58,459 nt of DNA from a virus. Location of the stretch: positions 1 to 58,459 of IMG/VR virus record IMGVR_UViG_3300030012_001987; one strand, 5' to 3'. Below, piece after piece: positions 1-58,459 of the stretch (positions within the stretch are counted from its first letter, which is position 1; each line of letters starts with the position of its first letter). The notes under the pieces are model-generated. The model was given only the letters and a program-made list of their open reading frames with translations, did no database searches and was not told the origin of the DNA. Position numbers and translations under genes: made by a program.

Positions 1-72
1 GGCTTCTACTTTCTTGGCCTTTTCCATATTAGAGCGACCACTGTATATTTTAATCACATCTTCCCAACTCAT
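1..72 (-). CDS. Structural-module protein with N-terminal W motif (partial)
   Basis: Only the first 24 codons are in the window; the reading frame runs off the left edge. It starts with ATG behind an AAGGTGATTGAA ribosome site and begins MSWEDVIKIYSG, the same N-terminal peptide carried by the next genes downstream of it in transcription order and by most proteins of this module. Function unknown. Confidence 0.6.
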   Translation of the reverse strand, partial: MSWEDVIKIYSGRSNMEKAKKVEA

Positions 73-77
73 TTCAA

Positions 78-416
78 TCACCTTGGTCTATTGCCTATTT
101 TACCGCCTAGAATTGTTTTACCTTTGACTTTATTTAACAAAAGAGAAACAACACCTAATTTATCAGCCAACTCGTCTATCTTTTGTGTTTTCATATCACT
201 AAGAGTATCATATAATTCATCTAATGATTCATCTTGACTTGCTGTAGATAAAATTCGTAGAGGTTTCATAGCAAGTGCAAGTTCATCTCTAAGATTAATC
301 ATCGCGCTTTCTCTTCTATCATCATCTTGAAACTCCATTTGTAATCTAGTTTCTTCATCACTTGCGCTTTGAGGGATATACCCCTCTCCGTATTTCACTA
401 TATCTTCCCAACTCAT
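78..416 (-). CDS. Small W-motif protein, unknown function
   Basis: A 112-residue, mostly helical, charged protein that begins MSWEDIVKYGEG. The rest has no recognisable domain; the middle is Asp/Glu-rich and the last 25 residues are basic and Gly-rich. Its start overlaps the end of the preceding gene (413-739) by 4 bases (ATGA), so the two are probably translationally coupled. The shared N-terminal peptide suggests it goes to the same place as the other proteins of the virion module, but that is inference. Confidence 0.75.
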   Translation of the reverse strand: MSWEDIVKYGEGYIPQSASDEETRLQMEFQDDDRRESAMINLRDELALAMKPLRILSTASQDESLDELYDTLSDMKTQKIDELADKLGVVSLLLNKVKGKTILGGKIGNRPR

Positions 417-739
417 TCTAACTTCCCCTTCTTCTTTGGATAAATCTCTGCTCTCAACTGGTTGTAAAGTGTCTCGTAGTCTTTCCGTAACTCAGACGCA
501 GTAGCAACTAGGTCTAAGTTGTTCTCATCAAACTTCTCAAACTTCTTCTGCATGTTCTTGTCGTTCTTCACCAAGTCAAGACCCTTCATTGCAGTCAGCA
601 AATCGGACAACTGCGTTATCTCCTGACCCATGAACTCAGACGGTTGTGCAGACTGTAGGAGTTTCTTTATCTTCTTCTTTTCCTTTTGGTCAAGTTTCTC
701 CACTAGACCATCTGCTTTCAGGATAGTTTGCCAACTCAC
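413..739 (-). CDS. Small W-motif protein, unknown function
   Basis: A 108-residue protein beginning MSWQTILKADG, followed by a lysine-rich helix and a predicted all-helical, coiled-coil-like body; the last residues are KKKGK-type basic. It overlaps both neighbours by 4 bases in an ATGA arrangement. No enzymatic motif is visible. Probably a small structural or internal virion protein, judged only from its place in the head/tail operon and its N-terminal motif. Confidence 0.75.
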   Translation of the reverse strand: MSWQTILKADGLVEKLDQKEKKKIKKLLQSAQPSEFMGQEITQLSDLLTAMKGLDLVKNDKNMQKKFEKFDENNLDLVATASELRKDYETLYNQLRAEIYPKKKGKLE

Positions 740-1923
740 TCGTCTTCCTCCTCTTCATCGTACAAATCATGGGCCTCTATTATGTTTCTGAATTCTCTGT
801 GGAACTGGAATGGCCTTGGTTCCTCTATCTCCTTGAGTTCATTTACGACTCCATCGTTGATGAAATCATCCCTTCTTGTTATCTCAAACACATGCATCAG
901 GAACTCTATTGCTGTTAGGTACTTCTCGATGTTATCCTCTGTGTTCTCATCTTCTCCTTCTGCATCCAAATAGTCATCATGCATTTCCATTACGTCTTCT
1001 ATGAGTATGTATAGTGCGCTTTCCAAGTCATCGAATGATGACTCATCAAACAGAGCGGGAAATGCTTCCAGCAAGTTATCCTCTCTGATTAGATTGAATA
1101 GTTCGTCTAGGTTGTTCTCATCGAATCTGACGTATCTCTCTAGTCGGCTTCTTGATTCCTTCTTGTCGTATGGTGTCATGGCTTCCATACCCAAGAAGTT
1201 AAGCAAGTCCTCCCACACTTCCTTGGATGTCTTGCCATTGTACATCTTGTATCCTAGTTCTTCTTCCTGCATCCACTCCTTTGTCTCGTCATCGAACCTA
1301 GCGAGTCTGATTGGTCTTTCTAGGTAGACCTCACGTACAGGTTGTGCTATTCTCTCGCCTAGATACAGGAACTCGTTTATCTTGTCCTTGAACCTTGCAA
1401 ATTGCGTAGACCATTCCTTTGTGAACTTCTTCTTGTTCGGGAACTTCTCTTCCATCTCTGCTGGGCTGTTGAACTTTGACACCATTCGTAGGATTTCCTC
1501 TAGACTGTCGGCATTCAATTCCCTACTAGCGAAGGATTGTCTCTGCTCTGCTCTTCTCTTCATCTCTGTAGTGTAGTTCCTTTGTAGTTCCTCTAGGATT
1601 TCCTCTATCTCTCCTCTTGCTTGGTACTCAGGTGACATCATCTCCTCTGATGTGGATGCTGATGGCAATGCTTCAATCATCCTCAACGCTTGAGTCGCAT
1701 TAGCCATGAAACCCGGATTGTTGCTATAGTCTTCGCTTTCAGTTGCTCTTCTGTCTTCCAAAGGTGCTGGTTGAGTCAGCAGATTTGGGCCGAAGTCCTC
1801 CCCGTACCTCTCCCATGTCTCTGCCGCATCTCTCAACTCTCTAGGGGTTAGATTTCCCCTCAAGTCATATATGTCAGAATGGACTTCCTCACCCTGCTTT
1901 CTGAGGATATCCATGAATGACAT
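736..1923 (-). CDS. Acidic helical structural-module protein
   Basis: A 395-residue acidic protein that begins MSFMDILRKQG, a variant of the module's N-terminal motif with Phe in place of Trp. The body is highly charged and predicted helical, without catalytic motifs or membrane segments, and ends in a run of Asp/Glu. It starts a few bases after the stop of gene 1928-2152 (sequence CCATGGTGATTGG before the ATG gives a GGTGAT ribosome site). I do not recognise the family; scaffold, head or neck component are all possible. Confidence 0.75.
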   Translation of the reverse strand: MSFMDILRKQGEEVHSDIYDLRGNLTPRELRDAAETWERYGEDFGPNLLTQPAPLEDRRATESEDYSNNPGFMANATQALRMIEALPSASTSEEMMSPEYQARGEIEEILEELQRNYTTEMKRRAEQRQSFASRELNADSLEEILRMVSKFNSPAEMEEKFPNKKKFTKEWSTQFARFKDKINEFLYLGERIAQPVREVYLERPIRLARFDDETKEWMQEEELGYKMYNGKTSKEVWEDLLNFLGMEAMTPYDKKESRSRLERYVRFDENNLDELFNLIREDNLLEAFPALFDESSFDDLESALYILIEDVMEMHDDYLDAEGEDENTEDNIEKYLTAIEFLMHVFEITRRDDFINDGVVNELKEIEEPRPFQFHREFRNIIEAHDLYDEEEEDE

Positions 1924-1927
1924 CCAA

Positions 1928-2152
1928 TCACCATGGTATGTTTTCTTTCTTCAACTGCTTCTTCTTGGGTAGGAGAATAGCATCAGGGATATCAGCGGAG
2001 TTGGGTAGTGGCTTTGACTTCGTATTTGGGTCAATGCCTCCTATTGAGAAATCACGGTTCTTCGTGATTCTGCTCTCATGTTCCCTTCTTTCCTCGTTCC
2101 TTGCCGCTTTCAATTCTCTTTCCAATTGTCTTACGCCTTTCTTTTCACTCAT
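1928..2152 (-). CDS. Small basic charged protein
   Basis: A 74-residue protein taken from the ATG at 2152 (MSEKKGVRQLERE), which overlaps the stop of the preceding 41-residue gene. A GTG nine bases upstream would add three residues. It has a basic helical N-terminal half and a Pro-rich tail ending KENIPW. No W motif and no known domain. It is too small for a confident role. Confidence 0.6.
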   Translation of the reverse strand: MSEKKGVRQLERELKAARNEERREHESRITKNRDFSIGGIDPNTKSKPLPNSADIPDAILLPKKKQLKKENIPW

Positions 2153-2270
2153 CTTTGTCACCTTTCTTGTCTTTCACTGCATCCTTCATTGGCTCTTCCT
2201 TATCGCCATCCCCATCGATGTCAATAAAGTCGGGCTTTGCATTTTTCTTCAATATTTCTTGCCATTCCAT
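2145..2270 (-). CDS. 41-residue W-motif protein with Asp-Gly loop
   Basis: Starts ATG behind GGAGGAAGGAAT and begins MEWQEILKKNA, so it carries the W motif. It then has DFIDIDGDGDKEEPM, an Asp/Gly-rich loop resembling calcium-binding repeats, and a basic Lys-rich tail. It ends TGA overlapping the next ATG. It is below usual gene-caller length, but the start signal, shared motif and 8-base overlap support it as real. Function unknown. Confidence 0.6.
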   Translation of the reverse strand: MEWQEILKKNAKPDFIDIDGDGDKEEPMKDAVKDKKGDKDE

Positions 2271-2371
2271 ATTCCTTCCTCCACAAATAATCTAATTCTC
2301 TCGTCTGTCTCCGCATTCAATTTGTCAATCTCTTCTTTCCATTTCCTTGCTATCTCAAGCAGTCTGCTCAA
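2249..2371 (-). CDS. Possible 40-residue helical peptide (TTG start)
   Basis: An open frame of 40 codons between the portal gene and the 41-residue gene. It could start at a TTG overlapping the portal stop codon and reads as one amphipathic helix (SRLLEIARKWKEEIDKL). It fills an otherwise empty 100-base gap in a region with almost no gaps and overlaps the next gene by 22 bases. There is no ATG, so confidence is low. Confidence 0.4.
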   Translation of the reverse strand: MSRLLEIARKWKEEIDKLNAETDERIRLFVEEGIWNGKKY

Positions 2372-4005
2372 CCAACCCGCCTCTCACTACGCCTATCGAC
2401 ATTTTCATTCCCTGCTTCTCTTGGCAAACCGCTGAATCTCTTATCGGGACCAACACTCATGCTCGGTTTGTTCCTTCCTTTCACAGTAGCGGGTTTACCT
2501 GCTTCTTCGGCAGTTGGCCTAGTTCCGGCCTCCATCATCTGACCTAGTTGTGACTGGTCGATGTTGGTTCCAGCATACGGGTCTAATTCGATTTCATCTT
2601 CTTGTTGTTGGTCTTCTGGTTGTGGTGGCTTGACGTAAGTGAATCTTCCTTCGTCATCCATATTGACTTCAAATCCGAGGTTCTTGATAGCCGCCGCGAC
2701 GTTCACCTCAATCTCCCTCTTCCTCAGTTTGGCAATCTCATCCTCTTCCTCTGATGGTGGCAGTTTCAACTCCCAATCACTGATACCGAACTCTGCTGTC
2801 ATAAATGGGAACACGTAATCGTTCCAAATCGTCTGTGCCATCTCGACTGCTCTATTGGTTACGAGTATCTGCATACCCTCGTTGTTCAATCCACCACTAG
2901 CAGAGTTGTCTGCCATGAATACCTTGCTGACTCCATAGAATCCTGATATCCTGTCTCTCAAGTCATCCTTGACAGACATGTAATCCATCTCTTTCAGGCT
3001 ATCCATGAACTTCACCCACTCGACGGAACCCTTGCCGCCTTCCGCTTCGATTCCCATCACAGGGATGAAGTGCGGGTCTTTCTCCATCTTCTCCTTGACG
3101 CTTCGCCAAAATGACCTCATCGAATCTATGTTTCTAGTCTGAACTGCTAGTAGACCCTTTGGCATTCTAGCCTTGGTATATGATGAGTTGACGTAGTTCT
3201 CCATTGCTATCAGAGTCGTAACGTGATTCCATAGCGTTATGATTGGTGACAGTCCATACATCCTACCGGGCGAGTATTTGCTGAAATGCAAAACCTCTCC
3301 CTTTGTGAAATACTGTTCTTCTCCCTTGACTCTATTTACATAGTGAACAGGGTGCAGTTCCGAGTTGCATTCTTCACAAAGGGCAGTGGGGTTTGTTTCT
3401 ATCCTGTCCCTGTGCTTGACGCAGATGTATCCACCCTTTCCTCTCTCACCCATGTCGTTAGAGTAGATGTGCATCGTAACGGGGTCACCACGATAGACCT
3501 CTTTTATTCGATGCATACGAATCTCGTTATTGTTATCCATGAAGTACTCCTTCACTAGGACAAGATAGGCATCATCCATGATATTCAGGTCATCCTCTAG
3601 TTCCTTCAATACGTCTATGAACATCTGCTCTGATTTGTTGACATAACCATCTAGGAATTTCTGAGCATACTTCAACTGGTCAGGGTTCGGCTTCTCTAAG
3701 TTCATCGAGCCACACTCTGCACATTGTTCAACAGGCGATTGATGTTCCTTCCCACAATCAGTGCATTTCTTGACGAACTTCTCCTCCCATAGGTATCCTC
3801 TTCTGAATATCTCCTGCTTGAGTTGAGTAGTGCAAGTCCTGACTATCACCGACTGCTGTGCTATGTGGTATATCACAGGAGATGTGAGTAGATATGATGT
3901 GTCCTTCTCCTGAATCCCCGGATTGTATATTGTCCTGTCTGCTGGTTTTGGAGTCGTCCTACGAAATAGGTTTCCTATTCTGAATCTTCTCTTCTCATCT
4001 GCCAT
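2368..4005 (-). CDS. Portal protein with two zinc-knuckle insertions
   Basis: 545 residues; the length, position directly after terminase and the endonuclease gene, and the pattern YSPGRMYGLSPI with an acidic C-terminal region fit caudovirus portal proteins, the dodecameric ring through which DNA is packaged. Two Cys-rich inserts are visible: Cys81/84/95/98 (CTDCG...CAECG) and Cys195/His198/Cys210/Cys213 (CVKH...CEEC), each able to bind one zinc. The C-terminal 100 residues are Gln/Glu/Pro-rich and probably disordered. The neighbouring TerL strengthens the call; the portal fold itself would need a profile or structure search. Confidence 0.8.
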   Translation of the reverse strand: MADEKRRFRIGNLFRRTTPKPADRTIYNPGIQEKDTSYLLTSPVIYHIAQQSVIVRTCTTQLKQEIFRRGYLWEEKFVKKCTDCGKEHQSPVEQCAECGSMNLEKPNPDQLKYAQKFLDGYVNKSEQMFIDVLKELEDDLNIMDDAYLVLVKEYFMDNNNEIRMHRIKEVYRGDPVTMHIYSNDMGERGKGGYICVKHRDRIETNPTALCEECNSELHPVHYVNRVKGEEQYFTKGEVLHFSKYSPGRMYGLSPIITLWNHVTTLIAMENYVNSSYTKARMPKGLLAVQTRNIDSMRSFWRSVKEKMEKDPHFIPVMGIEAEGGKGSVEWVKFMDSLKEMDYMSVKDDLRDRISGFYGVSKVFMADNSASGGLNNEGMQILVTNRAVEMAQTIWNDYVFPFMTAEFGISDWELKLPPSEEEDEIAKLRKREIEVNVAAAIKNLGFEVNMDDEGRFTYVKPPQPEDQQQEDEIELDPYAGTNIDQSQLGQMMEAGTRPTAEEAGKPATVKGRNKPSMSVGPDKRFSGLPREAGNENVDRRSERRVG

Positions 4006-4006
4006 A

Positions 4007-5341
4007 CTATGCCTCCGTCTTTATGACTCCCTCGATGACATCCATCTCTGCCATCTTAGAGTTCTCATGGAACTTGGATACTGTGTCTATGTCTATGCCA
4101 TATTTGATGAAGTCATAGTTGGCATTGTCCTTGTGGTTCTCATACTTCATCAGTTGGAACAACTCCTGTCTTCGGGGTTTGTACCACTCGGCCTTCTTGT
4201 GAGACTTCTTCATTCTAAGCAGTTCCAATAGTATGTCTGCGTTTGCCCCTTTCATTTTCAAGAAGGGTCTGCACTTTGTAAGAATCTCATTCACATCCGC
4301 CGCTGAGTAGAAGTTCAGTCTGTTGACAGGCTTGGTGTCCTGTGGTGATTTCTGGTCTAGATGTAATCTTCCACACCCAAGGGATTTGTGCATCTCCATC
4401 ATAAACGCCTTACCTCTGTCCCCTGTTGCGACTAGACCGACTCTTGGATTAAAGTTTTTATCCATTGTAATATATCCATCAGAGTCTATGAAAGCGGCAG
4501 TGTATGCATAGATGTCCTTTTTTATGTCATCACTGAACTTGTAGAAAGCACCATCCACTGTGGTAATGTTCTGAGTCCTAGCCATCTTTGAGATTATGCT
4601 GGGTGATGTCTTCTTGAACAGATTCTTCGGAAGCCTCTCATGTATCTGTCTAGCCGATATTCCCGGCTCCTCACAAACAGCATGGAGTATTTCCTGCTTG
4701 ATTACATCCTTCGGGCTGATACTAGGCATGTGTTCCTTGATTATCTTCTTGAACTCCTTCTTGCTATTGGTCATCTCCTTGGTCAAGGAGGAGTAGTCCG
4801 AGTTGTATGGCATCTCTGCTCTATCGAGCCTAGCCTCCCAATACTTGCAGAGGGAGTCAATGGCATCTCTCCTAGTGTTCTCGTCATGTATGTATGAGAG
4901 TTTGATTAGTTGCTCCTCGGAGCAAACCATCTCCTTGACGACGGGCTTGTACTTGGAAATCCAGTATATCCTGTCTATCGTGTTGTCCAAGTGTGATGCG
5001 TATCCCTTGATTAGGTTGTCAATCGATTTCGTGATTGCTATCTTCTGCTCTCCTTTCAGGGTTCTCCGATAGTCCTTGAGTTCCTTGATGAGAGATGGGA
5101 TGTCCTTGCCCTCTACCTCGTACTTCTTGAAATCGTCATTGAGTTGCTTCTTGGCATCCGATAATGAGATGTTGTGTTCTACTGCGAACTTCTTCTCGAT
5201 GTCGAAGTGGTTTGTGGTGTTCTGCTCTGACAACCAAGACCTCTTGAGTTCATCAGACAGTCGCTTCTGCTCTTCGACTAGCGTTTCTTCCTCATCGGCA
5301 AGAGAGGCCATCTCCCTGAGTTTGTCTCCCTTTTCTCCCAT
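4007..5341 (-). CDS. LAGLIDADG-type endonuclease with winged-helix region
   Basis: About 444 residues from the ATG at 5341, which has AGGTGA five bases upstream (a GTG nine bases earlier is possible). The N-terminal 200 residues are charged and coiled. Residues about 210-270 look like a winged helix (EILHAVCEEPGISARQIHERL). Residues about 281-289 carry the LAGLIDADG-family helix (AAFIDSDGYI), followed by GLVATGDRGKAFMMEMHKSLG and a C-terminal basic patch. Only one copy of the motif is clear, so it would act as a homodimer or is a degenerate monomer. It sits between terminase and portal, genes that normally adjoin, so it is probably an inserted free-standing homing endonuclease. Confidence 0.75.
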   Translation of the reverse strand: MGEKGDKLREMASLADEEETLVEEQKRLSDELKRSWLSEQNTTNHFDIEKKFAVEHNISLSDAKKQLNDDFKKYEVEGKDIPSLIKELKDYRRTLKGEQKIAITKSIDNLIKGYASHLDNTIDRIYWISKYKPVVKEMVCSEEQLIKLSYIHDENTRRDAIDSLCKYWEARLDRAEMPYNSDYSSLTKEMTNSKKEFKKIIKEHMPSISPKDVIKQEILHAVCEEPGISARQIHERLPKNLFKKTSPSIISKMARTQNITTVDGAFYKFSDDIKKDIYAYTAAFIDSDGYITMDKNFNPRVGLVATGDRGKAFMMEMHKSLGCGRLHLDQKSPQDTKPVNRLNFYSAADVNEILTKCRPFLKMKGANADILLELLRMKKSHKKAEWYKPRRQELFQLMKYENHKDNANYDFIKYGIDIDTVSKFHENSKMAEMDVIEGVIKTEA

Positions 5342-5350
5342 TGCATTCAC

Positions 5351-6793
5351 CTACAGATTCAGTCCCAAAATACCCGGTGGTATTGCACTACCAGCAGGTC
5401 TAGTTGGAGTTGTATCGAACAAGTCCATGTCGTCTAGTAGAATAAAGTTCTCCCCCGGAGATTGGGTGGCGGCATTGGCTAGAGCGAGGCTCATAACCAA
5501 GTCGTCATGCGCACCAACTCCCTCAAACCTACCAGAGTCAGTGATGCTGAACATGGAAAGTTCCTCAATCAAGAGGTTAGTCAACCTTCTGCTGGAATTG
5601 TCGCCATAGGGAAAGTTGAATTTTCCATTCTCTATGTTCATTTGCAGGTTCAGAATTATCTCCTGCTTCTTCTTCCTCGTAGTGTCGAAGTCCTTGATGT
5701 TCAAATCAGAGATGCTTCTCAACTCCTGTGTGAATGCCTTAGCGAAGGTGTTGGTCTCATACAGCACCACCTCTGGTTGGAATATCTTTCCTATCAGTCT
5801 AATCTTCTCGATGTTCTCTCTGAACTCAACGTTCTTGGCTCGGTCAACATGCACAATTGTCTTGTTAGCCTCATCATCCACCTCAAGCACAGTGATTACG
5901 TTGTAGTCACCATCAGTCGAGATAGCGGGGTCAACTCCGACGTAATACTTGAATCCCTTATCTCTCCTATTGCCTAGTTTCAGAACATACTCCTTGTTCT
6001 TGCAGTTCTCGATGAACTCAGGATTGAACAGAGAAGTGCCTGTTGATATCGGTACGCATAGGTATTCCCTTGTGAACTTGAGAGAACCTATCTCAGCCTT
6101 TCTCTGCATGAGTGCATCATGGTCCCAACGCTCAGGCCAAAGTGGTTCATTCAGTGAGTTGAGACATGGGTACTTGGTGACTGTATACGCTTGGTTCTCC
6201 TCCAATTGGGAGAAGATGTCGGTATATGTAAATGGAGTGCCAATCATACGGAGGTTGGATGTGTGGTGAAGCGTCGGTATCATGTCACCGAAGAACCAAT
6301 CAGTCACTCGCTGTATGGCGGCTAGGCTGAACTCCTTCAACGGGTCGTCAATGATAATCTCCTGCGGGTGAAGACCACGAATCTGAGAGCCAACTGACCT
6401 CTCAAGTATGGCATTGCCATTCGTGAGTTGTATGTTGCCGATAGCCCAGTTGCGTGATGGCCGGAACTTCTTGAGTGCTGGGTGATTGAAGTATCTGTCA
6501 ATCTCCCTCATGTGAACTAGGGTCTGCTTCTGGTTCGATGAGATGTATAGCATCTGATATGGCGGCTCTTGGAATACCAGATTCCATACCACCCAGCAAT
6601 GCATGAACACGGACTTGCCGTGGTCACGACTACAGATGATGACAGTCCTATCCGTGTTCTGCATGGACTCCAACCACTCTTCCATGTATGGTGGGAACAT
6701 CATGCCGAGTACGTTCTGGAAGAAGTAAGGGAAGGATGTCTTCGACAATTCCATGTCCATAGCCGACACGAAGTCCATGTCATCTAGTTCCAC
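5351..6793 (-). CDS. terL: Terminase large subunit (packaging ATPase/nuclease)
   Basis: 480 residues with both terminase domains. ATPase: an unusual Walker A, SRDHGKS (residues 55-61, with His where most have Gly/Ala-Gly), and Walker B EIIIDD (145-150). RNase H-like nuclease: Asp288 in YVGVDPAIS, Glu346 in LYETN, and Asp430/Asp431 in GAHDDLV. It drives DNA into proheads and cuts at headful or site-specific ends. It begins with GTG, spaced 7 bases from GGGGGAGAATATA and overlapping the previous stop. It is the most reliable caudovirus marker in the window. Confidence 0.93.
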   Translation of the reverse strand: MELDDMDFVSAMDMELSKTSFPYFFQNVLGMMFPPYMEEWLESMQNTDRTVIICSRDHGKSVFMHCWVVWNLVFQEPPYQMLYISSNQKQTLVHMREIDRYFNHPALKKFRPSRNWAIGNIQLTNGNAILERSVGSQIRGLHPQEIIIDDPLKEFSLAAIQRVTDWFFGDMIPTLHHTSNLRMIGTPFTYTDIFSQLEENQAYTVTKYPCLNSLNEPLWPERWDHDALMQRKAEIGSLKFTREYLCVPISTGTSLFNPEFIENCKNKEYVLKLGNRRDKGFKYYVGVDPAISTDGDYNVITVLEVDDEANKTIVHVDRAKNVEFRENIEKIRLIGKIFQPEVVLYETNTFAKAFTQELRSISDLNIKDFDTTRKKKQEIILNLQMNIENGKFNFPYGDNSSRRLTNLLIEELSMFSITDSGRFEGVGAHDDLVMSLALANAATQSPGENFILLDDMDLFDTTPTRPAGSAIPPGILGLNL

Positions 6794-7818
6794 TATATTC
6801 TCCCCCTAGTGCGACCTAACAACGAAGTTATCTGTTCTACTCTTTGTTCCTTTTTTGCTATTCTTCTGTTTATTTGTCGGATAGTCATTGATATTCTATT
6901 CTTATCCTTCTGCCTTTTCACCTTTCTAAGACCACCAAACTGTCTGTCTACTTCTCTTGTGAGTTCCTGTATCTCTTTACCCAATTTGGTTTGTTCTTGT
7001 ATGAGTTCCTGTCTCCTCTCTGGTGTCATTCTGAATGCCTTTATCCTCTCCTTATCATTATCCCAAAGTGGTTTGAATGTTGGATTCATCGGATGTTCGA
7101 CTATGTTACTAGTGGGATATACACTATCAAAGGCAATAACACTAGATTCGTTATCGAGTCTTTCTGGTGTCAAACCCGTTTTAGTTTTCTCATATGTGTC
7201 TTTTATTTTCTTCTTTCTATATGTTACAGAGTAAGTATCATCGTCGGCATCTGCGAATGAATAGTAAATGCCACTACCCAATGCTCCTATTTTGTCCACT
7301 ATCTCTGCTAGGTTTCCATTTACCTTCATGCCAGCCAATTTGGGATTCTTTGCTTGGTACTCAAAATGCGGTCTAGTTGTAGCGGTGTTCTTTAGATTGT
7401 AAAAATAATCTGTTATTCTACCTGATGGTTCACTATCATCATAGTCATAGAGTCTATTTTCGTTCCCAACATTTTGATGCTTATCTCCGCCTAAGTCTTC
7501 TCCACCTAGTTTTAGAACATTGAACCAACTCATAGATTTCTTGTATCCAGATGCGTAAGCGGCGGCGGCTTGTCTTTCAGCATCTTTGCGATTTCTGTAG
7601 ACCTTTCCTTTGCTACCCCACTTGTAGCCGCCCTTGACTCTACGGATTGGTATTCTAACCCCTCCTCTTGAACCAACCGTGAAGTCCCTCGTCTTTCTCT
7701 CTGCTGAACGTGCCAGCCTTTCTTCTCTTTGGTTTTCCTCTCTTTCCCGCTCTTCTCTTGTAATCCTTGCAAGCAGAGCAAGTCGGTCTGCATCTTCTCT
7801 TCTGTCCCTTGGATGCAT
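6793..7818 (-). CDS. Structural-module protein with YKWG/ASGY basic module and W motif
   Basis: About 341 residues if started at the ATG at 7818 (TAGGAAAG upstream). The frame is open to 7869, and an ATG at 7533 would give a 246-residue form. In order: an Arg/Glu-rich helix; a basic module GGYKWGSKGKVY...QAAAAYASGYKK, a short motif seen beside head genes of many uncultured phages; the W motif MSWFNVLKLGG; then a long helical C-terminal region. Because the YKWG module lies upstream of 7533, the longer form is favoured. That makes its first 160 bases overlap the PAP2 gene in another frame. Role unknown. Confidence 0.65.
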   Translation of the reverse strand: MHPRDRREDADRLALLARITREEREREENQREERLARSAERKTRDFTVGSRGGVRIPIRRVKGGYKWGSKGKVYRNRKDAERQAAAAYASGYKKSMSWFNVLKLGGEDLGGDKHQNVGNENRLYDYDDSEPSGRITDYFYNLKNTATTRPHFEYQAKNPKLAGMKVNGNLAEIVDKIGALGSGIYYSFADADDDTYSVTYRKKKIKDTYEKTKTGLTPERLDNESSVIAFDSVYPTSNIVEHPMNPTFKPLWDNDKERIKAFRMTPERRQELIQEQTKLGKEIQELTREVDRQFGGLRKVKRQKDKNRISMTIRQINRRIAKKEQRVEQITSLLGRTRGRI

Positions 7819-8644
7819 CTTTCCTACCACAAGGTTCGGTTCCGGGCTTATCGTCGGTGCAAGACGCACAACTAACCCAATCCTTGGCTATTATCTCCTG
7901 CCAACTCTTACTGACCTTATCAGAATCTAGATACGCATCAGCAATCAACGCACCGACTTTCTTGCCAGTCTCGACATCACTTGGGAAGTGATTGCCCATC
8001 TGTATCCTTGACATGGATATCTTCTCTGCCATCTTGTTGAGTTCCTCCTGCTTGTCAGGGTACTCCTTTCCTAGTATCTTGGCAAGGGCATATGACTCCG
8101 TTGCATGTCCACTTGGAAATGACGGGGTGTCATCTGTGCTAGTCACGGATTCTATCTCATCTGATATCTCATATGGTCTAGGTCTTCCGTACTTCATCTT
8201 GAGTTTGATTATGTGGATGTCAATGTCCTCGATTAGTTTCTTCCTATCTTCCATCTTTTCCCCGACTATGTTCAACATCATCTCATGGTTGTTCATGTCT
8301 AGGTCTTCTATCTCACTCTCATCGATTTTCTTATCTTTCATAACCTTGAGGACTTTAGGTAGTTCCTCCTCGTTAGATGGGTGTGAGTACTCAGGGAATG
8401 TAACGTCGAAACTAGGAGTCTTTTCCAGAAGTTTCTGCTTGTCATCAGGTAGCCTATCGACCCACTTTGACTCGGCTTTGGTCAATGCTTTTTTTTTTGA
8501 GTTGCCCCAATTAGCCGCGCCTACTTTACGGCACTGCACTAAAGCACCTGACGCGTATGCAGAAGGCCATTTGGTGTATCGGCTTCTGACCTTGCGATAG
8601 CAAGCGTCTTTCTTCTTCTTCAAGTCTTCAAACCAGAGTTCCAT
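7655..8644 (-). CDS. PAP2-type acid phosphatase fused to basic Cys-rich modules
   Basis: 329 residues from the ATG at 8644, which has GGTGATAGC upstream and directly follows the previous stop (an upstream frame adds 15 residues). The N terminus carries the W motif ELWFEDLKK and a basic module (KWPSAYASGALVQCRKVGA). The centre has all three signatures of the PAP2/class A acid phosphatase family: K...GRPRPYE, SFPSGHATE and SRIQMGNHFPSD, with the catalytic His of the last motif. A second W motif (KSWQEIIAKDW) precedes a Cys/Arg/Lys-rich tail (CRPTCSACKDYKRR). It probably hydrolyses phosphate esters or lipids; there is no membrane segment. Confidence 0.8.
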   Translation of the reverse strand: MELWFEDLKKKKDACYRKVRSRYTKWPSAYASGALVQCRKVGAANWGNSKKKALTKAESKWVDRLPDDKQKLLEKTPSFDVTFPEYSHPSNEEELPKVLKVMKDKKIDESEIEDLDMNNHEMMLNIVGEKMEDRKKLIEDIDIHIIKLKMKYGRPRPYEISDEIESVTSTDDTPSFPSGHATESYALAKILGKEYPDKQEELNKMAEKISMSRIQMGNHFPSDVETGKKVGALIADAYLDSDKVSKSWQEIIAKDWVSCASCTDDKPGTEPCGRKDASKGQKRRCRPTCSACKDYKRRAGKRGKPKRRKAGTFSREKDEGLHGWFKRRG

Positions 8645-8648
8645 GCTA

Positions 8649-9437
8649 TCACCAATCCCTGCAAGCCATGCATCTAGGGGAGTTGTCACCGCCCTTGCAA
8701 GTGGAACACTTGTGTCTAGCCCTAAATGATTTTCTCCTTTTGCCTGACCTCTTACCTGATACGGTTACTCCCCTCTGTCCCCAATGAACTCGCTTGTATC
8801 CTCCACCGGGTTTGCTGACACACTTCATCCACTTCTTGCCTTTGGCAGTTGAACTGGTCTTCTTCGTTGGCCCCTTGCATTGTGCTTTGACGAGAGCGAA
8901 CCACTGTACACTAGGTTTGTAGAATAGTTTCCTGATTGCGGTTGTCGAACTTCCCTCATTCTCCAACATCGTGAAGACCTCCCTTATGTCGTCGGGGATG
9001 TCATCTTGGTCAATGACTTTGTTGTTTGAGTCAAATTGTATGGGGTTGAATCCCTGTCTCTCAAACACAGGGACACCTGCTGGCTTTGCCGCTCCAACTA
9101 TTGGTCTGTTGCTGTGCATGTCAATGACTTTGTTAGATATCCAACTACCAGCACCCCTTGTCTCTTCCTTGCTGAGACCAGATTCTTTCGCATGACTCTT
9201 CAAGCCAGTCAAGAGATAGATGTTCTTGTATGGTGCGATTCCTTGAACTGCAATTGGCTTACCATCTTCCACTGTTGGATAGTATGCGATGTAATACTTG
9301 GGGTCTACTTTACCAAATGGAGTATTGGTAAGCATCTGGTATCTCTCTGCTCTTGTTTGGTAATCTATGCCATGCTCTGCAAAACGTGCTTTGACCTCAT
9401 CTTCCGACAATGGAGGTGAAATCTGAAACTCTGCCAT
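8649..9437 (-). CDS. GNAT-like protein with C-terminal basic zinc module
   Basis: 262 residues. Residues about 55-140 have the look of a GNAT acyltransferase fold (ETRGAGSWISNKVI, then VPVFERQGFNPI), although the acyl-CoA loop is not textbook. The W motif QWFALVKAQ at about residue 177 is followed by a basic module (GGGYKRVHWGQRGVTVSGK, RKSFRARHKCSTCK...CMAC) with four Cys that can bind zinc. This is the same layout as its two downstream neighbours. Its ATG follows AGGTGATTAG, overlapping the end of the 869-residue gene. An acetylated or nucleic-acid substrate is possible but unproven. Confidence 0.65.
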   Translation of the reverse strand: MAEFQISPPLSEDEVKARFAEHGIDYQTRAERYQMLTNTPFGKVDPKYYIAYYPTVEDGKPIAVQGIAPYKNIYLLTGLKSHAKESGLSKEETRGAGSWISNKVIDMHSNRPIVGAAKPAGVPVFERQGFNPIQFDSNNKVIDQDDIPDDIREVFTMLENEGSSTTAIRKLFYKPSVQWFALVKAQCKGPTKKTSSTAKGKKWMKCVSKPGGGYKRVHWGQRGVTVSGKRSGKRRKSFRARHKCSTCKGGDNSPRCMACRDW

Positions 9438-9441
9438 CTAA

Positions 9442-12051
9442 TCACCTGAATGTCGCCTTGAGGAAGTAGACGCTCTCCTTGGGAACGCCATATCTCTTGC
9501 TTAGGTTCTCCATCGAGTCCATGTCTGTCACTATGTTCTCAATCTCACCAGCGGATACCTCTACGTTGTACTCCTTCTCCATGATGTCCATTGCTGTTGA
9601 GATGTGATTGAAGTTATCGAGTTTGGACGTGTTGTAGTAGATGGGCTTGTCCATCATCTTCCTAATTGTGTCATGTACCTCTAGGACTGGTATCTCATCG
9701 GACTTGACAATTTTCATATCATCTAATGCAGAGCGGAACTCTGCCACTTCCTTCTCCATTCCTGCCTTCTCGTAGACAGAACCGCTTCTCTCCAAATAGG
9801 ACTCTATTGCTTCGATGGGGTATATCTCCTCCTTGCTCCAATCCTCTGCTAGTTCTGATACCGACTTTCCACCGAATGTCCTGTCTGACTTGTTGTTCCT
9901 CTGTAGGAAGTTGTGATACCAGTACCCAATCTCTATGTCAATCGCATCCTTGAATGTGTTGCCTCCGACAGCCATTATCTCCATCGCCGCCTTCTTCAAG
10001 TCAAGGAGAGCATTGTCCAACTTGTTCATGTCCTTGAACTTGGATGGATTGCTGAGTTCCTTCAATGCCCTGCTCATCTTGTCTAGTTGCGATGGTATAA
10101 TCAATCCACCCTGCCCTATGCTCTCAGCCCATAGTAGCATGAAGAACGCATTTGCTCCCTTGTTGTCTTGAGTGAGGGTCTTGAACAAGTCAATCGCTGA
10201 ACCCAACTCGCCACTGTCACCGAATGCTATCGCATCATCGAATGGCTTGTACCTGCTGTTGATTGGCTTGACGTAATACTCAAAGATTGCATCCAGCATC
10301 TTGTCGAAGTCATCCTTCAAGTCCCCCAACTCGGATGTGAATGTCTTCTTTCGGCTTGTTCCGAAACCAGTCGTACCCACCGTAGCATCTAGACTTCTTT
10401 CCTGTGCTGTGAATGGGCTTGAGAGTCTCTCCATCTCATTCTCACTACTGTCGATTATCTCACCAACGGCCTTGAGGAAACCAGTGATGTTCTCCATGGT
10501 ACTATTGTAATCCTGTAGTAGTTTACGAGCATCATCATCCAACTCTGAGTAGAGTTCCCTGTCGTCAATCATTGCGATTAACTTGGGAGACACTGGCAGA
10601 TGGTACTCGGAACGAGTCGATGATGCCTGTTGCATGAGTTTGTCTATGTATGATGACAACTCGGAACTGATGTCTGTTGTGTACTTTGCTCCTGCTATGG
10701 CGAAGTTACGGCTTAGTTTTCTCAACTCCTTCAAGAACAGGGGGCCGTCTAGCCAAGCACTATACTTATTCTCCTTCTGCTGTTGAGGCGCGTAGACGTA
10801 GTAGAACAATGGGTCAACATCCACATCTTGCATTATTCTCCTGAGTTTCCTACCAAGCAATGTCCTCTCCTGTGCAGATTCCCTAGCCTCATCGGTTGGT
10901 CTGGTGTCAGTTGCAGATGACTCGTATGGATTGGCATCATCCAAGTCCTCTTCGACTTCCTCGATGCCGTAATCATCATCATCTGATGGAACGACCCTGC
11001 CTTCCTCACCTACTATGGCAGGGCCAAGTTCCCCCAACTCCTCTCTCAGTTCATCACGAATCTTCCTATTAGTGTACTGCCCACTACCAAGACCCTGAGT
11101 CAATGACATGAATCTCTCAAAGAAGATGAGGTACTTGTCCCTCTTGTCCATGTGGTCTTGCATCTTGAGTGGCTTCATTACGAAGGTGTACTGCATACTG
11201 TGAGGATACTGCTTGAACTCATCAGCATACTCACCAACCTTAGCAACGATTCCCTTGAGCCTCTCGTCTTCTGTATCGAAATCCTCCAAGCCATCAGAGA
11301 AGTCACTCACTGCTTTGACTAGTTCATCGAATTTGTTCTCATGTATTCCCTGCCAGTAGTCATAGATTCCCTCTCTCCTAGTCAGGAACTTTAGGTCTAG
11401 TTTACCAATCAGCATGTCAGCATCCAACTTGTCTGCTTCATAGAATGGCATGTCCCTCTGAATGAGTCCAGTGAGATAGTTAATGATTGGCTTGACTCTA
11501 TTTCTGAGTTTGCTGTTTCTCTCAGTCTCCAACGCTCTCTTATATGTCTTGAGTTTGGCTTGACTCGCATCCCCTACAATTTGTAGGTTGATGAGAGATG
11601 GAATTTCATTGGTCAGGAACATCTTGGAGGTTAGCCTTTGTCCCTCTGCGGTGAAGTTCCTGAGAACATCATCTAGTTCTGTTGTCAGTTCAGGTATCTC
11701 CTCGATTACGTCATCGCTGAGACTCGTCAAGATGAACGTGATGTATGACTTGAGGTTCTTCAATCTGCCAATGTTAGGATATCTCTCCTTGAGTTTCTGC
11801 GTGGCCTCCTCTGCCGACATATCCAACTTGGCTGGAAAAACACCGTCTTCTTTCACTACTTGCATCACTTCCTCATTGGTGATGCTTGCTCTGAATGGTC
11901 TCACTAAGTCCTCTGCTTCCTGTAGGGAAAGAGATTCCTTCTGTTTATCATCCACATGATTCTGAATGCTGATTGGAAACTGTCCCTTGTCCTCTGTGAT
12001 GAACTTGCGAACAAATTCAATCCTGTTATCGGCAAGCATCTCTAATGTCAT
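9442..12051 (-). CDS. Large helical structural-module protein
   Basis: 869 residues from the ATG at 12051, whose ATATGA overlaps the previous stop and has GAGGGAGAAC upstream. It is an acidic, almost entirely helical protein with frequent Asp-Glu patches (for example around residue 375) and no visible catalytic motif, membrane segment or W motif. It is the largest gene of the module. It could be an internal core, scaffold or tail-tube-associated protein. I do not recognise the family and its place in the operon is the only functional hint. Confidence 0.7.
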   Translation of the reverse strand: MTLEMLADNRIEFVRKFITEDKGQFPISIQNHVDDKQKESLSLQEAEDLVRPFRASITNEEVMQVVKEDGVFPAKLDMSAEEATQKLKERYPNIGRLKNLKSYITFILTSLSDDVIEEIPELTTELDDVLRNFTAEGQRLTSKMFLTNEIPSLINLQIVGDASQAKLKTYKRALETERNSKLRNRVKPIINYLTGLIQRDMPFYEADKLDADMLIGKLDLKFLTRREGIYDYWQGIHENKFDELVKAVSDFSDGLEDFDTEDERLKGIVAKVGEYADEFKQYPHSMQYTFVMKPLKMQDHMDKRDKYLIFFERFMSLTQGLGSGQYTNRKIRDELREELGELGPAIVGEEGRVVPSDDDDYGIEEVEEDLDDANPYESSATDTRPTDEARESAQERTLLGRKLRRIMQDVDVDPLFYYVYAPQQQKENKYSAWLDGPLFLKELRKLSRNFAIAGAKYTTDISSELSSYIDKLMQQASSTRSEYHLPVSPKLIAMIDDRELYSELDDDARKLLQDYNSTMENITGFLKAVGEIIDSSENEMERLSSPFTAQERSLDATVGTTGFGTSRKKTFTSELGDLKDDFDKMLDAIFEYYVKPINSRYKPFDDAIAFGDSGELGSAIDLFKTLTQDNKGANAFFMLLWAESIGQGGLIIPSQLDKMSRALKELSNPSKFKDMNKLDNALLDLKKAAMEIMAVGGNTFKDAIDIEIGYWYHNFLQRNNKSDRTFGGKSVSELAEDWSKEEIYPIEAIESYLERSGSVYEKAGMEKEVAEFRSALDDMKIVKSDEIPVLEVHDTIRKMMDKPIYYNTSKLDNFNHISTAMDIMEKEYNVEVSAGEIENIVTDMDSMENLSKRYGVPKESVYFLKATFR

Positions 12052-13697
12052 ATGTTCTCCCTCAGCCAATCCAACGGTTCTATAGTCTTTCTTTCATGCA
12101 ACATGTTAGTGTTGTACTCACTAAGCAGTGTTGCCATCTTCTCCTTTATCGCTAGTAGCATCTCGTTTCTAATCTCTTTGTACTTGGAAGTGGAGAGTTC
12201 GTCATCTAGTTTCTTCCTGTTCTCGTCACTCTGCTCTCTAGCGTAGCCATTGACCGCGTTTCTTACGTCACTGTCCTTTTCTTGATACGTCAATTCTGTA
12301 AGAGACAAATAGTAAACAAAATCTCCAAGCATCACTTGGTTCTTGTTGTCCTCTGCGGCGAAGAATATCGCTCTATCAGGTTCATCTATCTCAGCAAGAG
12401 TTTGCAGGTACTTAGGGAAAGCCTTCTCACTTGTCTCCTCAGATGTTATCTGCTTCAATGAACCATCATTGTTCCACAGTTCTATCCCCTCGTCTTGTAG
12501 AAGTTCGGACTCCTCCAACCTCTTCTTTGTCTCCATATCAACTGGCCTCACGAAACCCTTGACCTTCTCCTGTAGTTTCTTCAAGTCCTCCTCATGCTCA
12601 TCCAACATGTCCTCCAATGCGTCATCGGAGTTTATACCATATACCTCCAAGGACTCATCCCATTCTCCGCTCATCATCTTGTCATAGGCATCTTTCGGAA
12701 TGGAGAACTTCACATCTACGCTTTCTACTTTCATCTCCTCTCCCAAGTTAGCCAACATGGATTTGAACTCCTTGCTCATCTCCCTGTCTGCGGCGACTGA
12801 ATTCTCAAACGAAACAATGCTCTCACTCCTATCCCATTCCTCTTGCACAGCATTGTCAAACTCGCTTCTCCTGAGTTTGTTGTATAGAATCTCCTTGACA
12901 GTGCTAGACTTTGTGTCGGCAACTACCATGAACTCCTCAAAATTAACCGAATCATTCTCCAAGATATATGATGTTGCAGGTGGAATGTTTCCTCCTTGGT
13001 TAGCCGCCAGTCCAAACAACCTACGTGCGAATTTTGGTTCCAATCCTTCCATGACCGGCAAGTAAGATTCTTTTCCAAGTCTCGTTACATTAGACGTAGG
13101 TGGCAGTGTTAACTCGTTACTTATCATCTTGACATACTCCAACACGGTGTCATCCCCGATTGAGGAAGGGGATACCTGCCTCCTCATCTCCTCGGATGAT
13201 TCCAATTGCCTGAACACCTTCTTCATCTTCTCAGCGAGTTCGGGCTTGTCCTTGACATAATCCCTCAACATATCGTTGTTGACTTTGTTCCAACTTTGAA
13301 TAGCGGAAAACAAGCCCCTTCTCTTACTTCTCTCTATTAGTTCTAAGAGACCATCATGGTTTCCTTCTAGGAAATCCTCAATCTTGTCTTTGAGATATGG
13401 TTTGTCTATTTCTTTGGGGGTTGGCTGTGATTGCCTGTATTCTTTGAGCATTCTCAGATAGTCTTCCTTGTCTTCCAATTTCCAATTGACTTGCTTGAAC
13501 TTCTCTTCAAACTCCTCATCTTCAACTCTCTCTATTTTCTGAGTCAACTTACTAATACTTATTTTTCCGGTTCTCGTATCATACTCGGACAAATCCACTG
13601 GTTCGTTTGTAGCCCCTGCTATGGTCAGCGCGTTTGCAATCTTAACTTGCTCATCAGATAAGAACGGTCTGACTTTCAGCAGAGACTCCCATGCCAT
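12048..13697 (-). CDS. Acidic W-motif structural-module protein
   Basis: 549 residues beginning MAWESLLKVRPFL behind AGGTGAGACA. It is helical, rich in Glu/Asp/Lys and resembles its downstream neighbour in composition, ending ...PLDWLRENI. There is no enzymatic signature. The shared N-terminal motif and the 4-base overlap with the 869-residue gene suggest the two large proteins are made together and may form one substructure. Paralogy between them cannot be judged by eye. Confidence 0.72.
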   Translation of the reverse strand: MAWESLLKVRPFLSDEQVKIANALTIAGATNEPVDLSEYDTRTGKISISKLTQKIERVEDEEFEEKFKQVNWKLEDKEDYLRMLKEYRQSQPTPKEIDKPYLKDKIEDFLEGNHDGLLELIERSKRRGLFSAIQSWNKVNNDMLRDYVKDKPELAEKMKKVFRQLESSEEMRRQVSPSSIGDDTVLEYVKMISNELTLPPTSNVTRLGKESYLPVMEGLEPKFARRLFGLAANQGGNIPPATSYILENDSVNFEEFMVVADTKSSTVKEILYNKLRRSEFDNAVQEEWDRSESIVSFENSVAADREMSKEFKSMLANLGEEMKVESVDVKFSIPKDAYDKMMSGEWDESLEVYGINSDDALEDMLDEHEEDLKKLQEKVKGFVRPVDMETKKRLEESELLQDEGIELWNNDGSLKQITSEETSEKAFPKYLQTLAEIDEPDRAIFFAAEDNKNQVMLGDFVYYLSLTELTYQEKDSDVRNAVNGYAREQSDENRKKLDDELSTSKYKEIRNEMLLAIKEKMATLLSEYNTNMLHERKTIEPLDWLRENI

Positions 13698-13705
13698 TGT
13701 CTCAC

Positions 13706-13885
13706 CTACTTGAAATCAAACAATCCCGTTTGTTTCTTCTTGTCCATCTCGGCCTGTCTTCTTGCCTTCTCTTGTCTTTTTTTATGGAACTTCTTTCTCT
13801 CTTCATTATAGCCCATTGTGCTTTTGATGGGTTTTTTCTCCTCTTTGTTTTTGATTAAATTAAACCAATTTCTTTCTGCTTTCAT
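13706..13885 (-). CDS. 59-residue basic W-motif protein
   Basis: Starts at the ATG at 13885, which overlaps the previous stop as ATGA. It reads MKAERNWFNLIKNKEEK, so the W motif is at residues 7-12, and the remainder is a Lys/Arg-rich helix ending KKKQTGLFDFK. A frame extension of 13 residues upstream is unlikely given the overlap. Basic charge suggests binding to DNA or to an acidic virion protein. Confidence 0.65.
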   Translation of the reverse strand: MKAERNWFNLIKNKEEKKPIKSTMGYNEERKKFHKKRQEKARRQAEMDKKKQTGLFDFK

Positions 13886-14544
13886 TGCATCTTCTCCTCC
13901 ATTTTTTTCAATCGGAATTGCCAAGATTTGTTCTTCACATCTATGTTTGAGCCGAAGGGTTCACGATTGAATCCCAGAGGAAAAGTTCCACTATCTAGTT
14001 CTATGGGTCTTTTTCTTGGGTCTTCCTCATTGTCGAATATATCACGCCCCAACATTTCCTCTTCTGCATAGGTGGGTTTAGCCTTAGAGGAAACAGGTTT
14101 CATTATTCCTCCTTCTTCACTAGGAAGAGAATCTCTAAACATCTTTAGTTTCTCCTTCTTAGGAGTGTCCTTCCACGATAAATCTTTGAAGTAAAATGGT
14201 GATAATCCCCGCGTGTAGTAATACTTACTAGGCCAATCTAATATGAAATCCGTATTTTGTAACGGTGCTTTTTCATAAAACATATCTCTGTCAATCCAAT
14301 CATGAGATAAGGGAGTTCCGTTTAGAGAAGGAGGCTTGCTATCGAAGAACTCCAACATATTGATGTAGCCATCTTCGTCTAGCATTTTCTCCGCTAATTC
14401 CATCCTTAACCTATTTGCTTCCTTTCTAAAAGCAATTTTATTCTCTTCCCCTACTTTATATTCGGGTTTCTGCCTCGATAGAAAACGTTGGATTCTAGGG
14501 TCATCTTTTGGCTCTTGGCCTTTGACGATGTTCTTCCAACTCAT
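13882..14544 (-). CDS. W-motif structural-module protein
   Basis: 220 residues from the ATG at 14544 (ATGA overlap with the previous gene). It begins MSWKNIVKGQEPKDDPRIQ. The body is Pro- and aromatic-rich with little regular pattern (for example GLSPFYFKDLSW) and ends in a short basic helix. No known domain. The exact start at the overlap puts the W motif at residues 2-7, as in most of its neighbours. Confidence 0.7.
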   Translation of the reverse strand: MSWKNIVKGQEPKDDPRIQRFLSRQKPEYKVGEENKIAFRKEANRLRMELAEKMLDEDGYINMLEFFDSKPPSLNGTPLSHDWIDRDMFYEKAPLQNTDFILDWPSKYYYTRGLSPFYFKDLSWKDTPKKEKLKMFRDSLPSEEGGIMKPVSSKAKPTYAEEEMLGRDIFDNEEDPRKRPIELDSGTFPLGFNREPFGSNIDVKNKSWQFRLKKMEEKMQ

Positions 14545-15200
14545 GCCATCTTTTCCTCCATTTGCTTTCTGACATCCAACCACACTTCGGGATGATTCTG
14601 CGCGAGAACCTCCTTGATGACTTGCATCTGATGAACTATTATCGTGTCTTGCCTCTTGTGAACCAACTTGCCCTTAAACTCCATGAGGTACTTGAGGCTC
14701 TCACGAATCTCCTTTGCTAACTTGGTCAGCGAGTCGATGTACTTGGGGTCGAGACCATCCTCTGCGAACAACTCGTCAACCTTTGACTCAAGCCTAGTGA
14801 TGTTGCTACTGAGAACCCCAATCTCATCGACATCCTTCTGTGCGATTAGTTGTGCCGCTGACTGTTGTACTAGTGGCTGTAGGTGATGCTTCATGTGTCG
14901 CATGATTTGGTCTTCTGAGCAACCGACTACCTCTGCCGCTGTAGTTGGTGTCATTATCCCATCATGCACCTGCTTCTCTATCTCGATGCGAATCGGGTGT
15001 GTGCATACCTTGCACCGTGGGTTGGATGTGTTAGTGTAGCCAGCCATGTGATTCCTCTGATGTCGTGATGATGTGCCACTGGGCCAGTTCATCCTATTGT
15101 CTAACTCATCGGCAGTGATAGCCATGGACTCCAAGTCATGCTCTAGTTGCTCACGGTCTTCGTGATTGCAAAGTGCGCATCTCTTTCTCGTAATCATCAT
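14541..15200 (-). CDS. Zinc-finger DNA-binding protein, possible small terminase
   Basis: 219 residues. The N-terminal half has two similar Cys-containing units, CALCNHEDREQLE and CKVCTHPIRIEIEKQ, each followed by helices and His pairs (HQRNH, HMKHH), which looks like duplicated zinc-finger/helix-turn-helix units (TTAAEVVGCSEDQIMRHM). The C-terminal half is a coiled coil suited to oligomerisation, ending HPEVWLDVRKQM, a possible C-terminal W motif. DNA-binding plus coiled coil in the packaging module fits a small terminase subunit, but distance from TerL makes that tentative. Confidence 0.6.
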   Translation of the reverse strand: MMITRKRCALCNHEDREQLEHDLESMAITADELDNRMNWPSGTSSRHQRNHMAGYTNTSNPRCKVCTHPIRIEIEKQVHDGIMTPTTAAEVVGCSEDQIMRHMKHHLQPLVQQSAAQLIAQKDVDEIGVLSSNITRLESKVDELFAEDGLDPKYIDSLTKLAKEIRESLKYLMEFKGKLVHKRQDTIIVHQMQVIKEVLAQNHPEVWLDVRKQMEEKMA

Positions 15201-16450
15201 TACACATCCAATGTTCCTTGTTCACCAGACATAGATGCTTGCTGTCTCTTTCTTTTATCAGCAAGGTCTTGTCTGACGTTCTTTGTTCTCTCTAAGTTCG
15301 TAACTGCGGCTACATTCTTCTTACCGCCATAACCCGGCAAAAACTGTCCTTTCACATCCCTACCTAGTTTAGTTTGCTTGGTTTTCGCTCTTTTTTGCTT
15401 GGCTTCTCTTGCCGCTCTAGCCGCCGGAGATTCTTCTGAACCCTCAGTCAATGTCATACCGAAATCGCTTAACGTGCCAGTTTGGTTTCTCAAGACATCT
15501 TTTGAAGCAGAGGGAAAGTCACCTAGAGTGGTTTGGTTCTCATCTAAAGCGGCTTGCTGTTCCTCCTTGAAATCAGGATTTACCTCCCCATCATCAGTCA
15601 GCGGTGCTGTTGATTTCGGGTTTCCTGTTTCATCCAATACGGGTAAATCTGGTCCGAATCCTGCTTGTGGTGACATTTGTTGTTGATAGTATGGGTCCAT
15701 AACTGTAGAGGCAGGTTCGGGAGATGCAGGAGCAGGTTCTTTACCATACATTCCTGCTAATCTTTGTTCATATGTCTTAAATGGTTCATAGGCGGCAGGA
15801 GATGTAAAATTACCACTACTTGTTCCACTAAATGCATCATCACCGTCTTGGTCTCTAGGCATAAATTGTGGTTGACTGAACCTAGCCAAATCTTCTTTTC
15901 TTTGTCTGGTTCTTGTCACGTTTCTCTTGGAAGGATTATTTCTAAGTGCATCCATGAAAGAATCACCAGAAAATCTTCTCTTGAGTCTTCTTGCACCTTC
16001 ACCTATGTTAAGACCAGTAAAATCCTTGAAGGTTTGATTTGCCGCTCTTCCTAGTCTTCTAGTTTGCTTACTAGATGGGAGAATCTTTCTGTTTACATCA
16101 CCACCGTATTTTCTACCTCTAAAATCTGCTTGGCTTTGTTGAAGTTCTTGATATTCTTTCGGTGATAGATTTTCTTGTATTGCTTGTCTTGCTGTTGTCT
16201 GTTTTAGTCTCTGTCTATCAACTGGTTTTGCACTCGCTAAATCTCTACCATAAGCCGCTACACCACGACCCACTGCACCTAATCCCCTCCCTGCTACATT
16301 GAGAACCTGCCTCGCTCTTGATGGCATTTGACTTGGAACATTAGGTTGTGCTACTGGTTGGGGCTTCGCCGCCTGTGCTTGTTGCTTTGCATTCGCTACC
16401 GCAGGGTCATCCTCATCCTCGGTTTGCTTTAGCACAGTCATCCAATTCAT
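15200..16450 (-). CDS. Low-complexity W-motif protein
   Basis: 416 residues from the ATG at 16450 (MNWMTVLKQTEDEDD). The protein is Gln/Ala/Pro/Ser-rich with basic patches (RRLGRAANQ, RRLKRRFSG) and is probably disordered throughout, apart from a Gly/Ala stretch near residue 50 (GRGLGAVGRGVAAYG). It ends next to the TAATG start of the zinc-finger gene. No enzyme motif. Such proteins in phage head operons are often scaffolds or internal proteins; this is only an analogy. Confidence 0.65.
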   Translation of the reverse strand: MNWMTVLKQTEDEDDPAVANAKQQAQAAKPQPVAQPNVPSQMPSRARQVLNVAGRGLGAVGRGVAAYGRDLASAKPVDRQRLKQTTARQAIQENLSPKEYQELQQSQADFRGRKYGGDVNRKILPSSKQTRRLGRAANQTFKDFTGLNIGEGARRLKRRFSGDSFMDALRNNPSKRNVTRTRQRKEDLARFSQPQFMPRDQDGDDAFSGTSSGNFTSPAAYEPFKTYEQRLAGMYGKEPAPASPEPASTVMDPYYQQQMSPQAGFGPDLPVLDETGNPKSTAPLTDDGEVNPDFKEEQQAALDENQTTLGDFPSASKDVLRNQTGTLSDFGMTLTEGSEESPAARAAREAKQKRAKTKQTKLGRDVKGQFLPGYGGKKNVAAVTNLERTKNVRQDLADKRKRQQASMSGEQGTLDV

Positions 16451-16454
16451 GTTA

Positions 16455-17315
16455 TCACATGCTTCTTGTTGGTTCTGGATACTTCGCATACAGTTCAGCA
16501 GTTACCTGTTTCTGTCCACCCCTTTTCTCCCACTCCGTCATTGCAACACGGCTTCTTGGTAGGACTTGTCCTTCTACTGCTGAACCATCCGGATATGAAC
16601 TAGGATTGCTGTTAGCCCACTCTTGGAAGCGTTGGTTCGTCAGACCGTATCTCTCTTTCTCTCTCCTATTATCCATATCCATAGCAGATTGGATGAATGC
16701 CTGTTTATTTCTCTCCTCCACTCTGGATGGCATCATCCTGTCTGCAAAGTTCGACAATACGTTCTTCTCCACATGACTGAACCAATCTCCCTTCTTCACT
16801 CTGATACCAGTCTTGTCTGCCATGTCGTCATCCTGCTCAGGGTCAACTGGGAACTCCGATGCGTTCTCTGGATTTACCACAGGCTTCTCCGGTTGCTCTG
16901 GTGGCATTCCCATTGGTGGTGGTGGCATCATTCCCATGTCACCCATAGGTGGGGGTGGGGGCATAGGGCCACCAGTAGGTGGTGGTGGAGGAGGCATCTC
17001 TTCCATCATCATCGGGTCTTGCTTGCCTATTTCCTCTCTGCTCTTCTGGTTTCGTGCCTTCAAGCGAGCGAGAAGTTCTGCTTCGTTCTTCTCTGTTCTC
17101 TTCTTGGCATCCTCGTCTTGTGTCGTAGAATCTTTAGTTCCCACCTTGGGTACGGTAGGCATCCTTATTTCCCCTATCTTTGGAAACTCAGGTAATTTTG
17201 CAAACGGCCCAGTCTTGCTGTAGTCCGGTCTCTCCATGTCCTCATCAGTAGCGAACTCCTCTGCTACTGCTCTCTCATAATCCGAGAGTTCCTTCAATAT
17301 GTCTTTCCAACTCAT
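16455..17315 (-). CDS. Proline-rich W-motif protein
   Basis: 286 residues beginning MSWKDILKELSDYER. Residues about 105-145 form a Pro/Met/Gly tract (PPPPPPTGGPMPPPPP), followed by an acidic hinge and a folded, charged C-terminal region that again contains Trp-rich helices (KGDWFSHVEKNVL). The proline tract may be an extended spacer or a ligand for a partner domain. The function is not recognisable. Confidence 0.7.
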   Translation of the reverse strand: MSWKDILKELSDYERAVAEEFATDEDMERPDYSKTGPFAKLPEFPKIGEIRMPTVPKVGTKDSTTQDEDAKKRTEKNEAELLARLKARNQKSREEIGKQDPMMMEEMPPPPPPTGGPMPPPPPMGDMGMMPPPPMGMPPEQPEKPVVNPENASEFPVDPEQDDDMADKTGIRVKKGDWFSHVEKNVLSNFADRMMPSRVEERNKQAFIQSAMDMDNRREKERYGLTNQRFQEWANSNPSSYPDGSAVEGQVLPRSRVAMTEWEKRGGQKQVTAELYAKYPEPTRSM

Positions 17316-17324
17316 TCTATCCCT

Positions 17325-17660
17325 CTATTGTTCTTTTTGTTGTTGAATTTTGTCTTTTACATAGTTAGCACCCATTTGTGCGCCCTGTGCTATTACTTTT
17401 TTTCCTGTAGGTGTAGAGGCGACGGCTCTTGCTCCTGCCGCTACTGCGGGTAGTATCTTCTCAAGTTCTTCTTCCTCATCGTCAATCTTGTGAGTTCCGC
17501 AATCTCCCTTGATGGTCTCAAACCAGTCTGATTTCTCCAACTCCATATCTAGTTTCAATGTCCCCTCAAGGAAACCCAAGGCTCTAGCAACTTTGTCCTC
17601 TGCCACCATATCCGAATCTAGAATCTCTATGGCCTTCTCTATCTTACTCTTCCAATTCAT
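17325..17660 (-). CDS. Small protein with N-terminal and internal W motifs
   Basis: 111 residues starting MNWKSKIEKAIEIL behind GGGAGAGGGAGAA. A second copy of the motif (SDWFETIKGDCG) lies near residue 45, followed by an acidic stretch. The C-terminal third is Ala/Gly-rich (PAVAAGARAVASTPTGKK) and could be a weak membrane-associating or capsid-internal segment. Unknown function. Confidence 0.65.
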   Translation of the reverse strand: MNWKSKIEKAIEILDSDMVAEDKVARALGFLEGTLKLDMELEKSDWFETIKGDCGTHKIDDEEEELEKILPAVAAGARAVASTPTGKKVIAQGAQMGANYVKDKIQQQKEQ

Positions 17661-17745
17661 TTCTCCCTCTCCCGTAGCAGTACATGCAAATAGCCAGTGC
17701 GTGGTTGTCTCTCAAAACTTCCATCCCACAACATGGCAACTTCAT
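17644..17745 (-). CDS. 33-residue Cys-rich microprotein
   Basis: An open frame MKLPCCGMEV...ICMYCYGRGR that starts in an ATGA overlap with the stop of the 392-residue-frame gene and ends 17 bases inside the next gene. It fills an 81-base gap that would otherwise be the only one in this stretch. It has CC and CxxC, enough for one zinc site. The overlap pattern matches the module, so it is probably real. Confidence 0.5.
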   Translation of the reverse strand: MKLPCCGMEVLRDNHALAICMYCYGRGRNELEE

Positions 17746-18902
17746 GCATTCACCTTCATTATGGTTCTCCAATCAGTCTCTTCGACATCAGCACTGGTCT
17801 TCACCTCATCAGTCTCCTTGGCTTCCTCGGCCTCCCTCTTCTTCCTCTTCATGTAGGTTGAATCGGGATGTGGCTTCCATCCAGCGAGTTTCGCCATGTT
17901 AGCCATCTGCCTCCTTGACATCGTGATAAATATCTTCTCTATGTCGTTGGGTATGCCACCCATCTCCTGTGCTATCCTCTTGACGATATTGACCTCCCTG
18001 TTCGTCTTGAGCATGATTGGAACGTTCTTGATTTGAGTTGCCGCTCTTGTCGTTGCGAAGTTACCACTGGCAGTTGTGTACTCCTCATGGTCAACCATCA
18101 TCTTGAACATCTTGGCAATCTCAGGAATCTCCAAGGCTAGTTTCGCACTGCCTTGTCCTTCGATTGGAATCGGTGTGGCTGGGTCCAACTCAAAGTCCAA
18201 CTCTTGTAGGTCTTTGATTGCATCCTTGATTATCCTATGAAGACTCATCGAGTTCTTACCGAGGAAGTTCCCCTCTGCATACATCGCTTGCCACATCGGA
18301 GGTCTTGCTTCTCCGGGTTCACTGGAATACCACTCAGCAGGAACAGCAGACAGATTGTCGTTCTTGAAACTGTTTCGATACTCAACATACTTGTCCGTCA
18401 GATAGTGACCATAGACTGACTCATACCTAGCAATAGTCCCATCTGCGTCATCCCAACTAGCAGGTTGTGTGAACTTGATGTTAGCCGCACTACCACCACC
18501 AACCTCACTACTGTTCTTCCACTCATCCATCTGCTTGTCCAGTGCCATGAGTTTGTTCAGATGCTCCTCGCTGTAGTTCTGAGTTCGGAAGAACTTCTCG
18601 ATGTCATTCATGTCTGCTATTGCATCCCTTGACCAAGGCTCGCCATCAGGACCGCTGTTACCAGCCTGACGACCTTTGATTCCCTGACCCTCGACCATAT
18701 CGAATAGTGACTCACTGAGTTTGGCGTTTCCAATCGCATCCCCACTGAGTCCTTTCGTGGTTCGCAACCAATTAGTCCAGTCCTTGGTGAATGCCTTGTA
18801 GTTCCTACGAGAATTCAACTTATACTTGCCAAGATTAAGTGAAACTCTGTCCTTCTTCAACTTCCTAGCAACCACAGCCACATCCTCCCTCTTGTTCCTC
18901 AT
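17742..18902 (-). CDS. Structural-module protein with C-terminal W motif
   Basis: About 386 residues from the ATG at 18902; the frame is open to 18920 and overlaps the upstream gene by about 40 bases. It has an N-terminal basic helix, a mixed body with repeated Trp residues, and a C-terminal charged tail ending EETDWRTIMKVNA, so here the W motif is at the extreme C terminus. The size and position would allow a capsid protein, but no HK97-fold signature is readable by eye. Family not recognised. Confidence 0.7.
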   Translation of the reverse strand: MRNKREDVAVVARKLKKDRVSLNLGKYKLNSRRNYKAFTKDWTNWLRTTKGLSGDAIGNAKLSESLFDMVEGQGIKGRQAGNSGPDGEPWSRDAIADMNDIEKFFRTQNYSEEHLNKLMALDKQMDEWKNSSEVGGGSAANIKFTQPASWDDADGTIARYESVYGHYLTDKYVEYRNSFKNDNLSAVPAEWYSSEPGEARPPMWQAMYAEGNFLGKNSMSLHRIIKDAIKDLQELDFELDPATPIPIEGQGSAKLALEIPEIAKMFKMMVDHEEYTTASGNFATTRAATQIKNVPIMLKTNREVNIVKRIAQEMGGIPNDIEKIFITMSRRQMANMAKLAGWKPHPDSTYMKRKKREAEEAKETDEVKTSADVEETDWRTIMKVNA

Positions 18903-19128
18903 CTTTTTCCAAATCTTCAAAGATGGTTCCCTCTAGTTTCTTCTTTTTCTTCGGCTTTATCTTGAGATACTTGCCATACGAGATATTGAACAGCGGAGCC
19001 GTTCCTGCTGATGTGCTAGTTACCGCTCCTGCCCCTCTAAGCACGGTAAACCAGTCATTTTCATCTCTTGACAACGCAATCAAATCAGAAGGGTTGTTTT
19101 CCGATTTGTTTTGAGAATCCTCTACCAT
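18865..19128 (-). CDS. Small W-motif protein with Cys-Gly tail
   Basis: 87 residues. The N-terminal 20 residues are polar, then NDWFTVLRGAG (W motif), an Ala/Thr/Ser/Gly stretch, a basic patch (IKPKKKKKLEG) and an acidic tail ending EGGCGCGC. Ending in Cys-Gly repeats is unusual and might allow metal binding, lipidation or disulfide linkage. It overlaps the next gene by about 40 bases. Confidence 0.65.
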   Translation of the reverse strand: MVEDSQNKSENNPSDLIALSRDENDWFTVLRGAGAVTSTSAGTAPLFNISYGKYLKIKPKKKKKLEGTIFEDLEKDEEQEGGCGCGC

Positions 19129-19178
19129 CTAACCAAGTTCCACTGGAAGGTAACACTTTATTGTTCTGAATTATAGCG

Positions 19179-19505
19179 TTATTTCTTGGCTTCTGTTTTT
19201 TTCTTCTGCTGTTCTATAAAGTTCCTATATATTCCAGCCTCTTTTGTCTTTCCCATTTCCCTTGCTCTCTGTTCCATGGCAATTGCGGCTTGTGTTTTAT
19301 GTGCATGACTCCTATTGCTATTCTTTATCTTTGAAACTGACCTCTTAGACGTTTTTTCATCCTTGAATCCCAAACCATGAATGGTTCCCTTCGGGTTTTC
19401 ATCAGTGTACAAGTCAGAATGCTTTTTTGAGTTTCTTTTTTGTCCTTTCTTCCTTGGTATTCTTGGTTTTGACTTTTTTAGTATCGATAACCAACTTTTA
19501 GACAC
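19179..19505 (-). CDS. Basic W-motif protein
   Basis: 108 residues from the GTG at 19505, which has GGTGA eight bases upstream. This start gives VSKSWLSILKKSKPRIPRKKG, placing the W motif at the N terminus like its neighbours; an earlier GTG at 19517 would add four residues. The rest is strongly basic and Ser-rich, with helices in the second half (QAAIAMEQRAREMG). Probably a nucleic-acid-facing or internal virion protein. Confidence 0.65.
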   Translation of the reverse strand: MSKSWLSILKKSKPRIPRKKGQKRNSKKHSDLYTDENPKGTIHGLGFKDEKTSKRSVSKIKNSNRSHAHKTQAAIAMEQRAREMGKTKEAGIYRNFIEQQKKKTEAKK

Positions 19506-19520
19506 GATATTTGTCACCCA

Positions 19521-19799
19521 TCACTCTTCGATAACTTGACTAGAGATAAATCGCTCTAGATTCTTCTTATTTTCCTTAATTCCATCTAGAATTACTTTTC
19601 TAGTCTCCTCACTCATGTCAGCGACGATTTTTCTCGCATTTTCCTCGGAAATACCCATAGAAACCATCCTTTTGACCTCCGATTCGACAAATTCGTAGTG
19701 TTCATCCAACATTTCGTCCAATTTTGCCTTATTTCTCATCGCAATATCATACAGAGTCTCGTTCAACTTGTTTTTTCGCACACTATCGAACCATTCCAT
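19521..19799 (-). CDS. First gene of the left operon, W-motif helical protein
   Basis: 92 residues from the ATG at 19799 (GGTGA five bases upstream), reading MEWFDSVRKNKLNETLYD. It is helical and charged, with a pattern resembling a dimeric coiled domain (GISEENARKIVADMSEE). It is the promoter-proximal gene of the minus-strand structural run; upstream lies an AT-rich intergenic zone. Function unknown. Confidence 0.65.
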   Translation of the reverse strand: MEWFDSVRKNKLNETLYDIAMRNKAKLDEMLDEHYEFVESEVKRMVSMGISEENARKIVADMSEETRKVILDGIKENKKNLERFISSQVIEE

Positions 19800-20273
19800 G
19801 TCGTTCACCGTTCGGACTACGATGACACCTATTAATCGAACGAACTTCTACCTTTTGCACACTGGATAAAAGCATTATACCATTGTTTTTCAGAAATTGT
19901 CACGGAATTTTTTTAGCACTTGCGCGATTTTATTTTTTTTGTTTATTCTATTTCCAGAATAAGCATTGTGTTGTTTTTAATTTCTTCTTGTTTAACTGCT
20001 TGATTCTTTTTTTCTGTAGTTTTTTACTTGTAAGTAAAAATTTGTATGTTTCTATTTGTATCAAAGGCTTTTTTTCAAGGATTTTATTCATTCTTGATTA
20101 AATTCAGCATTTAAAATGCACAACAGAAAACAAATAGAAAAAAAAATTTGAAAAGCAAAGCCATATGGTTGTGACTTTGTTCCAACCCTATTGAATCAGG
20201 TCAAAAGACCGTCATCGTTAGCAGATGAACAGTGAAGCATATCACAAACACCATTATCATATTCCTTTTCATT
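19800..20273. other. AT-rich intergenic zone upstream of the structural operon
   Basis: About 470 bases without a convincing gene between the first structural gene and the next minus-strand gene. It has long T runs (19908-20060 region) and short A runs around 20135-20150. It must contain the promoter for the structural operon, and it includes one copy of the CCATATGG element at 20155-20200. I see no coding pattern; a frame near 19883-20101 is only poly-Phe/Leu from T tracts. Confidence 0.5.
20155..20200 (+). repeat. CCATATGG palindromic element, copy 1
   Basis: GCAAAG directly before CCATATGG (20161-20168), then TTGTGACTTTGTTCCAACCCTATTG. Compared with the other five copies it is in the opposite orientation and has lost the left spacer, but keeps the CAAAG and ACTTTGT arms and the ACCCTAT tail. 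Confidence 0.6.
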
Positions 20274-20447
20274 TTATATGCCCTCGTATCTGTCCTTTTC
20301 TGCTTGTAGTGCTGATTTGAACCTATCACGCTTGAAGTTCGGGTTTGTCTCTGACAGTCTGACTATCATCCACTCTTCTTGAACCTCATCAAGGTTGAGT
20401 TCTGCCATCAGGCCAACTAACCAATTGAAATGCCTTCTCTGAAACAT
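20274..20447 (-). CDS. Small helical protein
   Basis: 57 residues from the ATG at 20447 (MFQRRHFNWLVGLMAELNL), with AAGGAGGGCAAC upstream and overlapping the stop of the zinc-ribbon gene. It is a single helical domain with a pattern like a short DNA-binding or dimerisation unit (EEWMIVRLSETNPNFKRDRF). Small proteins with this pattern are common in phage early regions, without assigned function. Confidence 0.65.
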   Translation of the reverse strand: MFQRRHFNWLVGLMAELNLDEVQEEWMIVRLSETNPNFKRDRFKSALQAEKDRYEGI

Positions 20448-20620
20448 CAGTTGCCCTCCTTCTCGTACTGTTGGGAGGGGTCTTCGTGTCCACACTTGAA
20501 AAGACAGTGTTCACCGTCAAACCCACAGTCCTCACAGTAAGCATCCTCAATTAAGCCAAGGTAAGCCCCGGTTATTTCCAAGGATACCCCACAACATTCG
20601 CATTCCATATCGTAATACAT
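20447..20620 (-). CDS. 57-residue zinc-ribbon protein
   Basis: Starts ATG at 20620 and reads MYYDMECECCGVSLEITG..., with CxCC, CEDC and CLFKCGH clusters, so it can hold two zinc ions. It is directly coupled to the next gene by a TGATG overlap. It lies 20 bases downstream of a CCATATGG element, which is probably its control region. The role is unknown; such ribbons usually bind DNA, RNA or protein. Confidence 0.65.
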   Translation of the reverse strand: MYYDMECECCGVSLEITGAYLGLIEDAYCEDCGFDGEHCLFKCGHEDPSQQYEKEGN

Positions 20621-20640
20621 CAACTAGGCGTATTCTCAAT

Positions 20641-20710
20641 ATCTTATAGGGTGCGTTTACAAAGTCTACTTACCATATGGTAGTAGGACTTTGGCTAACT
20701 ACCTTGTATT
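20641..20710 (-). repeat. CCATATGG palindromic element, copy 2
   Basis: Centre CCATATGG at 20673-20680, flanked by ACAAAGT (left) and ACTTTGG (right), with CTTATAGGGTGCG at the outer left. It lies upstream of the minus-strand zinc-ribbon gene (centre about 57 bases from the ATG). Confidence 0.75.
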
Positions 20711-21464
20711 TCTTAGGAACGTCTGGAAACAGTGGAAGCAATTTCATGTTTCGACGTTGGAGGGACTGGCATTACTGCGTGGAGTGTTCAACTAGTATTC
20801 TCCGCGACTTACACCACAGTTATCGCATTGCGAGTAAGCAATCTTGTCGGGCCTTACCCCGTTTGGCTTCTTGTTTCCTTCAGTTCCTATAGGAATGTGC
20901 TGATGTCTTGATAAGGGGTCTTCTCATACTTCATAGCGGGAGTTTGCGCGAACTCAAACTACTACTCTATGTACATCGACTTACCCTTATCTGATGCCTA
21001 AGCGAAAGGACATCACTTTCGCGTCTTTGTCTCTAACCCTCTCCATGGGTATCAACAGCCAACTTCTCTCTGTCAAGTTTCAGAAGGCCGACATTCGGAA
21101 TTAAAGGAGTGTAAAGGGAACGTCAGGAGTAGAGGACATCATCTCGGAGGTGTTGGGAAGGGAGTTCACTCAAGACCTCAACCTTCGACCAAGCGCACCT
21201 CTAGTGTCTTAGCATCCATCAGTTCCGTGTGGAATGTGATTGGTGGTAGCCGGGGCTAATGTATACCCGGAAGTTTCCTGTCCTCCTACATAATTGCAGA
21301 ATTACCGAAACCGCCAATATTAGACTCGTTAGTGTCCTTTCAACGACTCCTATCTCTAGGTGTGATTGCCCCACGACAGGGAATATTGCACGTTACCCCG
21401 GAGGAGGGGCATTCCGTCACTACCGTACTAGTCCGTCAACTAGCAATAAGGGCATGTGTAATTG
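20711..21464. other. Gene-poor 0.75 kb stretch with hairpins and one decayed frame
   Basis: No intact gene longer than about 20 codons is convincing. Short hairpins are frequent: TTCCTATAGGAA at 20884-20895, GAGTT/AACTC at 20940-20955, GCGAAAG/CTTTCGC at 21002-21022, CCGA/TCGG at 21088-21098, TGCCCC/GGGGCA at 21367-21411, CTAGT/ACTAG at 21428-21443. The motif CAGTTCC-N4-GGAATGTG occurs twice (20881-20899 and about 21220-21238). The stretch is bounded by two copies of the CCATATGG element. Confidence 0.45.
20792..20934 (-). pseudogene. Frameshifted zinc-knuckle gene remnant
   Basis: An ATG at 20934 opens MKYEKTPYQDISTFL and then hits TAG. In the -1 frame the sequence continues IGTEGNKKPNG...IAYSQCDNCGVSRGEY and stops at 20792. 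Joined, it would be a 47-residue protein with a CxxC knuckle. The break lies on the TTCCTATAGGAA palindrome. It is either a decayed gene or a frameshift site; decay is more likely, as no classical slippery heptamer is present. Confidence 0.4.
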
Positions 21465-21530
21465 TCTTATGAGGTGCGCATACAAAGTTTGCTTACCATA
21501 TGGTTGTGCTTTGCAGAACCCCTATTGGAA
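21465..21530 (-). repeat. CCATATGG palindromic element, copy 3
   Basis: Centre CCATATGG at 21496-21503. Left arm CTTATGAGGTGCGCATACAAAGTTTGCTTA is close to copies 2 and 5; the right arm (TTGTGCTTTGCAG) is shortened. It borders the gene-poor stretch on its right side. Confidence 0.7.
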
Positions 21531-21534
21531 CCAA

Positions 21535-21615
21535 GCCCCGAATGATATTCAGTGCGCCCCTCCTTGAATCCCATGGGTAAGGGATGGGGGGCGGCGAATC
21601 ACCTATCACCGGGGC
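21535..21615. ncRNA. 81-nt nested hairpin, candidate RNA or terminator
   Basis: Five stacked complementary blocks pair in order: GCCCCG/CGGGGC (21535-40 with 21610-15), TGAT/ATCA, ATTC/GAAT, CGCCCC/GGGGCG (21555-60 with 21588-93), ATCCC/GGGAT (21568-72 with 21581-85), leaving an eight-base loop ATGGGTAA. Such a structure is unlikely by chance. It ends 7 bases from the stop of the minus-strand gene 21622-21795, so it may be that gene's 3' structure or an independent RNA. Strand cannot be decided. Confidence 0.55.
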
Positions 21616-21621
21616 TTGAGT

Positions 21622-21795
21622 TCACTCTTCGGCGTAGCCGTCAAACCATTGACCACGCCTCTTCAGGTCTGAACAAGTGCTACCGGATGTCTCCGGGTCT
21701 CTGCAATGCTCTTGAGCCTCTTCAAGAGTAAGTCCCCTCTTGATAACTCTGTCATTTCCTTCAAACCTGAATCTTATTATTTTGTATGTCGTCAT
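21622..21795 (-). CDS. Conserved small phage-type protein
   Basis: 57 residues from the ATG at 21795 (MTTYKIIRFRFEGNDRVIKRG), an alternative being ATG at 21816. It has RGLTLEEAQEHCRDPETSGSTC and ends GQWFDGYAEE, a pattern I recognise from small uncharacterised proteins in many phages and bacteria (a leading beta strand, GLTLEEAQ, C-x-DPETS, WFDGY). Function unknown. Copy 4 of the CCATATGG element lies just upstream, so expression is probably controlled there. Confidence 0.7.
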   Translation of the reverse strand: MTTYKIIRFRFEGNDRVIKRGLTLEEAQEHCRDPETSGSTCSDLKRRGQWFDGYAEE

Positions 21796-21817
21796 GCTAG
21801 GGTCTTGAATCACCATC

Positions 21818-21887
21818 TCTTAAGGTAGCGTCTACAAAGTTGCACTACCATATGGTGGGAACGCTTTGAGGGACCACCTTGAGAAGT
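21818..21887 (-). repeat. CCATATGG palindromic element, copy 4
   Basis: Centre CCATATGG at 21848-21855. Left arm CTTAAGGTAGCGTCTACAAAGTTGCACTA; right arm GGGAACGCTTTGAGGGACCACCTTGAGAAG. The outer ends (CTTAAGGTAG and CCACCTTGAG) are again complementary. It lies between the stop of gene 21897-22292 and the start of gene 21622-21795. Confidence 0.75.
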
Positions 21888-21896
21888 GGAAGGATT

Positions 21897-22292
21897 TTAC
21901 TCCTCCTCACGACTCTTTGCGTGTTTCCTCTCAAAATCTCTCATTTTTCCCTCTTGCAATCGAACCAACCAGTTCTTGAACTCGGTGTTGAACTTCCGGA
22001 CATCCCAGTTCGGAGTATTGCAAGACCAATCGGCCTCAGCCAATCTCTCACAGAACTCAAGCGTCATAATATCGTAGAACTCACCCATGTCGAATATCTC
22101 GTTGGCTAGGTTGACCATGAGCATTCTTCGCCTGAACTCAGCAGGGGTCATTTTGGTTCCGTATCTGTCCCCTATGTGACCAACACCCGCTTGAGTCGCC
22201 AACATGCCAAAGCCGAAGCCGTTGACTAGTGAAATCTCTCGACTAGTGAAGCCCTTGTCAGGCCCATTCTCAATTCCAACTATTAGAGGCAT
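21897..22292 (-). CDS. Unknown early protein
   Basis: 131 residues, starting MPLIVGIENGPDKG, with a Gly-rich N-terminal region (NGFGFGMLATQAGVGHIGDRYG) and a helical, charged C-terminal half ending KSREEE. There is no membrane segment and no catalytic motif I recognise. It overlaps the upstream gene by one base and belongs to the three-gene minus-strand set transcribed from the element at 22728. Confidence 0.65.
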   Translation of the reverse strand: MPLIVGIENGPDKGFTSREISLVNGFGFGMLATQAGVGHIGDRYGTKMTPAEFRRRMLMVNLANEIFDMGEFYDIMTLEFCERLAEADWSCNTPNWDVRKFNTEFKNWLVRLQEGKMRDFERKHAKSREEE

Positions 22293-22474
22293 TAAAGGTT
22301 CATCTCCCTGAATGCGACTAGAGCGGCTTTCAACTCTGCGAGTGATTCCGCTAGGTCATCACCACGAACTCTTAGGCTCTTGATGATAATCACGTGGTCT
22401 GAACCAGACTTAGAATGCCCAACTTCCAGTTCGTACTTGTATGGCTTTATCATTTCCTTTGCTTCTGTTATCAT
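22292..22474 (-). CDS. Small alpha/beta protein, unknown
   Basis: 60 residues: MITEAKEMIKPYKYELEVGH, then two beta strands around SGSDHVIIIKSLRVRG and a helix (ESLAELKAALVAFREMNL). The start overlaps the previous stop as ATGA and uses the GAAGAAGA stretch as ribosome site. Compact beta-beta-alpha layout; no family recognised. Confidence 0.62.
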   Translation of the reverse strand: MITEAKEMIKPYKYELEVGHSKSGSDHVIIIKSLRVRGDDLAESLAELKAALVAFREMNL

Positions 22475-22707
22475 TCTTCTTCATCTCCTGTTAATAGCAT
22501 ATCTTTCTTGTATTCTGCTAGTGTAACCCACTCGGTCTTAACGACTAACGACAATCGCCTCATGCTTCCATAGACTTGTTCAGCAAATTCACCGAGGCTT
22601 TCCCAGTATTCGACTAGTTCTCGTTCACTGTCGAAATAGACAGTTGTTGTTCTCTCAATCATCCCACCGGGTTTGATGTAGTTCTCATATTCAATTTCTG
22701 TTCTCAT
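22471..22707 (-). CDS. Small early protein, unknown
   Basis: 78 residues from the ATG at 22707 (MRTEIEYENYIKPGG). Beta-rich N-terminal half (RTTTVYFDSERELVEYW), then a helix and a C terminus ending TGDEEE. First gene of a minus-strand set; its ATG is about 20 bases from the outer arm of CCATATGG element copy 5. No family recognised. Confidence 0.65.
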   Translation of the reverse strand: MRTEIEYENYIKPGGMIERTTTVYFDSERELVEYWESLGEFAEQVYGSMRRLSLVVKTEWVTLAEYKKDMLLTGDEEE

Positions 22708-22727
22708 GCCCAACAGATTTTTTCAGC

Positions 22728-22796
22728 CTTATGAGGGTATGCCGACAAAGTGTCTTACCATATGGTAGTACAACTTTGTAAGTGCTACCTCATAAG
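22728..22796. promoter_or_regulatory. CCATATGG palindromic element, copy 5 (most complete)
   Basis: A 69-base interrupted palindrome: outer arms CTTATGAGG/CCTCATAAG are perfectly complementary, middle arms ACAAAGT/ACTTTGT match, and the centre is TTACCATATGGTA (CCATATGG at 22758-22765). It sits between two divergent transcription units (22471-22707 minus and 22857-23318 plus), the expected place for an operator or bidirectional promoter. It could also extrude as a cruciform or fold as RNA. Confidence 0.75.
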
Positions 22797-22856
22797 ACTT
22801 AGTTCAGGTTCTTGGATGTCGGGAAAGACACAAACTAACTAAGGAGAGAAAGAAAT

Positions 22857-23318
22857 ATGGCACAAATGGAAAATTGGAATGAATTTAAGGACACCGTGAA
22901 CAGTTTCCTAAAGGGTGGTTCAGTCGATGAGATGACTGCTTCCACCGTTGGGGTACTCATCGGTAAGGGAGACAACAACGTAACGACACAGACGAAGGTA
23001 ACCTCGGCAATCAAGACCATGCTAGAGGACTTCGATGGCGCACCAGTGGGTAGGGCATCCGCTCTATCTGGTGAGGCATTGACTACCTTCACTCAGGCAA
23101 GCGAGGCAATCAGGGCGGTTTCAACCGTCTTCGATTCTCACCCTGCACTACAGGGACTCGTTCTACCAAACGGGAGGAGCAAGATATCGCACTTCCCTGA
23201 TGGTGATGCATGGGCAGACTTCTTGATTGGAGTCATGCGCAGACACGCAATCTCAGCAAGCAAGGCTGGCTGGGATGGCTCTGCCGACAGCCTAGTGGCT
23301 TTTCAGGAGGCTAACTAA
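22857..23318 (+). CDS. First plus-strand early protein, unknown
   Basis: 153 residues behind a strong AAGGAGAGAAAGAAAT ribosome site: MAQMENWNEFKDTVNSFLKG. Soluble alpha-rich protein with small residues and no catalytic motif. It shows weak local resemblance to the product of 25887-26399 (SAIKTMLEDFDGAPV against SAIRTCFSDIADKPF, both after a MAxM start and a Trp-rich helix), so the two may be distant paralogues. It is the only gene between CCATATGG copies 5 and 6, which suggests separate, tightly controlled expression. Confidence 0.7.
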   Translation: MAQMENWNEFKDTVNSFLKGGSVDEMTASTVGVLIGKGDNNVTTQTKVTSAIKTMLEDFDGAPVGRASALSGEALTTFTQASEAIRAVSTVFDSHPALQGLVLPNGRSKISHFPDGDAWADFLIGVMRRHAISASKAGWDGSADSLVAFQEAN

Positions 23319-23340
23319 GTCGGTGATGTTGTCTTCCCGG

Positions 23341-23395
23341 CACTCATCAGGGTGAATGCCAAAGTCTCCCACCATATGGTATCAACTTTTAATCT
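23341..23395 (-). repeat. CCATATGG palindromic element, copy 6
   Basis: Centre CCATATGG at 23372-23379, with CAAAGT on the left, CAACTTTTA on the right and CATCAGGGTGAATGC at the outer left, matching the ACCCTNATNAG tail of the other copies when read on the minus strand. It follows the stop of gene 22857-23318 by about 25 bases. Confidence 0.65.
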
Positions 23396-23548
23396 CAGAA
23401 ATAAACTTGGAAAATGGTACATTCATCCGCGGGGCGCGTTTAAAAGGGTTTTAGCCAAACCCCTACTGAGAATCCTGACTCGCTTCTTTCTGCGAGTTAT
23501 TCCTAATGTATACTTAACCCACTCTACTCTTTAGTTAAAAAATATCGC
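23396..23548. other. Intergenic stretch with short hairpins
   Basis: No gene. Two hairpins are visible: GGGTT/AAACCC around 23446-23465 and ACTCGC/GCGAGT around 23478-23501. With the stronger hairpin just after it, the stretch may form the 3' structure of the upstream transcript or part of a control region. Confidence 0.35.
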
Positions 23549-23590
23549 TACCAGTATAGGGAGACATTTCTCTCCCTCTCTATGCTGGTA
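23549..23590 (+). terminator. 15-bp hairpin, possible terminator or origin element
   Basis: TACCAGTATAGGGAG pairs with CTCTCTATGCTGGTA (two G-T pairs), leaving a 12-base loop. It is followed by a purely AT-rich tract rather than a T run, so a terminator is only one reading; a structural mark beside the AT-rich zone is the other. Confidence 0.45.
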
Positions 23591-23660
23591 TGCATATTAA
23601 TACAATATAATATATGTAATATGAAATGATATAATAGTATAGAATATGTAATATGAATTG
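23591..23660. other. AT-rich tract with 14-bp direct repeat
   Basis: About 70 bases that are almost only A and T. The sequence ATATGTAATATGAA occurs twice, at 23612-23625 and 23644-23657. Such a tract beside hairpins and an inverted repeat is typical of replication origins or strong archaeal promoters. No origin-binding protein site is recognised. Confidence 0.45.
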
Positions 23661-23922
<262 letters not shown>

Positions 23923-24375
23923 ATGGCATGGAAAAAGAAAACTGAAAGTGAAAGTGAAAATGAAATAGAAGAGATGGTTGAAAATTTCAGAGAGGAGTAT
24001 AAGCCAACTCTAGGACCGAAGGCAGAGGTGACAACCCAGCCCTTCAATGGTATGCAACACATGCAACCAGTAAAGAAGGAAGTGAAGAAAATGACAAGAA
24101 CAAGTCAGACAAGAATAGAACAAGTAATCGAAGAAATAAAGATGATGCTCTTGGAGAAGAACGAGCAGTATGGGGATTCGGCATTGAGTCCGAACCGCAT
24201 ATTCTCCAAGGCATCCACGAATGAACAAATCAAAGTCAGAATTGACGACAAGTTGAATCGCCTAATGCTAGGCAATGATTCAATAGAAAGCGATGAGGAT
24301 GTTATCAGGGATTTGATAGGATATCTCATATTACTCCTAGTGTCGTATGACCTGCAAAGGACAGGCGACGCTTGA
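23923..24375 (+). CDS. Nmad1/DUF1599-like all-alpha nucleotide-associated protein
   Basis: 150 residues from the ATG at 23923 (MAWKKKTESESE); a GTG nine bases earlier is possible. The second half has the family pattern: a helix ending LLEKNEQYGDSAL, then PNRIFSKAS, VRIDDKLNRL and DEDVIRDLIGYLILLL. This family (MazG-like all-alpha fold) is found in phages next to nucleotide-modification and pyrophosphatase genes; the conserved acidic residues suggest metal-dependent nucleotide hydrolysis. The N-terminal 60 residues are charged and probably disordered. Fits a nucleotide-pool role beside the viral ribonucleotide reductase. Confidence 0.75.
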   Translation: MAWKKKTESESENEIEEMVENFREEYKPTLGPKAEVTTQPFNGMQHMQPVKKEVKKMTRTSQTRIEQVIEEIKMMLLEKNEQYGDSALSPNRIFSKASTNEQIKVRIDDKLNRLMLGNDSIESDEDVIRDLIGYLILLLVSYDLQRTGDA

Positions 24376-24893
24376 AGTGAAACCCAAGGGGACTGGTAAT
24401 CTCCTTGGATTAAAACAGAGTTTGCAAAGTAAAAAGTAGAAAGAGACAGGGTTTGCTAATTAGAGGTTGATTTCCCACGTAGCAGGGAGACAATTACAAC
24501 GGGATGCTTCGACTTGATATCATCGAGTAAGTCGTAAAGAATCAACCATCACATACAGGTTATGTTATAGCAGTAATACGTGTAGGCAAGTAAATCACGT
24601 TTGGATATTGAGATGTGGATACCATTTCATGCGTGGCGGGAGTCATGTATGAAACCACTATTTCCCCCTCCCGATGACATCGGCATAGGACGAATACTTC
24701 TCTGTAACAATTAGACTCCAACTGTCAGAGCGGAATGTTTACATTTCACATCTGACGGTAGAGAAACGGGGTTTGTTGCGAATAAAAAGGACAATTTTCT
24801 GTTTGACGTATCTTGGTTTAAGCCATCGGTTCCGAGCAACAAGGGGGTGGTTCCCCTGTCCTTCCCCACAACAAAAACAATAGGTGAATGAAA
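24376..24893 (+). ncRNA. Gene-free 0.5 kb region with nested stems, candidate structured RNA
   Basis: No open frame, but dense complementarity in sensible nesting. CCAAGGGGA/TCTCCTTGG is at 24384-24408. A long outer pair ACAGAG (24415-20)/CTCTGT (24700-05) is followed by AGTA/TACT. GGTTGATT/AATCAACC (24465-72 with 24540-47) encloses CGACTT/AAGTCG (24510-34). ACGTG/CACGT is at 24578-24600. TTTCAT/ATGAAA (24625-30 with 24649-54) crosses CGGGAG/CTCCCG (24637-42 with 24668-73), a possible H-type pseudoknot. CTGTCAGA/TCTGACGG is at 24722-24758. Orientation assumed from the flanking plus-strand genes. Confidence 0.5.
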
Positions 24894-25391
24894 ATGAATA
24901 TATTTGTATTAAGCGAATGCCCAACAGAGAGTGCAGAGATGATGGTGGATAAACACGTAGTTAAGATGCCGACTGAGAGTATGCAGATGATGTGTACCAT
25001 AGCGAATCTACATGACTACCAGACTCCATTTGCTCCGGTGATGCTGAATCACCCTTGCACCATTTGGGCGAGACAATCAAGACAGAACTTCAATTGGTTG
25101 CGAGAGCATACCCTTGCTCTTTGCAAGGAGTACACTCGCAGGTATGGTAAGCGACACAAGGTAGAGTGGTGTCTCAAAGAGTATGATGCCACGTGGATTA
25201 CCTTGGAGTCTGAACTACCAGACATCGGATTGACACCCTTCGCGGTTGCGATATCCGACCACATGAATTGTAGACAACTCGACGGCTTTGAGGATATGTC
25301 GGTTGTCGATAAGTATCGTGCGTACTATATGCACGACAAGAATCACTTCGCATCTTGGAAGACCAAGAAGCCAAGTTGGTTCACAGCGTAA
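24894..25391 (+). CDS. Conserved phage protein of unknown function
   Basis: 165 residues from the ATG at 24894, which is 6 bases after AGGTGA (an in-frame ATG at 24888 overlaps that site). It reads MNIFVLSECPTESAEMMVDKHVVKMPTESMQMM, then HPCTIWARQSRQNFNWL, CKEYTRRYGKRHK and LTPFAVAI, with a C terminus KKPSWFT. I recognise this arrangement (N-IF-L, D-KHVVKM, HPC-x-W-R-S-N, YGK-HK) from a widespread uncharacterised phage family. Conserved His, Lys and Cys suggest an enzyme, possibly acting on nucleic acid, but no activity is known to me. Confidence 0.75.
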   Translation: MNIFVLSECPTESAEMMVDKHVVKMPTESMQMMCTIANLHDYQTPFAPVMLNHPCTIWARQSRQNFNWLREHTLALCKEYTRRYGKRHKVEWCLKEYDATWITLESELPDIGLTPFAVAISDHMNCRQLDGFEDMSVVDKYRAYYMHDKNHFASWKTKKPSWFTA

Positions 25392-25400
25392 GACTCGCAA

Positions 25401-25500
25401 GAGCAGGGTTTGCCAAGTAAAAACGGGAAAGGTTTCTATCATTGGAATAGTGTTCAATTTTCTTTCTCTCTTCTGTAGCATGAACCCGTTTCCCCTGCTC
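25401..25500 (+). ncRNA. Long hairpin with AAGTAAA internal loop, candidate RNA
   Basis: GAGCAGGG (25401-08) pairs with CCCTGCTC (25493-500), and after the loop segment TTTGCCAAGTAAA, AACGGG (25422-27) pairs with CCCGTT (25485-90). The same order (outer stem, TTTGCAAAGTAAAA, inner stem) occurs at 24415-24438. It lies in a 205-base gap between genes; further on, GGTCAC-CA-GTGACC at 25506-25519 is a near-perfect palindrome that may be an operator. Confidence 0.5.
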
Positions 25501-25596
25501 GATGGGGTCACCAGTGACCTCACCTACGTTTCCGATAACTTCTGTTACACTGGAAAATAAAACAAATGAAATCTAGAGAGATAAAAGGTGAATAAA

Positions 25597-25884
25597 ATGA
25601 ATGGAATGATAGTTAAAACAATAGCAAGTGGAATAACATCCACATTACTGACATCAATGGTTGCAACATGGTATCTCATCCAAGAGTTTCTTGGTGAGAG
25701 CATGGCAATGCAGTTGATGATACCTGCATATGCATGGTCGTTGCTCACATTATGGGGTGACGAGATAAAGGATGTAATGAGAGGTAACAAGACAGTCGAG
25801 GAAGTTGTGGAGGATAACGTAGAGTTGGAACACTCTTGGGAATTCATCACAAGACAACTACCAAGATATAACAAGGAGGAATAA
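25597..25884 (+). CDS. Small membrane protein
   Basis: 95 residues from the ATG at 25597 (AGGTGAATAAA upstream). Two hydrophobic segments, about residues 4-27 (KTIASGITSTLLTSMVAT) and 36-52 (MAMQLMIPAYAWSLLTLW), are followed by a charged cytoplasmic-type tail ending RYNKEE. It could act in lysis, superinfection control or membrane attachment of replication, none of which can be decided from sequence. Confidence 0.65.
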   Translation: MNGMIVKTIASGITSTLLTSMVATWYLIQEFLGESMAMQLMIPAYAWSLLTLWGDEIKDVMRGNKTVEEVVEDNVELEHSWEFITRQLPRYNKEE

Positions 25885-25886
25885 GA

Positions 25887-26399
25887 ATGGCAGAAATGAC
25901 AGATGAAAGATGGAATGCAATAAAAACGAAAATAGAACTGTGGTTCAACAACCATCAGGATTGGGAGTCAGAGCATATCGAACTGATATCGGTTCCCAAC
26001 CTAGTCTCAGCAGGTGACAACAAGCCCGCGAAGAGAGTCGCGCTTTACAGCGCAATCAGGACTTGCTTCTCGGATATCGCTGACAAGCCCTTTACGACAG
26101 GGAAGAAGAGTGCGATGCCTGATGAGATTCAATCGTTCAGGGATGGACAGTTGGAGTTGTTGAAGAAGGCACTGATGGAAGCGTGGGACAACTCCCCGCA
26201 GATGCAACAGTTGCTTGTCAGGAACAAGAGAAGCGGTGGTGGGTTCTTCACTTCCGCAGAGGACTACGCTCAGTCAGTAGTGGACTCAACGAGACTGCGA
26301 ATGAACACGGCGTACAATGCTTACCTGAGAAGCGACGACAAGGCCGATTATGTATGGAACGGCAAGGACAACATGGATTGTCAGATAAACAAGGAATGA
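25887..26399 (+). CDS. Unknown early protein
   Basis: 170 residues behind AAGGAGGAATAAGA: MAEMTDERWNAIKTKIELWF. Helical, soluble, with a basic Gly-rich loop (LLVRNKRSGGGFF) and an Asp-rich C terminus. Possibly a distant paralogue of 22857-23318. No known domain or catalytic motif. Coupled to the membrane protein gene before it by a 2-base gap. Confidence 0.65.
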   Translation: MAEMTDERWNAIKTKIELWFNNHQDWESEHIELISVPNLVSAGDNKPAKRVALYSAIRTCFSDIADKPFTTGKKSAMPDEIQSFRDGQLELLKKALMEAWDNSPQMQQLLVRNKRSGGGFFTSAEDYAQSVVDSTRLRMNTAYNAYLRSDDKADYVWNGKDNMDCQINKE

Positions 26400-26403
26400 G
26401 AAT

Positions 26404-26610
26404 ATGAATGAAGAAGAGAAACTATGGAAAGAAGAGGGAATAGTGTTAGTAGGAAGCACGATGCGTAACGCACCTGTGTTCCTCAACAGAAAGCAGTTGA
26501 ACAAATTCAGTCGTGAGGACTTGAAGAGGTATCTTCTGGATGCACTGGATGAACTGGTCATTCTCCGTTACAGGAGAGGATTCAGTTGGATGGATGAGGT
26601 GATTGAGTAA
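26404..26610 (+). CDS. Small helical protein
   Basis: 68 residues: an acidic start, a short beta region (GIVLVGSTMRNAPVFLNRKQL), then helices (FSREDLKRYLLDALDELVILRYRRG). It may be a small protein-binding or DNA-binding unit; no family recognised. The last base of its stop codon overlaps the start of the next gene (TAATG). Confidence 0.62.
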   Translation: MNEEEKLWKEEGIVLVGSTMRNAPVFLNRKQLNKFSREDLKRYLLDALDELVILRYRRGFSWMDEVIE

Positions 26611-28562
26611 TGTCCTCTTTTGTGAAAGAACACAAGAAGATTCCATTTCTGGTGAATGGGATAACCAATGAGTTGTACTGGTCTAATGAGAGGACAGAAG
26701 GCAAATACAAGGCTTGGGGTAAGGACTGGAAGGAAAGTGCTGAGTTTCAATGCAAGACATGTGTTGTCTGTGGAGAGACTACATTGCTTGCTGATAAGTG
26801 TTTTACAACTTCAATCACCAAGTACGGAAACAGTCCCACCTTTTTCTTGAAGGGTATGACCTGTTCCGAGAAGTGCAAGAACGAACTAGAGCAGATGACC
26901 AGACGCTTGAAGTGGTCGGAGTTTGATAGGGATAAGTTACTATCATTGATTCGTGACTTTCGTGTGTCCCTCGGTTTGGAAGAAGGAGATACACCTACTA
27001 CATTCAAGCCTTGGGATTTGATTAAGATAACGAAGAAAGGACTCTCAAGAAAAACACGTAGACCAGAGAAGCATCCAATCATTGAGTCAAGTGAATATGC
27101 TCAGAGTCCACAGTGGAAAGCATTCGTGGATTATGTATTCTCACTAACTAGAGATGATAGGATGAACCTATTTGGTGCTAACAACCAAATGTCCACATGT
27201 AGAGCGGCTCAGTTGAACAAGGATAACACATTGAAAAACAGTCGTTTCTTTCTCAGGATAGTATATGCTGTTTCCAAGGAGGAGTTTCTGAATGCCCCGC
27301 TTTGGGCTTTACCAGCAGGTGCTAAGATTGCTTTGACTAGAGAGAAGAACCTTGACATGTACAAGAACTTCAACGTGAAACTACTCTTTGAGAAGATTAA
27401 GACCGAATTGTTTCCCGATGGTATGACACGTGAGGACTACAGACAATTCACAGACTACAAGACATATAGAGACCTGACTCAAAACCAATGGTGGTTTGCC
27501 CCTGTGTTTATGCGAGGCTCTACTGGAACTGAGTCTATTCGTGGAAAGATAGACACGTATTGGGACTTCATTGTAGGATTGCAACGACACGTTAACAGAG
27601 ATGAAAAAGGTAGGTTCCTACCAGCCAAGTTCAGACGATTGGACTATCTCGTTAGCAAGAATGATGGTCACAATAACAGAGGTATGGACTGGTCGAGGGC
27701 AGACATCAGGCGATGGGTGTTTGAGTATGTATTCCCTACACTCGATGTGAAGATAGATACGAAGAACTTCCCTGAGCATTCGACTGAGCAAGAATTGCAA
27801 GACGTAATCAATCTCACAATATTTGACTTGCAACTGGTTCCAGCGTACTACAAGGTAGTTGCGACATTGAAACAAAAACAAGAGCAAAGCGGAAACAGTA
27901 TCAAGAAGATAGTGGAGTATGCTTGGCCTGACTATGAGATGGAGACATCTTCTTGGACTAGAATGCACGCTTCCGAGAAACGTGGCAATCAGATGCTTGA
28001 GAAGGTATTCAGATACCATAACAAGAAGGGTTACGTCTATGGTGACTCAACTGCTATCTTAGTGGGAAAGAACACGAAGGTAAAGTATCCAGAACCCAGT
28101 GATGCATATATCAGGATAGATGGCAGACTAGGAAGAACACTAGCAATAGAGTTCCAAGGTTGCTATCATTATGTGGACAAACATGCCATGCATGAGGGTG
28201 AGGACTATGATGAGACCATGTTCCTACAGGGTGAGATACCCGCTTCGATGTTCGCCTATTGTATGGAGAATGGCATAGATACGCCATTGAAGTACAGGCA
28301 GTATCTAGACAGGCAGTGCAGGATAGCATGTGAGGAGAACGGATACGGTACTCCTATCTACATCATACTGTCCAAACATGCCTATCCAGTCGAAGGGGTT
28401 CATGGCGACATCCGATTATGGAACAGGAGATATGTCGATACTCCGAACTGTAAGTACAGAGACCAGATGGGTCTCGCTGAGACATTCGACCTGCAAGGAA
28501 GGGAAGACATTGGTGATATGATTAGAGAGTATTACCACAACGTAATAGAAGAGGAGGAATGA
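26610..28562 (+). CDS. Large protein with N-terminal zinc region and C-terminal PD-(D/E)xK-like nuclease
   Basis: 650 residues. Residues 48-95 contain Cys clusters (CKTCVVCG, then C..., CSEKC) able to bind zinc. The middle is unrecognised, helical and basic. The C-terminal 180 residues look like a Vsr/HNH-adjacent PD-(D/E)xK nuclease: DAYIRIDGRLGRTLAIEFQG (Asp, then Glu-x-Gln), CYHYVDKH, and after a helix CRIACEENGYGTPIYI. This suggests a structure-specific or restriction-like DNA nuclease acting in replication, host DNA breakdown or competition. It ends IEEEE, with the ribosome site of the next gene inside that tail. Confidence 0.6.
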   Translation: MSSFVKEHKKIPFLVNGITNELYWSNERTEGKYKAWGKDWKESAEFQCKTCVVCGETTLLADKCFTTSITKYGNSPTFFLKGMTCSEKCKNELEQMTRRLKWSEFDRDKLLSLIRDFRVSLGLEEGDTPTTFKPWDLIKITKKGLSRKTRRPEKHPIIESSEYAQSPQWKAFVDYVFSLTRDDRMNLFGANNQMSTCRAAQLNKDNTLKNSRFFLRIVYAVSKEEFLNAPLWALPAGAKIALTREKNLDMYKNFNVKLLFEKIKTELFPDGMTREDYRQFTDYKTYRDLTQNQWWFAPVFMRGSTGTESIRGKIDTYWDFIVGLQRHVNRDEKGRFLPAKFRRLDYLVSKNDGHNNRGMDWSRADIRRWVFEYVFPTLDVKIDTKNFPEHSTEQELQDVINLTIFDLQLVPAYYKVVATLKQKQEQSGNSIKKIVEYAWPDYEMETSSWTRMHASEKRGNQMLEKVFRYHNKKGYVYGDSTAILVGKNTKVKYPEPSDAYIRIDGRLGRTLAIEFQGCYHYVDKHAMHEGEDYDETMFLQGEIPASMFAYCMENGIDTPLKYRQYLDRQCRIACEENGYGTPIYIILSKHAYPVEGVHGDIRLWNRRYVDTPNCKYRDQMGLAETFDLQGREDIGDMIREYYHNVIEEEE

Positions 28563-28564
28563 AA

Positions 28565-28801
28565 ATGAGAAATGAAACAAATGTAGAATTTAGGTTGGTG
28601 AATGATGAGGAGATGCCACCTATCGTGATAACGATGAATGACAACGACAGCCCGAAGGTTGTGTTGAATGCCGACCACAAGATATGGCTTGCGTTACATC
28701 GCAAGACCATAGGTGGTTGTGCAGAGGCTCTGTATGAGAAGATAGACGAGTTGCTCACAGCACACCTACAGGAGCAACGCGCATACGAGAGGATGGATTA
28801 G
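28565..28801 (+). CDS. Small beta-rich protein
   Basis: 78 residues from the second ATG (28565), which is properly spaced from GAGGAATGAAA. A beta-rich first half (VEFRLVNDEEMPPIVITMNDND) is followed by an amphipathic helix (ALYEKIDELLTAHLQEQRAY). Its stop is immediately followed by the next ATG. No recognised family. Confidence 0.62.
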   Translation: MRNETNVEFRLVNDEEMPPIVITMNDNDSPKVVLNADHKIWLALHRKTIGGCAEALYEKIDELLTAHLQEQRAYERMD

Positions 28802-29947
28802 ATGCAGGATGTGAAGTACAAGAGAGAACTAGGTGATGGTCGCTGGGACAGGAAACTGAAGGAGAACATGGTTGCACTGTCGAAGGCAGACAACTACGAT
28901 GATGCCAAGCGTGAGTGGATTGCCACTGGTGAGGTTTGGTGGAGAGGTCTCAGAGTACCACAACCTAGTTGGGTTACCAACGAAGGCTATTGCCTGTGCG
29001 GTCACCATATCGTGTATCACTATGAGATACACAACACGGAGACAAACACAAGGATGGCAGTTGGCTCTGACCACATCAACTCGTATCTAATCATGCGAGC
29101 AATCCGTGAGGAGACTGGTCTGAAAGATGGCGAGATTACTGACTCCATGATTGATGAGTGGGTTACAGTGAGAGTCGATGCTCTCATCAAGACTGCTTGG
29201 TGGAACAACCATGGTGATGACTTCACTGAGATGTTCGATGACATCAAGGAACTCGACTTGAGGTTGAATGTCAGGCAGACTGGCAAGAGAATCTACAACC
29301 ATGAGTTGCAGTACTACGAGGACATCACTGCCATTCGCAAGGTATCGAGTGGCAAGTTCGGTGACCCCGACTACGAGATGTCATCCATCGTATGGAGATG
29401 GAATCATCCTGACAACCCGAAGGCACAGATACACACAAGGGGATATCCCAATGACAAACTGTGGAAGGACTTGACTATGTTTTGGGCCTTCATCGAGCAA
29501 CACAAGGAGAAGGTATCTCAGTTGGATGAGAAGGTCGCACTGAGGATTGAGGAGTTGAAGAACCACAAGGAGGAAGTTCTCGCACGTAGGGAGAGGAGAC
29601 TTGAGCAACTTGCCATTGCTGAATCCGCAAGGAAGCAGAAGGAGCAAGAGAGGTTTGAGGTATCCTGTGATTACTACGGTTGGAGAGCATTCGATGAGAC
29701 TGATGGAATCAACGATTGGGAAAGGAGATTCTTAACCGACATGAGAAACAGAATCCTGCAAAACTATGAGCCTACCGAGAGTCAGGCTGAACAACTAAAT
29801 AGGATAATAAATCGCAACGATAAGCCAGCAAGCGAGAAACAACTGGCGTATGTTGTAGCGTTAGGGTACGGAGAAGACACATCAGAAATGACGAGTAGGC
29901 AAGTATCCATAATAATAGACAAACTGAAAGGTGAAAAAAATGAGTGA
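28802..29947 (+). CDS. Zinc-containing phage protein with C-terminal helical domain
   Basis: 381 residues. Residues about 63-100 have a phage-type single Cys pair unit, YCLCGHHIVYHYEIHNTETN...VGSDHI, in which His replaces the usual second Cys pair. A long coiled coil with KEEVLARRERRLEQLAI follows. The last 70 residues (ASEKQLAYVVALGYGEDTSEMTSRQVSIIIDKLK) form a compact helical unit often found at the C terminus of phage DNA-processing proteins. Possibly a DNA-binding accessory factor. It overlaps the next gene by 8 bases. Confidence 0.65.
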   Translation: MQDVKYKRELGDGRWDRKLKENMVALSKADNYDDAKREWIATGEVWWRGLRVPQPSWVTNEGYCLCGHHIVYHYEIHNTETNTRMAVGSDHINSYLIMRAIREETGLKDGEITDSMIDEWVTVRVDALIKTAWWNNHGDDFTEMFDDIKELDLRLNVRQTGKRIYNHELQYYEDITAIRKVSSGKFGDPDYEMSSIVWRWNHPDNPKAQIHTRGYPNDKLWKDLTMFWAFIEQHKEKVSQLDEKVALRIEELKNHKEEVLARRERRLEQLAIAESARKQKEQERFEVSCDYYGWRAFDETDGINDWERRFLTDMRNRILQNYEPTESQAEQLNRIINRNDKPASEKQLAYVVALGYGEDTSEMTSRQVSIIIDKLKGEKNE

Positions 29948-30197
29948 TAAGAAAACAACGAAGAAAGCAACAACGAAGAAAGATGAGGAGGAGGCGCAGG
30001 AAGCCTTGGCTCAATTGCAACAGAACGCAATGAACCTACAGGGGACTGCACAGAACCTCGCCAATCAACTGTCTCAGTACATGCAACTATGCAAGCACTA
30101 CGAGCAGACGATTAACATCCTCACAGGTAGGCTCCAAGAACAGCAGAGGTTGGTGGAGCAACTACAGCAACAGCAGAACGTACCGGAGTCTTCATAG
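29940..30197 (+). CDS. Coiled-coil protein
   Basis: 85 residues: a Lys/Thr-rich basic start (MSDKKTTKKATTKKD) followed by an uninterrupted Gln/Leu-rich coiled coil (QALAQ..., LQEQQRLVEQLQQQQ). The ATG at 29940 is 5-6 bases after AGGTGAAA. It probably dimerises or trimerises; partner unknown. A small hairpin (GAGTCT-TCAT-AGACTC, 30186-30201) covers its stop codon. Confidence 0.7.
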   Translation: MSDKKTTKKATTKKDEEEAQEALAQLQQNAMNLQGTAQNLANQLSQYMQLCKHYEQTINILTGRLQEQQRLVEQLQQQQNVPESS

Positions 30198-30232
30198 ACT
30201 CTGACTTAGTGGAACGAATAGGAGATAATAAT

Positions 30233-30439
30233 ATGAAATTGAGAATAATGAATGACACAGGACACACTGTACTAGATGACGTAACTGTTTCGGATGTCAT
30301 CGACCAAATCAACGACCATCCCACACACTGGGTTTTCGTTGAGGGCGAGATGGTATCGAGACAGGAAATCCCGAACATCAGTTGGGATGAGGTTGATACT
30401 GTCAACCTAATTCCGGCCATGGTCGGAGGCTCACTCTGA
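30233..30439 (+). CDS. Ubiquitin-like beta-grasp protein (ThiS/MoaD/SAMP-like) with C-terminal GG
   Basis: 68 residues from the ATG at 30233 (GGAGATAATA upstream). Order of elements matches a beta-grasp: MKLRIMNDTG, HTVLDDVTV, helix DVIDQINDH, strand WVFVEGEMVSR, and final strand DTVNLIPAMVGG followed by SL. The last part closely resembles ThiS/MoaD, whose C-terminal Gly-Gly is adenylated by an E1 enzyme. Two residues after GG would need removal, a job for a JAMM peptidase. Both an E1-like gene (35063-35662) and a JAMM gene (36462-37121) lie downstream in the same transcription direction. Either a protein modifier or a sulfur carrier. Confidence 0.65.
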   Translation: MKLRIMNDTGHTVLDDVTVSDVIDQINDHPTHWVFVEGEMVSRQEIPNISWDEVDTVNLIPAMVGGSL

Positions 30440-30596
30440 GCCTAACTCGTTCTTACTGAGCAATGCTTAAGTGCAACTCTGCATAATTTGCCTAAGCATT
30501 ATAGGTCTGCTGAGTAACGCAAAAAACCCCAGCAACGGGGAAGATAGTTGTCAATCGGGTGAGAAGCCCGATAACCAAATTTTCGGAGAGAGAAGA
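30440..30596 (+). promoter_or_regulatory. Structured leader of the ribonucleotide reductase gene
   Basis: A 157-base gap with ordered stems: CGTT-CTT-ACT with AGT-AACG as outer pair; AATGCTTA/TAAGCATT (30462-69 with 30493-500) enclosing TGCA/TGCA; CCCC-AGCAAC-GGGG (30527-40); and ATCGGG/CCCGAT (30554-59 with 30567-72) extended by GTT/AAC. The ribosome site GGAGAGAGAAGA follows. A candidate 'nrdJ motif' RNA upstream of class II reductases has been described from marine metagenomes; this may be that motif or a different cis-regulatory RNA. The conserved cobalamin-riboswitch core is not visible. Confidence 0.6.
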
Positions 30597-32465
30597 ATGG
30601 AATTACAACAAGAAATATTGTCAGAAATAACAACGAACATGAAGTATGCAAAGTACTTGCCTCTTGAATTCAGGAGGGAATCTTGGAAAGAGATTGTAGA
30701 AAGGAACAAGGAAATGCACAAGAAGAAATTCGCACACATTCAGGGGTTTGACGAGAAGATAGATTATGTCTATGACAACTTCGTTCTAACCAAGAAAGTG
30801 CTACCATCCATGCGCTCCATGCAATTTGCAGGGAAGCCGATTGACTTGTCTCCGAATAGAATATACAACTGTGCTTACATGGCTATCGATTCTACGATAG
30901 CATTCTCGGAAGCCATGTTCCTGTTGCTGGGCGGCACAGGAGTTGGATACTCTGTTCAGAGACACCACGTATCAAAATTGGATACAATACAGAAGCCTAA
31001 TCCTGAGAGGACATACAGGCATCTAGTTGCGGATTCGATAGAAGGATGGGCTGATGCAGTCAAGGTATTATTTGACGCATACACAGGAGACAGGAGAACA
31101 ACACCAAGGTTCGACTACTCCGACGTAAGACCGAAGGGTAGTCAATTGAAGACTAGTGGTGGTAAAGCACCCGGCCCTGCTCCATTGAAGAAGTGCATAG
31201 TTACCATAGAGAACATGCTACTTAACATGGAAGATGGTCATCAAATTACACCAATCGAAGCACATGACATGATGTGCCACATCGCAGATGCAGTTCTTGC
31301 TGGTGGTATCAGAAGAGCCGCAATGATTAGTCTGTTCAATGCAGACGACAACGAGATGATTAACTCAAAGAATGGTCACTATTGGGAGACCAATCCACAG
31401 AGAGCGAGAGCGAACAACTCAGCAGTTCTCATCAGAGAGAAGTGCGAGAAGGAGTTCTTCGATGACTTGTGGAATAGAACCAGAGCCAATAAGACTGGTG
31501 AGCCGGGTATATTCTTCTCCAATGACAAGGATTGGGGAACAAATCCCTGTGCAGAAATTTCGCTGAAAAATCATCAGTTCTGCAATCTCTGCGAAATCAA
31601 TGTATCCACTGTCAGTAGTCAGAAGGATTTGGAAGAAAGAGTAGAAGCCGCAACCATCATAGGAACGATGCAAGCGTGTTACACTGACTTCCATTATCTA
31701 CGACAGTCTTGGAAGAATACAACAGAGAAGGAAGCACTCGTCGGTATATCAATGACTGGCATCGCAAGTAATGCCCTCAAGGACTTGAATCTTGAGAGAG
31801 CATCAGATTGCGCAGTCATCGTCAACAAGACATATGCCGACATGTTAGGAATCAACTCAGCCGCAAGAGTGACCTGTGTGAAACCTGCTGGTACTACCAG
31901 TCTGGTACTCGGCACTTCCTCTGGAATACATGCTTGGTACTCCGAGTATTACATACGAAGAATCAGAGTGATGAAGAACGAGGCAATGTATCTGTATCTG
32001 AATGAGATGCTACCTGAGTTGGTAGAGGATGATGAGTGGGATGACAACCAAGCAATACTTGCTATCCCACAGAAAGCACCGAAGGGTGACATCATCACAA
32101 GAGAGGAGTCTGCTCTATCCATGTTGGAGAGATTGAAGAAGTATTCAATCGAGTGGGTGAGAAGGGGACATATCAGTGGGGTCAACTCACACAATGTCTC
32201 CGCCACTGTTAACGTCAGAGATGACGAATGGGAGACAGTGAAGGAATGGATGTGGGACAACAGAGAATACTACAACGGTATCTCTGTCCTGCCATTCGAC
32301 AACGGTGTGTACACACAAGCACCGTTTGAGGCTATTGAGAAAGAACAATACGAGGATATGTTCGCCAAATTACAATCAATTGACCTAACACAGGTCAAGG
32401 AATACAATGATAATACCAATCTGCAAGGCGAAGTTGCTTGTGCAGGTGGTGCATGTGAAATATAA
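30597..32465 (+). CDS. nrdJ: Class II (adenosylcobalamin-dependent) ribonucleotide reductase
   Basis: 622 residues from the ATG at 30597 (the frame is open upstream but lies in the leader). It makes deoxyribonucleotides for viral DNA. Visible features: NCAYMAID (first catalytic Cys), a Gly-rich turn LGGTGVGYSVQ, NPCAEISL and FCNLCEIN (the active-site loop Cys/Glu), GTTSLVLGTSSGIH, and the C-terminal redox pair in CAGGACEI. Length and motifs match the monomeric ribonucleoside-triphosphate reductase type. No NrdB-like subunit is present, as expected for class II. No N-terminal ATP-cone. The host must supply or import B12. Confidence 0.9.
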   Translation: MELQQEILSEITTNMKYAKYLPLEFRRESWKEIVERNKEMHKKKFAHIQGFDEKIDYVYDNFVLTKKVLPSMRSMQFAGKPIDLSPNRIYNCAYMAIDSTIAFSEAMFLLLGGTGVGYSVQRHHVSKLDTIQKPNPERTYRHLVADSIEGWADAVKVLFDAYTGDRRTTPRFDYSDVRPKGSQLKTSGGKAPGPAPLKKCIVTIENMLLNMEDGHQITPIEAHDMMCHIADAVLAGGIRRAAMISLFNADDNEMINSKNGHYWETNPQRARANNSAVLIREKCEKEFFDDLWNRTRANKTGEPGIFFSNDKDWGTNPCAEISLKNHQFCNLCEINVSTVSSQKDLEERVEAATIIGTMQACYTDFHYLRQSWKNTTEKEALVGISMTGIASNALKDLNLERASDCAVIVNKTYADMLGINSAARVTCVKPAGTTSLVLGTSSGIHAWYSEYYIRRIRVMKNEAMYLYLNEMLPELVEDDEWDDNQAILAIPQKAPKGDIITREESALSMLERLKKYSIEWVRRGHISGVNSHNVSATVNVRDDEWETVKEWMWDNREYYNGISVLPFDNGVYTQAPFEAIEKEQYEDMFAKLQSIDLTQVKEYNDNTNLQGEVACAGGACEI

Positions 32466-32748
32466 CGAAAAGGCGTGGTTATCAATAGAAGACGAAATCG
32501 TAGATTCAATGGTAAATGCGGGTGCAAAGGACAGCATCCGCACTTGGTATTGGAGATACAGAGAAGAACACATTCAACTCGCTGAGTTGAGACATGGGAT
32601 ATTGAGACTGATAAAGCAAGGGTATTCGGCTTTGAAGGACATGGATGACATACAAAACCTGTATGACAGAAAGGAATACTATAGAATAAACAAACAAGAA
32701 TATGGTGATTACTATGAAAATGAAATTTACAATACCGAGAACAGGTGA
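32455..32748 (+). CDS. Small helical protein, unknown
   Basis: 97 residues from a GTG at 32455 that overlaps the end of the reductase and has AGGTGG upstream (VKYNEKAWLSIEDE). It is helical and rich in Tyr, Arg and Glu (TWYWRYREEHIQLAEL), ending in a Tyr/Asn-rich tail. Coupling to the reductase suggests a role in the same step or simply co-expression. No family recognised. Confidence 0.6.
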   Translation: MKYNEKAWLSIEDEIVDSMVNAGAKDSIRTWYWRYREEHIQLAELRHGILRLIKQGYSALKDMDDIQNLYDRKEYYRINKQEYGDYYENEIYNTENR

Positions 32749-33961
32749 TGGTAGACAGGAAGACACGACATCGTTCCTGATGCGTGTCAATGGTGTTAAA
32801 TGGAAACCCGGCATGAGTCCGAACAACTTTGGTGAGAGAACTCTGAGAGTTCCCCAATTGGATATAAGCAGTAGGTTCTCCAAGACCCTAGACCCCATGA
32901 CAGAGAACATCGCTTACACAATCAGGCAATGCTTGATTCCAAACACACACAGAAGAAGAAGCAGGTACTACTCTTACGACAATAGTGATTGGGACAAGTG
33001 GACTGCAATTATGACCTTCAAGAGAGATGATGGGGATGCCATGATATGGATACAGAAGAACAACACTGTGTATACCATGAACAGTCAGAGAATGTCATTG
33101 CACGACATATCACTAGCCTTGGCTAAGATAATCTTTAGGAGTGTGGTGGATAGAAGCGCAGTCAGTCTCGATGAGTACATAGACAGAGTGATTGAAACAC
33201 CACCACATGTGATGTATGCTCTAGAGAACAGAACGCCATACGTGTTTTGGGATGACGGTACGAAATGTGAAGTCAGAATCAACACGAAGTTGGTAGGCAA
33301 GAAGGATGTTGCACTTGAGATATCCGAAGGAGTATGGGGTTCGATGTCCGTATCAGAACTGAATACATTCGTGAACACGTTCGGAATGAACTCAAGCCGC
33401 TCCAAGAAGTGGTATCGAATATCACCCAAAAGACTCTGGACAGCACTCATGGGTGAAGAGCCATCAGAGAGTCAGAAGAAACTGATGATTGCATGGTTGC
33501 TACAGAATCGTACTCAGAAGATGGTCGAGGAGAGAGCATACGAGTTGGTCTACGAACTGGCCGATGAGTTTGAGAATATCCAAGTGGTGATACATGAGGG
33601 ATACATGGCTCTGTTCGTCAGGGGTATCCATGCTGATTGGATGATTGCTGATGCCAACAAAGGTTGGAAGAAAGGTCATCAGAATGTCAACACCTTCTAT
33701 TGGGATGGTCGCAAATGGGCAGGGCCGGTTTGCATTGACAACCTACATCACAACTCTAGCATTGGTGACCAACTCTCATCAAGAGCAATGATGCTGATGA
33801 ACGACAAAGGTGCTGGTGAGATGATATACACACTCAGGGGACTACAACCAATGGTGGACGAGTGGTATGGTAAGCATCGATACGATAGAGTCCTGATTCC
33901 CTATGACAAGAGGAAGGATTACAGATTCAAGCAGATACAACATGGAGCGTTGAACAAATGA
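32714..33961 (+). CDS. Unknown 415-residue protein
   Basis: From the ATG at 32714 (GGTGATTACT upstream; another ATG lies two codons on), overlapping the previous gene by 35 bases. Mixed alpha/beta protein with a basic Arg-rich loop (NTHRRRSRYYSYDN), several Trp-rich strands (DWDKWTAIMTFKRDDGD) and a C-terminal basic helix. No nucleotide-binding or nuclease motif is evident. Position between the reductase and TFB and the 4-base overlap with TFB suggest an early regulatory or replication role. Confidence 0.65.
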   Translation: MKMKFTIPRTGDGRQEDTTSFLMRVNGVKWKPGMSPNNFGERTLRVPQLDISSRFSKTLDPMTENIAYTIRQCLIPNTHRRRSRYYSYDNSDWDKWTAIMTFKRDDGDAMIWIQKNNTVYTMNSQRMSLHDISLALAKIIFRSVVDRSAVSLDEYIDRVIETPPHVMYALENRTPYVFWDDGTKCEVRINTKLVGKKDVALEISEGVWGSMSVSELNTFVNTFGMNSSRSKKWYRISPKRLWTALMGEEPSESQKKLMIAWLLQNRTQKMVEERAYELVYELADEFENIQVVIHEGYMALFVRGIHADWMIADANKGWKKGHQNVNTFYWDGRKWAGPVCIDNLHHNSSIGDQLSSRAMMLMNDKGAGEMIYTLRGLQPMVDEWYGKHRYDRVLIPYDKRKDYRFKQIQHGALNK

Positions 33962-34869
33962 ATCCTGTGACGATTGGTGAGTCATGCAAGGAATGTGGTA
34001 GCAAGGACTTCACCTACATCGAGAGATTGGGTGAGAAGACCTGTGACGAATGTGGGCTTGTGCTTGTAGTCAATCCATTTGAGGAAACGACGCATATGAT
34101 TGCGATAAACGACGATGACAAAAGAGGCAGGTCAACTGACCGCTTGGGTTCCATCATCAGGAAATCAGACGCATATGGTAACAAGGACAAGTTCGCTCTC
34201 TATAGGGAACAAGTCAGGAGTCAACCTGAATCTGAGACAGATAGAACGGCGAGACTGCTCATCAACAGCACACTCTCGTACTACAACGTGTCAAGGGACT
34301 TGAAGAAGAGAGCAGAGAAATACTATGAGATGATGAAACGAGATTTGTTTCGTGGTTTGGATGTAGAGAGGAGATGCGCCTCTCTCACATTCTATGTTCT
34401 CAAGGAAGCAGACATCGTATGTAACATACAGGAGCATTCTAGGAGAACGCTAGTGAGACAGAATGACATCTCAAGGTTCGCTAGGAAAATCGCTAGGCAT
34501 CAGAGGAACTCTACTGTGTTCATAACAAGGAACCATGAGCAGAGAGCGCAAACTCTGATGTCAAGAATGGATGTGGACATAGATGACTATTTCAGAGCGA
34601 ATGCATTGAGAGTTGTCGAGTATGTCTCAAGGCATGTAGAGTCATTGGATATGAGATTCGCTGACACCATGTTAGCGGCTTGCATTTGGATGACAGGTCA
34701 GATGATGAGTAGACATGATATAACACAGTCTGCCATATGCAAGCACTGGAACTCTTCGCACGTTGGTTTGAGGGGAGCAATGGTGACATTGTGCGATATA
34801 TTCCAAGTAGATAGGAAGACATTATTTGGTATGCAAGTCGAGGACTTCGTATCAGGTGTGCGCTATTGA
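33958..34869 (+). CDS. tfb: Transcription initiation factor TFB (TFIIB homologue)
   Basis: 303 residues. N-terminal zinc ribbon Cys10/13/29/32 (CKECGSKDF...CDECG), then the B-reader/linker region (DRLGSIIRKSDAYG), then two cyclin-like repeats (first about 85-180, second about 195-295). In archaea TFB joins TBP at the BRE/TATA and recruits RNA polymerase. A viral copy would redirect host polymerase to viral promoters or to selected promoter classes. The second repeat, which contacts BRE, is divergent, in line with an altered site preference. No viral TBP is seen, so host TBP is presumably used. Confidence 0.85.
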   Translation: MNPVTIGESCKECGSKDFTYIERLGEKTCDECGLVLVVNPFEETTHMIAINDDDKRGRSTDRLGSIIRKSDAYGNKDKFALYREQVRSQPESETDRTARLLINSTLSYYNVSRDLKKRAEKYYEMMKRDLFRGLDVERRCASLTFYVLKEADIVCNIQEHSRRTLVRQNDISRFARKIARHQRNSTVFITRNHEQRAQTLMSRMDVDIDDYFRANALRVVEYVSRHVESLDMRFADTMLAACIWMTGQMMSRHDITQSAICKHWNSSHVGLRGAMVTLCDIFQVDRKTLFGMQVEDFVSGVRY

Positions 34870-34976
34870 AAGGAGAGGAGTATTGCAAGTGTGGTAGGAA
34901 GAAGTATCGTCGTTCCTACACTGTATGCGATAGATGCTACTTGAGACAAAAGAGAGCAGAAAGACGGAGAACTTGA
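34866..34976 (+). CDS. 36-residue zinc-finger microprotein
   Basis: A TTG start overlapping the TFB stop gives KGEEYCKCGRKKYRRSYTVCDRCYLRQKRAERRRT, with CxC and CxxC pairs for one zinc and a very basic helix afterwards. The arrangement looks like a minimal nucleic-acid-binding finger. It is supported by the lack of any other gene in this gap and by the TGA-overlap pattern; the non-ATG start lowers confidence. Confidence 0.5.
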   Translation: MKGEEYCKCGRKKYRRSYTVCDRCYLRQKRAERRRT

Positions 34977-34977
34977 A

Positions 34978-35103
34978 ATGGGACTGGTCAAGGAGTTGTA
35001 TTTTGAGATGAAGGAAAGAGGATTGACCTTGACATTAAAACAATATATGGAGATGAAAAACAATGAGAAAGATAATGATAATAGGAGCAGGTGGAATAGG
35101 TAG
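34978..35103 (+). CDS. 41-residue helical peptide
   Basis: ATG at 34978, one base after the zinc-finger stop; reads MGLVKELYFEMKERGLTL and ends in a charged tail, overlapping the start of the ThiF-like gene by 41 bases. Its own start and length are plausible for this genome, but it could be only the spacer carrying the ribosome site (ATGGAGATG) for the next gene. Confidence 0.4.
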   Translation: MGLVKELYFEMKERGLTLTLKQYMEMKNNEKDNDNRSRWNR

Positions 35104-35662
35104 TTACCTCATTCACAACCTGAATAGAATAAACCAGAGATGCAGGACTGATAAGCCCGGTATACATCTATACGACATCACGGTGTTCGATGATGACACG
35201 GTTGAGAAGAGCAATCTTGGAAACCAGATGTACAGCGAACATGATGTTGGTCAGTTGAAGGTAGACACATGGTCTGCTAGTTGTAATGCACAGCCATATC
35301 AAGTCCTGCTTGACAAGCAACTAAAGGGATATGATTTGGTGGTTTGCTGTGCAGACAACCTTGCAGTACGTCGTCTTCTATACCGACAGGGGTATGGAGA
35401 CTCTGCTAAGATTAAGTGGCTAGATTTACGCGCACAGGGTAGGAATGCGGCACTTATCTCATACAAGGTGGATGAGAACTTGGTGGATGCTCTGCTGAGT
35501 GGGCCGGATGGTTCCTTCTCCTGTCAGGCAGAGGGTTGGGATGGTCTTGCATCCGAGATGAACGCGATGCACATGGCTATCGCTGGTATTGCGGCACAGT
35601 GGATTCAGAGATGGTGGAACGACCATGATGATGTGGCTGACAAGATAATTATGAATGTGTGA
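35063..35662 (+). CDS. E1-like activating enzyme (ThiF/MoeB superfamily)
   Basis: 199 residues. Rossmann nucleotide site GAGGIGS (8-14), then the E1 signature FDDDTVEKSNLGNQMY (41-56) with the acidic residues and Asn that bind ATP-Mg, the conserved Lys (LKVDTW), and CCADN. A later SFSCQAEG and helix NAMHMAIAGIAAQWI resemble the PRTRC-type ThiF proteins of plasmids and phages rather than host MoeB/UbaA. It would adenylate the C-terminal Gly of a ubiquitin-like protein; a separate catalytic Cys domain is lacking. Read with the Ubl at 30233 and the JAMM protease 0.8 kb downstream. Confidence 0.8.
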   Translation: MRKIMIIGAGGIGSYLIHNLNRINQRCRTDKPGIHLYDITVFDDDTVEKSNLGNQMYSEHDVGQLKVDTWSASCNAQPYQVLLDKQLKGYDLVVCCADNLAVRRLLYRQGYGDSAKIKWLDLRAQGRNAALISYKVDENLVDALLSGPDGSFSCQAEGWDGLASEMNAMHMAIAGIAAQWIQRWWNDHDDVADKIIMNV

Positions 35663-35666
35663 TAGT

Positions 35667-36221
35667 ATGCCTATAGGAGTAACGAAATTCAACCACAAGA
35701 AACTGAAAGAGGTTCTCTCTGAGTTCTTTGATAATATGAATGTCGGTGACATGTGTACGATGAATGAGATATTGGAATACCTAGCGACTGTACCGTTGGG
35801 TAGGATGAAAGACGTACATCCAAGAGCGGCGATATCAAACCGCAAAGTGGGCATAAAGCAACTGTATACGTCTAGAGATTACTTCGCTATGGCATGTAGA
35901 CAGTTACCAAACGTCGTAAGAGGAAGTCTCTACTCGCGTGGTAGCAAGTACATGATTCCACTGGTGTTGTTCGTCAAGACGAATGAGAACAGGGATACAG
36001 TCTGCTTCAACTGCGATGAGTACATCGTTGGTGGTGCTAAGGACTACGTTGCCACACACCCAAAGGGGAAGATGCCTGTGATTGCTAGGCACATCATGTG
36101 CAGGGAATGCTACATACATGAGGTGAAGATGTTCAATCCGTATGATACCGGGTATTTTCAACACTATGATGAACAATATGAGAACTGGGAAAAGAAAAGA
36201 GAATGGAGTGAGGAAGAATGA
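35667..36221 (+). CDS. Zinc-binding protein between E1 and JAMM genes
   Basis: 184 residues from the ATG at 35667. The first 90 residues are helical and look like a winged helix (VGDMCTMNEILEYLATVPLG). The second half carries CFNCDEY and CRECYIHE, a treble-clef-like zinc site, with basic residues between. It ends WSEEE. It might be a substrate, adaptor or E2/E3-like partner of the flanking Ubl system; no catalytic Cys can be assigned. Alternatively a transcription regulator. Confidence 0.6.
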   Translation: MPIGVTKFNHKKLKEVLSEFFDNMNVGDMCTMNEILEYLATVPLGRMKDVHPRAAISNRKVGIKQLYTSRDYFAMACRQLPNVVRGSLYSRGSKYMIPLVLFVKTNENRDTVCFNCDEYIVGGAKDYVATHPKGKMPVIARHIMCRECYIHEVKMFNPYDTGYFQHYDEQYENWEKKREWSEEE

Positions 36222-36460
36222 GTAAAGAAGATAGTAACATAGATGATTTAACAGAGGAAGATTTGGATAAAATAATGACTATAATATCCACGGATGGGTA
36301 TTATCTGCAAGCAGAGATAGTGAAGGTGACATGTCCTGTTTGCGGAGAGGAGTTCTTGGGAACGAAGAGACATGCTGGTGGTTTCATAGTGGGACACCAA
36401 GCATACCATGAGTTCCAGAACAATCAAGACGCACTAATGGTGCAAATGGGAGGACAATAA
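36218..36460 (+). CDS. Small C2H2-type zinc-finger protein
   Basis: 80 residues. Acidic helical first half (NIDDLTEEDLDKIMTII), then CPVCGEEFLGTKRHAGGFIVGHQAYH, giving two Cys and several His in a C2H2-like spacing. It overlaps the previous stop as ATGA. A DNA-, RNA- or protein-binding adaptor is possible. It is embedded between the E1-like and JAMM genes. Confidence 0.65.
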   Translation: MSKEDSNIDDLTEEDLDKIMTIISTDGYYLQAEIVKVTCPVCGEEFLGTKRHAGGFIVGHQAYHEFQNNQDALMVQMGGQ

Positions 36461-36461
36461 A

Positions 36462-37121
36462 ATGAATGAATATGAGAAAAAAGAAGATAAGACAAGACTG
36501 GACATAAAGGTAAGTGGTAGTAGCATGGATGAAAACAACACAGGGGTTGTACCGAGAGGACCGTATAATGAGATTGATTTGGAAGTAAAGAATCCACATT
36601 GGAAAGATAACATTAGGGAGGCTTACAAACAGATGAAGGATGATATCGTCTGGTTGTATCCTAACAATACGACTGAGACTTTCCTCAGTGTGATTTGGAA
36701 TGCATCGAAGAAGGCATTCGACATACCAAGAGAAGTACAGGTGATGGTGGATGCGAATGAGAACCTGTACATCAGTTACGGGACACCCGGTTTCGTATCC
36801 TTTGAGGGACACGAAGACGAGTTAATCAATGGCGCACCGATGAAGTTGCCCATCAAATGCTGGATACACACACATCCTTTCGGTACTGCCTTTTGGAGCA
36901 TGACCGATTGGAAATCTTTGAAAACGTGGCAACCTGTCCTAGACTCGGCTATCGTACTAGGTGACAACGAGTATCTTGCTTATGACTTGAAGACCAAGAT
37001 TGGCAAGAAGGTGTTATTCGGTTTGATGGAGCCACCGGAGACAGTGATAGACTACAAGACAGAGGAAGAGGAACTGTCTGTAATAGAAATAGATGAACAA
37101 ATAAAAAAGGAGGAGGAATGA
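36462..37121 (+). CDS. JAMM/MPN+ metalloprotease (JAB domain)
   Basis: 219 residues. The zinc-protease motif is intact: upstream Glu in TETFLSVIWN (about 72), then His136-Thr-His138-Pro (CWIHTHPF) and Ser146-x-x-Asp149 (SMTDW). JAMM enzymes cut isopeptide or peptide bonds after ubiquitin-like proteins (archaeal HvJAMM, bacterial JAB in Ubl operons). Here it could mature the Ubl by removing Ser-Leu after Gly-Gly or strip the Ubl from targets. The first 60 residues are charged and the C terminus ends IKKEEE. Confidence 0.8.
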   Translation: MNEYEKKEDKTRLDIKVSGSSMDENNTGVVPRGPYNEIDLEVKNPHWKDNIREAYKQMKDDIVWLYPNNTTETFLSVIWNASKKAFDIPREVQVMVDANENLYISYGTPGFVSFEGHEDELINGAPMKLPIKCWIHTHPFGTAFWSMTDWKSLKTWQPVLDSAIVLGDNEYLAYDLKTKIGKKVLFGLMEPPETVIDYKTEEEELSVIEIDEQIKKEEE

Positions 37122-37123
37122 AA

Positions 37124-37213
37124 ATGAGAAGAATAACCGGAGAAAACACAAGACAAACAACGCTGGAAGAATACGGGTTTACTTTTACAAAGAAAACCGA
37201 AGAGGAGGAATAA
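37124..37213 (+). CDS. 29-residue peptide with PCNA-interaction motif
   Basis: From the ATG at 37124, spaced from AGGAGGAATGAAA in the pattern used by neighbours: MRRITGENTRQTTLEEYGF followed by a basic/acidic tail. QTTLEEYGF fits the PIP-box form Q-x-x-L-x-x-aromatic-x-aromatic. Beyond the motif there is almost nothing, as in known small PCNA inhibitors of archaea. Stop TAA 2 bases before the next ATG. Could bind viral or host PCNA. Confidence 0.55.
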   Translation: MRRITGENTRQTTLEEYGFTFTKKTEEEE

Positions 37214-37215
37214 AC

Positions 37216-37599
37216 ATGAGGAGTTTGGTAATACTACTTCTCGTATCATCCTCTCTTGCTGGATGTGCAGAGATGATACCTGACCCACCAGTTGAGGGTA
37301 ATGACCCAATCTGGACTACGGAGTATCACAACTTCACATACGAGGATACCAACAACAGTACAATGCCAGTCATCACGTTTGGTGACAATGGCACGTTGGT
37401 AGAGATATTCTCTGCTAGTGCGATACTGCACAACGAGACAGTCAACTTGACTGTTGACATGAAGCCGTTCTTCTCGGTGAACAACGTATCTTTCCAACAG
37501 GGACATGCACCCACCATGGGTGAAGTCACGTTGAGTCTGATAGAACTGAGAGGATATGACTACAACTGCACAGTTGTCTATAGGTTGTGGGAACTGTGA
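37216..37599 (+). CDS. Secreted lipoprotein with many N-glycosylation sequons
   Basis: 127 residues. Signal peptide MRSLVILLLVSSSLAGC with lipobox LAGC, so Cys17 would be lipid-anchored on the outside of the cell. The mature part is beta-rich and has at least seven N-x-S/T sequons (NFT, NNS/NST, NGT, NET, NLT, NVS, NCT). A virus-encoded, glycosylated cell-surface protein is typical of receptor masking or superinfection exclusion. Ends NCTVVYRLWEL. No homologue recognised. Confidence 0.75.
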   Translation: MRSLVILLLVSSSLAGCAEMIPDPPVEGNDPIWTTEYHNFTYEDTNNSTMPVITFGDNGTLVEIFSASAILHNETVNLTVDMKPFFSVNNVSFQQGHAPTMGEVTLSLIELRGYDYNCTVVYRLWEL

Positions 37600-37997
37600 A
37601 ACGAGCCGTGACTGTTAGATTCCCTGCACCATTACCTGCTGAGATTCCCTGCCCGATATGTGAGGGCAACAAGTGTAAAGTTTGTAAGATGCAAGGAAGA
37701 ATCGAGGTCACGGTTGATGCCAAGGTTCCTATCCACAGACATCTGATAGTTCAGTATGTTGCTGAGAATCTCGGTGATATCTCTTTTGAACTGACTAAGC
37801 ACTTCGGTCTGGTTCCCGATGTTGAGACAGAGGATATGTTTCAAGTCGGAGATAGCACATACGAACTAGTCAAGATTAGCAGTCTAGGTGGTGTGTGTTG
37901 GGTGGCTCATAGAGTGGATGAGTTGGAGTCACCTAGATACTTCAAGTCACTGAAACAACTACAGGAATTCAAAGGAGGAATACAAGATGGACAATGA
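37596..37997 (+). CDS. Zinc-binding protein with DnaJ-like Cys repeats
   Basis: 133 residues from a GTG at 37596 overlapping the lipoprotein stop (an upstream GTG at 37587 adds three residues). Residues 15-40 have IPCPICEGNKCKVCKMQG, two CxxC pairs in the arrangement of DnaJ-type zinc repeats. The rest is a mixed alpha/beta domain without known motif. Its 3' end overlaps the PC4-like gene by 11 bases and contains that gene's ribosome site (AAAGGAGGAATACAAG). Confidence 0.6.
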   Translation: MKRAVTVRFPAPLPAEIPCPICEGNKCKVCKMQGRIEVTVDAKVPIHRHLIVQYVAENLGDISFELTKHFGLVPDVETEDMFQVGDSTYELVKISSLGGVCWVAHRVDELESPRYFKSLKQLQEFKGGIQDGQ

Positions 37998-38208
37998 TGA
38001 TTGGAAGATAATAGCAAGAATACAGAGAGACTCAAACAACGAAGTTATCGTGAAGAGCGGCAAGTATTGGAAGTTGGATGTAGTTGACCTGAGATGGTTC
38101 AACAACGGAAAGCCCACCAAGAAAGGACTGAGAGTGAACATGGAAGAAGCAGTGTTGCTCTCAAAGGCTCTGAATAAGATAGTGGATGATATAGATGACA
38201 CTGAGTAA
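37987..38208 (+). CDS. PC4/YdbC-like ssDNA-binding protein
   Basis: 73 residues. Strand-rich start (DWKIIARIQRDSNNEVIV), then GKYWKLDVVDLRWFNNGKPTKKGLRVNMEEA and a C-terminal dimer helix (LLSKALNKIV). The order 'strand, K-Y-W-K, D-R-x-F, G-K-P-x-K-G-L, helix' is that of PC4-type coactivators and their bacterial YdbC relatives, which bind melted DNA. It could assist viral transcription together with TFB or protect ssDNA at the fork. It overlaps the ligase gene by 14 bases. Confidence 0.7.
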   Translation: MDNDDWKIIARIQRDSNNEVIVKSGKYWKLDVVDLRWFNNGKPTKKGLRVNMEEAVLLSKALNKIVDDIDDTE

Positions 38209-39724
38209 GTTCAGCAGACTGTGTGAAGTATTGGAGAAGCAGAAGCCTACGAAGAAGAGACAGACTCTATCGGAGAACCTGTCCTCCTTCTCTGATGGTG
38301 AGTTGCTTGTTCGCATACTGTGCGAGGAGTACGAATCCAATAACATCGGAGAGAAGACAGCGAGGAAGTGGATAGCCACATCCTTCGGCATCTTCGATGA
38401 GGAAGTAGCAGAGGCAGAGAGAACTTGGTCTGATATCGGAGAGGGGATGAATCAGTTCATTGGATTGGACAAGGAGGATTCTGACATCTCATTGAAGACA
38501 CTGATGAGTCTGTTGACGATGGATTGTGCTAGAAGCGATGGATATTCCTACCAGTTGTTCAAGGAATCTGTCAACAAGATGTCCGGACTAGAACTCAAGT
38601 GGTTCCTACGATACTGGTTGAGAACACCGAGAAACGGCGTATCAGTATCCACAGTGGAGAAAGCACTAGCAGATTACTTCTCTGATAAGGATGTATTGCT
38701 TTACGGTAAGTTCCACAAGGCTTCGATTGTCTATAGGTATCTCGTCAACGACCAAACCCCACCATGTACAGTTTTACATGGGGGGTTCATACCTTGCGTT
38801 TTGGCAAAGCCCTTCAATGGTAAGATTCCAGAACACTATCACCTTGATGTGAAGTATGACGGCAATAGATACCAGATACACAGGATGGATGATAGTGTCA
38901 TCATATTCAATCGAAAGGGCAATGTTGTCACTGAGCAGTATCCTGATGTGGTTGACATAGTGAAGAAGTTCAATGCGCATCAGTTCATCATTGACACTGA
39001 GATATACCCTATTGATAGCAGGGGTAGACCTGCTGAACACAAGTTGCTTGCGAAGAGAGTACATTCCAAGGACAAAGCCATGGCTGTTCGTGAGTGTCCT
39101 GTCAATCTCGCTATCTTCGATGTGTTGTATTACATGGAAGAGCCGATGATTGACAAGCCATACAAAACGAGGCTAGGTTATGTCGAGGACTTCCCAAGTG
39201 AGTACCGAGCCATATCATGGGACAACAATCACTCAATCGAAGCCGCTTACAACATAGCGATAAGTTTGGGATATGAGGGTGTTATGATAAAGGACAAGAC
39301 TACATCATACGATGTTGGTAAGAGGTCTAATACGATTCTCAAACACAAGCCAGCAAGAATAGAACTGGATGTCGTCATCACTTCTGCCAAGTATGGACAA
39401 GGCAAGAGGTCAGATGTGTTCGGTTCGTTTGGTATCTCAGTCAACGATGGTTATGGGCAGTTCACTGAGATAGGTTCAGTCGGCAGTGGGTTCTCTGATA
39501 CGGACTTGATGTTATTAACTACAGAATTGAAGAGGATTGTGGATGTGTATGATAACAACACGTTCCACTTCCTTCCTAGAGTGGTTATTGAGATAACAGC
39601 CGATTTGATAACTAGGGATGCTGATGGTAAATACTCCGTCAGGTTCCCAAGAGTAAAGAGAATCAGAAGGGACAAGTATGTATCAGACATCAACAAGATG
39701 GAAGACGTTGTAGCATTGGCATAA
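38195..39724 (+). CDS. lig: ATP-dependent DNA ligase
   Basis: 509 residues, close to archaeal/eukaryal replicative ligases. N-terminal helical DNA-binding domain (about 1-190), adenylation domain with the nucleotidyl-Lys motif HLDVKYDGNR (Lys220), FIIDTEIYP, EGVMIKDKTT (motif IV) and ILKHKP (motif V), then an OB domain to the end. It seals Okazaki fragments. No obvious PIP box at either end. Confidence 0.9.
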   Translation: MTLSKFSRLCEVLEKQKPTKKRQTLSENLSSFSDGELLVRILCEEYESNNIGEKTARKWIATSFGIFDEEVAEAERTWSDIGEGMNQFIGLDKEDSDISLKTLMSLLTMDCARSDGYSYQLFKESVNKMSGLELKWFLRYWLRTPRNGVSVSTVEKALADYFSDKDVLLYGKFHKASIVYRYLVNDQTPPCTVLHGGFIPCVLAKPFNGKIPEHYHLDVKYDGNRYQIHRMDDSVIIFNRKGNVVTEQYPDVVDIVKKFNAHQFIIDTEIYPIDSRGRPAEHKLLAKRVHSKDKAMAVRECPVNLAIFDVLYYMEEPMIDKPYKTRLGYVEDFPSEYRAISWDNNHSIEAAYNIAISLGYEGVMIKDKTTSYDVGKRSNTILKHKPARIELDVVITSAKYGQGKRSDVFGSFGISVNDGYGQFTEIGSVGSGFSDTDLMLLTTELKRIVDVYDNNTFHFLPRVVIEITADLITRDADGKYSVRFPRVKRIRRDKYVSDINKMEDVVALA

Positions 39725-39749
39725 AATATTAATACCAATTTGCAGACGA

Positions 39750-40151
39750 TTGCTTGTGTTTAACAAAGACCAACTGCAAGGCATTATGCTTGCATCTAGC
39801 ATACCAGAAGTCATTGTTGCAAGAGACAATGGTGTGAGGTTAGGTTATCGCGTTAGACTACGAATATCTTTGAGAGGACATAGCGTGTTTCTCTCAGCGA
39901 TACAACGCTCACTGTTGCAATATGAGATAGATGCTACATACAAGGAGAAGGAAAGTAAGGCTAGACCAAGGCCGATACTACTAGTCAATGGACTAGAAAA
40001 CGTAGACAAGGTTTGTGGGCAATTGATACCCGACTTGCCTTGTAACCCATTTTGGCATGTCTTCCAAGATATATTGGAGATGTGTCAGAATGGAGAACAC
40101 CTGACACAGAAGGGTCTTGACAAGATATTGGAATTGAAGGGGTTCACATGA
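39750..40151 (+). CDS. Small LAGLIDADG-like homing endonuclease relative
   Basis: 133 residues from a TTG (or 131 from GTG at 39756); no good ribosome site, and a 25-base AT-rich gap separates it from the ligase. The pattern GYRVRLRISLRGHSVFLSAIQRSLL, then PILLVNGLENVDKV, and the end GEHLTQKGLDKILELKG is that of small LAGLIDADG endonucleases found near phage and archaeal genes, although the acidic catalytic residue is not clear, so it may be inactive. It probably inserted between ligase and the zinc protein. Confidence 0.55.
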   Translation: MLVFNKDQLQGIMLASSIPEVIVARDNGVRLGYRVRLRISLRGHSVFLSAIQRSLLQYEIDATYKEKESKARPRPILLVNGLENVDKVCGQLIPDLPCNPFWHVFQDILEMCQNGEHLTQKGLDKILELKGFT

Positions 40152-40474
40152 AGTGGTGTCCACGTTGCAATCTTCGCCCTGCTTCAACAGGGGAACTATG
40201 TGGTGCATGTCATGTGACTGTTACCTTGAATAAAAAAAAGGTAGATACTATCACTGATGAAGAGATAATAGAACACCACATATTTGAGAGAGTCAAGCGT
40301 GGTTGTGTAGAGTGTGGTAACAATGACTTCGGTTATCAGGCTGGTGTGAAGGAAGAGAACAATTTGAAGTGGTATATACTTCAAGTTCACTGTGATAAGT
40401 GTGAAGCGAAGTACGAAGAAATAATGGAAGTGAGGGTTATAGATGAGCCTAATGAAAACGATGAATCAGAATAG
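40148..40474 (+). CDS. Double zinc-ribbon protein
   Basis: 108 residues. CPRCN...CGACH near the N terminus and CVECGNND...CDKCEA in the second half give two zinc sites. Between them is an acidic helix. The C terminus is acidic (IDEPNENDESE) and contains the start of the next gene. Likely a nucleic-acid- or polymerase-binding accessory protein; no family recognised. Confidence 0.65.
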   Translation: MKWCPRCNLRPASTGELCGACHVTVTLNKKKVDTITDEEIIEHHIFERVKRGCVECGNNDFGYQAGVKEENNLKWYILQVHCDKCEAKYEEIMEVRVIDEPNENDESE

Positions 40475-41294
40475 AGCAATAATAGTAGTAGGAAAAACAG
40501 ACACAGAGAAGATGACAAAGGCAATGACCTTTGTTTCCGATGACCCGATAGTTGTATATGCCAATGAATATGACATAACTGACAACTATTCAATTCCACC
40601 AGAGCGTGGTATCATAATCGATGAGGTGCATTACAAGGCCAACATCGAACTGATACGCAAGACGATACTGGAATACAGGGGACAAGTAGTTCTGCTATCT
40701 GACAATCAGAAGGATGTGTCCAAGAAACTACTGAGCATCTGTCAGTTGAAGAGGGCCACGAAGAAGACGATGCTTGAGGAGATTAAGGAGATAGCACCAA
40801 GGTCAGACGAACCAGTGAACTTCGACGTTGATATCTTCTCATTGATACGGGAGTATCTTCGCAACACTGACAGGGAGGAAGTCAAGGACATGCTCATGGT
40901 GAGCAAACCACCAGACATACAACTACTGTCTTGGATAGCACCAAACATACATCCCAACAAACTAGGCTTCGTTGACTTCTATGTGAAGAGAAGGTGGTCT
41001 AACGAATACTTCTACGAGATGTTAGCATACTCCCACGATGGTAGGATGCAGAGGAAGATGGTCATGCCAAAGAGAAGGGCGTATTCCACGATACCAAAGA
41101 TATGCTACAAGTTGAGACTGAGAAGAGCAGACGCTCATCTGTTGAAGGACTTGTTGAAGGATGAGCAATTCAAGGAATATGCTAAAACCAAACTAGACAA
41201 CACTGAATGTAGAATGTTGAAGTTGGGTGAGAAGAAGAGAAAGAAGCGATATGCACCAATCATTCCACAAGGGACTCTTGAGGAGTGGCTGTGA
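40443..41294 (+). CDS. RFC large-subunit-like / clamp-loader ATPase with C-terminal PIP box
   Basis: 283 residues. Degenerate P-loop IIVVGKTDTEKMTKAM near residues 13-28 and Walker B GIIIDEVH near 58-65, then a helical lid and collar-like region, a very basic segment (KLGEKKRKKRYAP) and the exact C terminus PQGTLEEWL, a PCNA-interaction motif. An altered P-loop, collar and C-terminal PIP box match a stripped-down RFC-L or delta-like subunit that would work with the RFC-S at 41778. Overlaps the zinc-ribbon gene by 32 bases. Confidence 0.65.
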   Translation: MSLMKTMNQNRAIIVVGKTDTEKMTKAMTFVSDDPIVVYANEYDITDNYSIPPERGIIIDEVHYKANIELIRKTILEYRGQVVLLSDNQKDVSKKLLSICQLKRATKKTMLEEIKEIAPRSDEPVNFDVDIFSLIREYLRNTDREEVKDMLMVSKPPDIQLLSWIAPNIHPNKLGFVDFYVKRRWSNEYFYEMLAYSHDGRMQRKMVMPKRRAYSTIPKICYKLRLRRADAHLLKDLLKDEQFKEYAKTKLDNTECRMLKLGEKKRKKRYAPIIPQGTLEEWL

Positions 41295-41551
41295 TGGCTG
41301 GACCAATAAAGCATGTATATCGCAAGAGAGCAATGATACAGTTCGGTAAAGAACAAGGAAGGAAGTTATTCAATCTAAAGGATATGAGATACTACCTGAA
41401 TAACTACATTGGTGTGAATGGTAAGATACACAAGCAGACTGGTACTACTGCCGTACAACTAACCAGTCTAATCAGAATACATCCTGATTTCAGGTTCTAC
41501 CCTAGTCAGGAGAAATGGCAGTATATAGGACAATTAGATGAGGAGGAATAA
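41294..41551 (+). CDS. Small basic protein, unknown
   Basis: 85 residues from the ATG at 41294 (overlapping the previous TGA): MAGPIKHVYRKRAMIQFGKEQG, basic with Tyr-rich middle (YYLNNYIGVNGKIHKQTG) that resembles a small winged-helix (Leu/Ile pattern ending in a Phe-Tyr-Pro wing) and an acidic end. A DNA-binding role is plausible. Confidence 0.6.
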   Translation: MAGPIKHVYRKRAMIQFGKEQGRKLFNLKDMRYYLNNYIGVNGKIHKQTGTTAVQLTSLIRIHPDFRFYPSQEKWQYIGQLDEEE

Positions 41552-41553
41552 GA

Positions 41554-41778
41554 ATGAGCAATAAGAAAACAGATGAAGTAATAGAGAACGTGAGTCATGC
41601 AATTGAATCTAGACAGCAGATTGCGCTGGATGCAATAGAACTCATCATGTGGATGAACAAGAAGGTTACAGAACTGCATGTTGAAGTACACAAATTCAGA
41701 AAAGAAGCAGAAGAAAAGATAAACCATTTCATGGATATATCTAGTATGATTATGGATGAGAGCAGGAGTGAGGAGTAA
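41554..41778 (+). CDS. Small coiled-coil protein
   Basis: 74 residues, wholly helical (VIENVSHAIESRQQIALDAIELIMWM) with a second charged helix (EVHKFRKEAEEKINHFMDI). Start behind GAGGAGGAATAAGA. Placed directly before RFC-S with a TAATG overlap; perhaps an accessory factor of the loader. Confidence 0.6.
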   Translation: MSNKKTDEVIENVSHAIESRQQIALDAIELIMWMNKKVTELHVEVHKFRKEAEEKINHFMDISSMIMDESRSEE

Positions 41779-42689
41779 TGTTGTGGACAGAGAAATACAG
41801 ACCAACTAAACTCATGCATGTGGTTGGACAATCCAACTTCGTGCTTGATGCAGAGCATTGGGTGACTAATCAGGAGATGCCCAATGTCCTGTTATATGGT
41901 GTAGCGGGTGTGGGTAAGACTGCCGCCGCTCTCTCACTTGCAAACGACATGCTGGGTGATGATGTCAAGGCTAACTTCTTTGAAATCAATGCATCAGATG
42001 ACAGGAAGTTGGAAACAGTCAGAACGAGAATCAAGGAGATTGCATCAACGAGCAAGATAGGCGAAGCACCATTCAAGATTATACTCCTTGATGAGATGGA
42101 TGGTATGACTAGAGATGCACAGAATGCACTCAAGAGAATCATGGAACGGTATGCTGATAATTGTAGGTTCATTATAACTTGCAACGATAGGCACAAGATT
42201 ATCCATCCTCTTATATCGAGATGCGCTAACTATTCATTCAAGAGATTGAATAACGATGCCATTAGGAATGTAATATTCGATGTACTGGAAAAGGAAAGAG
42301 TCACTCACATCAGCGAGGATGATTTGGAAATCTTCATAGGCTCCCTACATGGAGATTTGAGGAGAGGGTTGACGGAGTTACAAGCGGCTGTTTCAAGCAA
42401 GTCCAGTCTCCTCAACATGATAGACAAACAGTTGATGCCCTACACTGAATTATTAGAATTAGTAAATAACAATGAATATACGAATGCGGTGGAGAAAGTG
42501 CATAACCTACTATACGACTCAGTTGAGATGAAAGCCATATGCGTTGGTTTGCATGATACCATCATCAAGACGGATATGACTCACGGTGAAAAATTCAAAT
42601 TACTAAGGGTCGTCGGGGAAGCAGAGTGGAGGAGCAGTAGTATGACTCCAAAGGTACTCGCTTCTTGGATGATAGGACAGATGATATGA
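41778..42689 (+). CDS. rfcS: Replication factor C small subunit
   Basis: 303 residues. LWTEKYRPTKLMHVVGQ is the conserved RFC start; Walker A GVAGVGKT (42-49), Walker B IILLDEMDGM, sensor 1 (FIITCND), SRC motif (SRCANYSFKRL) and sensor 2 (GDLRRGLTELQ), followed by the collar domain. It loads the clamp on primed DNA. About 20 residues shorter than archaeal RFC-S. Confidence 0.92.
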   Translation: MLWTEKYRPTKLMHVVGQSNFVLDAEHWVTNQEMPNVLLYGVAGVGKTAAALSLANDMLGDDVKANFFEINASDDRKLETVRTRIKEIASTSKIGEAPFKIILLDEMDGMTRDAQNALKRIMERYADNCRFIITCNDRHKIIHPLISRCANYSFKRLNNDAIRNVIFDVLEKERVTHISEDDLEIFIGSLHGDLRRGLTELQAAVSSKSSLLNMIDKQLMPYTELLELVNNNEYTNAVEKVHNLLYDSVEMKAICVGLHDTIIKTDMTHGEKFKLLRVVGEAEWRSSSMTPKVLASWMIGQMI

Positions 42690-42772
42690 GCGGAATAGAG
42701 GTCTTCTTTGCATTCGTAATAATGAGAGGGCTATACAAAATAATATTTGATAATAATAGAAGATGGAATTGA
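42686..42772 (+). CDS. 28-residue membrane microprotein
   Basis: ATG overlaps the RFC-S stop (ATGA): MSGIEVFFAFVIMRGLYKI, then NNRRWN. The first half is a hydrophobic helix long enough to lie on or cross a membrane, with a basic end. Followed by another membrane protein gene. Translational coupling supports it, length does not. Confidence 0.45.
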   Translation: MSGIEVFFAFVIMRGLYKIIFDNNRRWN

Positions 42773-42773
42773 A

Positions 42774-43010
42774 ATGGTAAGAAAGATATTTGATTTTAAT
42801 AAAGATGGGAAAACAGACATAGACGACATCAAACACTTGATGTTACGCTATGAGATAATTTTGGTTGGGGGCTTGCTCCTAATCATTTTGCCCCTGCTAA
42901 AAATAGCAGGGATATGGACATTAGATTCCGATTGGTTCTGGATACTGGCAGGTGTTGTCATAAGTGCAGAGGCCATATTGGAAATCTTACAAGCAAGAAA
43001 AAAAAGGTGA
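42774..43010 (+). CDS. Small membrane protein with EF-hand-like loop
   Basis: 78 residues from the ATG at 42774 one base after the previous stop. FDFNKDGKTDIDDIKHLML has the Dx[DN]xDG pattern of a calcium-binding loop (dockerin/EF-hand type), followed by two hydrophobic segments (EIILVGGLLLIILPLLKIAG and WFWILAGVVISAEAILEIL) and a basic tail ARKKR. Probably an inner-membrane hairpin with a cytosolic metal loop. Role unknown. Confidence 0.62.
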   Translation: MVRKIFDFNKDGKTDIDDIKHLMLRYEIILVGGLLLIILPLLKIAGIWTLDSDWFWILAGVVISAEAILEILQARKKR

Positions 43011-43016
43011 ATAAAA

Positions 43017-44237
43017 ATGAATGATGAAATAATGAATGAGATAAATAAAGCCGCCGAACTACTCGGCATGAGCGAAGATGAGGCGTTGGCTAAGTTCAAC
43101 GATATCTGCGCTCAGAACAACCTGAATGCTAACGAGGAACCCTTGTTGGCAAAGGGACTGTGGAGACAGTACTTTAGCAGTGCTAGACTAGCACAGCAAA
43201 GACCAGCATCATCGGCAGGTGACAATGACCTGTTGAAGACTGCATTTGGTTTCTTCATATCCGTTGACGAAGCGAGGGACATGATGGCAATCCAGAGGGA
43301 TAGGATTGTAGCAGATTACTACAGGGATGCAGACACTACGTTTGACATGGGCAAGGTTGCTATCTTCACACCCATGAATGACGGTAAGTACGATGGTTCC
43401 ATGGTGAAGGATGGGGAAGTTGTGAACCGCGTATTCCCGAAACTACCTGAAAACAACGTCGAGTTGGACAGTGGTGAGTACCTAGTCCCTCTTGATGCTA
43501 CTGAGAAGTACGGCACGTATGTCAACAAGAACTATGGCAAGCCACTACCGAAGTCGGAGTTCAGGAGAGGAGGAGTGTTCATCGGAGAGGTTGCTGGTAA
43601 TCTAGGTAAATACTTCTTCAACTACAAGGGACCACACTCGGTCAACTTCAACCCGAAGACATTTGAGTTCGTGCAGTTCACATGCATCGTCAACTCAAGC
43701 AAGCCTGAGAGGATACATGGTGTCACAGATACGACTGCATCCTCACTGGTCTACAACGACGACCTACCTGATGCAATGGATGTATCAGACATATCGATAC
43801 AGGATTCCCTCATGGAACAGTCAGAAGGCAACTTCAGCCCACTGATTGACTTGGAGAGGTTTCACAGCACAGTCGGTCAGAAGGAATACAACGACAGGTT
43901 CGTGTTCACTGACGGCAGTGTGACGAGCATCAACATGACTCCTACCAAGAACGGTAACAGGATTCTGACGCTTGATGACCTGAACACCGACTTCGACTTC
44001 GACAACGATGGGTGGAGTGGAACGACATGCTGGATACCACCACACATGGACATTGACTTCGGTATTGGTTCAAACGTGGTTGTAGTGGGTAGAACCTCAC
44101 AGTCAACAGACATGGAAGGAAATCTACAGAACGTAACGATAAACGTAACAGGACTTCATGTTCTCAAGTCAAGAGGCGGTAGCCCTGACGCTATTGAGTT
44201 CAACGAGGAAGAAGAAACGGATTGGTTTTTCACATGA
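43017..44237 (+). CDS. RPA/SSB-like single-stranded DNA-binding protein
   Basis: 406 residues. N-terminal helical region (EIMNEINKAAELLGMSEDEA) then repeated beta-rich segments such as GGVFIGEVAGNLGKYFFNYKG and VVVVGRTSQSTD...NVTINVTGLHVL, consistent with OB folds. The end, NEEEETDWFFT, is an acidic tail with terminal aromatics like SSB interaction tails. Start behind AGGTGAATAAAA. Located in the replication block between RFC and recombinase. The OB assignment is by pattern, not by profile. Confidence 0.6.
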   Translation: MNDEIMNEINKAAELLGMSEDEALAKFNDICAQNNLNANEEPLLAKGLWRQYFSSARLAQQRPASSAGDNDLLKTAFGFFISVDEARDMMAIQRDRIVADYYRDADTTFDMGKVAIFTPMNDGKYDGSMVKDGEVVNRVFPKLPENNVELDSGEYLVPLDATEKYGTYVNKNYGKPLPKSEFRRGGVFIGEVAGNLGKYFFNYKGPHSVNFNPKTFEFVQFTCIVNSSKPERIHGVTDTTASSLVYNDDLPDAMDVSDISIQDSLMEQSEGNFSPLIDLERFHSTVGQKEYNDRFVFTDGSVTSINMTPTKNGNRILTLDDLNTDFDFDNDGWSGTTCWIPPHMDIDFGIGSNVVVVGRTSQSTDMEGNLQNVTINVTGLHVLKSRGGSPDAIEFNEEEETDWFFT

Positions 44238-44518
44238 GCAAGGGATATTACAAATCGTATCACATCAGCAACTATCGTGATGATGACCATGTGATACATG
44301 GGGGTAGTTATTCTATCCCTGCGAGTAACGTTGATTTTGTTACTTGGAAGAAGAACCATGAGACAGGTGAGTTTTGGGTAAAACTACACACCATGTCTGG
44401 TAAGGAAGTGAGATTGAAGGTTTCATACGATGACCTCAACAGGATACTAACAACCTGTGGAAACCGTATGGTACATTATGATGAGAATGGTGATGAGAAT
44501 GGCGTGGAGTACAACTAA
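44234..44518 (+). CDS. Small beta-rich protein
   Basis: 94 residues: YYKSYHISNYRDDDHVIHGGSYSIP..., strand-rich and compact with a central SH3/Tudor-like rhythm (GEFWVKLHTMSGKEVRLKV) and a Glu/Asp/Asn tail. Overlaps both neighbours. No known family. Confidence 0.6.
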   Translation: MSKGYYKSYHISNYRDDDHVIHGGSYSIPASNVDFVTWKKNHETGEFWVKLHTMSGKEVRLKVSYDDLNRILTTCGNRMVHYDENGDENGVEYN

Positions 44519-45359
44519 GACGGAAGCAATAACAACGACTGAAAAAGAGAAGGGTTCCTTTGCATTGGGAAGGGAAGCGTATCTCGCTAAGAGAAAGGAA
44601 GCACAGGATAGGAACAAGAACTTCCTTTGTGTTGGTATTTGGGGTGAGGCTAAATCAGCCAAGTCCGGAGTAGCGGCAGACATCCTCACGGAAGAGGACA
44701 TAGCGAATGATATGCATGTATTCGTGTGGGACTACGACAACAGGTTCATTGACGTAAAGAGGAATCATTACGCCAACATGGAGAACCTAGTCGTGTTCAA
44801 TCCCATCGAGAGGCATCCTGACACACTGGTAGACATCGAAGCCACCAAGCACAATGCGCAGATGCATTACGAGGAGGCCATGTCGTATCTGAAAGATGGC
44901 AAACTGAAAGCGGTGATAGTAGATGGGGCCGATAAGTTCCTGACTGATGTGTGTGAGACATACATGAGAGTCAAGCACAACCTAGATGCTGACACTGTAA
45001 TCAAGCAGATGCCCTTCGTGTGGGGAGATAGGAACACTCCTTACAAGAACTTCTTGCACAAGAAGATACTAGAGATGGACTGTCACAGAATAGTGATAGC
45101 ACACTCAAAGGAGAAGTATGTGGATTCCAGTCCTGTTGGTGTGATTGCCAACTGGCATGACTCCACTGAGGACATCTTCACATCTACTATTCGGATGGAG
45201 CGCAAGATAAAGAAGAACGGACCTACCACATATGTCGCACTGATTGAGGCAAGTGCTAGTAGGCCCGAATTGATTGGTACTAGGCATACCGTTCTTACAA
45301 TACAGAATGGCAAGGTTGATTGGACTGGTCTTCCCTTCCTCAAGGAAGGGGAACTATGA
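44499..45359 (+). CDS. RecA-fold ATPase, Sak4-like recombinase
   Basis: 286 residues from the ATG at 44499 (GGTGATGAGA upstream). P-loop VGIWGEAKSAKSGVAAD (residues about 45-60), AVIVDGADKFL as Walker B (about 140-150) and CHRIVIAHSKEKY as sensor region, the order found in phage Sak4/RecA-core ATPases. It lacks the RadA N- and C-terminal domains. Probably a single-strand annealing or fork-repair ATPase working with the RPA-like protein and the Cas4-like nuclease next to it. Confidence 0.7.
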   Translation: MAWSTTKTEAITTTEKEKGSFALGREAYLAKRKEAQDRNKNFLCVGIWGEAKSAKSGVAADILTEEDIANDMHVFVWDYDNRFIDVKRNHYANMENLVVFNPIERHPDTLVDIEATKHNAQMHYEEAMSYLKDGKLKAVIVDGADKFLTDVCETYMRVKHNLDADTVIKQMPFVWGDRNTPYKNFLHKKILEMDCHRIVIAHSKEKYVDSSPVGVIANWHDSTEDIFTSTIRMERKIKKNGPTTYVALIEASASRPELIGTRHTVLTIQNGKVDWTGLPFLKEGEL

Positions 45360-46222
45360 GAGAGTACACATACCAGTTCTTGCCTGAGAACTACGATAAT
45401 CCGGAATCCCCGGTTTTGAAGATAACGAAGTCTTCTTTCGGTTCCTATCAATGGTGTCCAAAGAAGTACGAGTTCAGTTATATTGAGAGGTTGCCTCAAG
45501 ACCAGACCGAGGCAATGGCAAAGGGAACGATTGTTCACAATGCTAGAGAGGACTTCTTCAATGCCTTCGACATAAAGAAGGCGGAGAACCTCTCCTACTC
45601 GGAACTCGTAAACTACAACATGAGCCTACATCCCATAGATGACTACAGTGAGATGTATGAGACAATATCCATCTTTGAGGCCAATAGGTTTCTAGAGGCC
45701 AAGGAGGAAGGGATGTTGGAGAACTTCGTACCTGCTGTCAATGAGATTATGTTTGATGCAGAGATAACGATAGATGCAGATACGACAGACAAGTATCCCC
45801 TGTCAAGGGACTACGTGGTTCATCTACAAGGAATCATTGACCGTATGTTCTATGAGGAGGGGTCTTACATTCCCATGGAATTGAAGACTGGTCTTTGGAA
45901 AGACTACAAGAAGACGATGATGAGAAAGGAGATGGCGTTCTATCAGTTGTTGTTTGAGAACTGCCCAAGAGAACTACTGGACACTCATGGGCTTGATGGT
46001 AACATACCCATCACACATTGGGGTTGGTTCTATCCTGCATCAAACTACGTGTATGTGGAACCAGCGAAGAAAGGCAGTTACACATCAGTCATCAAGGGTA
46101 TCGCACAGATGCTACACTCATATGAGCAAGGCATCTTCCCTACGAAATACTTCGCAAGAACGTGCGCGAGTTGCAGTTTCTACGGAATCTGTGATGCGGC
46201 TAACGAGGAGAGTTGGTTATGA
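45356..46222 (+). CDS. Cas4/RecB-like PD-(D/E)xK nuclease with Fe-S Cys set
   Basis: 288 residues from the ATG at 45356. ITKSSFGSYQWCPKKYEFSY (first Cys), KGTIVHNARED (motif I His), GIIDRMF and PMELKTG (Asp and Glu-x-Lys of the nuclease core), RKEMAFYQLL, and the C-terminal Cys trio RTCASCSFYGICDA, as in Cas4/AddB Fe-S nucleases. A 5'-3' exonuclease feeding recombination is likely. There is no CRISPR nearby, so an adaptation role is not indicated. Confidence 0.8.
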   Translation: MREYTYQFLPENYDNPESPVLKITKSSFGSYQWCPKKYEFSYIERLPQDQTEAMAKGTIVHNAREDFFNAFDIKKAENLSYSELVNYNMSLHPIDDYSEMYETISIFEANRFLEAKEEGMLENFVPAVNEIMFDAEITIDADTTDKYPLSRDYVVHLQGIIDRMFYEEGSYIPMELKTGLWKDYKKTMMRKEMAFYQLLFENCPRELLDTHGLDGNIPITHWGWFYPASNYVYVEPAKKGSYTSVIKGIAQMLHSYEQGIFPTKYFARTCASCSFYGICDAANEESWL

Positions 46223-47031
46223 AAATAGAAATAGAAGCAAAGAGATTGAAGAATTACTTAGAAGACGTATACCTAAAGGGTAAGTATTACGATGGTGCAT
46301 CATCGAAGAGCGGCATACTTTCTGAATATGCCATGATGTCAGTCGAGGACACAGGTGAGTTGAGGATTGCGAATGCAAGCCCATCTGTTGCCTGTAGGAT
46401 AGACCATCACTTTACAGATGAGCAGGATGTGAGTCAAGGGGCATGTATCATTGACATTGCCAATGTACTCAAGCATCTGAAAGTATTCAGTGGTGATATG
46501 ACATTCACCTGCAATGACCATATCGTAATGACTGACAGCACGAAGAAGGCGTCCCTGTCCAAGGCATTGACACATCCGCATATGGATATGATAAACAGGA
46601 TATTGGAATATGACCTTGGGCCACTATCAAGGTCACAGAGAGCAGGTCAGTTGGGTACGGTGCAGTTTGGTAGGACTCAGTTCGATAGCATGGTCACTCT
46701 TCTTGAGGATGATGCTGTCGATGCGGCAAAGGCATGTGATGTTCTTAACTTGGCTAGATACAAGTTCGACTTCACATCTGGTGATGTGTTGCCAAACTCA
46801 AACCCAAGGGATACCAAACTCACGATATCTTCTCAGAAGACCGAGGTTGATAGAGTAGAGGTATCCGTTGACATGGTGAATGCCGATGGTGTTGATTCGA
46901 CTGTTGAGTTCACTGGCCCATTCAGTGGTTTCGTCAGTGGGCTTGTGAGTGTGTTCCTAAAGGATGATAGTCCTGTCATGTTCTACTCACCAAACAGGTT
47001 GCTCATCAAAGCACCCTATCTATCGAGGTGA
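46219..47031 (+). CDS. pcn: PCNA-like DNA sliding clamp
   Basis: 270 residues from the ATG at 46219. Divergent, but typical elements remain: an N-terminal strand-helix (MKIEIEAKRLKNYLEDVY), an interdomain region around ACIIDIANVLKHLKVF, and the C-terminal PCNA strand SVFLKDDSPVMFYSPNRLLIKAPYL. It encircles DNA and holds PolB, ligase and others; three candidate PIP peptides occur in the same module. The clamp loader genes lie 4 kb upstream. Confidence 0.78.
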   Translation: MKIEIEAKRLKNYLEDVYLKGKYYDGASSKSGILSEYAMMSVEDTGELRIANASPSVACRIDHHFTDEQDVSQGACIIDIANVLKHLKVFSGDMTFTCNDHIVMTDSTKKASLSKALTHPHMDMINRILEYDLGPLSRSQRAGQLGTVQFGRTQFDSMVTLLEDDAVDAAKACDVLNLARYKFDFTSGDVLPNSNPRDTKLTISSQKTEVDRVEVSVDMVNADGVDSTVEFTGPFSGFVSGLVSVFLKDDSPVMFYSPNRLLIKAPYLSR

Positions 47032-47035
47032 TGAC

Positions 47036-47227
47036 ATGGAGTGTGTAATTTGTAAAGGAGAAATAGAAGAAACAGAATACGGTTGGAAGCACGGTCACAA
47101 TGCGGAACCTGTGAAGAATGGAAGGTGTTGTAGCCGATGTCATTGGGAACTTGTAATGCCAACAAGAATAGTAATGGAGATGAAATATAATGATAATAGA
47201 CAAACTGAAAGAAGGGATAGGACTTAG
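47036..47227 (+). CDS. Small zinc-finger protein before PolB
   Basis: 63 residues behind GAGGTGATGAC: MECVICKGEIEETEYGWKHGHNAEPV...RCCSRCHWELV. CxxC and CCxxC form one zinc site in the style of small phage zinc fingers (C-x2-C, G-HNAEPV, C-x2-C). It overlaps the polymerase start by 38 bases. Probably nucleic-acid binding. Confidence 0.68.
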   Translation: MECVICKGEIEETEYGWKHGHNAEPVKNGRCCSRCHWELVMPTRIVMEMKYNDNRQTERRDRT

Positions 47228-48950
47228 GTGGAGAGACCCCAAGACTCTTGAAAGAGAGAGTAAGGAGGTCTCCTTCCATGAGTTTCCACCACACTTCTTC
47301 GTGAAGAAGAAACATGGGTGGACTGAACACGGTGACAGGATTGAATATCAAGATGGTCAAGAGAAAGTAATGCGGTTCAAGGACAAGTGGGGAAACTTCA
47401 ATTTAGATGTGAAATTCCAACACGGCGACTACAAGAACCTAGAAGGCGATGAACTAGTCAAGGTTACTTGGAGTCCACCAAGGCCATCGTACTCGTATCG
47501 TTTGAGGAATAACTTTCATGCATCATACGAAGCAGATGTCTCACACCACTACAGGTACGCTGTTGATTGTATCGATGAGATGCCTGAGTACCAGATGCGT
47601 AAGTGGTATTGGGACATGGAGTGGATGCAAGGCGGTGAGCATGATGGTGCTATCACTTGTATCGTGGTGTATGATAACTACATGAAGAGATATCGTACTT
47701 ACTTTTGGCAACCAGAGATGGAATCATTCTTGGAACAAGGATATGACATTTCGACCTCTCGTCTGTTTGACTCTGAGGAGAAGATGCTGATATGCTTCCT
47801 GTCTGATATGATAGATGATGACCCTGACATGCTTATCTCTTGGTTCGGTTGGAAGTTCGATTTGCCGAAGTTGATTGAGAGAATGGTGCATCATGGGGTT
47901 GACCCCAAGTTACTGTCACCATGGAACGAGGTCACTGGTGTCTCTTGGAAGAACAACAAACCAATCATGGATGAGGGAACGGTAACTTCCTACTCTCCGA
48001 TAGCACAACCAATCAAAGGTAGGATTTGTGTTCCACTTGACTTGGCTTTTGAGAGACAATGGAACGATGCACAGAGAGGAACACTAGCATCGATGTCACT
48101 TGACTACATCTCCGAGACTGTACTAGGTCGCAAGAAGTTAGTCAGTGAAAAGTTTCCTGATAAGAACGAGTTCTTTGCAAGAGGGTGGCTTGAGGACACA
48201 CAGAGATACGTTGAGTATGCTAAAGTAGACGTTGAACTATTAGTCCTAATAGATGAAATGCAACACACAACAGAAGCAATCGTATCACTCCAAAGGCTTC
48301 TCAAGGCTCCCTTCGATGCTTGCTTCTATGCGAGCAACATGGGTGGAATATACTTCATGCGAAATGCCCCTTGGAAGGCTCCTACGGGCGAGAAAGGACA
48401 GCGGGTGTCCTACGACGGCGCGATGGTGTATGACCCTCTCAGCGAGTCCACAAATGGACTCCATTTAGGTGTCGCGGCATTCGACTACGCACAATTGTAT
48501 CCATCTATGATAATCGCTAGGAATATCAGTTGGGAGACCGTATCGGAAGAACCAACTGCCTTTGCAGTCAATATCAAGACACCAAAAGATTTCAGCGAAG
48601 TAAAGGAATACGATATGAAATATTTCAAAGTGGATGAACTTGGCCTACTACCAAGAGCAGTTCTAGAATTAAAGACACTAAGGAATGAATACAAATCATT
48701 GGCTAGGAATGCCGAGTCTGAAAGTGACTACAACAAGTGGAACAACAATCAACTCGCAGTCAAGAGGCTCATGGCTTCCTTCTACGGCATCATTGCGTAC
48801 CAAGGATTCGGATGGGCCAATGTGGAACTTGCCGCTTGCATCACTGCTAGTGCGAGGGAAGCCATACGTCTAGCCGCTTTCAAAGTCAAGGAGATGGGGT
48901 TTAGGTCAAAGGAAATACCCTTTTTCAAGGTCAAGGAGATGAGCGAATGA
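47190..48950 (+). CDS. polB: DNA polymerase B, N-terminal part (exonuclease, palm motifs A and B)
   Basis: 586 residues. Proofreading exonuclease is intact: WDMEW (Asp142, Glu144), FGWKFDLPKL (Asp224), YAKVD (Tyr343, Asp347). Polymerase motif A DYAQLYPSMI (432-441) and motif B KRLMASFYG (525-533, with Ala-Ser in place of Asn-Ser). The chain stops after a repeated FKVKEM segment, just before motif C. The rest of the palm and thumb is encoded by 50086-50958. The two parts must assemble to be active, as in other naturally split family B polymerases. The last 8 codons contain the start of the next gene. Confidence 0.9.
   Translation: MIIDKLKEGIGLRWRDPKTLERESKEVSFHEFPPHFFVKKKHGWTEHGDRIEYQDGQEKVMRFKDKWGNFNLDVKFQHGDYKNLEGDELVKVTWSPPRPSYSYRLRNNFHASYEADVSHHYRYAVDCIDEMPEYQMRKWYWDMEWMQGGEHDGAITCIVVYDNYMKRYRTYFWQPEMESFLEQGYDISTSRLFDSEEKMLICFLSDMIDDDPDMLISWFGWKFDLPKLIERMVHHGVDPKLLSPWNEVTGVSWKNNKPIMDEGTVTSYSPIAQPIKGRICVPLDLAFERQWNDAQRGTLASMSLDYISETVLGRKKLVSEKFPDKNEFFARGWLEDTQRYVEYAKVDVELLVLIDEMQHTTEAIVSLQRLLKAPFDACFYASNMGGIYFMRNAPWKAPTGEKGQRVSYDGAMVYDPLSESTNGLHLGVAAFDYAQLYPSMIIARNISWETVSEEPTAFAVNIKTPKDFSEVKEYDMKYFKVDELGLLPRAVLELKTLRNEYKSLARNAESESDYNKWNNNQLAVKRLMASFYGIIAYQGFGWANVELAACITASAREAIRLAAFKVKEMGFRSKEIPFFKVKEMSE
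48879..48941 (+). repeat. Near-direct 18-bp repeat at the polymerase break
   Basis: TTCAAAGTCAAGGAGATG at 48879-48896 recurs as TTCAAGGTCAAGGAGATG at 48924-48941 (17 of 18 bases). The first copy is followed by GGGTTT, which would join naturally to AAGGTAGTTTACGG of the second polymerase gene (50089 on); the second copy is followed by a stop. It looks like a duplication made when the inter-gene cassette entered or when the end was repaired. Confidence 0.7.
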
Positions 48951-49156
48951 AGTGTGTGGTATGTCATAGAGAAGGGGGTAATGATGAGAAGGGTGTCATA
49001 ACCCTACAAAGCACAACCCACGGCTCTGTCTGTCCCACATGCATAGACCAACTAGTGGGAGATGTGATGAGAATGCGAAAGCCATGGACTAAGGAAGACC
49101 TGAAAGAATGGGGGATAAGAAGTCAATGGGCATTGTACGGAGATGATGAGGAATGA
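48947..49156 (+). CDS. Zinc-finger microprotein inside the polymerase split
   Basis: 69 residues: MKCVVCHREGGNDEKGVITL...VCPTCIDQLVGDVMRM, CxxC and CxxC for one zinc, then a helical tail ending ALYGDDEE. Start ATGA overlaps the polymerase stop. First of six small genes between the two polymerase parts. Confidence 0.65.
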   Translation: MKCVVCHREGGNDEKGVITLQSTTHGSVCPTCIDQLVGDVMRMRKPWTKEDLKEWGIRSQWALYGDDEE

Positions 49157-49455
49157 GACAATCACCAACAAGACAAATTATCGAATACAAAGTTTACCAT
49201 TGTAATGAAGACGGTGATGCATGTGATGTTGAAACTATCGCTGGCAAGTATTGGCATAGCGTTCGTACTCTGGTAAGTGAATGTGAAGAAGACAAGCATG
49301 ATGAGTTTCACAATGGTCTTAGAATCGGATGGATAGAGAAATGCTACTACTATTGGTATGGTGACCCTAGCGATTCTTTCAATGCTCAAGACATTGGTTG
49401 TTGTGGTGTGGATGAGGTTGAAACACTATGGGAAAGGAGTAGTGAGGAAGAATGA
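49153..49455 (+). CDS. Small Cys/Trp-rich protein in the polymerase cassette
   Basis: 100 residues, MRQSPTRQIIEYKVYHCNEDGDACDVET; single Cys residues (not a standard zinc pair), CCGVDEVETLW near the end and a C terminus SSEEE. ATGA overlap at both sides. Fold unknown, probably beta-rich. Confidence 0.6.
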   Translation: MRQSPTRQIIEYKVYHCNEDGDACDVETIAGKYWHSVRTLVSECEEDKHDEFHNGLRIGWIEKCYYYWYGDPSDSFNAQDIGCCGVDEVETLWERSSEEE

Positions 49456-49688
49456 CAAGAAGAGCAAGAAGCGTAGCACATGTAGAATATGAGATACTGC
49501 AATGGGTTGGAGACCGGGCATGGTTAGATGGTCTGATGGCTGAGATGGTTCCGAAAGGAGACAAGGTTGCTGAGAAGAGATTCAGGAAGGGCGCAACTAA
49601 CATCAGTGGGTATCTACGAAACATGATGGATAGGAGACAACACAAGTTGCCTAAAGACCATGAAGATTACAAGGAGAAGATAGAATGA
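49452..49688 (+). CDS. Small winged-helix-like protein in the polymerase cassette
   Basis: 78 residues: EYEILQWVGDRAWLDGLMAEM, then a basic helix AEKRFRKGATNISGYLRNMMDRRQ, looking like a small winged-helix DNA-binding domain (recognition helix before YLRNM). ATGA overlap on both sides. A repressor or accessory role is possible. Confidence 0.6.
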   Translation: MTRRARSVAHVEYEILQWVGDRAWLDGLMAEMVPKGDKVAEKRFRKGATNISGYLRNMMDRRQHKLPKDHEDYKEKIE

Positions 49689-49774
49689 GTCAGACATGGA
49701 AGGAATACTATAGAGCAAAGAAAGAATACAAATTGAAGTTTAGACAATGGAGGAAAAGAAATGAAAATAGATGA
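49685..49774 (+). CDS. 29-residue basic peptide
   Basis: ATG overlaps the previous TGA: MSQTWKEYYRAKKEYKLKFRQ, then WRKRNENR. Highly basic amphipathic helix. It overlaps the next gene by 14 bases. Supported by the pattern of couplings only. Confidence 0.45.
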   Translation: MSQTWKEYYRAKKEYKLKFRQWRKRNENR

Positions 49775-50009
49775 AAGAGCAGACTACCAATACCTGAAAG
49801 GGAAACACGAAGGAATAAAGTTAGCACTTGGTATCCTGAATAGAAGAGATGTACATCCAACATCTATTCGATGGTTAGCCAAAGAGAAGGGTGTCATTGA
49901 GTATCAAATCGAGTTATTGGAAAAGAAAATGTATGCCACTACTTACAAACCTATGACAATCAGTCAGAAAGCGGGTTGGCCTTTTAACGCTCAGGGTGAG
50001 GAAGAATGA
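49761..50009 (+). CDS. Small helical protein in the polymerase cassette
   Basis: 82 residues behind GGAGGAAAAGAA: MKIDERADYQYLKGKHEGIKLALGIL, then basic/aromatic, with a C terminus AQGEEE. Helical hairpin; no family recognised. Confidence 0.6.
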   Translation: MKIDERADYQYLKGKHEGIKLALGILNRRDVHPTSIRWLAKEKGVIEYQIELLEKKMYATTYKPMTISQKAGWPFNAQGEEE

Positions 50010-50089
50010 CTGACGAACGAATAGAATTCTTTTGGATACAAAGACAGTGGCCTAAGCAAATGGAAGAAGAGAATGGTGAGGAAGAATGA
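50006..50089 (+). CDS. 27-residue peptide before PolB C-part
   Basis: MTDERIEFFWIQRQWPKQ, then MEEENGEEE. ATGA overlaps on both sides. Its acidic end is the ribosome site (GGTGAGGAAGA) of the second polymerase gene, so it may serve mainly to couple translation. Confidence 0.42.
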   Translation: MTDERIEFFWIQRQWPKQMEEENGEEE

Positions 50090-50958
50090 AGGTAGTTTAC
50101 GGACACACTGATTCAATCTACTGTACTGTTGATTCAGTAGAGCAAGCAAAAAACGTGCTTGAGGAATTGAACGAACACGTTAGAAGTTATTTTCCAAACC
50201 TGCTAGAGTTGAATGAGCATCCAGTCGTCATAGAGTTTGAGAAATACTTTGAGAGTCTAGGTGTCGGAGCGACGAAGAACAGGAACGCTGGTCTGATTAC
50301 TTGGAAGGATGGCAAGTTCTTGGATAAGAAGGAATTCGTTATGACAGGGTTTACTGCTAAGAGATTATCAGAAACCAAACTTGCGAAGGATACTCAGTTG
50401 GCTGTACTAAACATGTGGGTCGAGAATAATACTGAACAAGAAATAGCGGATTTTTTGAGAGATAGATATAATCAAGTTTTATCAGGACAGATTCCGATTA
50501 GTGAAGTATTGAAGCGTAGTCGATATAGAGAGGCTAGGTTTTCCGTCAAGTGTGGTAACTGCAAGAGGAAGAAGACATTGGATGAGTTGACCAGAGGGCC
50601 ATGTTGCAACAACATGAACCTACAGACTCTTGAGGGTAAGAGGCCAACAGTTGGTTCTGGTGTCGAGGGAGTCGTGTACTACAACAGTGTGAACAAGATT
50701 CCCATCGAGGACTCGTATCTGTTCCTCAGAGTCAAGGAGAATCATCTGAACTACTGGCATCCCATCAAGCAGGATTACGTCAAGCCAAACTATGTGGCAG
50801 GTTTGACTGAGGCTGACTTCGCTGTGTATCAGGCTGATTGGGCGCACTATGCGGATTCAGTCATCAAGAAGGCAGAGCCAGTTTTCAGAGCGATGGGTTG
50901 GGACACAATGCAGATAAAGAAAGATTTGAGCCAAAGCACGTTGGGGGAGTGGTTCTGA
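50086..50958 (+). CDS. polB: DNA polymerase B, C-terminal part (motif C, thumb, PIP box)
   Basis: 290 residues. Begins MKVVYGHTDSIYC: motif C with His7 in place of the first Asp of the usual YGDTDS, but keeping the essential Asp9. Then SLGVGATKNRNAGLI (the KKRY-like DNA-contact region), thumb helices, a zinc-type Cys set CGNCKRKK...CCN, and the exact C terminus QSTLGEWF, a PCNA-interaction motif. No intein residues are present at the start. With the N-part it gives about 876 residues, a normal PolB length. Confidence 0.88.
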   Translation: MKVVYGHTDSIYCTVDSVEQAKNVLEELNEHVRSYFPNLLELNEHPVVIEFEKYFESLGVGATKNRNAGLITWKDGKFLDKKEFVMTGFTAKRLSETKLAKDTQLAVLNMWVENNTEQEIADFLRDRYNQVLSGQIPISEVLKRSRYREARFSVKCGNCKRKKTLDELTRGPCCNNMNLQTLEGKRPTVGSGVEGVVYYNSVNKIPIEDSYLFLRVKENHLNYWHPIKQDYVKPNYVAGLTEADFAVYQADWAHYADSVIKKAEPVFRAMGWDTMQIKKDLSQSTLGEWF

Positions 50959-50974
50959 ATGGAGATGAATGTAA

Positions 50975-51388
50975 ATGGAAAAGATAAGAAATAGAGTTAA
51001 GGAATTGTTGATTGAAAAAGAATGGACTTTTGCAGACTTGCAAGACATGAAAGGTATTGTGAAAGAGTTTGCCGACATCCTAGAGAAGGAACTGGACTAC
51101 GGCTTCATCGCTAGGATGTGTGAAGGAGTGCCTATTGAACAAATGTTGCAGGAAGCGGCAAAGGAAGGAGATTACTATGCTCACGGCCTCAGCACGTTTG
51201 GTGGTTTATTCTACAGAGTAAGACAGGACTCATTGCAAGGCTATGTAGCAGAATACCTGAAAGAAGAACTAATGAATGCAAATGTAAATTTTAATGGAGG
51301 AGATAAGAATGAGGTTCCCAAGGGAAGTGTGGGCAGGAAGCCATCTAAGAAACGCACCACAGATGAAAAGAAGAATAGTGAAGAATAA
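50975..51388 (+). CDS. Helical protein before the primase, unknown
   Basis: 137 residues: MEKIRNRVKELLIEKEWTFADLQDM, wholly helical with a C-terminal basic, probably disordered tail (GRKPSKKRTTDEKKN). The final 80 bases overlap the primase start in another frame, so its tail may be shorter in reality. It could be a primase or polymerase accessory. Confidence 0.6.
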   Translation: MEKIRNRVKELLIEKEWTFADLQDMKGIVKEFADILEKELDYGFIARMCEGVPIEQMLQEAAKEGDYYAHGLSTFGGLFYRVRQDSLQGYVAEYLKEELMNANVNFNGGDKNEVPKGSVGRKPSKKRTTDEKKNSEE

Positions 51389-52304
51389 GCAGGAATTCGT
51401 TGATTGGGTCAATACCTACAACGGTAGGATGAACTGCTACACTACCGTCTATGACTATACTGATTTCACTGACAATGCGAAGGTGGATTCCTCTGTCGTA
51501 ATAGATAGGATGTTCCTAGATTTCGATGCTCACACTGAGCCTCTATATCATGCGTATGAGGATTTCAGAGCAGTCCACGATTACTTTGTTAGTAACAATA
51601 TCAAGCATGATACGATATTCTCAGGGAAAGGATTTCACATCATCGCTTACGGTGAGGTGGCTGATGATATCCGAAGCGTTCAACGGTATTATACCGACTT
51701 GGCTAAACATTATCCTACGCTTGATAGAACTGGTATACAAACCAATAGACTTCGTAGGATTCCTAATACGATGAACCTGAGTGCTAAAGAAGGAACGTAT
51801 TGTTGTTGGGTTGACCCTACAGATGTGGGTAATAGTATCTCCCATTTCGGATGGGTTGCTTCAAAACCAACCACAAAAAGAACCTATGGAGATAAACTAA
51901 TACGTTGGCCGAAGGTAAAGCCAGTTGCAGTATCAGAGGTAGAGGTAGAAGTCCCTGAGTCATTAGGGACTCTACCCATACTTCCTTGCTTGCACAATGC
52001 CATTACTGTCGAGAACCCTAGTCACTATGCTAGGGTGTATCTGGTTCAGTGGTATCGTGACTTGTTGAGTCTTGGTGTGCGTGATGTTGACATGGATTCA
52101 AGAAAGCAAATCAGTGACAGGATAATGAGGGAACTCACGACCATCGCCAGTAATGATGAGATATGGTTGGATTGGGATGAGGCTAAAACGAAGAGCCATG
52201 TCGATTTCATTGTCAATCGTGGGTATCATGCTCCCGGTTGCAAGAACGTATTGATACCACAGGGATATTGTGTGGGAAAGTGTTGGAGGTATCACGATGA
52301 ATAA
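51309..52304 (+). CDS. Archaeo-eukaryotic primase (PriS-like with Fe-S-type C terminus)
   Basis: 331 residues from the ATG at 51309 (AATGGAGGAGATAAGA upstream). AEP motif I FLDFDAHTEP (Asp71, Asp73), motif II SGKGFHIIAYG (105-115) and RRIPNTMNLS as motif III region. The C-terminal third has spaced Cys (LPCLHNAI, APGCKN, GYCVGKCWR), like the Fe-S cluster domain of PriL. A single protein that may combine catalytic and Fe-S functions. It makes primers for the viral polymerase. Confidence 0.82.
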   Translation: MRFPREVWAGSHLRNAPQMKRRIVKNKQEFVDWVNTYNGRMNCYTTVYDYTDFTDNAKVDSSVVIDRMFLDFDAHTEPLYHAYEDFRAVHDYFVSNNIKHDTIFSGKGFHIIAYGEVADDIRSVQRYYTDLAKHYPTLDRTGIQTNRLRRIPNTMNLSAKEGTYCCWVDPTDVGNSISHFGWVASKPTTKRTYGDKLIRWPKVKPVAVSEVEVEVPESLGTLPILPCLHNAITVENPSHYARVYLVQWYRDLLSLGVRDVDMDSRKQISDRIMRELTTIASNDEIWLDWDEAKTKSHVDFIVNRGYHAPGCKNVLIPQGYCVGKCWRYHDE

Positions 52305-52980
52305 GTTGGTGATTGACAGCAGAGAGGATTCGGACTTGACCGCTTATGTGATTGACAAGGCCACGAAGATGAACATCCAACATGAGAAGGAATGGTTGGA
52401 GATTGGTGACTATGTTTTCAATGACGTATGCTTTGAAGCCAAGTCGTCTTTTGATTTCCTACAGTCTGTGATGAACAAGAGACTGTGGAACCAACTAGAC
52501 AACATGGACAGGGCATTCGACAACAACGTGGTGATAGTGTATGGTGACTTCAAGTCAGCATTCGACTCATACAAGGCATATGGTCAAGGACACTTCAACA
52601 CAGTATCCAATAAGTTCCATGGAGCCATGGGCAAGATAATACTAGACTTGGACTCAAGCATACTATGGGTCAAAGATGCGAAGACTGCGGCACACATGAT
52701 TTGTGTAGTCTGCAAGATGCAACCAATCGCTAGGGATGTGTATAACCCTAGACTGATTAAACAGAAGAGAATCAGCACTACTGATTTGAGATTAGATGTA
52801 CTCACAACCATACCCGGAATAAGTGAGAAGAAAGCCAAACTACTCATTGATGAGTTTGGTTCTATCATGGAGATAGGAGAAACACCACCATCGGAGATTG
52901 CTATGCTAGATGGGTTCGGTAAAGTGTTAGCAGAGAGAATCCATGAGTTATTGAACTCAGAGGACAAACAGGTGATATGA
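52297..52980 (+). CDS. XPF/ERCC4-type nuclease with helix-hairpin-helix
   Basis: 227 residues from the ATG at 52297. Nuclease part: IDSRE (6-10), EIGDYVF (35-41), FEAKSSFDF (46-54). The usual Glu-Arg-Lys of the family is Glu-Ala-Lys here. C-terminal tandem HhH: VLTTIPGISEKKAKLLIDEFG and AMLDGFGKVLAERIHELL. It cuts branched or flap DNA at forks; in archaea XPF works with PCNA. Overlaps the primase end by 8 bases. Confidence 0.82.
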   Translation: MNKLVIDSREDSDLTAYVIDKATKMNIQHEKEWLEIGDYVFNDVCFEAKSSFDFLQSVMNKRLWNQLDNMDRAFDNNVVIVYGDFKSAFDSYKAYGQGHFNTVSNKFHGAMGKIILDLDSSILWVKDAKTAAHMICVVCKMQPIARDVYNPRLIKQKRISTTDLRLDVLTTIPGISEKKAKLLIDEFGSIMEIGETPPSEIAMLDGFGKVLAERIHELLNSEDKQVI

Positions 52981-54456
52981 ATGGAAATATATGATAATGA
53001 TGAAGAAGACAGATTGTATTTTGAGCAACAGGAGAACACCGCTTCTTTTGCTCAGATGCAAAGAAGAACGCAAGCGTCGGTTCTACCGAAGGTAGTTGAG
53101 GCATACATGAGAAGTGCATCAGAGGTATCTCTGCACAATCCTGTTCCCTCGGCTATGTCCTTCTATGTGCTACTAGGACAGTTGTGCAAGGACATGGTAG
53201 CGATACCACATGGTAGGAGAATAGATGATACTAGGATACAGTTCCTATGGATGCAGACATCCGGTACTGGTAAGTCCACCCTATACGATTTCTTTGGGCC
53301 TGTGTCCAAGTTGACGTTTGACCTAGTGAATCAGAAACACGGTACGCAGTTTGATATATTCTCAGTGAAGGACACTACTGATGCGGCACTGGTTGGTTCT
53401 ATGGGAAGCGAGATTCAGGAAGAAGAAGATGAGAACGGTAATATGGTCAGAAGACAGGTTGCCATTCAAATCGATGGAGCGTTGGAAGGCGAGGGACTAG
53501 CCGCATACGATGAGTTTGAGTATTCAGGAGTGTTCAAGCAATCACAGCACAAAGAGAACGTGGTGATGTATCTCAACACTTTTATGAATTCTCTACATGG
53601 TGAGAATTGGGTCATAACAAAGAAACTCAAGGAAGGCGATACCATTGAGTGCAGGTGTCAAAGGTCACTGTTCGCTACTACATACATACCAAAGACACTG
53701 ACAGGAGTTATCGCTGAGAAGGGCGTGATTCAAAGATGCGCTATCTACATTCGTGAAGTTCCACAGACAATCCAAGACGAACTTCGTGATGCTATCTTAG
53801 AGGAAGTAGGTACTATCCGAAACAGGGATTTGCCTATCACTAAGTTCGCCAACAACTTCGTGAAGATGTACGAGGTATTGAAGCAACACTACGAAGAGAA
53901 CGGAGAAGACCCGTTGTCCACAGTCAAGTTCGGTGATGGTGTCATAGATGCGTTGAAGAACGAGTCGTGGAAGATGAGGAACTACGTTACCAACAGTAGG
54001 CCCGAAGTGTTTGAGATTGCAAGCAACTTCATCACTAGGTTGAATGGTACTCTCATCAGGATGGCTGTTCTTTCTGCGATAGCGGAAGCACCGAGCATAA
54101 CGGACAAGTCGAAGAGATTCATCGTAACTGAGAGAAACGTGAGACAGGCTTCGTTCCTCGTAAGGCAATGCTATCAGTCACTAGTCTCTTGGTTGGACAT
54201 GGCACTGAAAGTTCAGGCGAATGGATTGAAGGACAGGGCAAACCTAGCGATATTCAAGAAAACATACAAGCAACTTCGCAAGGGCGATGACGATTGGGTG
54301 AATAAGACTGCAATGCTAGACTCCGTAAGGAAGGAAAGCCGCAAGGGACAAGCGACTGTTTATCGCTGGTTCAATGACTTAGGTGACAATTTTGAGACAA
54401 AGATGATAGGGCGAAGGGCTTATGTGCGGTTTAAGGAGGCAGAGGGTAATGAGTAG
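52981..54456 (+). CDS. Putative replicative helicase (AAA+/DUF3987- or MCM-like)
   Basis: 491 residues. Walker A MQTSGTGKSTLYDFF (Lys99), a Walker B-like AAYDEFEYSGVF with Asp-Glu, then RSLFATTYIPKTL as sensor and RCAIYIREV with an Arg-finger-like residue. The last 80 residues form a winged helix (GQATVYRWFNDLG). Position after primase and nuclease, and before the exonuclease, argues for the fork helicase. MCM-specific zinc and helix inserts are not obvious, so the exact family is open. Confidence 0.7.
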   Translation: MEIYDNDEEDRLYFEQQENTASFAQMQRRTQASVLPKVVEAYMRSASEVSLHNPVPSAMSFYVLLGQLCKDMVAIPHGRRIDDTRIQFLWMQTSGTGKSTLYDFFGPVSKLTFDLVNQKHGTQFDIFSVKDTTDAALVGSMGSEIQEEEDENGNMVRRQVAIQIDGALEGEGLAAYDEFEYSGVFKQSQHKENVVMYLNTFMNSLHGENWVITKKLKEGDTIECRCQRSLFATTYIPKTLTGVIAEKGVIQRCAIYIREVPQTIQDELRDAILEEVGTIRNRDLPITKFANNFVKMYEVLKQHYEENGEDPLSTVKFGDGVIDALKNESWKMRNYVTNSRPEVFEIASNFITRLNGTLIRMAVLSAIAEAPSITDKSKRFIVTERNVRQASFLVRQCYQSLVSWLDMALKVQANGLKDRANLAIFKKTYKQLRKGDDDWVNKTAMLDSVRKESRKGQATVYRWFNDLGDNFETKMIGRRAYVRFKEAEGNE

Positions 54457-54694
54457 TATATTTGAGAACAAATATGTTGTTTTTAACACCAGTGATGGAC
54501 CCAAGGTAATTCTAGAATCTTTGAATACCTACGGTGCTGACGGTTGGGAATTGGCTACAATGATAACAATAAACGAAGGTCAGTACATTGTTGCTTACTT
54601 GAAGAAGGCCACTTTGATAGAGGCTCCCAACCCTGAACAAACTAAGCAAAACAAGATTGCAGAGTTATGGTCTGGTGAAGAGGGCAAGAAATGA
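54449..54694 (+). CDS. DUF4177-like small protein
   Basis: 81 residues from the ATG at 54449 (AGGAGGCAGAGGGTA upstream). IFENKYVVFNTSDG, LNTYGADGWELATMITI and YIVAYLKK give the beta-alpha-beta order of DUF4177-type proteins (Y-V, G-x-x-GWEL, Y-KK). Function unknown. Confidence 0.65.
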   Translation: MSSIFENKYVVFNTSDGPKVILESLNTYGADGWELATMITINEGQYIVAYLKKATLIEAPNPEQTKQNKIAELWSGEEGKK

Positions 54695-55284
54695 GCGTTT
54701 TAGCAATTGACTTGGAAACCAAGAATATGTCTCACGACATAGGCGGTTGGGGTAATACCCACATGTTCCAAGTGTCAACGGTATGCACTTGGGATGGCGA
54801 CAAGGGAACCATATACATTGACAAAGCAGTGGATGATTTGAAGAAGAGCAATATAGAAATCAAACCCCTGTCACAATTGAAGTTTGATTTGGATGACCAC
54901 CTTGAGAAAGGAGGCACTTTGCTTGGACACAACATCGCTGGCTTTGACCTACCTGTATTGAAGAACGCGATGGACATCTACTGCATCAAGAAGTATCTGG
55001 ATAACAAGGCATACATCGATACAAGTAGGATACTCAACAAAGAGTATGGTGAGAGATACTCACTATCGAATCTGGTACAGCATACTCTTGGCTCTGACAA
55101 GATGATGGAGAGTGCGATGGCTCCCGAAGTATGGAAGGCTGGTGGGTACTCAGAGGTAGCAGACTACTGTTTGAAAGACTGTCAGTTGGTGTATGACCTT
55201 TGGCAACACGGCCAAAACAATAAAATGGTGAAGGGGTTCTCAATAGACCAAGAGGAAGTCCTCGATTTAGGAGTTGATTGGTAA
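54691..55284 (+). CDS. DnaQ-like 3'-5' exonuclease
   Basis: 197 residues. Exo I LAIDLETKN (Asp7, Glu9), Exo II GHNIAGFDLPVL, Exo III YCLKDCQ with the catalytic Tyr-x3-Asp. The set of acids is complete (DEDD family, Y-type). It may trim primers, degrade host DNA or RNA, or proofread; PolB has its own exonuclease, so an additional role is likely. Coupled ATGA start. Confidence 0.85.
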   Translation: MSVLAIDLETKNMSHDIGGWGNTHMFQVSTVCTWDGDKGTIYIDKAVDDLKKSNIEIKPLSQLKFDLDDHLEKGGTLLGHNIAGFDLPVLKNAMDIYCIKKYLDNKAYIDTSRILNKEYGERYSLSNLVQHTLGSDKMMESAMAPEVWKAGGYSEVADYCLKDCQLVYDLWQHGQNNKMVKGFSIDQEEVLDLGVDW

Positions 55285-55454
55285 TGGCAACGGCATTGGA
55301 ATGGGTAGCATGGACAGTATTTGTGATGATAATTAGCCTACTATTCTTCGCGGCGTTTGGAGGGTCCAAGTATTCAGAGACTAACATAGAAGAGTACATG
55401 GACAAGTTGATTGCTGAGGAGATGGAACGTAGTGGCTCTCAAGGAAACATGTAA
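55284..55454 (+). CDS. 56-residue single-pass membrane protein
   Basis: Start TAATG overlaps the exonuclease stop. MATALEWVAWTVFVMIISLL and FFAAFGG make one hydrophobic segment; the rest is a charged cytosolic-type helix (IEEYMDKLIAEEME). Not recognised. Membrane topology suggests N-out. Confidence 0.62.
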   Translation: MATALEWVAWTVFVMIISLLFFAAFGGSKYSETNIEEYMDKLIAEEMERSGSQGNM

Positions 55455-55566
55455 GTTCTGTGGAAAGGAAACTATTCCTATTCGCATACAAGGGCAAATA
55501 GTAGGCTCTCCTGTTAAGATGAAGATTTGGCAGTGTAGAGAATGTAAGGGGCTTTGGTCGGATTAA
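55432..55566 (+). CDS. 44-residue zinc-ribbon protein
   Basis: GTG start at 55432 behind GAGGAGATGGAA, overlapping the membrane protein gene by 23 bases: ALKETCKFCGKETIPIRIQ, then WQCRECKGLW. Two CxxC pairs form a rubredoxin-like zinc ribbon. Last gene of the replication run; a T-rich terminator follows. Confidence 0.6.
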   Translation: MALKETCKFCGKETIPIRIQGQIVGSPVKMKIWQCRECKGLWSD

Positions 55567-55845
55567 TTTCCGGCCAAGGCTCCGCTTTTTTTATCGCAAA
55601 AATTGTGACTTTTACTAGTCGAATCCTCACGAATTCGTTCTGCATTAGGAATAAACTAGTTTTTGTGTAAACAGCCCCGGCTATCCATATTTAAACTGAG
55701 GAAATGTGTGATTTTTCACATCCGAAACTGGTCGCGGCCCAGTCGAAAGTCTGCACTACACAACAAAAAAATTCACATCCAATAAAAAAGTAAAATAACT
55801 AGTGGTGTAAATTCTGCACCACATGGATGTTGGGAGGAAAACTGA
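55567..55845. terminator. Terminator and promoter gap after the replication run
   Basis: CGG-CCAAGGCT-CCG followed by CTTTTTTTATC at 55571-55596 looks like the end of the long plus-strand transcript. Further on, TGTGATTTTTCACA (about 55707-55720) is a small hairpin and an A-rich tract at 55764-55800 precedes the microprotein genes, probably their promoter. No gene is visible in the gap. Confidence 0.5.
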
Positions 55846-55935
55846 ATGGCTAATGAGAAGGATAGGCATATTGATTTGATGAAGAAAAAACATCCTGATT
55901 GGGACTGGGACTACTGGGTGGCACAGGTTACATGA
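55846..55935 (+). CDS. 29-residue Trp-rich peptide
   Basis: ATG behind TGGGAGGAAAACTGA: MANEKDRHIDLMKKKHPDWD, then WDYWVAQVT. A good ribosome site and an ATGA overlap with the next gene support it. Trp/Asp-rich end; function unknown. Confidence 0.5.
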   Translation: MANEKDRHIDLMKKKHPDWDWDYWVAQVT

Positions 55936-56000
55936 TACACACTACTAAAATTGAGTTTGAGATTTATTACAATCAGGGGAAACTGTACAGGGAGAAATGA
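55932..56000 (+). CDS. 22-residue peptide
   Basis: Starts in an ATGA overlap: MIHTTKIEFEIYYNQGKLYR, then EK. Strand-like. Very short; kept only because it is coupled on the left and followed by a further frame. Confidence 0.3.
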   Translation: MIHTTKIEFEIYYNQGKLYREK

Positions 56001-56003
56001 GAG

Positions 56004-56126
56004 TTGGAGTATAGCCCCTTTCTTCCTGTCTACATCCTGATGGGGTTCTTCCTTTTCTGTGCCTCGTTTCTTCTAGTGAATGAATTCAAAGAACTAGCCA
56101 AGTATTTCAGGAGTGAAGAACAATGA
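56004..56126 (+). CDS. 40-residue membrane microprotein (TTG start)
   Basis: A TTG at 56004 opens MEYSPFLPVYILMGFFLFCA and continues hydrophobic to residue 25, then a charged helix ending FRSEEQ. One membrane segment. Its stop overlaps the next ATG. The non-ATG start is the weak point. Confidence 0.45.
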   Translation: MEYSPFLPVYILMGFFLFCASFLLVNEFKELAKYFRSEEQ

Positions 56127-56284
56127 TTGAGATTTTGGACATGGGCCTTCTAGATAATTTTGTAATTGAAGTGCCTTTGAGTTTCTACACCCCCTACCTA
56201 GTAGTACTCACAAGTGGTCTAATTTCGTGGTTAGGCAGGTTGGACTACCTTGCTATGGAGTGGGCCAAAAGCGAGGCTCTCTAG
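56123..56284 (+). CDS. 53-residue membrane microprotein
   Basis: ATGA overlap with the previous stop: MIEILDMGLLDNFVIEVPLS, a hydrophobic hairpin-like middle (TPYLVVLTSGLISWLG) and an amphipathic end. Perhaps a membrane-disrupting or lysis-associated peptide, which would fit its place at the end of the plus-strand run, but this is speculative. Confidence 0.5.
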   Translation: MIEILDMGLLDNFVIEVPLSFYTPYLVVLTSGLISWLGRLDYLAMEWAKSEAL

Positions 56285-56391
56285 GGTGGGGTAAAACGGC
56301 CATTTAGAGAATTAATTTACAATGGGGTTGCATTTTGGATTTACCATTGAAGAAAGTCAAATTGAACCGCTTTCGTTGGTGGGATTGCGAG

Positions 56392-56706
56392 TTAATTTAG
56401 CCAAGATGGTATTGTTGGTAGGTTTGCCATCGCTTCATATGGGTCATCATAGTCATTTGGCAAATCCAGAAGTGCCTGTCTGTATGTAGCCAACTCAGTT
56501 TGCTGTGCTTCTGTTAGAGTGTTGTAAAGCAAGACCCCTTGATACACATCTACTTTCTTCAATCGGAAATTTCTTTTCGCTCTCAGTTCCTCCCATGCGA
56601 AAGCAAACTCTTCTGTTTCATCATATTCTGAATGTCCCGGCCCTACGTTTTCATGGACTGTTACATTTGGGTTTCTTTCCTGTTCTTCTTCACCATGTTC
56701 AACCAT
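56392..56706 (-). CDS. Tail-fibre assembly chaperone-like protein
   Basis: 104 residues. An acidic start, then FAFAWEELRAKRNFRLKKVD and QQTELATYRQALLDLPNDY, with PTIPSWLN at the end. The segment 'R-x-x-R, hydrophobic, ELxxYRQALxDLP' is the hallmark of phage tail-fibre assembly proteins (Tfa/XkdW-like), which fold or cap fibre proteins. It follows the fibre gene 56715-58070 directly in transcription order, as expected. Confidence 0.75.
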   Translation of the reverse strand: MVEHGEEEQERNPNVTVHENVGPGHSEYDETEEFAFAWEELRAKRNFRLKKVDVYQGVLLYNTLTEAQQTELATYRQALLDLPNDYDDPYEAMANLPTIPSWLN

Positions 56707-56714
56707 ATTATCAC

Positions 56715-58070
56715 CTAAGCATTATCAATGCTAAACCAAATATCCACAATGTAATCGCCCATGTCCACCGCACCTGAGTTTCTTCTTACTCCTAAAGTAT
56801 CACCTGCATTGTATGAACCGTTTACTCCTGTGACCACTAGAGAATGTTGAGTTGCATTTGAATTTTCAGAATTATGTCTTGTGAATTGACTTGCATTGTA
56901 AGAAATATCAGTTAGTGTTCCTGACCCTGCATTTCCATTTGCAAATATTCTCAGCACTTGAGCAGTTGAGCCACTCAATACCACTCCCTGTGTTCTAATT
57001 TCAACTGCGTGTATAGTGATGTCTCTAGGTAAGGTGTAGGTGCTTATACCCACTTCATTATCATCAAATGTAAATGTATTCAATCCTGAACCTTGACCAT
57101 TAGATGTTCCATAATCCAATTTACCGAAAGTTACCTTATGCCAAAGGTTCCAACCATTCGCATTCGATACTGCTTCGATTCCCCCGACATTGTTTATCTT
57201 GAGTCTCTGAGAGCCATTCGTCATCAATGCTAGAGTATGATTAGTCGAAGTTCCAAATACACCAGTAGATGCTTGTGCCTGTGTCTTTATTCCTGCACCG
57301 CTCGCTCTTTCAACGAATAACTCTCCATTACCGCCATCTATCCCTTCTAGATGTAATAAATGGTCAGGAGCAGAACCGGCATCTCCAACTCCTATCCGTT
57401 GTGTGCCAGCATTGATGAAGAAAAAATTATTCGTTGCGTCTGAATTGTAACAGAAGTCTATGTCATCAGTACCCGCATTAATCTCAAACTGTCTCACACC
57501 ACCACGAAGTCGGAAGAACTCTTGCTCAACTGCTCCACCTTCCGTTAATCTAAATATTAATTCACCATCTTCTGAACCATCGCTAACGTCATTTGGTTCC
57601 ATTGTTATCCTACCAAATTCAGTTTTCTGACCTGCATCATTGTTAGCAGTAAAAAGAATACTTCCTAAGTCATCTCCATCACCTGAATTAGCACCATCGT
57701 TTCTATACAAATCAAGTATAGGCCCATCAATCGCATCAGCATTCGTATTCTCTAGAATCAAAGTAGCGGTATTCGATGCGCTGTTCTTTATCGTGGTTGA
57801 TTTGGTTTGTGCATTGATTGTTATAGTCCCATCAGCATTTACTGCTATGTTTTGAATACCGGAGATATCGCTAACGCTGAATATGTCACCAGATGACATG
57901 GTTGGGTTTATCGAGAAGACTTGTCCCTCTGCTCCCTCAAAAGATAGGGTATTGTCATCTAACACCTTGAGGAACATAGGTGAGTTGTCTTTTCCTACGA
58001 ACTTGATTTCGGGTTGGGAAGTTTGACTCACATTCGGAGTAATCAGGATGTCCTTATCGCTATCTGCCAT
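56715..58070 (-). CDS. Tail fibre / receptor-binding-type protein
   Basis: 451 residues. Repetitive beta-rich sequence with many Asn, Asp, Gly, Ser and Thr (for example TLILENTNADAIDGPIL, LGSILFTANNDAG, HLLHLEG), typical of trimeric beta-helical phage fibres. The pattern LYRNDG..., GRITM and NGSQRLKINNVG resembles the repeated stem units of marine phage fibres. The C-terminal 120 residues form a separate beta domain, the probable host-contact tip. Followed by its assembly chaperone. Confidence 0.78.
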   Translation of the reverse strand: MADSDKDILITPNVSQTSQPEIKFVGKDNSPMFLKVLDDNTLSFEGAEGQVFSINPTMSSGDIFSVSDISGIQNIAVNADGTITINAQTKSTTIKNSASNTATLILENTNADAIDGPILDLYRNDGANSGDGDDLGSILFTANNDAGQKTEFGRITMEPNDVSDGSEDGELIFRLTEGGAVEQEFFRLRGGVRQFEINAGTDDIDFCYNSDATNNFFFINAGTQRIGVGDAGSAPDHLLHLEGIDGGNGELFVERASGAGIKTQAQASTGVFGTSTNHTLALMTNGSQRLKINNVGGIEAVSNANGWNLWHKVTFGKLDYGTSNGQGSGLNTFTFDDNEVGISTYTLPRDITIHAVEIRTQGVVLSGSTAQVLRIFANGNAGSGTLTDISYNASQFTRHNSENSNATQHSLVVTGVNGSYNAGDTLGVRRNSGAVDMGDYIVDIWFSIDNA

Positions 58071-58459
58071 TACAAACCAAACCTCCCTCTTGTAGACTCA
58101 TACATCTCCAATATTTCTGCCGCAGTTAATGCAGTGTCATAGAGGACTGCATTATACATTTTCCCATCCATAGGTGCGCTACCATAGGTAGTGTTACTAC
58201 CAACACACACATCACATAGGACAAAATCCCTATCTGTAATGTTGAATGTCTCACCTGTAAAGTTCGTAGAACCTGTGGCTTTCTCTACACCATTGATGTA
58301 TAGTTGTTGGGAAGTGGTATTGCATACGAATGCTATGTGCATTGGCCCTGCATCGTAGGCATCTAAGTCGTAGAACACATTCGCAGTAGAAGCATTACCG
58401 TCACTACGGAAGAAGCAGAATACTCTATTATCTGAATTACCGTTGTAAGGACTCTCCCC
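58070..58459 (-). CDS. LamG/concanavalin-like adhesin, C-terminal part (partial)
   Basis: The frame is open to the right edge of the window, so only the last 129 residues are seen. HIAFVCNTTSQQLYINGVEKATG and the end MYNAVLYDTALTAAEILEMY match the LamG-like jelly-roll (strand with 'LYINGV' and the closing 'LYDTALTAAEI'), common in phage tail adhesins that bind glycans. It ends one base before the start of the fibre gene. Likely part of the host-recognition machinery. Confidence 0.75.
   Translation of the reverse strand, partial: GESPYNGNSDNRVFCFFRSDGNASTANVFYDLDAYDAGPMHIAFVCNTTSQQLYINGVEKATGSTNFTGETFNITDRDFVLCDVCVGSNTTYGSAPMDGKMYNAVLYDTALTAAEILEMYESTRGRFGL

Follow-up and report, generated by a model that had tools for sequence, protein, structure and literature searches.

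A predicted E2-less ubiquitin-like conjugation cycle among the core genes of magrovirus-like viruses

RESULTS

Organization of the Locus

The window, by which we mean the whole stretch of viral DNA analyzed (58,459 nt), encodes on its plus strand a ubiquitin-like modifier (Ubl) of 68 aa (positions 30233-30439), an E1-like adenylyltransferase of 199 aa (35063-35662), and a JAMM/MPN+ metalloprotease of 219 aa (36462-37121). The three ORFs lie on the strand and at the coordinates given by a first-pass annotation of the DNA. The Ubl gene is ~4.8 kb upstream of the E1 gene and is not adjacent to it, RNR and TFB genes lying in between. Ahead of E1 lies a gene for a TFB-like viral transcription factor (33958-34869, plus strand), which matched the Pfam TFIIB zinc ribbon (E = 2.4e-5) and was found at 37 of 37 E1 loci. 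The surroundings of the three-gene set consist of TFB, RNR, ligase, and replication genes; portal and terminase are encoded at 2-7 kb on the other strand, distant from the set. Where dN/dS could be computed for Ubl, E1, and JAMM, it was 0.07-0.15, showing purifying selection.

Two further plus-strand genes separate E1 from JAMM and code for a zinc protein of 188 aa (35655-36221) and a C2H2-type zinc protein of 80 aa (36218-36460). The E1 gene and these two genes overlap, and the JAMM gene starts 1 nt past the end of the second, an arrangement of overlaps and a 1-nt gap that gives the appearance of translational coupling. Both Cys/His proteins are thus present where the first-pass annotation had put two zinc proteins, but neither is core. 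The 188-aa protein is local, with a counterpart at 3 of 37 E1 loci, and has no convincing family in Pfam, NCBIfam, or PHROGs. The 80-aa protein is frequent (28/37) and ends in MGGQ, that is, GG plus one residue, and a GG-X terminus is found in 57 of 64 distinct sequences of its relatives. We considered it as an obligate fourth part of the set or a second modifier and rejected this, as it is missing from 9 of 37 E1 loci, seven sequences have no GG, and it also occurs in a 100-kb record (G039/L216) that yielded no Ubl, E1, or JAMM.

The Ubl Is Predicted to Have a β-Grasp Fold and a Processed Tail

The Ubl ORF starts with the ATG at position 30233, preceded by the ribosome-binding-like sequence AGGAGA, and its product has the length of 68 residues and the ending LIPAMVGG-SL that had been noted earlier. 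The sequence matched the Pfam ThiS family (E = 0.0014) and TIGR01683 (E = 0.0065), and the closest sequence was ThiS, with the GG aligned. The AlphaFold (AF2) model has a pLDDT of 86, the element order E-E-H-E-E-H-E, and a disordered end. Foldseek matched it to ubiquitin with a probability of 0.97-0.99, and VIA gave MoaD (Z 5.8), ThiS (5.0), and TtuB (4.9). Structure prediction thus agrees with the proposal that the small protein is a ThiS/MoaD-like β-grasp protein. The commonest Pfam match in the Ubl family was to PinA inhibitor (15 of 70 members, best 1.4e-4), an identity set aside because the fold and the GG end fit a Ubl. No match to Prok_Ub was obtained among the 70 members. Lysine makes up 1.2% of the residues of the Ubl family versus 6-10% in most other families; we dropped this scarcity as proof of isopeptide chemistry, E. 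coli ThiS also being without lysine.

All 109 distinct Ubl sequences have the GG. Behind it come 0-3 residues (9 in one Ubl), with ~33 different tails among these sequences. A short and near-arbitrary tail behind an invariant GG is, at the level of sequence, the pattern expected of a tail that is processed. Nine of the 109 Ubls have no tail at all, and the genomes that encode them retain an intact JAMM motif, so that tail trimming cannot be all that JAMM does. The earlier suggestion that the residues after GG imply maturation by JAMM is therefore supported in part, by the variable tails, but does not account for JAMM being kept alongside the tail-less Ubls.

The E1-like Enzyme Has an Altered ATP Site

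Both E1 motifs reported in the first pass, GAGGIGS and FDDDTVEKSNLGNQ, are present in ORF 35063-35662. The protein belongs to the ThiF family (Pfam ThiF, E = 1e-16), and its match to NCBIfam PRTRC_ThiF (1e-17) has 64.3 bits, below the cut-off of 144.75. This is a better score than that for SAMPActivE1UbaA (32 bits, cut-off 450). The family profile matched Uba1 (3e-10), Cap2 (5e-10), and MoeB (1e-9). An hhalign comparison with PRTRC ThiF gave 98.5% (E = 1.6e-15) with an alignment spanning the cysteine, and Cys-154 aligns with the cysteine of the PRTRC and crAss001 enzymes.

Among 109 sequences the residues Asp-43, Asp-45, Asn-51, Gln-55, Lys-66, Asp-98, and Cys-154 are invariant, and the canonical D, N, Q, K, D set of the E1 adenylation site is therefore kept in full. 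The arginine of the NxxRQ motif, a normal component of the E1 ATP site, is replaced in all 109 (by Tyr in 105, Asn in 3, and Thr in 1; Asn in the window), and so activity of the E1 is not assured. Two more arginines, Arg-123 and Arg-127, are invariant and could compensate for the loss.

The JAMM Protease Resembles Ubl Deconjugases

The JAMM protein contains the sequence HTHP-x6-SMTD, as first noted, which is the canonical H-x-H-x7-S-x2-D motif; the putative catalytic residues are Glu-91, His-136, His-138, Ser-146, and Asp-149. The catalytic set (E, HxH, S, D) is 100% conserved in 119 sequences. As a single sequence the protein matched Prok-JAB only at E = 0.14, but a 70-sequence profile matched AMSH-LP (6e-6) and the Caldiarchaeum Rpn11 homologue CsRpn11 (9e-5); PRTRC_A was matched weakly by 5 of 70 relatives. 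The core of the AF2 model has a pLDDT above 90. The best VIA match of the model was PfJAMM1, alone (Z 9.4) or with SAMP2 (9.3), followed by Cap3 (9.0) and AMSH (8.8). The predicted fold is thus nearest to PfJAMM1, the SAMP2-bound enzyme, and to ubiquitin/Ubl deconjugases.

Co-occurrence of Ubl, E1, and JAMM in Magrovirus-like Viruses

The three genes occur together in related genomes with hardly an exception, and so pass the co-occurrence check proposed with the first-pass annotation. At 44 loci found solely via the DNA ligase, E1 and JAMM were each present in 44 and Ubl in 42, the two misses being short contigs; in 40 long records the counts were 38 for E1, 39 for JAMM, and 38 for Ubl.

Magrovirales, viruses of Poseidoniales, have genomes of ~90-100 kb with a two-piece PolB, an RFC small subunit, an ATP ligase, a TFB, and portal and terminase genes. 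All of these genes are found in the window, whose likeness to magroviruses is one of gene content, and its relatives are often 84-103 kb in size. Ubl, E1, and JAMM are core genes of this magrovirus-like lineage of marine archaeal tailed viruses. The predicted TFB-like factor marks the host as archaeal. Only three MAG contigs were found among genome contigs with a match, and their labels, Maricaulis and Altibacter, were discarded as a clue to the host because they are uninformative for a TFB-bearing virus; the contigs are probably mis-binned. A tblastn search of GenBank phage records gave no match to the Ubl or JAMM of the window, and the 36218-36460 zinc protein had no named homologue in GenBank phages.

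Searches for an E2 Enzyme

E2 family D (PRTRC protein B) gave no match in 15 records, the control giving no match either, and UQ_con gave none with a control that was likewise silent. Among the neighbors of the set, where a CBASS/Bil-type bacterial Ubl defense would have its E2 partner, single-sequence scans gave no match to E2 families.

Comparison with Known Systems

The closest parallel is the archaeal SAMP/UbaA/HvJAMM (PfJAMM1) system, which shares a small GG-ending β-grasp modifier, a ThiF-family E1, and the archaeal setting; the JAMM fold is nearest to its PfJAMM1, and in both no E2 is recognized. Unlike this system, the present set is virus-encoded, its E1 lacks the NxxRQ arginine and is closer to PRTRC ThiF than to UbaA, its Ubl usually has a variable tail of 1-2 residues, and its JAMM is extended by an additional region at the N terminus and is acidic at its C-terminal end.

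The PRTRC plasmid system comprises ThiF, protein A (JAB), protein B (E2 family D), and protein C (Prok_Ub). The viral E1 is nearest to its ThiF, and a few JAMM relatives weakly match PRTRC_A. However, PRTRC has an E2 and several further proteins, the one protein C examined has no terminal GG, and the viral Ubl is dissimilar to it by hhalign. Membership in PRTRC is ruled out by the type of Ubl and by the E1 score (64.3 versus 144.75 bits). With the ThiS-ThiF pair the viral set shares its nearest Ubl sequence and the adenylation half of E1; it differs in having a JAMM and a Ubl tail, and genes for thiolation partners were not found in 20 records.

Tailed-virus E1 genes adjoining a JAB protease are also found in crAss001 (gp76-gp77) and in Burkholderia phage BgVeeders33. 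The crAss001 ThiF likewise lacks the NxxRQ arginine, but its N-terminal part is long and no small Ubl is recognized in its neighborhood, whereas BgVeeders33 has an E2 of family D and resembles a PRTRC module. Borg elements of Methanoperedens are archaeal mobile elements with many predicted JAMM de-SAMPylases, one element also having a SAMP, according to an excerpt of their description (PMC12660748). In contrast to a fixed one-copy three-gene set, they carry many JAMM copies, and the same excerpt describes no Borg-encoded E1.

DISCUSSION

Our best reading of these data, which we hold to be somewhat more probable than not, is that the core genes Ubl, E1, and JAMM form a virus-encoded, E2-less cycle in which the Ubl is conjugated reversibly, in a way that resembles SAMPylation in archaea. 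First, JAMM would cut the short variable tail off the Ubl precursor to expose the GG. The conserved residues of E1 predict that it would then adenylate the terminal glycine with ATP and transfer it to Cys-154. In the next step, which would need no dedicated E2, amino groups on proteins of the virus or the host would receive the activated Ubl directly, as happens in archaeal SAMPylation. Finally, JAMM may cut the conjugates and so recycle the Ubl, as suggested by its fold, its intact catalytic residues, and its retention with tail-less Ubls. The sequences suggest that the virus may tag proteins reversibly while infecting, and, as had been proposed earlier, the proteins modified may be those of the virus or the host, or the virus may be opposing a Ubl response of its host. 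A likely purpose would be takeover of the archaeal cell, e.g. by tagging host transcription, replication, or defense proteins. The stronger proposal, that the lineage relies on its own complete E2-less Ubl cycle as an essential part of infection, with a minimal E1 whose ATP-site arginine is replaced, is plausible at slightly less than even chances.

An E1 without the NxxRQ arginine and a Ubl sequence nearest to the sulfur carrier ThiS speak against a conjugation cycle. The likeness to ThiS suggests the main alternative, in which the ThiS-like Ubl, once activated by E1, is converted to a thiocarboxylate by a sulfurtransferase of the host and donates its sulfur to tRNA, a nucleotide, or cysteine, with JAMM acting like Mec+ of the CysO pathway to free the product from the Ubl C terminus. 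The ThiS and TtuB matches of the Ubl and the retained E1 cysteine aligning with PRTRC ThiF fit this pathway, and archaeal ThiS-family Ubls are frequently tied to tRNA modification genes (PMC2948915). However, in searches whose controls gave matches, 20 long related records yielded no rhodanese, PP-loop thiolase/ATPase, or PALP/CysM. This result speaks against a pathway dedicated to sulfur, although the host could supply these enzymes. The tail on most Ubls would need prior removal, and the JAMM fold is closest to Ubl deconjugases. We consider sulfur transfer unlikely.

Somewhat less likely again is a role in counter-defense, in which JAMM would free viral proteins of SAMP-like or Cap2-type modifiers attached by the host, and the Ubl and E1 of the virus would act as decoys or competitors against a host Ubl antiviral response. 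Ubl-like conjugation is involved in bacterial anti-phage defense, according to the title of one study (PMC10097602), and the excerpt on Borgs proposes that their de-SAMPylases oppose host tagging (PMC12660748). The intact catalytic set of JAMM would suit such a role, but a pure deconjugase strategy needs no conserved modifier or E1, yet all three are equally fixed, and they are core genes under purifying rather than diversifying selection.

The loss of the NxxRQ arginine throughout the viral E1s and in crAss001 ThiF would also be expected of an E1 that is a mere scaffold and, with the Ubl, regulates a viral complex while JAMM processes the Ubl. This is improbable, as the remaining ATP/Mg-site residues and Cys-154 are invariant and the two conserved arginines could take over. 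Phage tail genes include Ubl and JAB domains, but a part in tail assembly is most improbable and was rejected on gene context, the set being surrounded by genes for TFB, RNR, ligase, and replication, far from portal and terminase on the opposite strand.

Ubiquitin-like pathways are known targets that viruses hijack or block. ThiF/MoeB is a frequent gene of archaeal viruses and has been linked to ubiquitination (PMC8276007). We found no description of a full viral Ubl-E1-JAMM set in the literature; the original magrovirus paper was outside the search, and priority is uncertain. If the conjugation cycle proposed here is correct, a minimal three-protein Ubl system whose modifiers naturally come with and without tails would allow tests of how far such a cycle can be simplified and why it needs JAMM. 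With modifier, activator, and deconjugase in essentially every genome of the lineage, Ubl tagging in archaea would then be not only a host process but also a viral tool.

Genomic Context

The window spans 58,459 bp and is a single virus record from IMG/VR. The minus strand carries a structural arm with portal and large terminase, and the plus strand carries a replication arm comprising the RFC small subunit, a family-B DNA polymerase in two separate pieces (47190-48950 and 50086-50958, + strand) with a gap of ~1.1 kb, an ATP-dependent ligase, a class II RNR, and TFB. The TFB gene implies that the host would be archaeal. The gene set matches the ICTV summary for the magroviruses of marine Poseidoniales (PMC10768690), suggesting, by likeness to that description rather than to a named magrovirus genome, that the virus is magrovirus-like. 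Public MAGs assigned to Maricaulis and Altibacter contain contigs of the same virus family (L223-L225), probably through mis-binning.

The Ubl, E1, and JAMM Proteins

The first-pass annotation proposed a virus-encoded ubiquitin-like modifier (Ubl) pathway, and the three components that it noticed are confirmed. The 68-residue Ubl (30233-30439, + strand) matched Pfam ThiS (E = 0.0014). Its AlphaFold model, calculated from an alignment of 70 sequences, had a mean pLDDT of 86 and the strand/helix order E-E-H-E-E-H-E. The top Foldseek matches were to ubiquitin (probability 0.97-0.99, E 0.005-0.01), and near-top VIA-align rows included MoaD (Z 5.8), ThiS (5.0), TtuB (4.9), and a bacterial E1-E2-bound Ubl (4.8). 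Nearly all top structural rows were beta-grasp proteins, at Z-scores that are modest, as with any 68-residue domain. The Ubl is predicted to be a beta-grasp, as the first-pass annotation proposed.

The E1 (35063-35662, + strand) matched Pfam ThiF at 1e-16. Its nearest curated family was PRTRC_ThiF (1e-17, under the family cut-off), and the E1 family profile matched Uba1, Cap2, UBA5, MccB, MoeB, and Uba4 at 1e-10 to 1e-9. Residues D43, D45, N51, Q55, K66, D98, R123, R127, and C154 are invariant among 109 sequences; Cys-154 lines up with the cysteine in PSCS of PRTRC ThiF. Arg-123 and Arg-127 are marks of the archaeal-virus family. In MoeB-type enzymes the arginine of the NxxRQ motif contacts ATP. 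At this position (residue 54) the 109 sequences have Tyr (105), Asn (3, the window included), or Thr (1). The arginine is kept in the PRTRC and Burkholderia phage BgVeeders33 enzymes and lost in crAss001 ThiF (Gly; L227:3503-4654).

The JAMM protein (36462-37121, + strand) scored no better than E = 0.14 against Prok-JAB from the single sequence alone; its family profile matched AMSH-LP (6e-6), STAMBP, and a Caldiarchaeum Rpn11 homologue (9e-5). The core of the AlphaFold model had pLDDT > 90, and the nearest folds were PfJAMM1 alone (Z 9.4), PfJAMM1 with SAMP2 (9.3), Cap3 (9.0), and AMSH (8.8). Glu-91, His-136, His-138, Ser-146, and Asp-149 are invariant across 119 sequences, and the H-x-H-x7-S-x2-D motif is present in 142 of a wider set of 144. 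A short acidic run (EEE) closes most JAMM relatives, and the adjacent zinc protein (35655-36221) has the same ending.

Conservation of the Gene Set

Among 40 long records picked via E1, Ubl, or the 80-residue zinc protein at 36218-36460, E1 was found in 38, Ubl in 38, and JAMM in 39. G031 lacks E1 and G019 lacks Ubl, in each case at a contig end where the absent gene would be expected. Only G039, picked via the zinc protein, showed none of the three. A scan with a ligase profile, free of this selection bias and restricted to loci having 8 kb or more upstream, found E1 and JAMM in 44/44 loci each and Ubl in 34, rising to 42 once whole records were searched; the remaining two records are fragments of 25 and 46 kb. 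The scan covered the best 80 loci, and more distant relatives may lack the set. Where E1 has long flanking sequence (37 loci), the genes for Ubl, E1, JAMM, TFB, and ligase were each present in 37/37 on a single strand, RNR in 29, and the 80-residue zinc protein in 28. The expected co-occurrence in related genomes therefore holds, and these counts show the three to be core genes of the lineage, not sporadic auxiliary genes.

The values of dN/dS between the window and relatives, taken only from comparisons with unsaturated dS, were 0.13-0.15 for Ubl, 0.08-0.10 for E1, and 0.07 for JAMM. All three genes are under purifying selection, evidence against a role in a rapid arms race.

Several neighbors have features of their own. 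In 57 of 64 distinct relatives, exactly one residue (I, A, V, Q, and others) follows the GG at the end of the 80-residue zinc protein (+ strand); this terminus resembles a modifier precursor, and the sequence is zinc-finger-like, not beta-grasp. The zinc protein is also present in the 100-kb record G039/L216, where Ubl, E1, and JAMM were not found. The class II RNR beside the Ubl (30471-32465) shares 58% identity with a protein of a Microcystis phage, is missing from about one-fifth of related loci, and looks horizontally exchanged. A predicted small lipoprotein (37216-37599; signal peptide, LAGC lipobox) belongs to the same gene string at 29/37 related loci.

Maturation, Conjugation, or Sulfur Transfer

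GG is kept in 109/109 distinct Ubls and is followed by two residues in 53, one in 42, none in 9, three in 4, and nine in 1, with ~33 different sequences. Removal of the tail would predict this pattern of an absolutely fixed GG and freely varying residues behind it. The first-pass claim that these residues imply maturation by JAMM is favored to that extent. However, 13/13 loci with a tail-less Ubl retain a JAMM with an intact motif, so that on sequence grounds JAMM must have a role besides maturation, for which deconjugation is the obvious candidate.

The likeness of the Ubl sequence to ThiS makes sulfur transfer an alternative to weigh. No rhodanese, TtuA/TilS-type PP-loop ATPase, or CysM-type enzyme was found in 20 long related records (controls positive in 13-14 of 14 genomes), which argues against it, although enzymes absent from the virus could come from the host. 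Lysine is scarce in the Ubl, which is not decisive because E. coli ThiS has none. We regard reversible Ubl conjugation as moderately probable; the proposed interpretation is supported in part, its mechanism being plausible from sequence and predicted structure. No E2 was recognized among neighbor genes by single-sequence Pfam scans, and two genome searches gave zero matches, with no positive control matching in either. In archaeal SAMPylation (the Haloferax system) E1 alone suffices; if E2 is truly absent, the viral cycle would run in the same way.

Relation to Known Systems

The RaFAH study (PMC8276007) reported MoeB/ThiF genes, which it related to ubiquitination, to be among the most prevalent auxiliary genes of archaeal virus genomes. 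Borg elements are described as having numerous predicted de-SAMPylases and a single SAMP (PMC12660748). Among bacterial viruses, crAss001 carries E1 and JAB, and BgVeeders33 carries E2, JAB, and E1. The crAss001 gp76, annotated as a thiamine biosynthesis protein, is an E1 of the ThiF type whose N-terminal region is long, and it adjoins gp77 (Prok-JAB domain); the pair is possibly a Ubl module in crAss-like phages. The BgVeeders33 genome has a PRTRC-like cluster of alpha-hel2 protein, E2 family D, JAB, and ThiF. A literature search of partial coverage, with the founding magrovirus paper outside it, found no published description of the Ubl-E1-JAMM set in these viruses. The apparently new combination, which a single lineage of archaeal viruses holds fixed, consists of a ThiS-like Ubl, a PRTRC-like E1 that lacks the usual arginine, and a JAMM resembling PfJAMM1 and AMSH.
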